Shown here piece after piece: positions 1 through 64,000 of a DNA stretch of 64,000 nucleotides. Source of the stretch: Nautilus pompilius (Eukaryota > Mollusca > Cephalopoda > Nautilida > Nautilidae); the NCBI GenBank assembly GCA_018389105.1, contig JACATO010000680.1, positions 1,494,001-1,558,000 on the forward strand, read 5' to 3'. Position 1 is the stretch's first letter, and every line of letters begins with the position of its first letter. Under the pieces are notes generated by a model that did no database searches, had not been told where the DNA came from, and was given only the letters and a program-made list of their open reading frames with translations. The position numbers were made by a program, and so were the translations under genes.

Positions 1-3000
1 TTTGGACCGATTAGCAAAAATAAAATAAAACCTTGTACTCTTGCATTCCAAAGAATATGTAGGAATCTAATTAAGACTCTTAAATATTTAAAAGGTAAGG
101 AAGTAACAGACAAACAAGTCTTAACTTTTGTTGTTTTTAAGTAATGTATTGGTGGATACACAACAATTTGCCTAGTGTAGTTGCTCAGCACTATCAAGTC
201 ATTAAAAAATTTATTGGATAGATGCTTTGAAGAGATGGGGTCTGTAAAAGACTTCCTGCCCCTCTGTGAATAATGACTATTTTGAGCATCTTCCCAAACA
301 AATAGTTTGGAAATCAATAGAAACTATCTGTGAAATAATGTCTTTTTGTCTTGATTGTTTTTTGATAACCATAGCAACTGGATCATGACCAATGTATGAA
401 CAAATTACCAAAAAAAAAAAAGGAGAGAAAAAAGAAAAGAACAAAAAACATAAGTCTATAACGGTGATTGGTGGATAGGAAATTTTGGTAAAGTTTCATT
501 AGAAGAGATGCATACATTCAGATCATGTATCCTCATGGCTCATTCAAAATGTTTCAATAGCCATCCATCCAAAAGAGATGAGTGTTGGGTGGTCAGAGCA
601 GTACACACTGTACACTATTCCAGCTCCCAGATGCAATCTCATTATAAGACAATATAAATTACCTGATGTTTTGGTAGAAAACTGATATTTTTCTGTTACT
701 GTTGCTGTTGTTGTCTGTAAAGGTGATTTAATACTTTGCCTGAAACATATAATGCATTTACATGTGCTCATGCTAACACGGCCATCCTGAAAGGTCACAG
801 TGGTCATGTGATGATTTTAAAATGTGCACAAACTCAAACAGCAATGTAAATTGTTGGGTGGTTTCATCCCCAAGCAGCAGAATGGCCAAATATGTTTAGT
901 TATTCTTACACCTTGAGATACAGGCATTTCATATATATATTAGCTTATAAATATTTATTTGCAGAGTCACATGGTCATTTTGATCACTAAAGTTGGTCTA
1001 CTTTCAGGTTGCACATTCAGCAAAGTCATGTAACTCTGTAGAAAGTAATGGTAATATGATCATAATCTACATTCTGCTTGTACCAAGATAACAGAAACAC
1101 AGCTACCATGCTTCACAAGTGGTCAGATAGGTAACTATTAAGTCTCAAACATGGCTTTACTCACTGCATGACACAATCAAACAGACATTTTGGGTCTAAT
1201 TTGTGACAAAATTAATAAACCATATTTGACATGATTTTTGGAATCTACATTAAAAGTTATCAGAGAGAGTTCTTAGCATTACTCAACGAGCAGACAGGTT
1301 TCTATTGATTTCAGAAGCTGAAAATAAAAATGCCAACAGATAACTTCACTGACATTACAAAATGACTTAGATCAAAGCAGTGTCCTCAGTAATGCAATCC
1401 TAAACTCATGAAACACAGCAATAAAACTTGCAATGGCAAAGGTAATAGTCCATCGTTAACTAGGTTACAACTTATTATATTTTTCCAAGAACACATTCTC
1501 AATAACAATAATAAATATTTTTAAAAGGTTGCTCAAACCAATGATGAAAAAAAAATACCAAGACAGTTATCTTTAAAAAATCATATCTGATATGGTTTAC
1601 ACCTTTACAAACAATTGTTTTTCATTAATTCACAAATTGATATCCTGTATAGATTATCTTAGATTTTCAAAACCAGATGCTAGGTTCATCCAATTGTTTC
1701 TCCAGTTGGAATGCACTACTGGAATTCATCTTCCTTTCACTATTTTCAGTCCTTTATCCACAAATCAATATTGCGCTGATTTTAAATTAGAAATTTTAAA
1801 CAAGAAATTGCAAGGCTTTGACAAGTTTCTCTTCAAATGAACAAATGTCTACCAAAGCTCTACTAAGGTTCAAACTACACAAAAAGTCAATACTCCTGAA
1901 AGGGTTTAAAAACCATTAATAACCCCAACAACTACTGGTTCTTAAGATTTAAAATCAACTTAATTCCCAAACAGACTATGAATCTAACTTCATATTTATT
2001 TTAACTGGCATTTTTCTACATAAAATTAAAAATAGTTTGTTTGTTTTTCAGTATAATACTAACATACCAGGCTTTCACACCCATGTTAATACCTCATTTA
2101 CCTTTTAATCGAGCAATGATGACTGGTAAATTATTACAATGGTTAAAACACCAACATGGTAACCTTCTTACATTTTTACCATGGTGACTACAATCAAAAC
2201 CTTTTCTTTTAGACACTTTGAATTAAAGATGAAATGATCTGAATATAAATCTTTATTATAAACCTATATTTACTGGCAAATAAAATGGTATTCTTATACT
2301 CCTAGCTGATTTTAAATAAAGTTTGTCATCATCCTTGTCTAATGAGCTTTGAAATGTTCTTTCCATAATATTACATTCTATTTAATGTATTTACAAGCAA
2401 TTTCAATCCCATCTCTCAACCTTACTAAACCTCATAGTATGAACAAGACAGATTTTAACTTAATAATGCAAGGATTTTGGAAGGTCATCCAAGGCTCGTT
2501 TAAGTATTATGTAATATTTGTTCAATTATTATCTTAAACCAAAATGAAACAAGGAATTCATATGCTCGTCTACTACTGTTCTACTATGTAAGCTTCTTGT
2601 TTTTCAACATAAGATATATCCAGGCTACTCACAAACCTATACTCAACATTCATTATACAAGTAATTTCAGTTTGGAACAGTTTCTCCTTTACCTGTCTGA
2701 GCATGTTTACTAAAACAGATTTTATTTGAAAATTTCTTTTACTTATTATACCCTAGCTGACTGTTGTCTGTGTCTTCTTGTTAAAGTTCAAACATTTTTC
2801 ACCTAAATATGAAGCCAGTTTCTTGTACAGATTTGACGTGTAGCAAAGATTTTAAGAGGTACATTTATTTTGACATTTTCGTAGTTTCTAAAACCAGTCT
2901 TGCTCTTGACACATCTACCAGGCAAAAGACTAAGGAGTGAACAAATTCAAAAACCTTTGTGCCCTTTGGGTTAAGACTGACCTCCAAATGAACTTGCTGG

Positions 3001-5690
3001 CTTACAAAGGACAGAAAGTCAAAGTATGGTTTGTTGAAGTCCCGAAAAAATGAAGACATCACACTAAATCACTGACTTTGCATGTGACAGAACAGTAGCC
3101 AATATATCAATCAACGTTTCTGTTAAGCATTGTTTCAATGACATGCATCATCTTAGGATGTCTAAGGTGCAACTTACACGAAATCATTAAAGAAAAAGCA
3201 CACTTGAACATGCACAAATACTGCTAAAATGTCTGTGTGCATTTCCAAAGAAGTGAACATGGACTCTTCACTGAAAGTATGATGTCAACACAGATCACAT
3301 GACCCAGAACTCCTATAGCAACTGTTTACCTTCAATATCCATCAATGATATTCCTTCTCAAAATAAAGTACACACAGTTTTAACAGATATTATTAAAATT
3401 CAAGATTTAGTTGCAATGGGAAGATTACATATAAAAATTTATTATTTTCAGTTATACTTTGCAGTGATCATTTGATGATATTGAGCTTCTGAAATTTCAA
3501 TTAAAAAAAAAAAAGCAATGTCAAAGTCCACACAAACACTATCTTGCACAAAATCCCAGAGAGCATTAAGCAGAAATGAAGCTGTTTATGGTCTTCTTGA
3601 CAGGAGAACATTGGTAATACATATACATCTCTGAAAAGTATTGAAAGTTTATACCAGAGATGTTAAAATGAAACCAAGCCAGATACAATTGAAAAAATCT
3701 ATTCCAACCAGATTTTACTTTAATGCCCTTCATATTTACTGATTTCTTTTGATTTTTTTTAAAAGGGAGTTTTAAGTTACTGAGTGTTTAGTTTCCCTTT
3801 AAGAATATCAGAAGCTGTATTTGAGAAGAGTTTTAGAACAGTGGATCCAAAAAATTTTGCAGAATATTTATTGACAGAGGCAACTTGTGCACAATAGGTG
3901 TTTTTTTTCAGCTACCTAGATCAAGATTCTCTTACCTATGGCCCTAAGGCCGGATCTAGCCCGTCAGAGAGATTAATTTGGCCCACCATACAAAATTAAC
4001 TAAACAGGAAACAGCCTGTCAACAGTGCCTGTGCAGGAAGCAAAGCTCAAAGTGGATTGGTAATACAGGCTCATGCAGGCTGACAATGAAAACCTGTATG
4101 CTAAAAGTTACAGCATATGATGATTCATGTCAACCAATAACTAGAAGCCAAATGGATACACATCCATGATCCTGTCACCAAAGAATCACAACAATGGAGG
4201 TCCAGTACAATTTGATAAAGGCCATTGGTCAACAGCATCTACTCAGTATTAACCTACCAGTTAGGTGAGTTGGCATAAATTAGGCCCTCACTAATGAATT
4301 GCTCTGGTGAAATATTAAACTGTTTTAGCAAACTTTTCCAGTCCACGTTTCAGTGAAACCTAATTCAGCAAACTCTTGCAATTAGATAGGTATGTTTCAG
4401 CAAACTTCATACTGATGGATGCACTTTGTTTTAAAGATCCTGTTTCACTGAAGAGTTGTTCATTTGGTTTCACCCATCTAACCTTTTCAATTGCAGAGGC
4501 ACCAATAATGGGAGAAGGCATCTCCGCAACCAAGAATTTGAAAATAAAAGATAGACAATTAGTTTTTCACAATAAATAAATATAAATTTTTAAATAGACA
4601 AGTATAATATTACCATCATTATAAAAATTTTTTTGATCATAGTCATCTTTAATTAAGCCTTTGTTTTAACTTTCTTTATTGAATGGAGATGTTAGTCTGT
4701 AGTTTTCATCTTTACTGTTGTCATAGCACAGAAATATAATGCAAATCTAGTGTTGAGTAAGTTCCAATCTATTTTAAGTTTTATACAAAAAGCCAAGTGA
4801 TATCTATTCTAAAAACTATATCAGGTGGCATCCTTGAGTTTATGACTCTTTTCAATTTTTGCCAGTCAAGATGGTGCGCACTTTGTCTTTCTCACTAATA
4901 GCCATTTTGAAAGAATTAGCTCATACTTTGAATGTGTCATTTGACAATTCATTGCCATAATGATCAATCAAAATGCCCAATATATCTAAACTGAAAACCC
5001 ATTTGTTTGTTTGATGGTCGCTGGGAAAGTCTGAGGTTTTGTTTAACAGACATTTCTCACTCGCTCACACATGAAATGTTTTATGCAGGATGTCAGGATG
5101 TGTATTAGACTCAAAATGTGAGTATTGCAACGAGTGTGTTATCATTATGCATGTAATGCAATTTATAAATAAACATTAGTTTGCAGTCAATGAGTTATAA
5201 CATTAAAGTTTCAGTAAAGTAATTTGAAACCAGTAAAATTTGTGAATTATTTTTCAATGTCTCAGAACCATATACTTGTGTTGTGTGCATTATCTATTAT
5301 GTTTCTAGGCTTTTAAGATCAGATTACAGTTATTCATGTTCTTTTACATATGCTTAACTATTGAGTTAACTTCTACCATCCATGCAAAGGAAGAAAGAAC
5401 CCAGTTAGCAGAATAAATCATTCTCTTCATTTGTTTGTTACATATATGTTTAAGTAATTGGCACTACATGGGGAAAAATGGCTTTAGGCCAATGTGTTGT
5501 AGCTTAAAATTTTGCCCAGATTCTGAAGTTCCTACACCAAAAATCTGGGGCTTCTAGGTGCTACTGTTCAGCCATGAATAGCAAACACTTGAAAGTATGT
5601 ATTAGATATATAATATAAGTACAATAAAAACTGATACCACATTCCTCAGAGCCAATGAAGAAAAAAATCAGCAAAGTCACTTTGGATCCT
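1..5690. other. AT-rich non-coding stretch, probable BLTP3 intron 1
   Basis: No exon, RNA gene or recognisable transposase was found here on either strand. The short open frames in it (for example 544-807, 1592-1840, 2865-3062, 3978-4169) have no family resemblance and no good splice borders. It lies downstream, on the minus strand, of the BLTP3 first exon, so it is most simply part of a very long first intron. That is an inference, because exon 2 was not found in the window. Confidence 0.4.
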
Positions 5691-5699
5691 TTTTTTCAA

Positions 5700-6540
5700 T
5701 ATTGAGGAATTGTTAGGAGTGTCTTTGTTTCAAGTGTGAATTTCATCTATAGTCTTGGCTTGAATCATCAGCAATTTTAGTATTTCCTTTCTAACACAGA
5801 ACCAAAGGGCTCAACTGGAGTAGGGTTTTAAAGTAATTTTTTGTACTGCCCTATTAAATTTTTCTTTTATTTTTTCAATATAAAGGTAAAGCCCAAATCA
5901 ATCATGGATTTGGTATCTAGCATTTTTTTTTTGGCAGACATTACTGTGTATATGAATAACATGAACCTGAAGAGAAAAGGAAAGCTAGTTTTCTGAGCAT
6001 TTGCCGATGTGAAAGTTTTTGAGTCAAAAAACCAGATTTTTCATGAAACTGCTTAGAGGGCAATTTGTGACACTTCCCAAGATGCAAATGCATCTCTCAA
6101 GAGGAAATAAAAAAAATCAAAAAGCATTTTCCAGCTAATAGTGCATTGAGGCCTTGGAGCTATTGCAGATAGAATTCCAAGATTGATTTCAGGACTTACA
6201 TAAGCATGCCAAAAGATGAGATCCTTTCCAAAATCAATTTGCAGCAGATATTATGATAAGGTCCCCTCCCATAAATTAGCAGAATTACAAAGCAAATGAT
6301 GCCCAGAAAGACATGTACAAAGCAAGTGGTCTCAGCAGATTTTACTCAGGTTTTCCACAAAATACACATCCAAACTTGAAGTAGTTTGCCAGAGGTGTGA
6401 TGACCATTTTTGGAAGTACCTATGTTTTTGAAAATATTTTTAAAATGAAGATCCTGAAATCTCAATTACGATTCTAACAAACAAACTTTTGCATCAGATA
6501 CTGAGGATGTGCATATCAAACATGTAGTCTGATATTAATT
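5700..6540 (+). pseudogene. Degenerate hAT-type transposase (GTF2IRD2/SCAND3-like C-terminal part)
   Basis: The plus strand keeps scattered peptide pieces in the order expected for the C-terminal half of the domesticated-hAT-like family that includes GTF2IRD2, SCAND3 and FAM200 proteins. There is an N-M-N-L-K-R-K-G-K piece near 5,957, an F-A-D-V-K-V-F piece near 6,000, and near 6,390-6,430 a G-V-M-T-I-F-G-S-T-Y-V-F-E piece that resembles the family's conserved M-F-G-S-T-Y-x-C-E-Q dimerisation motif. Frames shift several times and stops are frequent, so this is a dead copy. It is called from motif order only. No terminal repeats were seen. Confidence 0.5.
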
Positions 6541-6559
6541 TCTTGGTTAGCTGGAAACA

Positions 6560-9500
6560 GGTGGTATGTTCTCACTAAAAGGAACAGTACAAATCGAGCT
6601 TAAGGAATTTTAGATCTATGCATATATGCCAATCTAATTTTTTGCACTTGTGAAAAAAAAAAAGAGAGGAGCTTTCACAAAATTTTGGCAGCTTCTGGTT
6701 CATTTATTTTTTTTTTTATAGTTATGTTAATCATGACCAAAGTTTGAACTCAAGTAGGCTGGTTCTCCCAAATATAAGAGCGCAAAAGCAACATCAAAAT
6801 CTGACCTGATAATTGGAAAAGATGAAAAGGTTAGATATCCCCAATCTAAATGAACATGTTAGTAAATGAAGAAGTTTTCATTTACCCTGCTTTAATGAAA
6901 GCAACAGCTTGTATTTTAATTCATCACATAGTTTGGGTGGGCACAGGTCCAGATTAAAATTGAAAAGTCCTGGGCTAGAAAGTCAGCCTACAGCTGCTGA
7001 TAATGGAGAAGTTAGATCAATCAAACAGTGCTGCAAAAAACACTAGCAGCAACACCGATAGCTAGCAAATAAAGTATTTAGATTTTCCTGATCTGATGCT
7101 TCTAAATTTATACTTACCGACTTCATGATTTCAAGTTATTAAATGATTTTTAATCACTGGTTTCTGAGAAACAAGTTCAATCAGTAATTCGTTGAGACAA
7201 TTATAAGAAAATAGATAGGTTAATTAATTGAACAAGTGACAAGAAATTTTGAAAAAAATGTTATTAGACTTGCTTGCATGTCTGTGCACTTTTTAGGAAA
7301 AGATAATTAAAAAATGTATTTACTTATATTTTTTGTCATCCCCACCTCCCACATGCACGCACATTTTTTTTTCCATTAAAATAAAACAAACAAACAAAAT
7401 GAGATGGTGCCCAATTATTCAAAGGGAAATAACTCATTAAAAGGTCACTGAGCAACATTCACTTATTCGGCTATCTGCACATTTTGCAAATAACATCTCA
7501 AAATTTTAAAATGGAAAAACATCAAAACTGAAGATTCAAAGAATTATTTTTTAAGATTATGAAATTGATGCAGCTACCATTTTTCAACACATCAGAGCTG
7601 AAAGCAGACCAGAAAAAAGAAAAACAAAGTCAGGTCTACAGTTAAAGCCAATGGTATTCATGGACCATTCTGATTGTGTTAGATTGTCAAAAGATATAAA
7701 TGCTCTAAATCCAAATTGCGTGCCACCAACCTAGCCGTCCTGATGAACAGCAGCGTACATATCATGCAGCTTAATCCTGTTTTCTGCCTCTACCCAGTTG
7801 TACTACTCATTTCTGACTGCTGTTTTTGATTGCCACAAAGTCTAAATAATAAAATTAAAATATTACGCATTTAATACAAATCCCAATCCCCAAGACCCTT
7901 GAAAAGTAAAGGTAGGTTAATTTATAATTATGACATGTTCACCCATTATGCCATCATTTCTACAGCAGGTGCCTATTTTTTTTTTAAAATTACTACCTTA
8001 TATTAACAATAAAATATACAAATAAAACTGACTTAATTTTTTTTAAAAATTGTTTGATTTGTGTAGCACCACCAACTGATTTTAACAAATTTTCAAGGAA
8101 ATTTTAAAATACAAACATTTTCTTTCCACAAGTTATCCTACTAATACAGACCAAATCAAAATAAGAAAAGCAAAACAAGAAAAAAGAACTTCCACATCAC
8201 CTGGCTAAAGAAATGTTAACCAAAATTTTTTTTTTTAATAAAGAAAGGCTATTGCTAGTAATTTCCAATACACTTTCCCACAAGTTTCTTTGAATAAAAT
8301 TGCTTTAAGGTTTATTTATTTGGACCATAATTCTGTCTCCTTGGATCCATGTCATGCATTTGTTGTCTTAAGAGACAAAACCCAAAGCTACCAAAACTTT
8401 CTTCAAATGTCTATGAACTAAGTAACCTTAAATTTTAAAGGATTCTTGCCAAACCCTTTCCAGTACCTCAGAACATTTTCTGATTGAGTGCACACACATA
8501 ACTTGTTCCCTTTCTTCCAATCAATCATTTGCATACAGTTTTAAACTGTGACCCCTGGTTGCATGAGAGCCTGGAAATGTCCTTCACTCATTTTATACAT
8601 TTAAAATTGTAAATATCCCAATTAAATTTCATCATAATCTTCAAAACTTTCTTCTTCAACCCCAACAAATCATACAAGTAACATTTACCTCTTTCGACCA
8701 ATCAGCATCTTTAACAAGGTCCAGAGCACCATACTCCAAATAAGACTTAGCCAAAGTTTTAAAGTGAATTCTTATAGTTTTTTTTGTTTGCTAAACCCAA
8801 TATTCCAGGTCACCCTACTTACCACTTGCTTACACAGATTATCACATTTTTAGTAATACTGAATATAAACTCCTAGATCCTGTTCAGCATCACTACTGCC
8901 AATAGATATGACCTCAGCTGTATTTCAAAACTAGTAATGCACATATAAATGCATTTGCATGTAGAAAAATTAAAGCAGTTCATTTATTTAATGTTTATCA
9001 CCTGATTTTTTTTAAAAATTGAAGTTAGCCTTGCCATACAACTTTGGCATCATTAGCAAACTTCTTCAAATGATTTTTAAGTTAGAATTTTTCTACAAAA
9101 ATTCATTTGCTTCATTTTGATTTAAACACCATTTTCAGAAAAAGAGAGTCATTCCACTTTAATGCCACATACTACAAACAAAAGCCTGTTTAATCTTGAC
9201 AAACAAGTAAATACTAGAAACAGCAGAAAAGGAACAGGGGGTGAAGGCACAAATCAAAGCAGTATATTAATTTTCTCGCCTAACAAAAGGACATTACATA
9301 TAACATTAAAAGCCACCAAAGTAAAGGAATAATAACTATGGTACAACACAGACTGTTCAGATTGTGAAGAACATTAAAACTTATCAGTGACATACATCAA
9401 AGAGTCTAACTCACCAGTTGTATCACTTAAAAAAAAAAAAACCAACAAAACTGTGCTTATAACATCTGCCAAGTCTACATGAACCTCAGGCAAAATGAAG

Positions 9501-10430
9501 ACCAGATGGTTTACAAGGAACTCATGAACTTGTTTAAATGAAGCTAACTTAAAATAACACTCCAAAAGAACAATAAACAGTAAGAATGTAGGTCAGTAAA
9601 TATATTCAGATGCTTCTTTCATTGTACCATATTAAAATTCCCTTCTTCAATGCCATGGAATATAAAAATGTACACGTTTAAAATCTTTTTTTCCTACAGG
9701 TACAATATATAAACATTTGTTTTTTGGGTTTTTTTTATTTAACATTTATATTGATTGAAAAGCCCATTTCAAATAGCATGGTAGTCATAAATTAAATATT
9801 CAGACACAATAAACTTAATAAGATATCCAATACTTGTTTAATTTGCCAAGAGACTTAAATTAATGAATGTTACTTCTAGTAACATTGGTTTAATTGCAAT
9901 TTTAAAATAGGCTGACATTACTAATAAACTATCACTTAAACATTAGGAAATAGTTTTTAATCAACACCTTTTTTTACACCTGGACTGCCTTTCCTGTAGA
10001 AGTATTTAAACAAGTATGTAAGATAAATAAATTTCTATAAAAATAAACTTTCTGCTTTCAGGCTGACTTTAAAAATTCATCAACAATGGAAATGGCAATT
10101 ACCTTTAGCAAATCTCAAATAACATGTCAAGCAATGCTATTTTGTCTTTCTTTACTTGTTATCTCTTCAATTAATTCTAGCATTACACCATATCCACATA
10201 AATAAATTCTGTCCTCTCCAGCAATGGTTATGATACATTCAAATTATAAACTAAAAAGGCATAAATTAAATCCTTTAAAATTTATATATGAATATATAAA
10301 TATATACAGTATTGAAATCAAGAAAAGACACACAGGGTATGTACAAATAATGAGTAATTTCAACTGAGAGATGTAAATAGTGTGTGCACAATGCATTAGT
10401 ATTTTGGCACATGGACTCTTTGCTTTATAT
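6560..10430. other. Non-coding stretch
   Basis: AT-rich sequence with homopolymer runs. The only coding-like patch is a short minus-strand frame at about 8,690-8,770 (reported separately). The word AAAGGGAAATAACTC at 7,421-7,435 resembles a motif common in molluscan repeats. No exon with good splice borders was seen. Confidence 0.35.
8694..8770 (-). other. Coding-like patch of unknown origin
   Basis: One minus-strand frame reads YLEYGALDLVKDADWSKE and is followed by AAAGAG|GTAAAT, an acceptable splice donor. The 5' side lacks a convincing acceptor: the preceding bases are purine-rich and end ACTATAAG. It could be an exon of the BLTP3 gene, a relic of a processed gene or chance. I do not recognise the peptide. 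Confidence 0.2.
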
Positions 10431-11215
10431 AGAGCATGACACCTTATTTTTATGCTCGCATACAGGTTATCAATGTATGACTGGAAAGCTGCTTCAAATA
10501 TCCTGAAGCACTTTCCACAATTCATCCAAGGTGGTTGCTGTTTAACTTTCTCAGTAGCCATATAACTCCTTATAGCCTCAAAGATGTTCATATCAGGACC
10601 TTGTGCAGGTCAAGGTAAATATGTAAGTGTTGCATCAGCCCTTTTCTGTTCCAGATAGATTTTCACCACACTGGCTATCTTTCTTAGGAAATGGCATAAT
10701 GGATGAGAACCTGCCTATACCCGTTGGCAGTCAGTACACCTTTGATTTTATACAAATCTCAATATCCTTGGCCAATATGCAACTGCACACCCTCATGCTT
10801 CACTGTAGCTGTTGTACACTGACTGTTACACCACTCCCAAGTCCACCTTTGGATAAATTTCCATTGATTATTGCCAAACAGTTACAACTTGGAATAATCT
10901 GTAAAGAGCACCTGCTTCCAAGTTTTTCCACCTTACTGTTTCATTTCTATGATCCATTTCAACCATACCATTTCACTGAGAGGCAACCAAGGTTTTTGAG
11001 TGGGTACACATCCATTAGGACTACTTTGCATTACTGTTGTTTATCATGCAGAGATCATACCCCAGTTTATTATCAAAAATACCAGTTTCACACAATCTTC
11101 TCAGGGTTATTAGCTGCCACATGGAATAACCCTTCATTAACTAAGACTATGATTTCTATGATGTGATATTTCCTTCCCAGGAACCATAATATTCACTAGA
11201 CATTCCCTACACTAT
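10430..11215 (-). pseudogene. Degenerate Tc1-like transposase
   Basis: On the minus strand the pieces run in Tc1 order: a W-K-Q-V-L-F-T-D piece around the first catalytic aspartate near 10,900, a T-V-K-H-E-G piece near 10,800 that corresponds to the family's VKHGGGSVMVWG, and a W-P-A-Q-G-P-D-M-N-I-F-E-A-I piece near 10,570-10,610 that corresponds to the D-L-N-P-I-E-x-x-W box with the third catalytic residue. Stops and frameshifts separate them. The 179-codon plus-strand frame at 10,627-11,166 is its antisense shadow. The copy lies in the presumed BLTP3 intron. Confidence 0.6.
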
Positions 11216-12290
11216 ACTGATATCACTACGTGTACTTTTATAGCCCATATGCAGTTGTGGCACTTTCTGAATGCTTGCATGACAATCAATCAGTGTACTA
11301 TATCAACATATGACTGTACTATAGAGCAGCATTTATTTTTTTGCACATGAGAAGCAATTCTATCATGTTTTATTTGTATTTTATACCCAGTTTTTCTCCT
11401 GTTTCCATAACTATTTCTAATACTGTATATATTCATTATTTTAAACATTATGACTTTTTTTAAAAATTCAGACCATTTTAATTATAAGATACTGGATTAT
11501 AGTATTAGTAGAAAATTTAAACACATTAACAATATTGTTAAATATTAAAGTATGTAAAAGAATTTCTTATTTTGTAAACTCTAACATAAATCAGACCAAT
11601 AAATGTCATTTCATACACATTTTATTTATGAAGATTTTTAAGGGAACTAAACCAAGAATGTTAGCTTAATTAAGGCTGTTATAATAAATTCTCATAAATA
11701 AGCTTGTGTTTGCTAAATTTCATAGCAGTAACAGAACATTGTTTATGTTGAAAACATTGTAAACATTGTCTATATGCATTAAAAATATGATGATCCATAA
11801 AAAATAAAAAAAAAATCTGTTCAACGGGGAAATACTGAAAATATATATTTTATATTCACATTTAAGTTAGAATATTTAAACTGATTTGATAATCGCATGA
11901 ATCTTGACATTAGAGGAAAAAAAAGTAATCAAATTTCAGGTAAAGCCAAGCCACACATTTCTTAAAGAAATTAAATCTTATTTCATATAAAATCTTTGTC
12001 ACTAGTAAATTAAAGAGCATTTATATTTATATCTACGGAATCATCTCGCTTATCAAATTTCAGTTTCATTTTGAGGGCTTTCCAAGGACGACTGTGACAG
12101 TTTCAGATGAAATTTCGAGATTAAAAAAAAATAATAATAATAATCTAAAAACAAAAAAAAAGTTTTTTTTAAAAAAATCATTGAATTAAACAAATATGAA
12201 GCTTGGCATAATGCTAATAGGGGCCTGAAAACCATCCGCCGTCTACTGCATTAGTTTGTCTGCTTTTAAAAAATAATAAAAAAGGGATTT
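11216..12290. other. Non-coding stretch next to the CpG island
   Basis: AT-rich with several A and T runs. No coding or repeat signal was recognised. Confidence 0.35.
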
Positions 12291-12626
12291 CATCAGGCTC
12301 CGGTTCACGACCGGCCAATTTTCTTTATAACAGCAGCAGCCGTAGTCAAGCAATAATACCGTTAGTGGGGATAGAACAAGCAGAGTTATTAGATAGGGAA
12401 GTTGCTTTAGCTGTCTGGAATGAATAGGGGACCGGAGACCGGTAGAAAGAAGAGTAGTAGTAGTGTATGTATCGTATCACGCTGGTGGGGAGGGAGGGGG
12501 CGACGTCGTCAGACTATTAAGCGAAAACCGACACATGGACCGTGTTTATCAAACCCGCCCGCCCCCCACCCCAATAAAACTCGCTGTTTCTCCGTACAAT
12601 GCAAGCAAATGCGACCAAACACCTAC

Positions 12627-12670
12627 CTCGACAGATACTTCAGGATCTGATTTTTCAATAGCGATGCCAT
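12627..12670 (-). CDS. BLTP3B: First coding exon of a BLTP3 (UHRF1BP1/SHIP164) lipid transfer protein
   Basis: The exon encodes MASLLKNQILKYLSR, 14 codons plus two bases, and ends at CTGTCGAG|GTAGGT, a good donor. This matches the extreme N-terminus of the UHRF1BP1/UHRF1BP1L (BLTP3A/B) proteins, MAxxxKxQILKHLSR. Those are VPS13-like, rod-shaped, chorein-type lipid transfer proteins with a role in early endosome traffic. The phase-2 exon end fits a continuation into the conserved F-T-K-N-L-S-P-D segment, which was not found in the window, so intron 1 probably exceeds 12 kb. A further in-frame ATG lies 28 codons upstream (12,752-12,754), itself preceded by an in-frame TGA. The downstream ATG is chosen because it matches the family start. 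The CpG island supports a true gene start. Paralogue assignment (A or B) is not possible for an invertebrate. Confidence 0.75.
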
Positions 12671-12754
12671 CCTACGGACCCGATTTTGAATATCAAAAGC
12701 TAAACGTCCCACATTGTAAAAACGTATCGATTTTCCCTGCCTCCGCTGCGCCAT
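12671..12754 (-). CDS. Possible 28-residue N-terminal extension of the BLTP3-like protein
   Basis: An ATG at 12,752-12,754 is in frame with the family start at 12,668-12,670, with no stop between. The extension begins MAQRRQGKSIRF and ends NRVRR. It has one lysine, seven arginines and a single acidic residue. This could be an alternative start adding a basic, presequence-like N-terminus, or simply 5' UTR that happens to be open. Relatives I remember start at the downstream methionine. Confidence 0.3.
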
Positions 12755-15700
12755 TATGCCTCCCTTACGTCAACGCGTTTAAAATTGTATTAGAGAGAGT
12801 CTGCAATGGAGGCGTTTGTTAAAATAATGCTATTTTTATACGTGAAAACATTATTTTAGTTTTTAAAAAAAAAAAAACATAACTAAAATATAATCAGGGA
12901 AAACAAAAAAAAAAACAATTTGTTTAAGTCTTACGCGGTCATAAGTGTTACCCTTGGTAACAAGCTTCGACTGAAGAAATGTGCCATCAGCAGACCTGTT
13001 ACCGAGAATTAGTGTAGGTTTGAGGATTTACTTATTTTGCTTTTAAATTGCGGATGACTTATATATAATATTAACAATACTAATAATTGTAATTTTATCG
13101 CTGATGCTTTGGCAGGTTTCTAACAAATGTGTGGGGCCCAGTTAACACTTATTAATGCTAGTAATTAATACTGGCTTGGTTCAGTCAACTCGATAACTAT
13201 ATATATATATTTAATATTTATATAAATATATTTATATATTTGAAACTCAAAACTCTTTTGTTTGTTTTTTTAAAATAAAAACAAAATATTTCCATGGAAC
13301 TTCCCATCTACCTATATATAGGTTATCAAACAAGCAGTTCTACTTGGCCTGGTTATCACCACACTGAGGCTGTTACATTGGAAAACCAGTTGTGGGGGGG
13401 GGGAGGGGTTCGAAGTGTAATCGGTTCTAATCCCTGTTTATACTTATAACTTACTGATATTGTGATTACCAACCAATAAATTTGAACTACAAGATTAAAA
13501 CATCTCGTTTTTACTATGACATCATTGTCCCCAACTTTAATATTTAAAATGATTTAATCTAGTTTTTTTTATGCATTTAAAAAAAAAAAAAAATTTTTTT
13601 TAAATTGGTGGTGTTGGTTCAGTTTTTGAATTGGCTTGGACTCTCGGGGCTGACTTTGCTTGACTTATGCTAAGTAGAAAGGTGGTAAGGAAGAAGAGAA
13701 CTGGCTGCTCTTATCCCTTTTTATACAAAAAAAAAAAAAAAAATAAAGAGTGGTTCTTTGTCAATCCTTTACCAGAGGAAAAGGGAATCAAGTTATTATT
13801 ACATATGGCATATGACTCAAGACTGATGAGAGTCAAAGGGATTCGACTTTGCTGCTATTTTAGTTTACAAATAACAAATAATGTTTTAAACCTCACCCAA
13901 GATCACTTTCATAAAACTTTCTATGATGATATATAATTTAATGAAGATGTGAAAAATATGTACACTGTGCTACATTAACTTCACGTCTAGCTATCCATCC
14001 AATGGTTTTGTGCTGTAATTATGGTAGTCCTTGGGTTGTTAATTCAGACATAGCCATGTTTTTTTAAAAATATTTGCAGTTTTACCAATATATTAATACT
14101 TTCAGTTCCAATGCCAATATCTTCATATCACTACTTCAGCCATCTTGTATTTTGGAGTGAGTTAGTGGTGTGATAACCCATACTTCAGTCTTATATAATT
14201 TTCACCATCATCCATCAGTACACAACCACAATGCACACAAATTTGTTTGTAACTTTTTTGACAGAAGAGTTCTACCATAGATGTTTGAAAAGTATGGCAA
14301 TTTTAAAATTACCAAACTTCCCTTGAAATTAATGATAGATGTGTTATTTATTAATTTTTTTTAAAATTGGTTATGGAGCAAACTAAGACTTTAATTGCAA
14401 AACTTGGTTTTAAATTTGTAAAGTAAGCAGTATTGCATTAATGTTGGCTTAATCTTTCATTGTTATATTCAGTTTTGTCAACAAGAAATACAGTATTTGG
14501 TGTTTAAATAAAGCATCATTATTTAATGAACAGAAAACAAAACATTTGAAGTCTCTCTACTTGAACAGCTAGAGGTAATCTAGTCTGAATTAGCCATAAA
14601 TAGTTTTGTACAAAATTTCTTGGATGTTATTGTATGATGTTTGTTGAAGCAGTGGTTGTTCACTTTGTAATTAACCAATTTTAATCACTTCACCAGACAT
14701 CTGACTAACCTTAAATGCTAGGCTGCATATTTACACAAGATGTACAGAGTACACTCTGAAAAAGCTGTGACAAAAAATAATCAATTTTGATGCTGGTGAA
14801 CTAAATCATAGACCAGCAGATTATTACAAGTTGAATTTATGATGGAAGTATCTGGCAATATCTTTACAAAACTCTTTTGTTTCATTTCTTAATAGGTCAT
14901 GTAACTAGCCATTAGTTATTTTTTTTTTTAAATTCCTTTGTACCAGCTTGCCATTGAAGTTTTATTCTGGATCTTTGACTATCTTTAAGGTTAATCTGTA
15001 TCTGCATGAATCAAGCACATTCACATTGGCCATTGTCACACATCTCTCCCCACCTGACTAATGCTCATTGTGGTAACTAAGGGATATTTCAACAAGAAAA
15101 TTTGCATTGTTAGTAGTTTTTGAAAGAACCACTTTCAGGAAAGACCAGTCTGAATGACCTCTCTGTGTGTGAGGGCAATGAAAGTATAGTGCAGAACTAT
15201 ACAGTGAATTCTGGGGAAAGGATTATTGATTTTGGCTCATATTTTTAATACTTTCAAGACACTGATTTCAAACAAGCAACTTTTAAAGGACAGGACAGGA
15301 CTAATCATGTAACCTCTCTGGAATGTAACTAATACAGAGCATGGCAGATTGAAAGTTGACAGTGAGTATTATTTGTTGCAAAATAGACATTTATAGAAAG
15401 AATTCAGAAGATTGTGCATTACATTACCGAAAATGACCAGCCCTTTTGTAGGCATAAAGGAAATTATTCCAGTTTTACAATCTTTTGCAGATACAGACTT
15501 TTTAAAAAGTTGTCTGAAATATTTGTTATCTTTCACAGGTCATTGGTTTGCACTGATAGTCAGTGTTGGGACTTTATTTTTCAACAAATCTCATCTTGTT
15601 ATACAATTACAGGTTAATCAAGTTTATAAATCTCTTTATTTTCTAATACTTTCCTTTATATGCTTTAGGGCATGAAGTACTATTTGTTTCAAAGTGAGCT

Positions 15701-17698
15701 ATAGTCCAAGTTGTCAAAAATATTTTCAGATCAAATATTAAATGCATAATAATAGAAAATATAGTATTTTCTTTACCTACTGTTAACATAACTGTATAAC
15801 AAAAATGTTACTTAAACTGATCCACAGATATAAGAATGGAGTTTATGAAGTCTGAACCTCACATTCATACTAAATGTATCACCAGTGGATATACATTTAC
15901 AGCTTTTTAAACTGCTGTTTATTTGTCAGTAATGAAGTTTCTCAATAATCTTGTATTTTAGAAATAATAAACCTCTTTCCAATGACTTATAATTATTCCC
16001 AAGAATTCAGGTTTTATTACATGAATTATTGATAATTTCTACTTAAGTATTCCTTCTTTTTTTTTCAAAAATTAAAATTTTAAAACATATATATATATAT
16101 ATAAATTCATTGTTCTAAGGATACATTTTTTTATGGGCACTATAAAATTGTATAAATTATGCAGTTTACTCTATATATGGCTTAAATAATTTAGTTAAAA
16201 AAGCCAAATTATAAAAAAATTGTTTGAACCTTAAAACTATTTTTTACATTCCATTTTTTTTTATCAAAACTCAATTTGAAAATGTTAAAGAATAAAACAA
16301 ATCAAAATTAGCTAGTTGTATTTTCTAAGACATCTGAATGCTTATGCCAGACTTTATAAAACTCTAATTGTTTAGTACTCGACCTGGAGTTCAATTAAAA
16401 TTATAATAAAAGAGCAATATGGGTCATTCTACATCTTGTTTAGATAGTAGGTGGTGGTGCATGAGAGATTTTTAGATAGCATTGCAAGCTTTCGTGGTTG
16501 AACATCATTTGCATTAACCACCAAGCCCCCTCTTTTTAAAAAAATCTCCTTCAAAGCATGCTAAACCACCCCCCCCAACAAAAGATTTAACCAAGGTTTT
16601 ATTTTAGGGTGTTTAATAAACCTGAAATGTCATGCTGTGTTCCTGGGTAATATTTGTGTTTCTGATTCACTGATGAGGACTGTTGGAAATAGAAATCTGT
16701 TTTTTTTTTTTTTTTGATCCATGGAAGCTAAGCATCTAATTCATCCAGCTTGATCTGACAGTCAGATATTAAAGTACAACACGATTTGTACATAATAGCA
16801 CGAGCATTTCCACCAGACATTTCTGTTCTGTTACAGCTAAATTTATATCTATTAAATGAAAAAAATAGTATTTAAAAAAAGAAAATAATGAAGACATTTA
16901 AATAATTTTTTTTTTTTATGTACACTAGAGCACATTTTATTTTCTGTACAGGTGGTTTGAGATTTGTCTAGATTTGTACATTGGTTATCTCTCCTTGTTC
17001 ACATGTGGAAGGTGGTAAGGTTTTTACAAAGTAGATCTATTTCAAGTTATACAGTATGTATCGTGATGACATCAACTACACTACATAACTGGTCAATCCA
17101 ATTAACCACCAGGATGAAAGCTTTACACCCTTCTAATCAACTCTTCAAGGAATCTGAGCATCATTACATCAACATATTATTAAGCAAAATTGGATATAAA
17201 ATGAGTGTTAAATACTTTATCAACTAAGCACACAGGATATTTTAATTTGGTAATTTATTGTAACATTTATATTTTAAATGAATCTAAAAAAAATATTTGA
17301 TACACTTAATCCAAGATATTAAAAAGTTTCATATAAATAATAATTTTTCTATCAAAAGTACAAGTCTATAATAAAACTCACAAAACTTGCTTTTAAAAGT
17401 TTGTTTTTAAATTTTTTTTAATTATTACACAAAATGTATATTGTATCCTTATATTCCAGAAACAATTACAATTTGTTGTTTGAAAACAAAATCAATCACA
17501 GAAAGTACCAGGAGGCAGGCTATATTATTTAATGCAGACAACAGCAGTTCTAGGAGAAGAGACTTACTTTAAACAAAACAGTGTCAAAAGGTCTTCAAGT
17601 TAGACAAGATCTTAGGTAGTGATTTCAAAAAACAATATTACTAGCAAGTAACATTGTATAGTATCTGCTGGTATCTCTAAAGAAAACTGCACTTCATT

Positions 17699-17721
17699 TC
17701 TCTCTCTCTCTCTCTCTCTCT
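17699..17721. repeat. (TC)n microsatellite
   Basis: An uninterrupted CT/TC dinucleotide run of about 23 bp in intergenic sequence. Confidence 0.9.
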
Positions 17722-18824
17722 AACACACAAACAAAGAAAATTATGGAAAACTGTAAAAAATTTGATGTAACAATGACAGCTGTTTTTGCTTAATGATTTT
17801 TAGAAACTTTTTTTTTAAACTAATCACCCATAATCCATCTTTACTTTTAACTAAAGAAACTATTTAGTTTGTACTTTCAATCATGCATTGTTTTTAAAAT
17901 ACATAGCAGGATGTATTAGTTACTGTAATTACTTCTTCACTAAAAAAAATAGTTTCAAGTGATTTATTATCAGGTGAAATGTAAATTGTGATGTGTAAAA
18001 GTTCAATTGTTAGATTATATCTGGAATTTCAGGTTTTCCTAAATTATAATATTAAAATGCTGTTAGCAAGATATCGATATCAGTCAACTACATACAAATG
18101 ATTAGATGTCATTTCAGGCTAACAGTGAATTGTTTTATACATACTTTTCTTATATACTAAGGGCCCCTTTATACATAGGTATGAAAGTTAATAATGATTC
18201 ATGCATATCAAACACTGCATACATAGAGTTTGAAAAATTGCATAGCCTGAACTTATTAATTAGATTTATGTAAAAGGTGTCGATGGTCTTCAGATGGAAT
18301 GTTTTTACAATAAATGCACACAACAATATAATAATAATGGAAATGGTAAGGAATGAAAACATGAACAATTTAATTTTTCATTAAATGTTTTCTTTTGTAA
18401 TAACATTTCTCTACTGGAATATATGTATATGATTCATTCAAATATTAAACTATTTTTACCAGAGCAAATTACATTGTTTACAATAAAAGTTCCTAAACTT
18501 TAGGAAAATTCAAGTAGTTTATTCTTTGACGTGGCAATTAGCCAGGAAAAAAAATCTGAAGCATGGCTTTTGGAATGTTACTTTACCAAGTTCAGGGGAA
18601 CATTTTCATCTTTTATTATGTTTAATAACAATAAAAAATATGTAACAATAATAACAGAAATTTTTAAAAACTCAAATTAATTTGTAAAAAAAGGAATCAA
18701 AGAATTGTTAAAGAGGAATTACAACTATGTAAACACAAACCTGTTGAACTTGCAGGTAATAGTCAAATGAAAAAAGGAAATATGATTTCACAAAATAATA
18801 ATACCATATCATTCAAAATAACAA

Positions 18825-18830
<6 letters not shown>

Positions 18831-18861
<31 letters not shown>
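18831..18861. repeat. (AC)n microsatellite
   Basis: An uninterrupted AC run of about 31 bp, preceded by a short AT run. Confidence 0.95.
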
Positions 18862-18863
<2 letters not shown>

Positions 18864-20887
18864 TACATACATTTATCAGTCAAACCAAAATCTTACATGT
18901 TTGTGTGATTAAACAAGAATTCAAATTCTTATAAACTAGTTTTCAAATGTTTAAATTAATTTTGAAAGAAACAAAAATGCTGTTATGGACAAGGGTGATT
19001 CCAGGAAGAAAAAAAAATATTATTAAATGAAACAATATCAGCATGATGAAACAACATTGTATGATTGGAAGAATATCAGTCAATTGCTTCAAATGTGCCA
19101 GATCCTACATCTGAGACATTTTGATGGAAGACTTTATACTATGTAGTAAAATAATTTCAATATCATAGATCATAGATGATTATATTTTACTTTATAAAGA
19201 AATTGCAAGATCCATAAAAACATTTGCTTATTTTGCCATTAAGAGAATTTAAAAAATTACAAATCTTTTGTTTTTAAATTTTGTATTATTATGTATCATT
19301 AATGGCTTAAAAAATCTTTTTGAGAAATTAATCTTTAAACAGTTAGTAATCTTACCAGCTACTGTCCAGCCTAAATGTCCTGAAGTCACAAAAAATAATA
19401 TCAAGATGAAACATTAATTTTGACACAATATTTTCCAAAGAACTTTCCAGTAATTATAATAAAGGATCTCATTTGGCAGTAAATAGTACATGGCATGACC
19501 AATTTAGGTCATCTATTTTCAGTCTGAAAAAAATATTGCATAAAATTTTAATAAGGTACCAAATTTAAATAATATGTTGCAGAAAGTTAATGTTCAGGTG
19601 GTTAAATTTTCTCTAATTCAGCATAATTGTATTAGATCTTCCACATGGTAAGACAAATCTAAAGCTGCTGAGCTGATTCAAGACAGTGTTCTCATCTTTC
19701 ATGGCAATACATGCATGCTTTAGTTCAGCTAATTATGACCTTTGCATTAGTACTATTATACATTCACTACTTAATTTAGCAACATTTGATGATCTTTACT
19801 TTTGGCCATTAGGAACACATCTTGGTAGATTCAAGTAATCATTTTAAAATAAGTGGTTTTCATACCACAGAAGTCATGTTGATTTATTCTGGAAATATAA
19901 TAACCAAGGAAATGTAGGCAGAGTTGTGGAGCAGATAAAGATTTTAACAGTATAACAAGAGGACCGTACAGAGATCTCTTTGGCTTTGGTCTGATGTTTT
20001 ATAGTGTAGCTGTAGAATAGAAACTAAATCAGAAGCACAACAATGCAGAGCAAAAGAATTTGATATAAACAAAAATCTTAAAAGGAACAGAAAATGTTAT
20101 AGTTCCAAACAGAACACAAAAAATGATTGGCTGATCAATGTAAAAAAAAAGTTCTTAGAATCTTAGAATGAGTGAAAGAGAAAAAAACTTTAACTTTTAG
20201 AAAGAGAATCAATAGTAAAAGATGAAACAGAACTGTAGCCATAAATCTACCAAATGATATGTACAAGTTTATACTGGTAATAAATATTTCACTAGTAGAT
20301 ATTTTATACTTTATCAATTTAATTATTTTGCACACCACTTATTGCACTGATTTAACTGTAAACAGACTGAACAAGATTTATAAATATCTGTGCAATAATC
20401 TTTTTTTGAAATTGTATTTAATTTTTGTTTTACAAACTTGTCAACTTTCTTCAGAAATAAAACTCAGCCATTTCAGATCTGCCCTTTAATTGCAATATAA
20501 CATCGAAAATGAGAAAGTATACAAAAACAAAGAATAAAACAGAAACATTGAATTTAAATTGGAAACACAAAAAACATTTAAACTTATCTTTATCAGGGCT
20601 TTTTGGATGCATTCGCAAAAAAAGAGAGAAAAAAATCTGGCTGTTAGATATTCTGAGTTATCTAATTACACTGGTCAACAAATTTTTATTTTTTTTCTTT
20701 GGCAGACCATCTAGGAGTGTTTTCTGGGGTTTTGAAGGTCGCTGATTACGAATATAACATTGGTTTTGTGTCTGATTGGCTCTAGTTTAGAAGATATTGA
20801 TAGCCTCAAATAAGCCTAAACTGCTAAAATTCTCCCTGAAATACTTCAATATAGAAGCAGTAAATAATAATTTTCTGATATTATTGA

Positions 20888-21952
20888 ATCATTATAACAT
20901 ACTATAGGACAAGGGAAGGCAGCTTGCTTCGTTTCTTTTCTAAAGAAGATGACCTGATCTTTTGTAATGACGTTTCTGCACTTCTTAACTGCATGGGGAT
21001 CTCGTCATATGACCCAGCAGATTGGCGTCTCTTTATAGATAGCTCGAAAGCAAGTCTAAAAGTTGTACTTTTGCATAATGGCAATAAGTTTGCTCCTGTA
21101 CCACTTGGCCATTCTACCAAGATGAAAGAAGAGTATGATGGTATCCAATTTGTTCTTGAAAAGCTAAATTACAACACTCATAAATGGCTGATTTGTGTGG
21201 ACTTGAAAATGGTGAATTTTCTGCTTGGTCAGCAAAGTGGGTACACAAAGTATCCCTGCTTTCTTTGTTTGTGGGATAGCAGAGCAAGAATCCAGCACTG
21301 GAGAAGGGAGAACTGGCCAGAACGAGAAAGTCTCGAAGTCGGCACAGCCAACGTCATCAATGAGCCTTTGGTACCCAGGGATAGAATCATCTTCCCTCCA
21401 TTGCACATAAAACTAGGGCTCATGAAGCAGTTTGTTAAGGCGTTGAACAAAGATGGGGATTGCTTCAAGTACATATGCAGGCAATTTCCAGGTCTTTCCA
21501 TCGAAAAAGCTAAAGGTGGCATCTTCGATGGACCTCAGATTCGAACGCTCATGAGGGATTCTGACTTCACTAATCATATGAACATGGTTGAGTTAAATGC
21601 TTGGGTGTCCTTCACAGATGTAGTGACAAACTTTTTGGGAAATCACAAAGCTGACAATTACAAGCAATTGGTCCGTAAGATGCTTACTGCATACGAAAAA
21701 CTAGGGGCAAATGTGAGCATCAAAGTTCATTTCTTGTTTAGCCACCTCGACAGATTTCCTGGTAATCTTGGTGATTACAGTGAGGAGCAAGGAGAGAGAT
21801 TCCATCAAGACATCAAAACAATGGAAGAGAGGTATCAAGGCAAATGGGATGAGCACATGATGGCAGACTACTGCTGGAACCTTTTGAGAGACTGCCCGAA
21901 AGTTGCTCACAAGCGAAAATCGTATAAACGTCAATTTCACTTTTGTGAATAA
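20888..21952 (+). CDS. Putative transposase of an uncharacterised invertebrate family, N-terminally truncated
   Basis: The frame is open from 20,888 to a TAA at 21,950-21,952. It has no ATG near its 5' end (the first candidate start, 20,924, is TTG), and it opens with YYRTRE followed by FFSKEDDLIFCNDV. I recognise motifs of a protein family scattered in large numbers through arthropods, cnidarians and molluscs but not functionally described as far as I know: WRLFIDSSKASLK, PCFLC followed by WDSRA, PPLHIKLGLMK, NFLGNHKADNY and DYSEEQGERFHQD. Numbering from 20,924, an Asp at 93 (CVDLK), the C-x2-C at 112/115, a His at 161 and Glu 287/288 would fit an RNase H-like DDE transposase with an inserted C/H motif; that is an inference. 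Relatives are longer at the N-terminus, so this copy probably lost its 5' part by internal deletion. AATAAA overlaps the stop codon. Confidence 0.65.
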   Translation: MIITYYRTREGSLLRFFSKEDDLIFCNDVSALLNCMGISSYDPADWRLFIDSSKASLKVVLLHNGNKFAPVPLGHSTKMKEEYDGIQFVLEKLNYNTHKWLICVDLKMVNFLLGQQSGYTKYPCFLCLWDSRARIQHWRRENWPERESLEVGTANVINEPLVPRDRIIFPPLHIKLGLMKQFVKALNKDGDCFKYICRQFPGLSIEKAKGGIFDGPQIRTLMRDSDFTNHMNMVELNAWVSFTDVVTNFLGNHKADNYKQLVRKMLTAYEKLGANVSIKVHFLFSHLDRFPGNLGDYSEEQGERFHQDIKTMEERYQGKWDEHMMADYCWNLLRDCPKVAHKRKSYKRQFHFCE

Positions 21953-22123
21953 AATATTGTTTTGTGTGTTCATTGTAACTAAGAATCTAGTGTATAATAA
22001 TGCTTTGCATTAATTTATGATATATAACTGATTATGTAAATGTTTTTTTCCCTTGGAGAATTAAAATTCAGCAAATTTTTAGCAAATTTTTTGTATATTC
22101 TCGAAATATATGAAAAGTGTTCA

Positions 22124-22129
22124 TTTATT
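22124..22129 (-). terminator. Candidate poly(A) signal for the phosphatase gene, inside the transposon
   Basis: AATAAA on the minus strand is the first canonical poly(A) signal seen downstream of the phosphatase stop codon (22,527-22,529). It falls within the CACTGGTCAACA element. Whether it is used cannot be told from sequence alone. Confidence 0.3.
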
Positions 22130-22526
22130 AATAAATGAAATGATGTTATATCTAACTTAACTTGTTAGATTGAGATTTTACACTGTCTTTGTGGTTTTGG
22201 ATTATCATAAAAATCAATATCTGACATTTTTGCACTATTTAGCCGTTTTTTGTACGTTTAGTTATGGTCGCGAATGGGTGATTTCAGACGAACGACCCCC
22301 CTGTGATATCTCCAAAACTAGAGCCAACTTGAAAAAACAAATGTCAGATTCGGATTCAGCGCCCTTGAAAACCCCAGAAACCAGTCTCACTTTTCCTGCC
22401 AAAAATATTGTGTTGACCAGTGTTATCATTAGAATTTTTTTAAAAAAAAGCAAATTTCATGAAAAGGTCTAATTGTTAATGTTCATAATAAATACTTAAT
22501 GGAAAGAAAGAGAAACCATCTAAATT

Positions 22527-22600
22527 TCAGTAACTTTTCTTTTTCCAAATTTCTGGCATATCTCTTGGTCCATTTGGTCGGTTGATTCTTTCAGGAAAAC
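22527..22600 (-). CDS. PTPN12: PTP-PEST-like, terminal coding exon (C-terminal homology motif)
   Basis: It follows a TTTTATGTAG acceptor and encodes FPERINRPNGPRDMPEIW plus a basic end (KKKSY) and a TGA at 22,527-22,529. With the G supplied by the split codon of the preceding exon it reads G-F-P-E-R-I-N-R-P-N-G-P-R-D. In the PTPN12/18/22 group the equivalent G-F-G-N-R-x-x-K-P-K-G-P-R-D-P-P segment docks F-BAR adaptors of the PSTPIP type and recruits the phosphatase to the cytoskeleton. Confidence 0.85.
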
Positions 22601-24462
22601 CTACATAAAAAAAGTAAATAAATATTATTACAAGAGAATCAACATTAAATATAAGGGAAAATATATTAAGTAAAAACAATAAACTGATAACTAATTTTTT
22701 GTTCCCCATAGTATCAAAGCTTCCACTAAGGGAAGATAACCTATGATGGTTACAAAGCCAAAAATAAAAGCTCAAAATATTGGTTTAACCTTTGCTACCG
22801 CTGCCTAAAGTAGCTGTGATAATTCAAATCAAGTGTTTGTTTTATTTATGCTTTAAAAAATTCTGATATACAAAGGTTCTACTGGAAGTAAGAACTCAAA
22901 ATGAATTACAGAAAAAAAACACTATTCAAATAAACCTATGATTTTATCCACATGAATGTCAGTAATGCCACTTATTCTACAGATGGTAGTACAGTAGCCA
23001 CTGCAGATAAAGTCTACATAACTAGAGTGTTGTAACAGCTGTGATAGTTCTTCACAAAATGATGAAGGCCCTAAAACATTTCATATGCAACTGCAGGATA
23101 TGTTTAGCACCAGTTATGTGAATGTGAAACAGTGGCCTTTACATGTCAACAGTGACACTGAAGACTATCCACATTCAGACGTCATAGCTGTGACATTTGA
23201 GTACAAAATGCATGGATGAAACTTAAGGTATGCAAACACCTCTACCAGCCAACGTTATGCACAATCCACAAAAAATACCCCACTTTGTTAAAATGAAGCA
23301 GTGTTAACTGCTTGGTATTCTGGTGCTGAGTCAGCAGAGATAGGCCAAAAGTCCTCTCAGATTTATATGGTAAAGAAACTACTAGAACAATAAAATACTG
23401 GCTAGCAGTTAAAGGAAGCCAGAGTAAACACATGGAAAGGGACAGTTCTAGAGAGAAAGTTAACTACACAGAACTGGTTTTCATAAAACCTTTATGCCCA
23501 GCACAGCTGGATCCATTGGGAATCAAACCTACGACTGCTGAGTAAGCTAAACTAACCCCCACTTTTCTTGTACTAGCTGTTATCATCAGGTTAATTATTA
23601 TATCCAGAAATACACACACAATTTTAATACCTGTCTATACGACAGGTATGCTATATATTTAATAGGCATTTTTTTTTTCCAAACTAATACGACAGTAAAT
23701 TTACAGAGTGATGAAAACTAACATTGGTTTCATTTAAATCAAAACGAGTGACAATCATAACAGCAATCAATGTACACAAAGGTAAATCCATGAACATCAG
23801 GCATTACTGAATTCAAAATCATATGACAGAAACTTAGTATTTTCATATATGATAAAACTAATAAGTTTTATTGCTAACTTTTCATTTTAGAACCTAATTC
23901 TAATTCTCCACATTTGTGTAGGAATATGCAGTGCTTATGATCAACCCCTTAGTTTTCTTTGTTTTTCTTTTATAGTATATATATATCCATTCTCCATATT
24001 GAATCAATTTTGGAAACACTGGAATCCTATATTAAAGTTCTCTTGTATCAAATACTACACCAACAATTTCACGATTCTCCACTCATCATAATTACATGGT
24101 ATAGAACAACAAATTACTGTATAAGGGAGATAACCTTTTATTTTCATTTATTTTCAAATAAAATTGTTAAATGTATTTGGAAGTTCAGAGTTGTACAATA
24201 AAGATTGTTCAGGTATACTTTCAATATTCCCTGCCCCTTAGTTGGTAATTTTGTTTGTCTTAATGACCCAGGAAAGAATTCCATTTACTAAGTTTCGTTG
24301 GAAATCTGAGAGAGAGAGGATAATATTAATAAACCTATGGGGGGGAGTGCCTGTTGTCTGATTGGACAATGACTAAGAATAAACTAATACAACTTGGACA
24401 ATGAGCATTGGAAACCTGGTTGAAGATGTTAGAGAAATAGCCTGCAAGCATGTTGTACTTAC

Positions 24463-24519
24463 CTAAAGAAGCAACTTTTCTCACTCCAATCAAATGACTT
24501 CCTTGAGATCTTTCATCTG
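24463..24519 (-). CDS. PTPN12: PTP-PEST-like, penultimate exon
   Basis: A 57-nt exon between TTTCATTCACAG and |GTAAGTAC encodes DERSQGSHLIGVRKVASL. It ends with the single G that completes glycine 1 of the C-terminal homology motif in the last exon, so the junction is in frame and makes biological sense. The acceptor is a tandem CAGCAG, so a 54-nt version lacking one codon is also possible. The incoming phase must be 1, while the exon I place upstream (31,331-31,419) ends in phase 0. Confidence 0.75.
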
Positions 24520-27100
24520 CTGTGAATGAAAGCAAGTTCAGTAGAGTGCCGCACTGCAGACCATTATTATAGTAAAAATTGAAAAAATACAAATTAAGGC
24601 CACAGATGGAAACAAGTATTTCCATAGTTTGGTTGAATAATCTTCAGATTCAGTACATATGCCGTCATATTACTATAGCAAAGGTAGAGTAATTGATCTT
24701 TTGGAACCTCAAGTTCATGTGGCCATTTATAGTCACTTTAGTTATCCAGATATAAAATAATTCAGGGAATCATCTAATAATAATGGCTAATCGTCAACCC
24801 CATGATGAATGCTGGACAGAGTATTTTAAAAAAAAAGTAAACAATACTGATTAAACTAAACTAATACAAAATTTCTGTTCTTGAGATTCACAAATGCATC
24901 TAAAGTCATTGTATGGACTTTAGACACTAATTCCAGATCTCCATGGTAGATGGTAGTCATGAAAATTTTAAAGTGAACCAAAATATAGTTTCTCTTATTT
25001 TGAGAGCTAAATAAAATAAAAGTTGTAAAAATCTCATGTAAAGATTTTTTTTTTTAAAGTTTGCAAATGAAATATATTTTTTGTTTTCTTTTTCGAGATG
25101 ACATGCAATGCTATGCTGATGATAAAACATCTTATGTTATTGCGTTCTTCAGGAAAAAAGGTTCATCTCCCTTATAATGGCGCCCTCGCTTAACATTCGA
25201 AATGCAAACAAGTTATTTTTCAGCAATAGCACAGAAATCAAGTTGGTACAGCTCAGTATAATTCACAAAGCAGACAAAAGCTTTTTTCGATGAAACATTT
25301 CAAGATTTATTCCTCTTTCTTTGTCATCCGATCCATCACTGAAAGCTTCACCACCTTCAACAGGAATGATCTCGTCATCAGAGCCACTTTCACAGAAATT
25401 AACTCGATCAACTCAACAACACCAACAGAGGCCATGTTTGAAAAGCTGAATTTTATGCAAACACCACAAATGTGTGGCCCAAAGTCTGAGGCATTGGTTG
25501 CTCCACTACAAAAAAAAATGGTCTTGCTCATGACAAAGAAATAACAGCATGCCGTTATAAGTGAACTAATACAGTAATGGTATTTTGGCTTTATTAGATT
25601 GAGCATGTCTGTGTAACACACTTCATATTATGTTTATCTATGACTAATAATGATAAAAACTTACAAGTATTTGCAGAAGTCTTGAAGTTAAGCTGAAAAT
25701 AAACAATTTAGAACTTGAAAATACATGCTTACGTTATTTGATAACAATACACACATTCAAGTGCACAATATGAGAGAAAGACAGATAGAGAGATCTTAAG
25801 TTTATTTTACTTTGTATACTATGGATTTCATAAACAAATGTTGATTTTGATCAAAATTAGTTTACAGCGAAATATATATTTCAGGATTATTATGGATAAT
25901 GAATCTGTGTTCTTGAAGGTTTAATAGGGCCATTTTTAAAAAGTAATCACCATTCGATATCTCCATCCACACTTCATTTAGTATAAAGAGTAAAATTTTT
26001 AAACATAGTCAAAACATTTACTTCTATGAAGATGCACATTTAGGATGGAGAGAAGCATTGAATGATTTAATAATCACCAAGTTTTTGATCACAATTTGAG
26101 TTTTATCAAAGCAAAAAAAATGAAATTTATGAATAATGACAAAAATGTCTGTAAAGAAAATAAATGAGAGGATAACCTGAACAGATGCTTAAACTCTGAT
26201 CCCAAAGAAAGTCCTGGACAAAGTTGTTTGATCGTTTAGGGTTATTAAAAGTTAAGGCATAAAAATATAACTTATGTGAAAAACAGATTAAATATCTAGA
26301 AGACATGTTTATATTAAATGAATGCTTTTCTACAGAAAAGTCACAAGCAATGTCAAATTTCGGGGCTTCATTGCTGATAATCAAATTGTTACATAGCAAG
26401 ATAAAGATGGATCCCTTCCTTTCCCTTAATTCTAAAGAGTTGCTCAACAGCAGTGACCTACTGTCAAAGCAAAAGCTTTGTGATTATAATATCATATAAT
26501 ATTCCTTCTGTAAAGAACAATTTTTTTGATTGGATGAAAGAATCAAAGACAGAAATGTTGATGAAAACGAGATTCCAATAAGAGGACAATGAATAAACAG
26601 TAAAACCGATACTTAGCAGAAATACACTAAGCAAAGAAATTAAGCCAGGAAAGTCCAATGAATAAAGTCAAGAGTATGCAGATATTTTGGATATTACCAA
26701 AGTTTTTCCTCATTGCACACAGTTCTTTGTTTAATCCACAATACCTCGGACTTCAAGTAGGTATTCTATAAAAACTACATGTGCTGGTTACTCAATGAGA
26801 ACAAAGCTTTCAGTGCAAGGCATCATTCAATAATCCCATGTTATGATATTACCAATCTCCACCAGATGGCAGAACTATTGCATCCAGGTGCAGCACTAGT
26901 GGTTTCTTGTTGCATGTCTCATGATTTAATCTAAAGTTTTACAACAATTACAAATTAAATTGGATGATGCACACATTACCCAATGGCAATCATTCATACT
27001 TTCTTTGTAGACAATTTTAGTGTAGCTGCGATTGGAAAAAAAAAAACTTTGCTAGCCATTGACTACCGTTTATTTTTTATTTACATTTTTGTTTTCAAAA
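24520..27100. other. Intronic sequence without recognised genes
   Basis: Lies within the phosphatase gene. It contains a match to the CTCF consensus at 26,859-26,872 and an acidic coding-like patch on the minus strand near 25,300-25,410 (C-E-S-G-S-D-D-E), neither of which joins the gene model. Short open frames overlap on both strands around 25,290-25,620 and 26,130-26,500. Confidence 0.35.
26859..26872 (+). promoter_or_regulatory. CTCF-core-like site
   Basis: CCACCAGATGGCAG fits the degenerate core consensus CCASYAGRKGGCRS at all fourteen positions. CTCF and this motif are known across bilaterians. The site is in a phosphatase intron next to decayed transposons. Occupancy is unknown, and a single consensus match in 64 kb can be chance. 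Confidence 0.3.
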
Positions 27101-27930
27101 TGATGAGTGACAACAGTCAGTCACATTCATTTCAACCTATGATAGAAAATTACAGGACACAGTTTGCTGCTGCTGATAATAAAGAAAAGCACCATTTAAT
27201 CCAAGGGCAAAAACCAGAGAGAAATCTGAAGACAAAAGAAGCAAGAATGGATGCACAAATGGATGTTGTTGTCAAGACTAGTTTAAGAAGTTAGACTTTG
27301 ATAATGGCTTGTACTGTCTAGCATGTGTTCTTTTTTCCGAACAGATCACATCACTGCCCCACCTTATAAAAATTGGAAGGTTGCTCATGAAGACCTTAAG
27401 AGCCTTGTGGCATGCGACCACCATATCAATGGCAAAACTGAACACTTTTAAAACAACATGAAAATGCATCCAGTAGAATGGATGTCAGCAGAACAGAGAA
27501 GCATTGAGTCTGGACAGGGATAAAGGTACACAGTAGCGCTGATCAATTGAAGAGTTGATGCTAGTGCCATGACATCAAGATACTATTTGAACTATAAAAA
27601 GAAATACAAAAATTCCTCAATGACTTCCTGCTGTGTATGAAATCAATTTATCTAAGACATCATCATGCAGGAAGTAGAGGCTCAGGATTTTGGCCCTTAC
27701 TTTGGTCTCCGGTGCAATGATGCGAGGAGCAGTTTGTCTTGTTATACATCATAACTGTTGAAAACCAGTTGAATGACTGCTTGAATTTATCCTGTGTGAA
27801 GGCATTACAGGTGAGGCAGATTGCCAAAATATCACTGAATCTGAAACTAATGCTGGCTTCTCAGCTAGTTTCTGACTTAGAGAGGCTTCCAAGCCACCTA
27901 TTCTCAACATTTACATTTCAACCATTTTAG
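27090..27930 (+). pseudogene. Degenerate hAT-type transposase N-terminal part (TTF/ZMYM-type zinc finger)
   Basis: Near 27,310 the plus strand reads YCLACVLFSEQ, and after a frameshift a K-N-W-K-V-A-H-E-D-L-K-S-L-V piece and a D-H-H-I-N-G-K-T-E-H-F piece follow. This is the C-x2-C ... W-x-x-A ... H layout of the TTF-type zinc finger found at the N-terminus of many hAT transposases and ZMYM-like proteins. A weak acidic E-A-Q-D-F piece near 27,672 may correspond to the start of the catalytic domain. Several frame changes and stops make it a relic. It lies in a phosphatase intron. Confidence 0.45.
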
Positions 27931-28369
27931 TCAGGAGACCCTTGTGCTTCACTTGGGTCTCCTAATAAAAACAATTAATACGCACATATTAAATTCCATA
28001 TAAACACCACTACTTTGACCCTTATATCAAATACAGAGCTTCTGTGCCACCACCAACAAAAACACTACGTGTGATCAATGAGTGAGTCCCTACAATGAGT
28101 TAGATTACAGGCCACTTTTTGTTATCATCATGAAAATAAAATTAATTTTTTCACCTTATATTTCGAATTAACTAACATTAACATATGTAAAACACACTAT
28201 AAGTTATTTTAAAATAAGTGTTCATATACACTTAATATCCTGCCTTGTTTCTCTCAGCTTTTACCTATCTAATTACCACAATTTACTCACTAATTGCTAA
28301 TACATTTTCCAAACATAAATTTTGAATTGATTTAGTACTAATATTTCAAGCAGGAAAGGAATGTTTTCC

Positions 28370-31100
28370 TTGTTTTAATTTCAAACTATCAGCATACGTT
28401 TTAGTTGCTATATAATTGATCATTGTCTGCTTCACTATAAGATGGTATTTTAATGTCTGTGTTAGTTTTTGTTTATAATCTATATCATCTGTCTTACCAA
28501 CAGAGTCATCAAGCTTTAAATATCTTGCATCAATCTTACATCATCTCCAGCTAGTTGATCCAGAAAATTATCATCAATATAAATTTTACTTGTACCATCT
28601 GATCAAGATATCAATGCAGCTAAATTTGTAATTTTTTTACCTTTTAGATTTATATTGTCTGCTAAGTCACTTTCTTAACACTTATTAAACTATCAACATA
28701 CTTTGTATTTGTTGCATCATAATTGTTAGTTAGAGCACCTAGATTAGTTATTATACCATAGTTCATATTACCATGAAATGATTGATGTATACTTCATTTT
28801 CAGCATCTAAGTTACTAGATAGTTGAAAATTCTAGATTATTTTCCACACTTTTCATAAAACCATTAAATTTTGAATCATTCATATATTCTTATTTGTTGC
28901 AGCATTGTTATCAGTTGAATTTGTAATCTTGTTTTTTCTTAAGTTTAAATCCATCATTAGACACCCAGTATCACTATCATAGCTTATCTTATCATACATA
29001 TAAAAGTCAATAATCTTGTGCTACAGCAAATGTCCTGACTTTAACTTTTACTGCATAGTTAAAAAGTTTTCTTTCCTTTCTCAGAATCCAGGTCTGTTTT
29101 TTTAAAATGACTTTAAATATCTTAGTATTTCCACTTGCTACTGAATGAAACATTGTGCTCTCATTTCCATCTATTGATTTATTACACCAACAATAAGTTG
29201 GATTTAATGCTTTAGGACGTAAAACATCAACTCTGACCCTAACATTTGAAATCTGTCAAAAGCTTTTAACTCATTTAAATTAATAAGACAATTACTGCTA
29301 GAATCCATTCAATTCAAATGTATTTATCAGTTATATTAAATTATCTACATTTGTATCAACCCAATCATTAGAATTAACAGGATTATTAATATTTATAATT
29401 GTGATTATCTAAATTAAAATCTCCAGCCATTAAACTTGGCCCATCTTGTTTTAAAAAGTTTGATGTTTTAAAACCAGAATTATCTTTCTGCCTAAAGCCA
29501 AAACTTATTTACACTCATTTAATAATTAAAATTAAAGACACTTTGCTGATTCCATAGGTGGCTTTCCCAATTATTTACAAAGTTCAAAAATTTATTTAAA
29601 TTTGTCTTGTTTCTCTTTAGTTATAGAACCATTACATAAAATTATATAATTCAGAGTATAACTCAATTTAATTTTTCAAATGCTTTATATATTATTCTTT
29701 TTTCTTTTGTATCTTCAATTTGCTTGATAATATAGAAGATTTTAGACCAAACATACTATTGATAATTGATGTGATCGCTAAGTACAGAAAAAATATACAT
29801 AAAGACACAATGGTTAAAGAACAACAACAATTATTGGGATATTTTAAATGGAAGATTAGGGTCAAGTATTAAACCTTCAACAACAAATCTACTTCTTTTT
29901 TGTTGTTGCTGCAATACCAACTACACCGCATGGCCAACGTTTACCCTTTTTAGATCTAAAACACTGCATAATTAAGATACAAACATCTACCTATAGCCTT
30001 CTGTCCACCATTGTTGGCCAGTCCAAGGAACCTTGTAGCTATTTCACCTAAAGATGGTAAAACAGTTTTTCCAACATTCAATAAAGTTGGTTAAATAACT
30101 TCAAGAAATCCACCAACTTTTTAACTCTTAGCAATGTTTTTGTATGTCTTCATTAAAAAAATACCATCAAATCTGTACAAGTTTTTGGTTGGAACGATGT
30201 CACAGCAATGTCTGCAAATTTTGGTAGATGCTCAGGTTGATTAGAACCGCTGCCAGAAAATAGTTTAGGAAGTAAACTTCCTGAAACAGATTCAGTAAGA
30301 ACAGGTGAAAAAAAAAGGCCTTCCTTTCTTTCTAATATGTTTCCTTTGAGACAATGTCGTTTGAGAAACTTTAGTTTGCACGGGAGAAAATTGACAAACT
30401 CAAAAGATCTACAAAAAAAGGTTCCAGGCTAATTCCCTAACAGATCAGGTACTACAGGGCACAATGTTTCAGCTGTCTGGAGGAGTGAAGCTTCAAAGAA
30501 GAAAAAGATACCGATGATAAGTTTGTTGATGAGAATTCCTGAGCAGGCTCAGGTCTAGCCGGAAGAGCTTGGGAAAAACATGGCTCAAAATCAAACAAGT
30601 CAATAAAGAAATCAGAAACTGCAGTCTTGGGTTTATCAGACAGACATTTCTAGTTCAAGATGATGAATTCATACCAGAAAATGATTTCTCTCTTCTTTTT
30701 TTTTATGTGGTAGCATAGAGAATCTGTATCTAAAAATGATAGTGTTGGTTTATATTTGTATTTTGATTTCATAACATTAAAGTAAGAATCATATATTAAA
30801 TACTTTGAATAATCTAAAATGCACATTCCTAAGTAAAGAAGTTTAAGTTGATAGCTTTATCTTTCACACGCAAGAGAACTAAACTTCTGTTAAAATATCT
30901 TTAGTGTAGTTTCTGGGGTTGTACGAACTCTTACAACTGCTCGTGCTTTACATGTACCATTGCTCTACCATAAACAAAGTTATCCATTAACTTATCAAAG
31001 TCTTCATCTAGATTATTTGTAGATTTAGTTCTCATATCTGTATTTAACTAAAAATAAGATTTTAACCAAGTGGATTGATTAAAAGTAATAGTGCTATGTA
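28370..31100 (-). mobile_element. Degenerate Polinton/Maverick (endogenous virus-like) fragment
   Basis: Read on the minus strand, the 31,100-30,650 part resembles the C-terminal palm of a protein-primed family-B DNA polymerase. A D-T-D-S motif C is encoded at 30,719-30,730, and the pieces before it follow the order expected for Polinton polymerases. Next (about 30,620-29,900) comes a coding-like segment I cannot assign, possibly a minor structural protein. From about 28,940 to 28,380 there are four spaced copies of a tail-fibre-like motif. All frames are broken by many stops and indels, so the copy is old and inactive. No terminal inverted repeats were found, and the rest of the element is missing. 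Confidence 0.55.
28381..28938 (-). repeat. Tail-fibre-like D-A-x-T-K-x-Y-V-D repeats in the Polinton remnant
   Basis: Four copies at about 28,381-28,455, 28,551-28,650, 28,683-28,757 and 28,880-28,938 each encode, on the minus strand, a variant of I-x-N-L ... D-A-x-x-x-K-Y-V-D-S. The best preserved copy ends in KYVDSL. This motif is typical of phage tail-fibre and related adhesin repeats and also appears in proteins of some Polinton/adintovirus-like elements. Frames change between copies. Confidence 0.5.
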
Positions 31101-31330
31101 TTTTTGGTATATTCATACCCAGGAACGTATTTTCTGAGAATGTCTAAAAAAATGAATGCTATAGGCCAGCTCCTGTATACATTAAAAACATGATTTCCAA
31201 TTTATCTTTGCATATTTTTAAAATATTCAAGATGTTATTATCATCACTTGCAAAAGATGATTGTGAAATCATTTGTTTACAATAACTGGAAACAAAATAT
31301 GTAAATATGAAATCAAACAAATACAATTAC

Positions 31331-31419
31331 CAGATTTCTCATCTTTGATTTCATTGCATTTCCGAACGATGAGGAAGCAGCGACATCTTTAATGGGCAAT
31401 CTGTCCATAACCTCATCAG
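31331..31419 (-). CDS. PTPN12: PTP-PEST-like, tail exon
   Basis: An 89-nt exon between GCTTCCTCACTTTCAG and |GTAATTG encodes ADEVMDRLPIKDVAASSS and then ten more residues. Read in phase 1 it joins in frame either directly to the large tail exon (37,814) or to the 12-nt form of the microexon at 35,498. It ends in phase 0, which does not match the next exon found (24,519), so an undetected exon probably lies between. No homology is claimed for this peptide. Confidence 0.55.
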
Positions 31420-31842
31420 CTGAAAGTGAGGAAGCAAACAGCATACAGTAAACAAAGCTCACTTAACGATGCAAGATTTTTAAAATATATTTCTCATATT
31501 TTAATCAAAGTTTTCTGCAGCAGTTTACTTTTTTTTAATAATAGGAAAAAATAAATAAATAAACAAAGCATAAAAGACATGAAACAGTTTATTAATACAT
31601 GGAGTTGCGGTGTATTCATTTGTAGTTAGTTTTTTTAATGTTTTATCCATCTTTTAATGATAAGTTCCAGCTATAACATCAGCAAGTGTTTGCATGGTGT
31701 TCAATCTTATAGAAGATTTGTACTGAGAAAAATAGAACAACAAAGTGATTGTAAATTAGGCAATTTCTTCCTTCTTCCAGCTTTATATGAAAGCAACTTT
31801 CATTTACATCACTATTCTCAGAATTTCAATTAAGTTAAATTT

Positions 31843-31918
31843 AGGGACGTTCAAATGAAACCCGACTGAAAATAGAATCACCGTAATTGTATCCAGCCAG
31901 GTTTCATTTGAACGTTGC
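31843..31918. mobile_element. Tiny palindromic MITE, copy A
   Basis: About 76 bp bounded by GGGACGTTCAAATGAAACC and its inverted form GGTTTCATTTGAACGTT, so almost the whole element folds into a hairpin with a short loop. It is the best preserved member of a family with other members at 42.5, 48.1 and 52.0 kb. No coding capacity. Confidence 0.65.
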
Positions 31919-32335
31919 TTAAAAACAGCATGTTGCACATCTCCCAAGATTCCATGCTGAAAATCCAACTGTAGCTGAGTGAATCTCTGAATAGCTTCTA
32001 TTCTTACCATAAAACTAATATGTTCCAGTAATACAATGAACAATATTTCATGTATCTAATAATATAAATAAAACTCCAACATCTTTAGTTTCCTTTTAGA
32101 AAACAACAATAACCACTTTGTTTTAACAGCAATTTTTTCCATTTATTTTACTTTAGAAAAAGGTTTTAATTAAGAAAAGGCCACATTTATTTCCTTTAAA
32201 CCTGCTGAATTAGATACAAGTCTCCTGGGATATTATCTAATGGGTCTAAATAAAGTTGCTTTGTTATTAACATACATAAACTTACAGTCATAGTTCCTGT
32301 TAGGCAGCTGGGGTGCAAAATCACCACACACCTGT

Positions 32336-32337
<2 letters not shown>

Positions 32338-32416
<79 letters not shown>

Positions 32417-32432
32417 TAACAATAACAATAAC
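32338..32432. repeat. (AAT)n microsatellite with (AACAAT)n tail
   Basis: About 95 bp of AAT/ATA repeats with one phase slip near 32,369, ending in AACAAT units. Confidence 0.95.
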
Positions 32433-35400
32433 AAAAAAGCAAAATCTTTCATTAAACAAATTTTAAAAAATACACATTTCAACTTCTTTTTAGTTTTTTT
32501 TAAATATTTCTTATGAGGTCAGGTAATTATTATATGATACCTTTATGAAAACAATGCTAAAAGAGAAATAAAGGGGGAGGAAGAAAAGCAAACAGACAAC
32601 AGAAAAAAGAGAGAGAAGTTGCTGGTATGCAAGACTGAGGGTTCAAAAAGGGTATCTCCTGATAAGACTGTTGTTCCAATCCAGACTTCACAGTGATGGA
32701 TTGTACTAATAAAACAAAGTTCAAATCTATACACAATCAGTTATTAAAACACTATGTATGATTTTAAAATGGAGCCAAGGTCTCCCTGCATCCAGCTGAT
32801 TTGAAAAGGATTAAATTAAATTAAATTGAAAATTTTTACATTAAAGCTGGTGTCTTCTGCAGAAAATGTAATTAAAAAGTTTAAAATTTAGAGATTTGTG
32901 GTATGATACTTTGCAGTATTTATATTTGAAAGTTGATTTTATTTGATTCAATTCGTAATTGTACAATTTGAAAAGCACTATACTGGAATCTCTAGCCACT
33001 TTTTCTGATAATATCTGAGAACCATCACCCCATTATGAAATCCTGGTATTACAGATCAAACTAGCCAACTAAATAAAAAACAAAAAACAAACAAACAGGA
33101 GTTTTTTTTAATTAATAACACTTCCCAATAACAATCAACCAGACTTCTACAAACTTTCTAGTAGATGCAGGAAGTGTTTAGTCAATTACAACAAGGAACC
33201 TTTTCATTTATCTGAGTGCAGGAAAAGTCATTCAGCAGAATTCGCTTCTCAGACGACCACTGTCTCTGTGACGCTTTCCCAGTTATGGATTTGTGTCTTG
33301 GTCATGAGATCAGGGATTGTGTGCTTACTGAGTAGGTTGGCAAACAGTTAAAATGTGCAACAGAAAGTTTATATATAAGTCCTGATGAAATTATAAGCCA
33401 TTTCTCACAAAGCATGTTGCCTTTTAAAAGTATTTAAGTTAAGTAGAAAAGGGAGGATGGCGACTGTACAGTTCGTATGGGCAGGACTCATGGTGATCTC
33501 TAAAATAGATTGTACGTGCAAGTTACTATAGCAGACTTTTCTAGGATGTTTGAAATAGCTCTATTCCACCTTCAATTTTCAAAATGTTTTCAAAGGCGCA
33601 TGTGCCATGAATCCCCCAATGGGGAACAACTTTGGTACCCTATGGACCACTGAAATCAGTTCATTGTTTCCATAAATCAGAAAATCAAAACTTTGTGCAT
33701 TCAACAAGTTATCATTTTAACTATTCAGGTGACAAAGAGTATTCATATTTATCCACTCAACCAGAGCCCTTCTTCCTTTGACCACTGCCTTTGTGAGAAT
33801 AACCCATGACTCTAGAAAGCATCTTCACTACACATAGTTACTGCTTGAAATGCTAAGAGTTAGCACACCCCTTTTTGAAGGACATACCAGCTAGTCAGGC
33901 AGGTGCTTAGGCGACCCACAGGGCTGATAAATCCAACTACACTTAGAAATGGGCCATGGCATTTATACAATTTGCCTGGAATACTTGTGTGTGCCTTGAC
34001 AACACAGGAAATATTAAAATCTGCCATCAGTCACAGTGTAACAGTCGAATCTTAGCTCTTAGGCCATTGTTATAAAATTCTGTTTCAGAGTTACCTGTAG
34101 AAAATAGATTCTACTGCAGTCAACACTGACATCTTTTGTGCCTCCACATCAAGAATGAAATCTATAACCGGACCATCTTAACTTTCTTAGCAAGAAACAC
34201 AAATGGAGGAATGCTGCTTAAATAATGTTTTACTCGGCCTATCCAGCAAAACAAAAGACACGAGAAAAAGTCTAAGAAATAAATCCGTCTCCTACTTTTC
34301 CAGGGTTCTGTCTATTTTTTAAAAACATATATAAAACACGCTGTTACCATGATCAGTCAGCAAATTTCTTTTAAAAAAAGTATTTTTGTTTTAATTTTAA
34401 AAAAAATTTTCTATAAGATTTGAACATCTCTAGTTTCTGAATATTTCTAATAACTTCTATTTTTAAAAATTGCTGTCATTTCTATTCTCATCTATACATT
34501 TGTAACAAGGGTACATGGTCAGTTCAGAGACCAACAGATGTCAGAGAATTACAAACCGATGTAGTAGACTGCCTGCGATAAGCACATGCAGCATCTTTCT
34601 AAAACTTGGAAATAGGGGGGGGCCTTGAACTGTAGGTTATATTGACTATTTTCTTTCAGGATTGCTGAAAAACGAAATAGTTTTAACTTTAAAAAGTTTT
34701 TCAAAACACAAAAACGACAAAATGTCCTATGTAAGTTCTCCTAAGGGTCAGTTTAAGAAACAAGTGTCAGAGTTTTCTGTGTGTGTAAATAATAAAGAAG
34801 ATAACTGTCACCAAACCAACCAGAAAATAGCACTTTAGAAGGTAAAAAAAGATCATTTCAAACTTCCTCTACAATTCATTTATAAAGTAATAACAAAAAA
34901 ACCTCCATCACAAACTGTTCCCTTCATATGAAGTATAGAAACAATCATTAACCATAATACTTTCTATTCTAAGATTAAAAGCATTATTTATTCAGTGGCT
35001 GTGCAGTTTTTATCTGCTAAGTTCCCATAATGCAACGTTACAAAAGCTTACAATTAGGTACTGATCACCACCGACTGTTTTCAGACATGTAGCTGTCAGG
35101 TCAGTAGAGCATATGAAAGAAAGTCTTTAAAGGTAAACTTCACCAGAAAGGAACTGCTCTACAAAGAGAATCCAAAAAAAAAAAGGGCAACAGCAAAGAA
35201 TAAGCCGTTTGATTTGCTTGTGAGGACTAGCAAATATTTTACCAACTTCTACTCTTAGGCAATCATGAGTTTTCAAAGCGATGTATTCAGGGAAGATTTT
35301 TTAAATTATGTTCAGATTGTACACACAACTGCTTTAATTTTATAGATATTAAAGTGAGTGGGTGAGTGAGATTTTACTGCTAATTTATCTGCACTCCCCT

Positions 35401-35497
35401 CTCCATAGAACAGGGCACTGGGGGCTTAGAAAGGCAATGGGTTACATTGCACCAGATTTACAGCATTGAAAAAAAAAAATTAGCCAGTTAAACATAC

Positions 35498-35509
35498 CTG
35501 AATTTTTGT
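35498..35509 (-). CDS. PTPN12: PTP-PEST-like, candidate microexon (12 or 20 nt)
   Basis: The minus strand reads TTTTTATTTCAG, GTACGCAG, ACAAAAATTCAG, then |GTATGTTT. With the inner CAG as acceptor, a 12-nt exon (D-K-N-S with flanking split codons) joins the large tail exon and the 31,419 exon in frame, phase 1 to phase 1. With the outer CAG the exon is 20 nt (35,498-35,517) and reads through to phase 0, which would need a different acceptor downstream. Borders are strong but the exon is too short to prove by reading. Confidence 0.45.
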
Positions 35510-36424
35510 CTGCGTACCTGAAATAAAAATAAGACCAGTTATCAGTAAAATTGTTGGTAACTAATATCATAAATAAAACATTAGATTATGTTAATAACTT
35601 AAGTTAGTTCAGTAGTTGCTTGAAAGTAAGGTTGTGTCGTACATCCTGATTTGTCAGTAAGCTTGACGTCACATGCAACAACAAATCAAAATGTTCGTCT
35701 TATAGAGCTACATCAACGGGTTTGTGGAAAGTCAAAATACCAAAATGAAGTGAAAAAATAAAAACACGAGTAAATTGTTTTTCTTTTTTAATGGAAAATT
35801 CTATTCAAAATGTGAGATTTTTCCATCTACTCCACTGAGAATTTAAAAAATGGCAAAATTTCAATGAAAAAAAAAATTTTTTTTCCTTCCTTTTTAAGAA
35901 AATGCCTATAAATGGATTAGCTGATGTGTATAACACCATACGACACCAGAGATCATCAATTCAAAAAAACCAACCAGCCAGCCAAAATTGGACATTCATA
36001 AATTCTTTTTTTTAAGAAGTTGTGCTGCTTGGGATGCCTTACTGAACAGTGTAGTAGAAGCAAGATATGTCAAAGATTTTAAAATGTACATAGTTCCCAT
36101 TTTAAGAAAAAGACAACCTTATGCAAATTCTAAAAAAACCCTGACCCACCAAACTTGGTACAAACAAAATCTAAGATTGGAGTTTAGGGTAGATTTTATC
36201 AAAATTGTTATGAGTAACCAAAACACAAACTACCATCAGGTTTTTTTCAACTCAAAGGTCTAAAATTTAACGTAGAAAACATGGAAAAGCACTGATAGTA
36301 CACAACCCCCCAGCTTAAAAAATATCATATAGTCTGTAAAAACATGAATTTCAAAGTGACCACTTGTTTATAGGTGTGAGGCAAAATCAGTTGTGAAAAT
36401 TCACAATGATAGTCCACAATGCAT

Positions 36425-37240
36425 ATCACTGGCCAGAGACTTCTTGAAGCAGGTCAGTTGCAAATGGATCCAGTAGGTTTATATTGCTAAAAATTACAAT
36501 GTTGCACAGTCAGTCACACTAGCGCTAGACCAGTAATGTCAACAAAAAGACTGGCGGAGTTCTTTCCCATTGTACAGATGTTCCTGATAAGTGGATGATC
36601 AGAGAAATGGCCCTGGGAAATAGGCCACTTGTTGGCAGTCAGAGGGACTCAGGTGTCATGGTAAACCATCAAAAGCTGTCTTCACCATGCAGGATTATAC
36701 ACCAGATGTCCCCATCTCTGAGCAATCATCATTGCAATACTTGACTAACCTGGGCAAAGTTCAATATACTAGACAAAGGTTCAGTGGCTACAAATTATGT
36801 TTTCTGATGAAAGCCAGTTTAATTTGGATTTCTCTGCTGGTTAATTAAGAGCATTAATGATGTTACCAATGCTGTGCAGCATGATTCTTATGGTGTTGGC
36901 AATGTAATGATAAGTGGAGAAAATATGGCTAGTTAAAGGACTCCTCTCGTCATTGTTTATGGTTATCTGACTAGTCAAAGGTACCTGGATCAGATTGTGA
37001 GAGTAAGAGTCCTGTCTCTTCATCAACAACTGGCACCAGGGTTTATGTTCCAGAAAGTACAGGGTTAGGATTGTCTCTGTGTCCCTTAGGCTCCACAACA
37101 TGGCTACAATGGTCTGGCTAGCCACAACACCAGATCTTTTAGCCAATGAATATCTCTCATAAATGTGTAAAGCTCAGAAATCCTTCTGACCTAGGAGTGG
37201 CAAACAATACCAATAAGTCTTGAGCTTGCTTCATTCAATA
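36425..37240 (+). pseudogene. Degenerate Tc1-like transposase
   Basis: Pieces on the plus strand follow Tc1 order: a helix-turn-helix start (R-L-L-E-A-G-Q-L) near 36,440, an H-H-A-G-L-Y-T-R-C-P piece near 36,683, MFSDESQFNLDF with the first catalytic aspartate near 36,800, then G-N-L-T-S-Q-R-Y-L-D-Q-I-type and L-A-P-G-F-type pieces near 36,965-37,050. Stops and indels break it. The 101-codon minus-strand frame at 36,841-37,146 is its shadow. Confidence 0.6.
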
Positions 37241-37813
37241 CTACTATATCAATCAGCTTGTGATTTTCAGTGAAAATCATGGCATCATTGTTCCATGAAC
37301 ATGTAAATTCATGGGCTAATTTGGCAAAGGAATATACTGTTTTCTGTAATTTCTGATTGCCTTCCCTTCATAAGTGGAATTGAAAATACTGTCATGTTCC
37401 AATAGACCAATACACACCTGGAAAAAATCTAGCATTTCCTTCCTCAGTAAAAACATATACAGTTTATCATTACATGTTTACTAATAAACATGAAGATGGA
37501 GATTATATATTTAGTGATAAACATACTTTTTTGCAAGTTTACTGACAAAATACTGTTGGTATTTTGGTCCAAAGAATACAAATTCATTAATTGCATGAAA
37601 AAAATATTTGCTTTCCTAAAATTTAACAAAATATCCCCAAAAAAAAAATAAAATAAGAGAGTTAGGTTGGAAGGAAGATAACATTTAGACATGGCATACT
37701 CCAAATTAAAAAAAAAAAAAAAAAAACAGATGCAAGGGAAAAAGAAGGATTTTCTAGATACCATAAATGAAGCCAGCATAAAGAGAAAGAATCAATTTAC
37801 CACAACAACTCAC

Positions 37814-38950
37814 CAATACAACTTTCGTCTAACTCCACATAGTCACCACCATCTGAAGAAGTACACCGGCCTTCTACTGGCTCCTTTTTCATCACAGTAT
37901 AGTTCATTCTCTCAAAGTCTGAATGCTTCTGCATGGGCAAATTACTCTTTCCATTCTGAACACCATCAAGGTGAGGCACAGAATATGTAGCTGCATCATT
38001 TAAAAGTGAATGGTGTATAATAGTAGTTGGCACCTCAACCTGCCTTCCACATGGAACATTTCTTTGCAGTGGTTGATCCTTCTTTGGCCTGTCTTTCATG
38101 TGTAATTGAAGAGGAACTTTTGATGGTGGCATCTTCTGAATGTTCTTATTCTTGCTAGCATCTTGGGAGGATTGCTGCCTTTCATTTTGAACACTATCGT
38201 ACAAGTTACTAGAATGCTCAACTGAATCTGGTTTAGATTTAGATGCATCCTGGAAATATTTATGATTTTTATTTGAAATGGCATGGTACAAATGATTAGG
38301 ATGTTCTGATGCATTTATTTTATCTGAGCCGGATGTCAAAGTTATGGCATCACTAATCTCAGCATATAAATCTTTATTTTTTACAGTGGATGAGGAGGAA
38401 TGCAATTGTTGGCTAGTTTTTGGTGACAGCATTCTTTTGGGAATCATATCTTCATATGCATCATTAGCTAATGATCTCTGGTTTTTCTCAGAAACCACAT
38501 TAGAGTAAGCATTATTGTTATGATATATATGCCTATTATTTTCATCCGCAGAATATGCTTTATTTTTCTCCGAATCCAAAGATATGAGAGTCACAAAACT
38601 ACATTCCCCTTTGTTAGAAATATCCTGTTTTACATTTACATATGACAGTGCTGGTGATTTTGGCACTGTAGGTTTAGATTCTTTTGTCGGTGCATTATCA
38701 GGAAGATGTTTTGGTCCAGTGAATGATTTATACAGCTTAGAAACATTGCCATCTGGTTTTTGCACAAAGCACCCATTGCTGGATTTCTTAGCAATGGGCG
38801 GAATCAGAGGTTGCTGGTCTGGCAGAGCAGTTTCAGTTGGTAGGGGAGCAGGGTGATGAGAAAGTATATCAGTTTTCTTTAATAAAGTGGAGGATTCAGA
38901 ATGCATGATGTTTTTAATATCTTCATATGTTTGGTTTTTCTCCACTGCAC
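37814..38950 (-). CDS. PTPN12: PTP-PEST-like, large tail exon rich in phosphotyrosine docking motifs
   Basis: A 1,137-nt exon runs from CTCTCTACAG|GTGCAG to TATTG|GTGAGT and is open throughout (about 379 codons, phase 1 in, phase 1 out). It encodes the non-catalytic tail, which is hydrophilic and rich in Ser, Asn, Lys and Asp. A proline-rich stretch near its start (PAPLPTETALPDQQPLIPP) could bind SH3 domains. Tyrosines recur in short motifs: TYEDI, SYVNV, AYSNV, AYEDM, LYAEI, LYHAI, LYDSV, NYTVM and DYVEL. YVNV and YSNV fit the pY-x-N consensus of Grb2-type SH2 domains, and YEDM and YTVM fit the Y-x-x-M consensus of PI3-kinase p85. Three of the motifs sit in a loose tandem repeat of about 27 residues. 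Vertebrate tails of this group are instead dominated by PEST and proline-rich stretches. Confidence 0.85.
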
Positions 38951-40370
38951 CTGTAGAGAGATTGAAAAATCCAGCATAAACCCAACAAACACAATAAGAA
39001 AAGTCAGCAAGTCTGACAACTGGTTCCATCATAAAGATAAAGCAGGTACACCTTATTACACCATTCTGGCCTCTATACTATATTCTTGTTTCTCTTCTGT
39101 GCTAAAACAATGTTGCTTCTAAACTATAGCACTGTCACTTCTATTATTCCAGTCTTGAATATTCTACTAGAACCCGGGTTAAGAAAAGTAAGAAAAATCA
39201 CGAGTAACCTCAGAAAAACTCCAAGAAACAGAAAAGTGAGGGATCCCTGGTCGAACAACAAAGTTGCCTGGGAAGGTTACAAAATAAATTGCAGTTTCCT
39301 AATAACCCACTTATTCACTCACCAGAATCATGGAGGAAAATAAAACAGTTCTGTGTATCTTTGGCGAATATCGAATGAAATTTAAAAGCTTTAATTCAAA
39401 AATATTTAAAGGAAACTTTAACATCAAAATTGGAGTATTTCCACCATACATCCTCCAAAAAAAAACTAGTATTTTGTTCCAATGGAGCTTTCCACTCTTC
39501 CATTAATCTCAGCAAAGTCATTACAGATAATTAAAAAAACAACAACAAAAAACCTTGCTATTTTAGTTTTTTTTTTTTAAATTAGAGGGTAATTAGTGCA
39601 AACCCACCCTCTCCCCCCCACAGTAATGCAGAATCTACCTCAGCATCATTCTTGCCTCTTTGATACTACAAAATTCCCTTGCAAATGTAACCAATGCATT
39701 TTTGCAATTGGAAACCTTACCATTAGAGTTTCCTGATAATTATCTGCCCTTCTACCTAATGCATGTGCCACAATGAGCTGGTGTAAAAATGTCCAGTTTG
39801 TTTAATTTTTGAAAGTCTATCAAGTACTGGAATTCTCTCTCAAAACCCTGTTATCTGCTCTTTCTTGTTAATGGAAATGCATTGTCTCATCAAAAAGACG
39901 ACATAAAAAATCTGATGGAGGTGTAAACCAATGTGACATTGTTATCACTTGAAAATTTTTTAAAATTATATAACCAGCAAGTTGTTTTTTTATTATGAAA
40001 GTTAAATTTAGTTCATAACAAAATCATTATGTCTTCATGTTCATCCAATATAATTTCTCACTAATTTAAATACTTATAGTTCATGTTACCCTCTTTTTTT
40101 TATAAATGCTAAGGGATCTCATTACTGATGACTGTTGCTGCTTTGTTTGGCAGATGAAAATGGCTCCTAGAAACAAAATCCCAAATATAAAAATGTTATC
40201 ATCCCTTATTTCTCTGTAAAAAGCTGGTTACTCCCAATAGAAAATTGTAGGGAGTTTGAATTACACAGGGTGGTATACAAATATACATTTATAAAATAAA
40301 GTCAACTGCCTGTCATGAACTGAACAGGCCAAAGAAGAAGAAGAAAAAAAAATCCTTTTCTAACCTGCTG
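38951..40370. other. Intronic sequence
   Basis: Phosphatase intron. No feature recognised apart from homopolymer runs. Confidence 0.4.
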
Positions 40371-40374
40371 ACCA

Positions 40375-41105
40375 CAATTCCTCCGCAACAGTCAGACTGT
40401 TAAGAGAGGTTGGAGATTGACTGGCCAACTAGCAGCTAGAGAACTCTCACGTAGATGGGGTAACAAGAAACCGAGCAGCAGGACTGAGATAAACAACATC
40501 AGGACTGCACCCTGGAACAATGGTGCCAAGTATTGTGATCAGATGAGAGGAGGTTTGAAAAGTTTGGTTCTAAGTAATGACAGAAGGTTGTTTCACTGGT
40601 GATTTGATAAAAATTTATGGGAATCTCACAGAAGGAAGATTTCATGACATTCTGTGAGGCCATGCAATTCCATCAGAGCACTGTTTCAGAAATGATAAGT
40701 TTATACTTCAACAAGATGATCTAATAAGCACAGCAAGCTCAATACACTATCTTGCTACAAAAAAATCAGAACTTCTTAAAACTGTGGTTTGGCCCCCTCA
40801 ATCTCCAGATCTGAACCCAAGCAAACTGGTGCAAGTTGAATTAAACTGAAGAATCAAGGAAAAAGGTCCAACCAAGGTCAATAAATTATGGATCTACTTG
40901 CAAGAGGAATGGAGGCTTAATTGCAAAGCAGTATATCGAAAACCCATTGGACAGGATGGCCAAAATGTGTGCAGTATTATTTTCATGAAAAGTGGTTATT
41001 TTGATAAAAAGAAAGCTCAGGGAAAACAACATTACAATGAATGGTTTTTATATCCTGATGATTTTCTTCTTTTTCTTGCTGGAATAATGTATTTCCATTC
41101 ATAAT
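40375..41105 (+). pseudogene. Degenerate Tc1-like transposase, second subfamily
   Basis: The plus strand shows F-I-L-Q-Q-D-D around the second catalytic aspartate near 40,705, then VVWPPQSPDLNPSKL near 40,785-40,830 (the D-L-N-P box, but with S-K instead of I-E, so the third catalytic residue is lost), then K-L-W-I-Y-L-Q-E-E-W near 40,885. A helix-turn-helix-like G-Q-L-A-A-R-E-L-S piece lies near 40,425. In-frame stops separate the pieces. Confidence 0.6.
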
Positions 41106-42036
41106 AGCAATGTGTGGCTATGTGAAATACTGATCCCTTTTATATATTGCCCCTTTTATATTTGTTTAACAAATAGTTGTTGGTAAATCCCTCTAATTAA
41201 CCAATCAAGCATTAGCTCATAACAGGACTTGGAATGCTAGACTTGGGGGCAGCAGGAGTTGCATGACAACAGCCAGCATGTGCATGCTAATTTTGGATGC
41301 CTTATCCTGTTTCTGATTAGGATGGAAGAAAGAAAAAAAAAAGCCTAATCCACACTTGTCAGGGAAGCCATCTTAATGAATGCTGTGTGCTACCATATGA
41401 CATAACATGCAATGTTCAGTTCCACAGTTCTACTATGCAAACATTTTAAAATAAAAAAAAAAAATTTTTTTTAATGAAGTAATATTTTTTTTTTTTGGAG
41501 ATTAGCCTGTTTATAAACAGATGTAATTCACTACATAACTAAAACATTAAAATATAATTTACATATATTAACTTCAAAAGAATTTTAGCAATTATAAACT
41601 ATGGATACTTTTTTAAACATGTAATGGGTGATACCGTAGCTCTCCTGTCAAGAAAACCACAAACAGCTTTGCTATGTGATGTCTGTATAGGTTCTGACAT
41701 CATGTCACTCACTACCATTTCTACTCACACAGTGATAAAAAAAAAAAGCTAAAACACACAAGATGGGCTGGGTTCAGGAACCCTGACATGACATGATAAT
41801 TTATAATTAGCAATTTTAGCTTAGCTGTGTGTGTGGAGGGACCTTCAGTTAACCTTTAATGCACAGTGCATGTTCTTAGCAAGCTGATTCAAAAATGGGT
41901 CAATTGTTTCCAGTGTTTACCAACAGATGTTTGTTTTTAAAAAAAAGACCTTGGGGGAAAAAAATAAAAGTTTTCACAATTTCCTGTAGCATCAGTTTTA
42001 AACAGCAGGGTAACAAGACATCTGTCTAATACTTAC

Positions 42037-42070
42037 TGCTGACATTGTCACTGTTGATATAATCTTCATC
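42037..42070 (-). CDS. PTPN12: PTP-PEST-like, short exon after the catalytic domain
   Basis: A 34-nt exon between a polypyrimidine tract ending TTTGAAG and |GTAAGTATT encodes DEDYINSDNVS plus one base. It enters in phase 0 from the 46.2-kb exon and leaves in phase 1 into the large tail exon, giving DNVSSAVEKN across the junction. It carries one more tyrosine motif of the Y-x-N type (YINS). Confidence 0.7.
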
Positions 42071-42529
42071 CTTCAAAAAAAAAAAAGAAAACAGCCAACA
42101 ATCAGCTAATATGCTAGTATTAAGTTTCTTTTTCTGCCTTGCGAGTAACTGGCATTGGTGTCTAATGTAAAGTATCCCCGTATCACTAACATCCTTTCCA
42201 TCAGCTTAGTGTAATTAAAGACTCTTCTGTAGAGACTGGTGTAAGGTACAACATAAATGCTGTACTAATAATTATTTCTTTTAAACATATTCAAGCTCCA
42301 ATATATATTATTCTCTTTCTTAATTAACTAGTATAGGCATGCTATTGACCTCAAACTTCTTATGTCAATCTCCTGAATATCAGTGGACTATAATGCAGTA
42401 CTACTATAAGAGATTTTAAAAATAGCTTATCCCCCATTTAAGTGGCTCCCTTTTGTATGGTGAGCTACATTCCTTTATTTCACTATGATATTGCATCATA
42501 ACAGACTTTCCAAGCGAATCAAAACTACT

Positions 42530-42607
42530 AGGGACATTCAAACGAAACCAGAGGCTAGATACTATAATGGCAATGCTACTTTAGTCAAGTTTTATCTGAC
42601 TGTCCCT
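42530..42607. mobile_element. Tiny palindromic MITE, copy B
   Basis: About 78 bp, starting GGGACATTCAAACGAAACC and ending with a diverged inverted form (AAGTTTTATCTGACTGTCCC). Same family and length as the copy at 31.8 kb. Confidence 0.5.
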
Positions 42608-42997
42608 GGTATGATTTTATACTTGTTCCTAAACATGACTACCGTCCATCTATAAGAACTGGCAAATCTTAAAGAAATAATTATCCTATAAAAATATAAA
42701 CGGTAATTTTGAACCCTAGAGTCAAAAGGTTACAGGAGCAGAAAGTTGGTACAACTTACACAGGTCCTTTTTCACCAGAAATCTATTTCTTTGACTAACT
42801 GATATGGTAAAACATTTCAGGCAGATAAGCCACCATTACTGAAAAACAAATACAAGTCTTTTCTAATGTGTAATCAACAATGCTTTTTATTTATCTTACA
42901 GTGGTGATGTATATTAGTGTTGTGTCAAGAAGTGGTAATAACTATGGACTAATCAGTAAGATATCTCACACTCCATACATAAATTTATATTAGTATG

Positions 42998-44420
42998 TAC
43001 GAGGTCTGTCCAAAAAGAAACCGAACTTTTAAAACAGTGCGCCAACAAGCCGGCGCAGCGTGCTCGCGACTGCAGTGCTGTGTATCGGTGACTTTGACCT
43101 TCAGTCTAATAATAGCCGCATCACACCACGTCAGTTAGTCATCGATCTACACGCGCTAGAGTGAATGCATGTTTAGTGCACTTGGCGATTTGTCGCAAGT
43201 TGAACAATGAAGGAACTTGAAGAGCAACGTGTTTGCATGAAACTCTGTTTCAAATTGGTAATGTAACAGGCCTATGGGGAGGATTGTTTGAGCCGTACAC
43301 AATGTCACGAGTGGTACCAGTGTTTCAAATTGGGAAGAACATCCACCGAAGACAATCCCAACAGCAAATCCAGAGAGTAGGGCGGCTGGAGGATGAGAGT
43401 CATCTTGTGCTTTTCAAAAAAGTCACAAATAAGGAGTGACGTGTGAGCAGGTGCGTTGTCATGGTACAGCATCCAGGTTTTGTGTTTCCATGCCTCAGGC
43501 CATTTCCTTCACACTGCCTCTCTCAACTGCCTCAGGACATCCAGGTAAAACTCTGTATTGATCGTCTGACCACGTGGAATAAATTCATGATGAACGACGC
43601 CCTTCCAATCAAAAAAGACAATCAACATCACCTTCACATTTGAGCAACTCTGACGTGCTTTTTCGGTCATGGCAACAATGATCCAACCCACTTCAATGAC
43701 TGCCTTTTTGTTTTGACATTGTAGCCATACACGTTTCATCACCTGTTATGATACTTTTCAGAAAGCTTTCATCAGCATTCAAACGATCAAAGAGCTCTTG
43801 ACTGACTGTGACTTGGTTCTCTTTTTGTTCATCTGTCAGCAGATGTAGCGCAAATTTTGCGGCTACATGATGCATGTTCAATTTTTCTTTTCAAATCATG
43901 TGGCACGAACCTTTACAGATACCTACTTCTTCAGAAAATTCACGGACAGTCAGGCGACGATTTCCATGGATCACAGAACACACTTTTACAATGTGATTAT
44001 CATCTGTTGTCGTGGAAGGCCATCCAGATTTGGGATTGTCTTCGGTGGATGTTCTTCCCAATTTGAAATGCTGGTACCACTCGTGTCATTGTGTACAGCT
44101 CAAACAATCCTACCCATACGCCTGTTGCAACATTATAAAAGTCTCTGTAAATGTTTTTCCCAATTTGAAATAGAGTTTCACACAAACACATTGCTCTTCA
44201 AGATCCTTCATTGTTCAACTTGCGACAAATCGCCAAGTGCACTAAACATGCATTCACTCTAGCGCGTGTAGATCGATGACTAACTGACGTGGTGTGATGC
44301 GGCTATTATTAGACTGAAGGTCAAAGTCACCAATACACAGCACTGTAGTCGTAAGCATGCTGTGCCAGCTGGTTGGCGCACTGTTTTAAAAGTTCGGTTT
44401 CTTTTTGGACAGACCTTGTA
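42998..44420 (-). mobile_element. Mariner element with about 0.37-kb inverted arms
   Basis: The element (43,000-44,418, 1,419 bp, flanked by TA) has ends that read CGAGGTCTGTCCAAAAAG on the left and, inverted, CAAGGTCTGTCCAAAAAG on the right. The inverted identity does not stop after the roughly 30 bp usual for mariner. It continues through 43,360 on the left and back to 44,031 on the right, with one deletion of about 27 bp in the left arm. The arms therefore include the 5' UTR and the first roughly 60 codons of the transposase. Between the arms lies the rest of the transposase, up to the third catalytic box. The real 3' end of the element has been replaced by an inverted copy of its 5' end. 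Confidence 0.85.
43361..44211 (-). pseudogene. Mariner transposase, broken
   Basis: The minus-strand start at 44,209-44,211 reads MKDLEEQCVCVKLYFKLGKT, the usual mariner opening. In-frame TAG and TGA stops follow within about 50 codons, and further frame changes occur. Recognisable pieces are ITGDET with the first catalytic aspartate near 43,745, IVFFDWKGVVHHEFIPRG near 43,610, a Y-H-D-N-A-P-A-H box near 43,465 and P-Y-S-L-D-L near 43,375 with the third aspartate (DD34D class). The frame then runs into the inverted 5' copy at 43,360, so the normal C-terminus is absent. The element cannot make its own transposase. Confidence 0.8.
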
Positions 44421-44579
44421 TATATAATATAATGAAGCACATTAAAAACACACCAATTCAAAAGTGAAATCATTTGACATATACATTTGGTCAAGGAAAT
44501 GTAAGCTTACTGTCAAAATTAATTGCCATGGTCCTTTGGTGTCTGCCATAAGTATTGATGATGTAATTAAATGATGTTG

Positions 44580-45390
44580 TGCCCTGAGCAGCATATAGGT
44601 TGGAAAGGTAAAGCCCAGTCAATCATGTTTTGAAACATGCTTCTGAACACAATTCCATCCACCATGTCGAGATTAACAGCAAAATAATGGAAAGGGCAGC
44701 AGGCATGACTCAAGATGCCATGATAATGTAATCTGTTGCACAATTAAACTGCCAACACAGCACTATAGTGAGGTTAATGCAACAAGTGCAGCATACGGAG
44801 ACTACTAATGATTTCCAAAGACCAGATCAGATTTGTGTCACCACACCTAGACAGGGCAATCATCTCCGATAACTGTTCCTGTCCTCTAGAAGAGTTCATT
44901 ATCACAATTAAACAACATTGTTGTGTTGCCAGAATTAGCATAAGACATTCAGACATAACAGTGCAATACCCATTCAACATCATTAACTGTGACTCAAAGA
45001 GACCAACAACTATGGACACTGAACCAGGCTACACTGTGGTGAGACATTCTTTTTTCAAATAAATTGAGATTTCACTTAAGGAATGCTGATGGACAACTGA
45101 GGGTATGGCATAGACAAGGCAAACAAACAGTGGAATAATGTGTTTTCTGCAGAATTACTATTGTGTACTTTAGACTGACAGACAATAGATGAATCCTCTG
45201 CAGTGCCAGTGGTTTAGCCGCAAGCTTTGATATAGTAGGTTCTTTTCTGTGCACACTAGCATTGTTTTGGGGAACATTTCTGCTTTCTCATAATAGCTTT
45301 GAGGTTCCTCTGTTTGTGTGGGCTGTATGCCCATTTAGGCAGTTGCAAGTGCCACTATGAGGCTCTCACATGCACAGAGAGAAAGAAAGA
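44580..45390 (+). pseudogene. Degenerate Tc1-like transposase, N-terminal half
   Basis: The plus strand near 44,690-44,850 reads MERAAGMTQDAMIM, then STIVRLMQQVQHTETTNDFQ, then VTTPRQGNHLR, the paired-like DNA-binding region of MosqTc1-type Tc1 transposases (the R-P-R-S-G-R-P-R-V-T-T-P hinge is eroded). A further L-R-N-A-D-G-Q-L-R-V-W piece lies near 45,075. It starts about 160 bp from the right end of the mariner element. Confidence 0.5.
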
Positions 45391-46165
45391 GATGCTAACT
45401 ATTTTTAAGATAAGAAAACTTAAATAAGTAATTGTCTGAAACAGATTTATCAGTGAATTACTGCACATTTTTTCAGTCATGAAAATATTAACCAGCAATA
45501 TTTAAAAATCTTTTAAGGTTAAAAACAAAATTCTAATTCAAAATGTTTCTTAGATTTAGATTTGTAAGTTGATATTCATTTGCTACACTGTAATGGAGCC
45601 ATTATGACAGAGGAAGCATGAACTTTGCATTACCATAGTGCATTCACATAAGTATGGTATTATATGGTTTTATATATTTCTCTTATCCATAATTTTCTTG
45701 TTTTTCTTCCAAATACCTTCACAAGAGGATGCAGTCATAAGAACATTTATCTATCTATTTTAGCTCTAAATATTTCAAACGGTAAAATATGCCTCTTACA
45801 TTGGCATTCAAACCAAACTAAAAACAACAAACAATTCTTCCAATTCCAATAAACAACTAAGGAGAAAACTGTGCTAAAGTATTTTTTTTTTTGCACATCT
45901 TTGCAACTTTTCTTCTAAGTTTCTTTGAAATTCCAGATTAAAATTTTTTCTTAGAAAACTTCTTTAGAAACTGAGAAAATTCTTTACGCAGTCAACGTGT
46001 AGCAACAGTTTTCCCAGTGTGTCAAGCGATCTTAAAGAAGTGGACCTTGAGAAATTCTACTGGCTTTTGTGCTTACAGTATTTTGGAAAGTTCAAAGTAA
46101 ATCTGTGAAAAAATTCAAACAACTCCCCCCCCCTTCACCAAACCAGCAAATAACTTCAAATATAC
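45391..46165. other. Intronic sequence
   Basis: Phosphatase intron. Nothing recognised. Confidence 0.4.
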
Positions 46166-46273
46166 CTTGTTTTCAGTAGCCATGGTAAAGTTCTCGTAGA
46201 CCACTCCATGAACATTCTTCAGATAGTCTCTAAATATTTGCTGTACAACATAATGTACAAGAGTGTATTGGTC
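46166..46273 (-). CDS. PTPN12: PTP-PEST-like, last catalytic-domain exon
   Basis: A 108-nt exon (36 codons, phase 0 both sides) between TTTCTCTCTTTAG and AAG|GTATAT. It begins DQYTLVHYVVQQIF, the C-terminal helix of the phosphatase domain that follows the Q-loop, and continues NVHGVVYENFTMATENK. VYENF is another Y-x-N-type tyrosine just outside the domain. Confidence 0.85.
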
Positions 46274-47781
46274 CTAAAGAGAGAAACAGAGAAAGTAAAT
46301 ATAAAGTTTTTACATTCATTCCTTTTTAATAACTTGAAAGCAGAAATTAGAAGTTCTAAAGTAGCCTGTGGTCAATAAGAACCAAAAAGCTGTCATTGCT
46401 AGCCATGAATTCAAATTTCTTGTAGAGTCAGCAAATAGACTAAGAGAGGGGAAATAATTGGTTTGTACAGGTTGAATAGGACAAAATCAGTTGTAATGCG
46501 GTAGATAGGGTGTCCATCCCTAATGGAAGCCCTAATCACTACTTATACTTAAAGAAAAACAAAATTAAATATGGATGTGTTGAGAATGGCAGACAGAAAA
46601 GAATACAAAATGCCTAAAACTCTAAAGTCAAAAATAAAAGAATAAATTTTGAGAATTTTCATTTGGAATTTTAAAATCCTCAATGATGGTGGGCAGTCTC
46701 ACGTGTGAGGATAGATTCCCACTCAGCCAAAACATCCTGCAAATCTACCACAGGACTCATTTCAATCTTTCCTTTGGTTTGTTCAATAAAGAAAAGTATC
46801 AGTTTATTCAAGCTTTTTTCATTCAAATAGTTGAATATTTTCTTATGGATGCTTAATCTTATAGTAGTTTTCTTTAGTTAATTTTTTTTAAAAATCTACT
46901 TTCCATTTTATTTGTACTTCGACAATGTTTACACTAAGTGCCCTCTTTTTTTTATAAAATCCAGAAATCTTATGCAAATTACAAAATATTGTGTAATTAA
47001 TTGTAAAAAAATTGTTAAAAAATTTATGTATGGCAGTTTGAAATCATTCCAAAATCTACCCATGCTCTGTAAATATTTTTTACCTCCATTATTTTCTGAC
47101 TTATTGCTCAGTAAATGAAGTATTGAGATTAATCTTACATTCTCCATAAGCACACTCAGGTGATTCACTGTAGTTTGTTGTTTTCTTTGGTTTTCCCAGC
47201 CATTTATGTTACTACTTCTATGAAAACATGATTGCAGGTACCAGTGACAATTAATCATTTCTTAAGTACTGTTACCACTAAAGATCCAGTTTCTGTAATG
47301 CCATTCAAGAGAAAGATGGCTATTTCTGAAATGCCCAAGTATGCTATTATCTTTCCCTAAATTAAGGAACTCTTCTATGTTAAAGATTATGCTGAACTTT
47401 CCTGGCATCTACTCCCAGATTCACCCATTAACAACACTATGTTGTTTGCCTGAATTATGGAGGAAACTAAAAACAGTATTTTTGCACAATTTTCTGATAA
47501 AGGCAGAATAGATTTATCTCTTGCAATTTACTCTTCCTTATCTTACAAGGTCTTCTCAAAGTTGCCATGGTCACATAAGAAACCTTTCCATTCTCTTCTC
47601 AAAAAAAAAAAAGAAATCCAACTAAAAACCATCCATCATTTTATATAAAGTTGCTTCTCATAATTGGAACTTGTAAAAGACAGCTTTAAAATTTAAAAAG
47701 AATTTAACTCGTACACACTCATACATCACAATGTAAAATATCCCATGCTTGTGTGAAAGATCATCTACTACTACTACTTAC
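46274..47781. other. Intronic sequence
   Basis: Phosphatase intron. Nothing recognised beyond low-complexity A/T runs. Confidence 0.4.
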
Positions 47782-47859
47782 TGGAGTTTGTACCATAGAC
47801 TGCCTTTGTTTCCTCATTTCTTTCATGATTTCATACAAACTGAAGTTCATATTCAATTT
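47782..47859 (-). CDS. PTPN12: PTP-PEST-like, catalytic exon with Q-loop
   Basis: A 78-nt exon (26 codons, phase 0 both sides) between TATTATTTTCAG and CCA|GTAAGT. It contains NFSLYEIMKEMRKQRQSMVQ followed by T-P, matching the E-F-N-V-F-N-L-I-Q-E-M-R-x-Q-R-x-x-x-V-Q-T stretch of PTPN12-group enzymes, and it carries the conserved Q-loop glutamine. Confidence 0.85.
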
Positions 47860-48060
47860 CTGAAAATAATAGAAATAATAGAGATGGAAAAGTAAGATAA
47901 AAAAACATTCTGTTAGATTATCTTAACACCGTCAAAGCCAGTAACATAAAAAAAGAGAATAAATTATTGAAGAACAAGGAAGGAAAAAAATAATAGAGTT
48001 TCTTAACAAGGAAGTAAAAACAAGAAATCAAATTTACATAGCTGGGATAGATAACTAATA

Positions 48061-48121
48061 GGTACATTCAAATGAAACCTGGCTGACGACCATTATGATG
48101 ATGCTTCATGAATTTTACCTG
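48061..48121. mobile_element. Tiny palindromic MITE, copy C (degraded)
   Basis: The left end GGTACATTCAAATGAAACC is well kept. The right end is only weakly complementary. Confidence 0.35.
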
Positions 48122-48863
48122 TAATTGCCTAATGTAAAACAAAAATAGCTTTCCAATAAATAATTATAAAAAATAAAGATAGCCCGTTTCATCTTTTTTT
48201 CCTTGTTACATTTATAACTAAAGAGCTATGACATAAGATAAGCTACTGTCGACGAAAAAAATATTTCTGTTGTAACTGGATATGTTCCACTGAAACATGG
48301 TTTGTATATAAATGATACTACCATATTTGACATTTCAAAATCTAAACTAAATTAACTTCCTGCCACAAAGTTGGCAAAATGTGTGCAATGTCACAGAGAT
48401 CCCTTGGTTGGAACTTTAAATATGACTCGCTGTTGCTGAATTAAATTTCTTTTTAACAGAATTTTATTTCATTACCACATGGATGTAGGAAGCAGTCATG
48501 ACTTATATAAGTCCTGCCACAACAAATGCATATCAATATAATTTTTAAATCTGTTTATACCATCCCTAGCATCTACCAAAGTAAAATGTTTATTTTTACT
48601 ACAACTTTAATATTTAACAAAATACAATTTTGGGGGGGTGGGGTGGGGGGATAATTATCAGATTGTATTCATTCATTAAACAATAGACAGATTATTCTCC
48701 TCCTACCAGGGAGTGGATGCCTCTTTACAAAGAACTTTCCATCTATTTCTCACACACGTAATTTCTAAAGTCATGTGGTTACACCAGCGGCCTCCTAAGG
48801 TTAGAGAGCCCCAAGTTATTTTCCCATAAGAACGGCTCAGATTAGCGAACCTCGCAGGCAGAG

Positions 48864-48966
48864 TTTCTTCTTGCTCTTCGCCCATAGCTAGGTTTTAAGC
48901 CACGTCTAAAAATGAAGATCTCTAGTAGAGGCTTTTCCCTGCCACGCTGGGCGCCACTTTCTAGCA
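48864..48966. repeat. Dispersed SINE-like repeat, copy 1
   Basis: Shares TTTCTTC..., then CTAAAAATGAAGA, CTAGTAGAGGCTTTTCCCTGCCA and a GC-rich end with copies at 50.7 and 63.4 kb. It is less AT-rich than its surroundings. No A or B box was identified, so SINE is only a working label. Confidence 0.5.
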
Positions 48967-49068
48967 GACAACTGCAGCAGTAAGCTTGCCCCACCGGGGT
49001 TGTCTACCTTGTAGGCATCAGCATGCAACAAATAGAATGGTCTTCATTCTTTTATTTTAATGCATTAA

Positions 49069-49106
49069 ATTATTATTATTATTATTATTAATAATAATAA
49101 TAATAA
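49069..49106. repeat. (ATT)n(AAT)n palindromic microsatellite
   Basis: ATT units run directly into AAT units, so the 38-bp tract is self-complementary and could form a hairpin. Confidence 0.85.
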
Positions 49107-49508
49107 AGAAATAGCAGCTAAAATATTTTCATAATCAATCTTTATTTGGATACCTGCTTTAATTATATTTAACTTTTAGAAAGAAAAAAAAACAACAACA
49201 AAGCCTTGTGGCCTTTCACGTGGCTGCCAGCAACTTTGTAAGGCAGGGGTGTCTGTAGGGGACCTGTAGTTTCATCTCTGATGGACTTGGGTTGTTTGTT
49301 TGTTCTTCTCAAGGGTCCTCTTCACCGATAAAGTTGCCCATAGTCAGTTGGCTTTTACACAGATGAGGAGCACCTCGACTGGGATGCCACACATTTGAAA
49401 AAAAATACCACCTTTACCTTAAGTTTACTCTATACCAGCTGGATAAAAGAAGAAAGAAAGGAGTTAAATTGGTCAGGTACTAGTAGTAGGAAATTTATTT
49501 ATCATTAC

Positions 49509-49575
49509 CCCAGTTTTCAGCATGTTCCAGGAATAATCAATAGCACATATCGTCCCTGTTCTTCCACAACCAGCA
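49509..49575 (-). CDS. PTPN12: PTP-PEST-like, catalytic exon with P-loop
   Basis: A 67-nt exon from CCTATTCCCAG| to |GTAATG. With the two bases from the preceding exon it encodes S-A-G-C-G-R-T-G and then [15 protein letters not shown]. The arginine at about 49,560-49,562 is the P-loop phosphate-binding residue. The SWNMLKTG stretch matches the PTPN12 group. The intron upstream is only 181 bp. Confidence 0.9.
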
Positions 49576-49756
49576 CTGGGAATAGGGGAGAAAAAAAAAA
49601 AAGAAAAGAAAATCAAATAAGCGCAGAAATAAGCCTGACTTAAAACAAGGGGTCAGTGTTCTTCATTACACCACCACCAAGAAATTAAATGGCCACATGA
49701 TATTAAGAAAATGGTGGGGGCTGGTAGATTTAATGATAATCTGCTGTGAGGTTTAC

Positions 49757-49968
49757 CTGCAGTGAACTAACACCGGAATTTCGTGATGAACTTTGGCCTT
49801 CTGCATCGAATAGATAACCTCCAAAATGGATTGTTGATCCTTAGCTTCTGGTACTCCATGATCTGGCCACTCAGCCAAGTGAAAATGGGTAATCCGATGT
49901 GATTCCTGATCCTTGAATGCATCTATTATCCGGATAATAAATCCCGATGGCTGCTTCTCTTCGGAAAC
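49757..49968 (-). CDS. PTPN12: PTP-PEST-like, catalytic exon with WPD loop and nucleophile cysteine
   Basis: A 212-nt exon between TAACTTGCAG and CAG|GTAAAC. It encodes VSEEKQPSGFIIR, then THFHLAEWPDHGVP with the general-acid aspartate at about 49,861-49,863, and ends EIPVLVHC with the nucleophilic cysteine at about 49,759-49,761. The serine codon of the [10 protein letters not shown] signature is split across the next intron. All key catalytic residues seen are intact. Confidence 0.92.
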
Positions 49969-50726
49969 CTGCAAGTTATTTTTAAAGAAAATTTAAAAAA
50001 AAAAAAAATTAAAGATGCAATCATTCGTAATAGGCAGGTGATGTTATTAGAATCTTATTCAAACTGAATCAAAACACACTGAAAGTACAGAGAAAGAGAA
50101 AGACATTAATTGTATTACAGCTGCTATTATTTATTAGCAACATAATACTTTCCAAATTACAGCAAAGTAATTATTCATAAAACCCATTTTGTGGCAATGA
50201 GGATAAGTATCTTTGTTTGAACCAAGTTTTGAAAAGCAGTCATGCATGGACCTTAAGTATGAATAGGGTTCGGTCAAGAAAGTTCTCGCTGTTTACACAA
50301 GGCATCCAAGGTTAAAGGAATTAGTTTGTAAATAGATGTGGTGTCTTGGTGTTTTATCGTCAATATCAGCTACGGTTTTGGTAAGAAAAACAGGTTTAGT
50401 GCTGAGCCATAGTTACCGTTCAAGATTTCAACAAGAAACCAAACATTCTAGTCTCATTTTATCCAGTTATACCCGATATCACTCGATTTCAAATGATGCC
50501 ATAATAGAACTACGTAGTATATTTCTTGAATTAGCATGAATGCAAAAGAAACGTAGGTGTAGTGCGTCGCAGCTCACTTCCTGGCGGTTTGCGTGAATGG
50601 CCAGCTGCATGGTTTTTACAGATCTTCCATACCAGCCTCTTTTGCACAAAGTACCCTCCCCCAAACCACTGATAATCAGAGAAATGGGGCAGCCAGTGGC
50701 TCAGGGTTTGGCGTACATACCTACAG

Positions 50727-50852
50727 TTTCTTCTCATTCATCAGCCAGCTGCAAGTTTTTCAAGACTCTCTGATCTGCTCCCACATCTAAAAATAGAGAG
50801 TTGAAGTTCTAGTAGGGATTTCCCTGCCAGACATACTGGGGCCACGCCACCA
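50727..50852. repeat. Dispersed SINE-like repeat, copy 2
   Basis: Contains TTTCTTCTCATTC, CAGCCAGCTGCA, CTCCCACATCTAAAAAT and CTAGTAGGGATTTCCCTGCCA. It shares the first parts with the 63.4-kb copy and the last parts with the 48.9-kb copy, which defines one family. Confidence 0.5.
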
Positions 50853-52009
50853 TCCCTCACTAGCGGTGTTCAGTGATCATGCTGGTGTTCGATTTAAAAG
50901 ATGTGGGAGCAAAGTTCCAACTAACTTATTACTGAACATTTTGTTCATATGAATTTTCTACGTCACATGTTAATGTATAAAAATAAGAAAAACCACATGT
51001 ACTTACAATTTTATTATATAGTTAATATGGGATAATTAGTTGGCAGTACATCAACATTTGTATGGAGAGAGGTAGATGTAGCTTCCTAAAATATACCTGA
51101 ATAGCATTTTACAGGATTACAATCTACTTGTTTCATTTGAACCTCCATTCCTAGTATATTCAATAAAATTATTTTTTTTTTTTTAATTTAATTTTCATAA
51201 AATTGTTAATATTCATTCCAATTGAACAAACATTTATATTAGAAGAAACTCTGTTATGATGTCACTGACATGGAAGAGAAATTTTTTTATAACAGGATGT
51301 GATGTGCAATCAACAGGGGAGCGGACAACTATGAAGCAAAATCTCATTAAAAAAAAAAAGATGAATTAAAAATTTACTCTACACCATCTATGCTCAGTGA
51401 TTTGTGGAAAGTAGCACCGATTTGAATTTAAAAAATTATAAGAGAGCTCTTAATAAAATGAGAGTTAAAAGTTATAAATTTCCAGTAGGCAAAGGGCAAA
51501 GTCAGCTTTCATGCAACAAACTGCTCCAAACCTAATCTTAGATTAGCAACCACCAACTGGGAATGTTTTTGTTGTTTTGTTTTAAAAAGAGACACGTGCA
51601 TTTTGCATCAGCATTGAAATCCATCATCAGTGCACTACCAACAAAAGAGTTTTGATAAGTGGTGGTAGTTAACCTTCCTGAAGAAGCAAATGATTATCCA
51701 TCATATGTTAAGTTTCCATAGCATTGTAGCTGCTTATACAGTCAGACCATCTAGTAACCATTAATAACACCAGTCTTCTTAACTGTCCAATGACCCGATT
51801 AAAGGCCTGGTTCTGCAATGAGTCATAGTCATAAAGGTGAACATACATTTATCTTTCTTTCTTTACAGATGTCAGAAGGGAACATCAAGAGCTAGCAGCC
51901 TAATAATCCAATTATATTCCAAGCTTTTGTGGCAAATGCTTTCAGATAGAAGAAAAGTAAAGCCGGCAATGTTTCCTTGACAAGAGTCCTGATATGAAAC
52001 AAATTACCA

Positions 52010-52084
52010 CGGATGTTCGATTGAAATCTGACTGAAATAGCAAATGGTAAATGTATCAAGCTGGATTACATTTGAATGTCACTA
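52010..52084. mobile_element. Tiny palindromic MITE, copy D
   Basis: About 75 bp, starting GGATGTTCGATTGAAATC and ending GGATTACATTTGAATGTC. The loop (GACTGAAA ... TGTATC) matches copy A at 31.8 kb, confirming that the two are the same element. Confidence 0.5.
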
Positions 52085-52479
52085 GTATATACCTCACATG
52101 TTATTTTTTACCAAATAACAGCCAAGCCAGAATGACTCACTTAAAGTCTATAGTTTCCAAATATACAATTACTATAAATACAATTGGGTTTCACTGCTTA
52201 ATTCCCTAATCACAAATTATAAAATGTACATTACAGGTAATTAGATATTCTCATAATTTTTTCTTTTTTTGGACTCTTCTGAAGGGTGAGTAGAAAAAGT
52301 ATCAGCAGTAGACTTTTTTAACCATATGGTCCACCATGCCGTGCAGAGCATTTCTGCACTCACCCCTGCTTGTGGCTTTCTTCCTAGAACGACTGCAAGC
52401 TTGAAAAGATTCAACATTTTAATTTATTCTATATTTAAGGTCAGTGTTAAATGATAAGAAGAATCACAAAAAATACTAA

Positions 52480-52700
52480 CTAGTCAAATGCCTAGTCTGC
52501 TCATTCTCCCTGACCTAGAGCCCATAGAATGTGTCTGGAATGTTGACAGAAGAGTGATATGCACTGCCACAAAAATGTGTCAGATTGAGGTGCAAGCCAG
52601 AGGCAGTCATATACATACTAGTAACAGTCATATGATATTACAAAAAGAGCCCCATATGCTAAACTTTATGATCAATTTTTAATTATGTTTTATCTCCAAT
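52480..52700 (+). pseudogene. Tc1-like transposase C-terminal fragment
   Basis: PSLLILPDLEPIECVWNV followed by D-R-R-V on the plus strand is the Tc1 D-L-x-P-I-E-x-x-W box with the third catalytic residue. Little else of the element remains. Confidence 0.55.
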
Positions 52701-52763
52701 AAATTCATACACTTTATATCATAATATCTCTATATTAATTAGATCAGTGTATGTTGTTCTTAC

Positions 52764-52835
52764 CAACTGAACCTTGATGTCTCCAAAACATCTCTCCTCT
52801 TCCTTGTCTTTTGGCCAGTACCTGTCACATTTGGG
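52764..52835 (-). CDS. PTPN12: PTP-PEST-like, catalytic exon (K-C-D-R-Y-W-P)
   Basis: A 72-nt exon (24 codons, phase 0 both sides) between ACTGTTTTGTAG and TTG|GTAAGA. It encodes PKCDRYWPKDKEEERCFGD followed by I-K-V-Q-L and corresponds to the K-K-C-x-R-Y-W-P segment that follows the MACREFE motif in this group. Confidence 0.85.
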
Positions 52836-54103
52836 CTACAAAACAGTACACTGTACTATGAGATTAAAGTCAAAATATAAAAAGCACTATTAATGTAAGA
52901 ACTTTTGTAACTAAAGAAATAATAAAACTGTTTTTCATATTTTTTAATATCACTTTTAAGTTGCTTTTTTTATCTTCATTGTTTGAACAGTGACATTATA
53001 CTTTGGTTGACCACGAAATTAAAGATGAGAAATAATTATATGATGTCCTTGACATGCACATTTTGTATGGCCATGTAATCCAGTGGAATTGTATAAACCA
53101 TGGGATAGTTAGGTCAACTGTTCAGAAAAGCCATGACTTTACTAATGGCATTTCATTATCCAGTGGGTGCACCAACCAACATTTCCATCAAAGCCATTTC
53201 CAGATGATTTTGGAATGGAAAAATCATTTGTAGAAAGCAGCAAGAACTTTGTTCATAAACAGACTTCAGCAACACAGATATGCACAATAAATTCTGGCAT
53301 ACCATGAACCTTAGACATGAAGTGTCATTGTTGCCAGTCATTAAACAAGGTGGTATGCAGCATCAGGATACCTGTGTAGAAGCACCTCTGGTGCATTGTG
53401 GTAGAAAGTCTTTCTGCAGCAATTCCTGCAACATCAGCTGATGGGAAAAGGTCTTTTGGCCCACTGAATCAGTCATACCAACTGTAAAGATTTGGGTCTG
53501 GCAAAGACCACAAGGTGCTGCTTCCCATGCATTCAAAGATGCATGCCTCTGGAGGAGTCTGAAACATGTTTAGGCCCATGGTTATAATCTCCTTTGCTAC
53601 AACACAATGCTAAATGATATTTGAATCAAAATGCATTGAGCTGGATCAGCTCCGTTCTGAACTGTTACTGCTGGGTCAAAAAAGATGACGGGACCATCTA
53701 TCAAAGTGCAACGACTGGTTTCCTGAAGAGAACAGGACAGTAATGTCACACATCTCCAGATAGCCTAATTGATGCAGAGGAGTTCAAACCAATGCATCAG
53801 GGCATGTCTACAGCTAAATACATAATGGTTGCACATCTTTCAGAATCCACACTGTGGTGTTAAAGTTTTCACTCAGGCCAAAGCCATTATGAATAGTGTC
53901 TCCCATCTTGTTACAATTCCCCTTTCTTAAAGTACCTAAAGCACAGCTAACTGATAATTCTTTAAGAAGATTAGCACCCAGGTTTAGGTATCCCATCAAG
54001 TAACAAATTACAGCTTTCTCTACATGTGTATTTTCTCTGGGAGTGTTCAGACTTGTGGAGCAATATTAATTGACCTAGGATGATCAAAAAGCTTTGTCCA
54101 TAC
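52836..54103. other. Intronic sequence with an unclassified decayed stretch
   Basis: Between about 53,040 and 53,960 base composition rises and short open frames occur on both strands, as in the other transposon relics here, but I cannot name a family. Confidence 0.3.
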
Positions 54104-54238
54104 CTTATTTCCTTCCTCTTCTCTGCAAGCCATGACCATCACTTCAATATTGTGTTCCCATAGCATCCTCCAGAAATCGTCAACAGTACTTGTGAGTGGA
54201 CCTTGAGATGCTATGTAAGCCCTTTCTCCACTGACTGA
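54104..54238 (-). CDS. PTPN12: PTP-PEST-like, catalytic exon (A-S-Q-G-P ... M-A-C-R-E)
   Basis: A 135-nt exon (45 codons, phase 0 both sides) between CCATCATCAG and AAG|GTATGG. It encodes [20 protein letters not shown], then [20 protein letters not shown], then EEGNK. These are conserved core strands of classical tyrosine phosphatases. The join to the 62,989 exon gives [17 protein letters not shown], as expected for the family. The acceptor sits in a CAGTCAGTCAG run, but only the first CAG keeps the frame. Confidence 0.9.
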
Positions 54239-57200
54239 CTGATGATGGATGGTTGAGTAAGGGTGGGGGGACAAATAACACATACAGTAATTAATGACAA
54301 TAAATAAGAATAGTAATCAGCACAACATGGATGGTGTTGCAACAAAAAAACAACAACATTTGTATTACATTAGAAAAGACGACAATGCAAACTCGCAACT
54401 CTGGTAGTTATAATCACCTACATGCCAATCTTCAGAAGAGCTACCCATAAACTAAGCTTCGAAATCCATAAGAAATCCTTATAAGTCAATCTCAAAGAGG
54501 TGATGTCACACTTTTACTGAACAAGCAAAATAACAAGCACATCTCTACGACAAGTGATCACTCATATCCTACACGTCGATGTAGCAACTTTAATATCAAG
54601 AGTGTACTTTTTGTCCAATGCTTATTTTTTCATCTTTGAACTTCCTAATCCAGTCAGGGTGAAACCTCCATAAATATACTCTTTTTTTTTTTTTTTTGAG
54701 CTGGTAGTACTTTCTCCTTTTAGTAACAACATTAAAAATTCAGATTCTGCACATGCACACATCTCTCCCCTCCTTTTGTGTCTCTCTGTGCTACATGCTC
54801 CAATAAAATGGCAGAAATAACAACTAATGATGGCTATGATTAGTTGGTCTTAGATCTATTTACAAGCCAGGATAACCTCCCATTTGGATTCTAATGCATC
54901 CACTCTATCCCAATTGCCAATGATATAAATACAAACATATCTTTCGTGAGGCACAAGATTAAAAAAAAAACTTGCCATAAATACTTCTTATGGCTGTAAG
55001 ACCTTTAAATTTGCAAGACTGGTGAATAATCAGTAAGGGTTGGCACGAAAGTTTATGATATGACCAAATAGCAGCCATCTTTGTACCTTCCCCAGGCTGG
55101 CTTAGTGATTAAGAGAAATAAAATGAGAGATTCCATCTACAGCGTAGTGTCTTAAAATGCAGAAGTTGATTAGTGGATATTTTGTAAATGGAACATCAGA
55201 TTGTATTTGGGGTGGTACGTTTAGCATACATAATTAGGGGGCAGATTTCACAGGTGAAAGTTCAAGAGAAAACTTCAAAATGTAGGTCGTCAGCAAGCTG
55301 AGGAAAATTACAAGAAAAGCTATCTGTTGGAACTGTAATGTCAATCTAAAAAAAAAAAAAAAAAAAAAATTAAACACAGCAATAAAAGCTAATATGGATT
55401 TACAATATATGTCAGTAGAAAACTACCAGCTAAAAGAAAAACAATATAATGTGTTTGCACATGAATGTACATAGTAAATACAGCCTTTTATTTTTGAAAA
55501 AAAAACAAAAAAAAAACAAACAGGTTTTAGTGGCAGGGTTAAAAACACAAGAGATGAGGATGTTGAGGATCAGGATGTGTTCCAGTAAAGAGCGATGATT
55601 GTTGAGGTGTGCCTGGATATTCCAGATCAGATAAGAGTTTTATCTTCCAGTCTGACTTCACAACTGAACAAACAAGCTAGTGAATAAATAAGTGACAAGA
55701 TGTGACCTCCCAGAGATACAGAACAAGTAGTGCCAGAGTGTGAGAGAACTCAGCAGGATTCAGCAACAGGGACAGACAGACTTGCCGCACCCTGTAGATG
55801 GCCATAAAGTTAGTGGTTCAATCACAGCAACATAGAAATTTTACTTGGTCAAAAAAAAAATTAAAATAAATAAATAAAACAACTTTGGCATGAACAATCT
55901 TCATTATGGCGCGGTGCTAGAAATATTCTGGCATATCTTTTCAGTTGGATCACTAGTATTTTACCGAGCCCGGAGTAGCCAGGCTTTTATGATTAGGTTA
56001 CCCATCATGTGACAACCTAAAAAGGTGCTATTGTCACTGACTTTTTCCAATATCAATATAGGCAACTTCAAAGGATGAAATAAACCACTTAATGAATTGG
56101 ACTATGCTACAATAAGATAGCCAGGAAAAAAAGAATGTAAGAGTTGCAAGTTATAATATGTTAAAAGCAAAGTCTCTCTCTCAAAGCTAATAGTTATAAG
56201 TATGATAATAGTAAAACTTCAACGTTTCTGGTTCCCTCAGAGAACCATACCAATTTACTCCTGTACAACTAGCTAGGTGGTCTCCCCATACAAATCTTTA
56301 GTTACCTGGCATAACCTTATTTCTGGACAGGATTGTTAAAGATAAATGAGTTCATCAATAATAGTGGCACATCAAGAGCCAGAGGTTAAAGGTGAACAGA
56401 AGCATCCCCAATTTAAAAGCTTGTTTAGTAAATGCTTGATGTCTACTAGACCAAGAAGTGGAAGAGAAAGTGTTCTAGATTTATATTAGAAAATGGCCAG
56501 GTACTTAATTATCTGTCTGTTACATTTTACCCTAAAACTCCCAAGTTTTACAAACAGCTAAGACCCATTTTTTTTTTTTCATTTTATAAATGGGTAAGGA
56601 CATGAATAAACAAAACAGACTCAAGGATTACAGGGATTAGTGTAGACTTCAGTTGGTCAAGGATTAAACTCCGACAGAAGATAGTGTTTCTTTAAAGAAA
56701 AGTACTTAATGCATTTAAATTCTAAAAATCTTTCCTACTTAAAGTACCAAAATACAGCTTTTAATTTTCAAATAAGAATAATGAGAGTAATAAAACTAAT
56801 GATAGCAACAGTAACAAATTAATGTGTGCCCACGCTTACCCTGAGTAATTGAAATCAATTAGTTGCTTTCCAGATGCTGATTCATTTGTGTTGTCTTCTC
56901 CCCCTCCCCTGAAACTATCAAATCCCTCCCACAAGCAGCTGGTGACATTCAGGGTTTGAACATTTTGGTGGGAAGGGAAAAGTCCCACCCACCAGAGATT
57001 TCAGAATAAAGTTTGGGGCCCAGATGAGCAAGCAATTACTGAAGTGTACTTGTCTACAGGGCGGCTGCTGACTGGAAGTAAAGCAGCTATCAAAACACAC
57101 TAAATACCAGAAAAACCTAATTGGTAAGAGCAATCTGCTGATGGGAAAAGCAGCATGAAATTCATTAAAATCCCTCTCTAATGGAACCTAGGGACCAACT

Positions 57201-60200
57201 GTGTTGGTCCATTTACCAGAGATATAACAACTTATGTACAGTCACAGATATTAATTAACAAACAACCAAAAATGCCAAATAGAGACCAACAAATAAACTT
57301 GAAGAAATTTTGTTAATGTGCTTCTGTAAAAAAAGGGAAGCTACAGTTCAAACAAGCAAATTATATGCATATAATTCCTCTTTTACCTTGCCCACACAGA
57401 TTCGGGTTGCTGATGGTTTTATGTTTGGAGAGAATGGAATTTAAAACTTTCAAGAACAGCTTTTACTAACTAATTACTTTGATCTAATGTTGCTTTCCGT
57501 AAGAGTCTTGTATACATAAGTTGTAATGGCTTCTCGTCTCCCTGTAATAACTAAATCAAAACAAAAGTCCATTTTCTTGAGTTTGAAACTCTGCCAAATG
57601 AATTTCTGGAGACCATACAGTAGACCAGTTTATAATAACCATAAAATATCCCTAAGAATTATCAGTTACAAACCAGTGTTGCCACCATGTGTTTAAACAT
57701 GAATATCTCCCTCCTCGTTCCTCTATAGATAGATGATGTAGACAAATACTTCACTAGTAGTTGAGTTACAATGCCCAAGATTTACAATGAAACTCCACTG
57801 TACATTTAACTGACTATTCATCCCAAGGCATACAGACACCAGCTCCAAATACCCTATCATGCACAAGCTTTCCACTTATACAAGCTCCTTTCCCACTTGA
57901 AAGTTTGAGAACAATAATCACCAGAAATTTTTGAGATAATAGCATTAACTGTCACAAAAGGAAGAGAGAGACCACAATGCAACTACTGGACTGCTGAGTT
58001 TGAGAGATCCATTCAGTCTGGCATACCTACCAGGTGAGGTTTATTCTAACTCTTCACCAGCCAACAGCATGAGTCTCTTTCAGGGTCACCCACACAGTTA
58101 CAGTAAGGACTTTCTGCACCCCAACCCCTTCCAGTTGTCCTGTGCATGCCTGTCATTGGAGCAAAGAAGAGCAGGCAAAGAGTCTGCAAATGTTGTGATG
58201 CAAGCCACTGCCACCATAAAAATTTCACACAAGACTTTTGCTGCCAAGGAAACTTCATCACAGTTGAAAAGGATGACAAAAACAACAACAACTCAAGCAA
58301 AACTGCTAAAATCATTTAATGGAAAGTCAAATAATTCCATGATCTGGTAAACAGCCGCAGTCAGCCTGGCTTTTTAATGCTTCTCCATATTTAGACAAGA
58401 AACTCAGTAACTACACAAAAGAAATATCCCATGGGTAACTCATGACCAAAGCCATCAACTACACACTAAATCATGCTAAATTACATAGGTTCTTTAGTCC
58501 CTCCCTCATACTCAACTGATGCAGCAGCTTGTCTGCTCAGTCTAGTGTTTCACAAGTAATAAATCATGAACCCTGACAATTAAAGCACCCAGGATAGTAA
58601 GCACGAGTATTGCGCAAGTTTAATATATCTTGTAAATCATTTAATCTTTATGCACGCAAGTAAAGCTGTACTGCTGTCCACATCATCCAGCTCTAAAAAC
58701 CAATTTAACTCTCTGTTTCTTGAATAACAAAAACTTGATGCCTGGGACAAATGTACTTTTGTGATTTAACTTTATGAACTAAAATGAATTTGATTTATCA
58801 AAGAGCTCAAAACAGATTTACTGGGGATGTTTAGAATACAGGGAATAATGTAAAATATTAGATCTACGATGTTTGAATTTTAAGTATTTAAGAGAAGACC
58901 CAGTAGAGGATTTTAAAATAATTAGGTGTTTTGAGTGCAGACAGGGAGCAAGTCATAATTGCAAATTAGCTGAGATCCAGCACAGTAGTTATCAGAACAT
59001 TTTTCTTTTTAGTAAAAGAATTCTTAATAGGTGACATAAATAACCAACAGGTGTAGATAATAGTAAGAGAACAGGGCACTCAAAGTAACTTTGAATATAA
59101 GAGGAACTAAACTAAAACCCCTCACTTTAATAATTTCTTAGCTTGGTTACACAAAATACACCTCAGTAACCACCAAGAAATAACAAATTATGACAATAAA
59201 AATAACAAAAGCTTTTAGTCCAGCTACCACAGGGGCCAAAAGAGAGGGGTAGAAATACTAATGAATCCTCAAAGCCCCATCCAAATCAAGCACTTACACA
59301 GTGATAATGAAGGAAAGATAATCTTAGCCCAGGTAACTCTAAAGAAATAAAAAAGGGTAATCATAGGCTCTGTTTACCCTTCAGATGTAATGAAAGCACA
59401 TATAGAGTTCTTTGAAAATCTTTAAAAATCATAGATAATGAATTAGGAAAGAATTGGCTGGCTGGCTACCTCAGAGCAAACAAAATTTTTTACAAGGGTG
59501 GATAGAGTAACCCTCAATCATAAACGGCTAAGATGGCTGCCAGTCAGATGTGGAACCATTCTGAATCTAGCTACTTATACCACAAACAGTTAGCAACACT
59601 CTAGTTGTTAATAAACTAGAGTACAGCACTGGAGACTAAGCTTAACTAACCCCTCTAAAGAAAAAAAAAAGGAGAGAGAAACAACTTAGTTGTTAACAAA
59701 CCAGCTAATTCACCAGGGACACAGGTGAAAATATCTGAAAATTATATGAATTGTAAACAAAGGTTCTGTGAAGGGAGCTTTAATTGTGCAGATGTTATTC
59801 ACAATTAAATCATAGACAATGGGTTTAAAAAGTTTTTAATAAACCAATGATAAAATCCTATGCCAACTTTCCTAAGCTATTACAATAATATCCATATTAA
59901 TTCATATTTTAAAAAAATTTAAAAAAAAAAAAAGAATTTGTCTCCTGAATTTTTGGCTGGGTGAAAATAAAAATTAAAGGAACTGTGTACCCTTCTTGTT
60001 GTTTAAAGAATCATTAATGCAAAACTACAGGAAGATAAATGTATGAGGGAGTCAGGGACAGATCTAGGATTTTTAGGGGAGGTTCACTGAAGGCTTGTGT
60101 GTTCACAGATTGCAAAAATATCTACTACCAAGCCTTATTTGCATCACTTTATTCATGTTATCTCCTTTTTTTTTTGTTTTTCAGGTCAACAGCATAATGT

Positions 60201-61409
60201 CCACATGATCAATATTGATTGATATTAAGTGTAGTTTGATCATTAACATTATGGTTCTTAGTTTTAAAATTCCACCTTTCATTTTGTTTCTCGTTTTCCA
60301 CTTAATACAGTTTATATTTGAATATTCATGATGACCTGTCCATTCATTTGTTCTCCACTAACGTCCTTCCTGATGTACAGTTTTGTTTACCATGGGTTCC
60401 GATGCTTAGAAGCCATGTCCAAATTTCAACATTACTTCTCACAAAATAACCCTTCCAGAATAATTGTGACTAAGCTTGGCATTTGGCTTGGTATAATCAA
60501 AAGATCCACAATCCACCCATTGTCCAATGATATCTCACCGTATGATCACATGACACTGTGTTCTCTATTACCAGAGGATGCGTCAAAAAAATTATCAGGC
60601 CCCATCTGCCACTGAGAGTCCCTACCAGTGTGACATATAAATCAACAACCAATTCAGGAAAGAAATTTAAATGACAATAAAACTTTCATGATACAAGAGA
60701 AATAACAAGTTTAATGCAGGAAGAGCATCAGCACCAACCAATCCTGCTCTGCAGACAGAAGTTCTGAAGTCAATTTTTTAAACAATCTGTAGTGTTGTGT
60801 CTTTAATAAAACTACTATTAAATACTAATTTATTCAGATGACGTCTACTATAAAGATGGCTGCAGATGTAGGACTTCCTGTATTTGATATTTAACTTAAC
60901 AAAAAGACCAGTTAAACTGTATACAACTCCTACAGATCTACTTTCAGTATTCTTAAACCAAAGGTTATGGAATGATAAATAAGTTTCCATCTGCTGATAA
61001 TACAGGAAATGTATCCACAATGCAATGCTATGAAAGTGGATAAATGCTCAGTTCCAGTAAACCGAGTAAAAGATGTTTGCTGAAAGGTGTGTGTTGAACA
61101 CACTATAAATGTATGATCAAGAAAGTGTAAAGAAAGCAATGTGGCCATGTTCATTACAGTGTTAGAAAATTGGGTTTTTTTAACAACAATGCATTGTGGG
61201 AACATTTTTTATTTAAAAAAACTCATGCATTAAAACTACCATATGTGGTATACTTTGTGAATTATGAAAATGAACTGAATTTACCTGGAGATAAGGAAAA
61301 TAATCAATTAAGATAACAAAAATAAAATACCCCCATAAAATTAAATCATTAATATACCTCAAATGATAAATAAAACCTGATCACTCACTCACTCACACAC
61401 ACACACTGT
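54239..61409. other. Large phosphatase intron, left part
   Basis: No recognised genes. A- and T-runs occur (for example 54,681-54,697 and 55,350-55,369). Overlapping open frames on both strands at 58,000-58,350, 60,328-60,615 and 60,778-61,205 show no family resemblance. Confidence 0.4.
61381..61406. repeat. (TCAC)n(AC)n microsatellite
   Basis: TCAC units pass into AC units directly beside the left end of the Tc1 element. Confidence 0.85.
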
Positions 61410-62979
61410 ATATTGGAAAGACTCTGATCGCTTGCATCTCAAAAAATTAGAATATCATGGAAGAGTTCAATGTTTTTTGTCAGTTATTTCAGAGACTCAT
61501 TACATGTAAACTAAAATGTTTTAAGCATTTTTAAAATTTAATTTTGATAATTACGGCCTACAGCTCAAATAAATAGAAAAAAACGTATCTCAAAATATTA
61601 GAATATTCCATTTTGAGTTTGAGTAAATCACTATTTATGCAGTATAAATACCACGAATTTCTCAGTCTGGTTCACTACACTCAACCTCAATCATGGGGAA
61701 GATTACTGACTTGACAGTCGTCCAGAAGACACTCATTGACACCCTCCACAAGGAGGGTAAGCCACAGAGGTCGTTGGTAAAAGGGCTGGCTGTTCACAGA
61801 GTGCTGTATCAAAGCATATTCATGGAAAGTTGACTGGAAGGGAAAAGTGTGGTAGGAAAAGGTGAACAAGCAAGAGGGATGACCTCAGCCTTGAGGATTG
61901 TCAAGCAAAGCGGATTAAAGAACTTTGGGGTGCTTCAAAAGGAGTGCACTGAGGCTGGAGTCAGTGCATGAAGAGCCACCATGCACAGGCGTGTCCAGGA
62001 AATGGGCTACAAGTGTCGCATTCCTAGTGTCAAGCCACTCTTGAACCAGAGACAATGTCAGAAGCGTCTTACCTGGGCTAAGGAGAAAAAGAACTGGACC
62101 GTTGCTCAGTGGTCCAAAGTCCTCTTTTCAGATGAAAGTAAATTTTGCATTTCATTTGGAAATCAAGGTCCCACAGTCTGGAGGAAGAGTGGAGAGGCAC
62201 AGAATCCAAGTTGCTTGAAGTCCAATGTGAAGTTTCCACAGTCAGTGATGATTTGGGGTGCCATGTCATCTGCTGGTGTTGGTCCACTGTGTTTTATCAA
62301 GTCCAAAGTCTACGTAGCCATCTACCAGGAGATTCTAGAGCACTTCATGCTTCCGTCTGCTGACAAGCTTTATGGAGATGCTGATTCCCTTTTCCAGCAG
62401 GACTTGGCACCTGCCCACAGTGCCAAAACTACTAGTAACTGGTTTGCTGACCATGGTATTACTGTGCTTGATTGGCCAGCCAACTCGCCTGATCTGAACC
62501 CCATAGAGAATCTATGGAGTATTGTCAAGAGGAAGATGAGAGACACCAGACCCAGCAATACAGACTAGCTGAAGGCTGCTATCAAAGCAACCTGGGCTTC
62601 CATAACACCTCAGCAGTGCCACAGGCTGATCACCTCCATTCCACCCCCCCCATTGATGAAGTGATTCATGCAAAAGGAGCCATGACCAAGTATTGAGTGC
62701 GTAAATGAACATACTTTTCAGAAGTTCGACATTTCCATATTATAAATCCTTTTTTTTTTTATTGATCTTATGGAATATTATAATATTTTGAGATAGTGGA
62801 TTTTTGATTTTCATGAGCTGTAAGCTGTAATCATCTAAATTAAAACAAAAGGCGGCTTGAAATATTTCACTTTATGTGAAATGAATCTAGAATATATGAA
62901 AGTTTCAGTGTTTGAATTAAATTACGGAAAAAAATTAACTCTTCCACGATATTCTAGTTTTCTGAGATGCACCCGTATA
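61410..62979 (+). mobile_element. Near-complete Tc1 element (teleost/lamprey-type)
   Basis: The inverted ends are TGCATCTCAAAAAATTAGAA followed by TATC on the left (from 61,434) and, inverted, TGCATCTCAGAAAACTAGAA followed by TATC on the right (to 62,971). The right end finishes within a TATA-containing stretch at about 62,975-62,979. The exact left border (61,410-61,434) is uncertain. The interior encodes a DD34E transposase that closely resembles Tc1 elements I know from teleost fishes and lampreys. The copy lies in a phosphatase intron, antisense to the gene. Confidence 0.85.
61694..62696 (+). pseudogene. Tc1 transposase, recently broken
   Basis: It starts MGKITDLTVVQKTLIDTLHK at 61,694. 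The DNA-binding half is disrupted by small frameshifts between about 61,760 and 61,980. From 61,981 a 195-codon open frame runs through LFSDESKFCISFGNQGP (first D), LFQQDLAPAHSAK (second D) and WPANSPDLNPIENLW (E), with 34 residues between second D and E. A TAG at 62,566-62,568 interrupts it, after which the same frame continues to a natural-looking end H-A-K-G-A-M-T-K-Y at 62,696. Few lesions in 1 kb suggest a young insertion. It is not expected to be active. Confidence 0.85.
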
Positions 62980-62988
62980 TAAACTTAC

Positions 62989-63065
62989 TTTTATATAATT
63001 AGCATTAATGTAGTCTGAGGCTGGAATGTCTGGTATGGGAGAAAGCAAAACTCTAGTTTCATCAT
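62989..63065 (-). CDS. PTPN12: PTP-PEST-like, first catalytic exon in the window
   Basis: A 77-nt exon between TTTGATATTTTCAG and ATAAAA|GTAAGTTT. It encodes DETRVLLSPIPDIPASDYIN followed by A-N-Y-I-K, the D-x-S-R-V ... D-Y-I-N-A-N-F-I-K segment that starts the phosphatase core. It enters in phase 1, so the exon with K-N-R-Y-x-D-I-L-P lies further 5' and was not found before 64,000. The Tc1 element ends about 10 bp from its splice donor. Confidence 0.85.
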
Positions 63066-64000
63066 CTGAAAATATCAAATAGAATGATGCAACAAATCTG
63101 CTTTGGCCACTTTATTTGTTTACAAGTATAGTTTTGTTGTTACTGTTTTGATTTGTGACTGAGTATTTAGTGAAAAGACTCTAAGTGTGATATCTGTTCA
63201 TAATACTGGGTTCTTACGATGTTTTTTCATGTCCAAGCTTGTGCCACCTATGAACAAATATGAAGATTGTAAATATACCAAAAGAGAAGAAAAAAAAATA
63301 ATTAAAAAAAAAAAAACACTTGTACATATTAAGATAAGTATAACATAACAAAATGAGATTATCTCGATTTATCATGCCTCCCTGACATAGTTTCTTTTCA
63401 TTCTTCTTCACCAGCTGGCTGCATGAATTTCTCTCCCACACCTAAAAGTGAAGGGTTCTAGTAAGGCTTTCTGAGTACATCTAGTAGAAGATTTTCCACA
63501 GTAACTCTTGACTGGCTTCTACTCTGAACACTGGTCAGGAGCCCCCAACCATACCCTAGTAACTACTCGCCTGATCATCAAGGCTGATAATGCCCGCACC
63601 TTTTCTCCTTTTATCTCATTGCTGTGAGATGTCCAGAGACCCCAAAAGTCAGGACAGGGGTTTGCCAAAAAAAGAAGAAACAATTTCCTAATTTAAAAAA
63701 AAAAAAAAAAAAAGAATTTCAGCTTAAAATAAAAAGGATAGACATTTTGTTATTTGAATGCTTTAGTTACCTACATTCTCAAATTTCTGTTTTTTTTTTC
63801 AGAAAACGTTTTAACTCTTAGTTCTAGATTTCACTTTCAAAAATTGGTTTTGAACAACTGAAAGCAATTCTCATAAAAATGTATAGAAATGACAGTCGTT
63901 ATTATTACATATTTGCATTACTCCCTTTGTCTTTGAATTTAATTTGAAATTTAGATAAACTAATTGAAAACTGACCCATTTGATTATTTTCTACATCATG
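63066..64000. other. Phosphatase intron, 5' flank of the window
   Basis: Contains the third SINE-like copy and long A-runs (63,695-63,713). No upstream phosphatase exon was found. Confidence 0.4.
63391..63480. repeat. Dispersed SINE-like repeat, copy 3
   Basis: Contains TTTCTTTTCATTC, CCAGCTGGCTGCA, CTCCCACACCTAAAAGTGAAG and TTCTAGTAAGGCTTTC, matching copy 2 along its length. Confidence 0.5.

Follow-up and report, generated by a model that had tools for sequence, protein, structure and literature searches.

What kind of element occupies positions 20669-22422 of the window, and to which group of transposases does the protein encoded within it belong? The window is the 64-kb stretch of a Nautilus pompilius contig that was analysed here, and all positions are counted along it. 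A sequence-only reading of the same DNA had described a short inverted end on either side of one long frame and had left the protein outside any named superfamily; the protein family itself is, we assume, widespread and carried as uncharacterised in invertebrate gene lists.

Long inverted repeats and a TTA duplication bound the element

The element measures 1,754 bp and has the same 12-bp sequence, CACTGGTCAACA, at both of its ends, at 20669-20680 on the plus strand and at 22411-22422 on the minus strand, both copies being exact. A TTA lies directly outside each end, and the whole site reads A/TTA-(CAC...GTG)-TTA/T. The exact inverted ends with TTA flanks that had been noticed in the sequence-only reading are thus confirmed by their coordinates, and they extend further than described there: the 12-bp ends are the tips of longer, imperfect inverted repeats, 129 bp on the left and 117 bp on the right (Table 1). 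BLASTN aligned 20715-20797 with 22306-22386 in inverted orientation (83 bp, 79.5% identity, E 3e-14). Local alignment of the outermost 130 bp on either side gave a score of 84, while the highest score among 5,000 random pairs drawn from elsewhere in the window was 38, so that none of the 5,000 control pairs scored as high as the ends of the element.

Table 1. Positions in the window of the element's ends, flanking duplications, transposase frame and candidate catalytic and zinc-binding motifs
Feature	Position	Strand	Remark
Left TTA target-site duplication	20666..20668	.	preceded by A at 20665
Left terminal inverted repeat	20669..20797	+	tip CACTGGTCAACA, inner part imperfect
Transposase frame	20888..21952	+	likely CMC/Chapaev3-type DDE catalytic part, N-terminal part probably missing; first ATG 20993
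Candidate first catalytic Asp, D39, in FIDSSK	21038..21040	+	putative role
Candidate second catalytic Asp, D93, in ICVDLK	21200..21202	+	putative role; 19 residues before C(2)C
C(2)C motif, C112 and C115	21257..21268	+	read from translation
LH motif, L160 and H161	21401..21406	+	read from translation
H(4)H motif, H269 and H274	21728..21745	+	read from translation
Candidate catalytic Glu, E291, in GERF	21794..21796	+	putative role
Right terminal inverted repeat	22306..22422	-	alignment to left end
Right TTA target-site duplication	22423..22425	.	followed by T at 22426

These repeats bear on whether short ends with TTA beside them could have arisen by chance on both sides of a transposase-like frame. 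In a window of 66% A+T, matching 3-bp flanks are no rarity: among 714 exact inverted 12-bp pairs lying 0.5-6 kb apart, 25 have them, and just one of these 25, namely this element, starts with CAC. The 12-mer CACTGGTCAACA itself, with up to two mismatches allowed, has 6 occurrences in the window where 5.9 would be expected (the exact occurrences being the two ends only), and since this frequency is close to chance, the strength of the case rests on the long inverted repeats instead. Spanning 117-129 bp, with a score that no control reached and with a CAC boundary that has A and T as its neighbours, the repeats refute coincidence as far as the ends are concerned, and we put the chance of this reading as a whole at next to nothing. 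Ends, flanks and long inverted repeats together support the earlier proposal of a cut-and-paste DNA transposon.

Within the 64-kb window we found no other copy of the element and saw no empty site, and the TTA duplication is known from one insertion. Elsewhere in the window, positions 4223-4234 read CATTGGTCAACA, with one mismatch to the 12-bp end; matches with up to two mismatches are at chance level.

The enclosed frame carries the motifs of a DDE transposase

A single long plus-strand frame lies between the inverted repeats, as had been reported before; it stays open for 354 codons up to the stop at 21950-21952. The first in-frame ATG comes 35 codons into the frame, and 319 residues are possible from there. 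With residues numbered from the codon at 20924, the translation contains, in this order, D39, D93, C112-x2-C115, L160-H161, H269-x4-H274 and E291, which agrees with the D, C-x2-C, H, E layout of DDE type with an inserted C/H motif that the sequence-only reading had proposed. In shuffled versions of the protein the pattern D-x18-C-x2-C...H-x4-H...E arose in 236 of 200,000 cases, and in 30 of 200,000 when LH was included as well; the spacings were chosen after they had been seen, and these counts are a guide rather than a test.

A profile search of the protein, which had been suggested earlier, was run against Pfam and NCBIfam, and no model in either matched. Glycosyl hydrolase 18 (E 0.02-0.09) and SbmA/BacA (E 0.08-0.12) came up below the cut-off and make no sense with the motif layout. 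No relative was found by tblastn of phage and plasmid collections at E up to 0.01, nor by scanning viral-contig and prokaryote genome collections with exact back-translated patterns, which detect near relatives only; the collections cover viruses, plasmids and prokaryotes, and no animals. Six contigs picked by the back-translated motifs (L001-L006) encode no relative (best tblastn E 0.13), and further stretches that matched the patterns, 4 in one scan and 15 in another, were rejected by tblastn. A text search of the literature with protein strings of the window gave no match.

Ends, target site and motifs fit Chapaev3

Chapaev elements, which belong to the CMC group, are described as having CAC...GTG termini and duplications of generally 3 to 4 bp (PMC4079192). 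According to passages of the same source, Chapaev3, whose families include Merrow, Garfield and Conan, duplicates TWA with an A on the 5' side and a T on the 3' side in all elements examined there, and three motifs regarded as typical of Chapaev, C(2)C, LH and H(4)H, occur in the silkworm Chapaev3 transposase (PMC4079192). The element studied here has CAC...GTG termini within inverted repeats, a TTA duplication between a 5' A and a 3' T (on one insertion), and C(2)C, LH and H(4)H in order, with a D before and an E after them; its size is similar as well, once a missing N-terminus is allowed for. CAC...GTG ends, TTA in an ATTAT site and C(2)C-LH-H(4)H make up the set published for Chapaev3, and the view that the protein has no named superfamily is accordingly not supported. 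The sequence-only reading had itself named, as one outcome that would speak against it, a match to some known superfamily that shares these ends. This outcome is approached: the agreement extends to CAC...GTG, TWA and the motifs.

The element thus fits Chapaev3 of the CMC group, a placement made by motifs and ends and not by alignment or tree. Taken together, we think it likely that this is a Chapaev3-type cut-and-paste copy of the CMC/CMCT group and a distant relative of Transib and RAG1, non-autonomous and with its N-terminal part probably deleted. The insertion would then be one more that is consistent with the ATTAT target rule of Chapaev3, and it represents no new kind of system. At the same time, a protein without a Pfam model gains a name and a likely function as a transposase, and such proteins in animal gene lists are best taken as transposon genes rather than host genes.

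An assignment to EnSpm sensu stricto or to a still unnamed branch of CMCT is the alternative to Chapaev3, and we regard it as unlikely. The motifs C(2)C and H(3-4)H recur across the CMCT lineages, along with CA...TG ends in the majority and duplications of 2-5 bp; CAC...GTG ends together with 3-bp duplications identify EnSpm, and both are seen here, while PlavakaB has CATCA...TGATG ends with a duplication of 2 or 3 bp (passages of PMC12730594). Moreover, Repbase merged Chapaev and Mirage into EnSpm (PMC4455052), and the protein has no Pfam match by which a branch might be told. Because of this overlap, ends and motifs alone cannot fix the branch. What argues against the alternative is the TWA with A and T neighbours, reported for all Chapaev3 elements examined (PMC4079192) and present here on one insertion. 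Furthermore, CACTA/EnSpm in the narrow sense is alike in its CMC-type motifs, CAC...GTG ends and 3-bp duplication, but a match to Transposase_21 (PF02992) is absent here, as judged with two lengths and three pieces of the frame at E up to 10, a setting at which few matches above about 0.1 pass the HMMER filters and which leaves room for a distant kinship. PlavakaA, with TGT...ACA ends and a 2-bp duplication, and ESTA, with TA, also depart from what is seen here. Animal TRC elements (SmTRC1-like CACTA), which share the CMC-type motifs, were considered and set aside, since they have CCC ends and 2-bp duplications, unlike the CAC and TTA of this element. Lanisha as the name of a transposon appears, among the matches listed, only in PMC12730594.

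The duplication would also suit a PIF/Harbinger element, as Harbinger duplications are TWA (PMC4482050) and TTA is found here. However, A or G is the usual first base of Harbinger ends, whereas those of this element start with C, and about 93% of Harbinger inverted repeats are shorter than 60 bp (PMC4482050), compared with 117-129 bp here. The C(2)C-LH-H(4)H set, too, marks CMC rather than Harbinger, and no Harbinger-type Pfam model was among the lines returned for the protein, making a Harbinger origin extremely improbable in our judgement.

Motif spacing compared with RAG1 and Transib

A tree published in 2015 includes Chapaev3 together with Transib and RAG1 (PMC4411706). RAG1 is the enzyme behind the rearrangement of antibody genes. 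RAG1 has D708 as its second Asp, C727, C730, H937 and H942 as zinc ligands and E962 as its Glu (PMC4914335). The second Asp and the first Cys are 19 residues apart both here (D93-C112) and in RAG1 (D708-C727), and H269-x4-H274 matches H937/H942. On the other hand, 157 residues separate the first Cys from the first His here, against 210 in RAG1, and 17 residues separate the last His from the Glu, against 20. The likeness to Transib and RAG1 consists in the DDE layout with C-x2-C and H-x4-H. A single-sequence fold model, with a mean pLDDT of 33 and carrying almost no weight, would place D39 in a strand, D93 just past one and E291 in a helix, which is the arrangement of DDE enzymes. The protein differs from both in that phmmer gives no match to their solved chains; this search of solved structures by sequence had no match at all (best E 0.6), and no Transib or RAG1 chain was among what it returned.

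The comparison leaves some space for a reading in which the family branches off on its own within the RAG1-Transib-Chapaev tree, outside Chapaev3 and so far undescribed, while being common in invertebrates and lacking a Pfam model. We consider this rather improbable; if true, such a branch would help to show the origin of the zinc-braced DDE core of the RAG1 type.

The copy probably lacks its N-terminal part

Returning to Chapaev3, a difference from the published proteins is at the front, where this copy is without about 200 N-terminal residues. Chapaev3 has been reported with an N-terminal Chapa zinc-finger domain (PMC4411706). There is no such domain in the copy, and the 90 bp that separate the left repeat from the frame are too short for it; on the forward strand two frames are interrupted by stops there, and the third is open for 38 codons only (20791-20904). 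Among Chapaev3 consensus sequences, Garfield_BM has 556 aa in 2,289 bp, and 78+484 aa are given both for Merrow_PM, of 2,451 bp, and for Merrow_LC, of 2,455 bp. Compared with these three (556-562 residues), the present frame falls short by 202-208 residues, some 600 bp, at its front, and adding 202-208 codons to the 1,754 bp gives roughly 2.4 kb, in agreement with Chapaev3 sizes.

Considering that about 200 N-terminal residues of published Chapaev3 proteins are absent, the copy is probably internally deleted and non-autonomous. The simplest reading of the size comparison is that an internal deletion near 20890 probably took the N-terminal part, and the copy would then depend for its movement on a relative at another genomic site that supplies the complete enzyme. 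It could instead be a natural short form, translated from the ATG at 20993 and not defective. A 319-residue product starting there would retain everything from D39 to E291, and for this reason the defect is something that we infer rather than observe.

The long open catalytic frame, with its inner ATG, might also be taken for a host gene that was domesticated from a transposase and has lost its mobility. Two observations argue against this: the frame is enclosed by matching ends and a duplication, and the left repeat is only 90 bp away from it, too near for some 200 additional residues to be encoded in between. We therefore hold domestication to be very improbable.

A model for excision and insertion

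The enzyme of this group is of the RNase H-like DDE type with a zinc-braced insertion; cleavage occurs at the CAC ends, which the enzyme then links to the target DNA. For the Chapaev3-type element described here, transposase molecules would bind the long inverted repeats, with D39, D93 and E291 as the putative RNase H-like DDE site and with C112, C115, H269 and H274 as a predicted zinc site that may brace the catalytic core. Excision would take place exactly at CAC...GTG, and insertion into ATTAT with a 3-bp stagger would leave TTA on both sides. The copy in the window could presumably move only in trans, by the complete enzyme of a relative.

Other repeats and frames in the window

Three further features of the window are recorded here. 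A Tc1/mariner relic occupies 61433-62971; its inverted repeats, about 180-200 bp long, are 67% identical and enclose a 195-aa frame (61981-62568) that matches DDE_3 (E 8.5e-16) and, below the cut-off, HTH_Tnp_Tc3_2 (E 1.9e-05). On the minus strand, 37797-39032 is an open frame of 411 aa with no Pfam match, possibly an exon of a host gene. Positions 42985-44432 contain a pair of inverted arms, each about 380-400 bp long and 88% identical to the other, separated by some 670 bp; we take them to resemble a mariner-type element or a pair of pieces.
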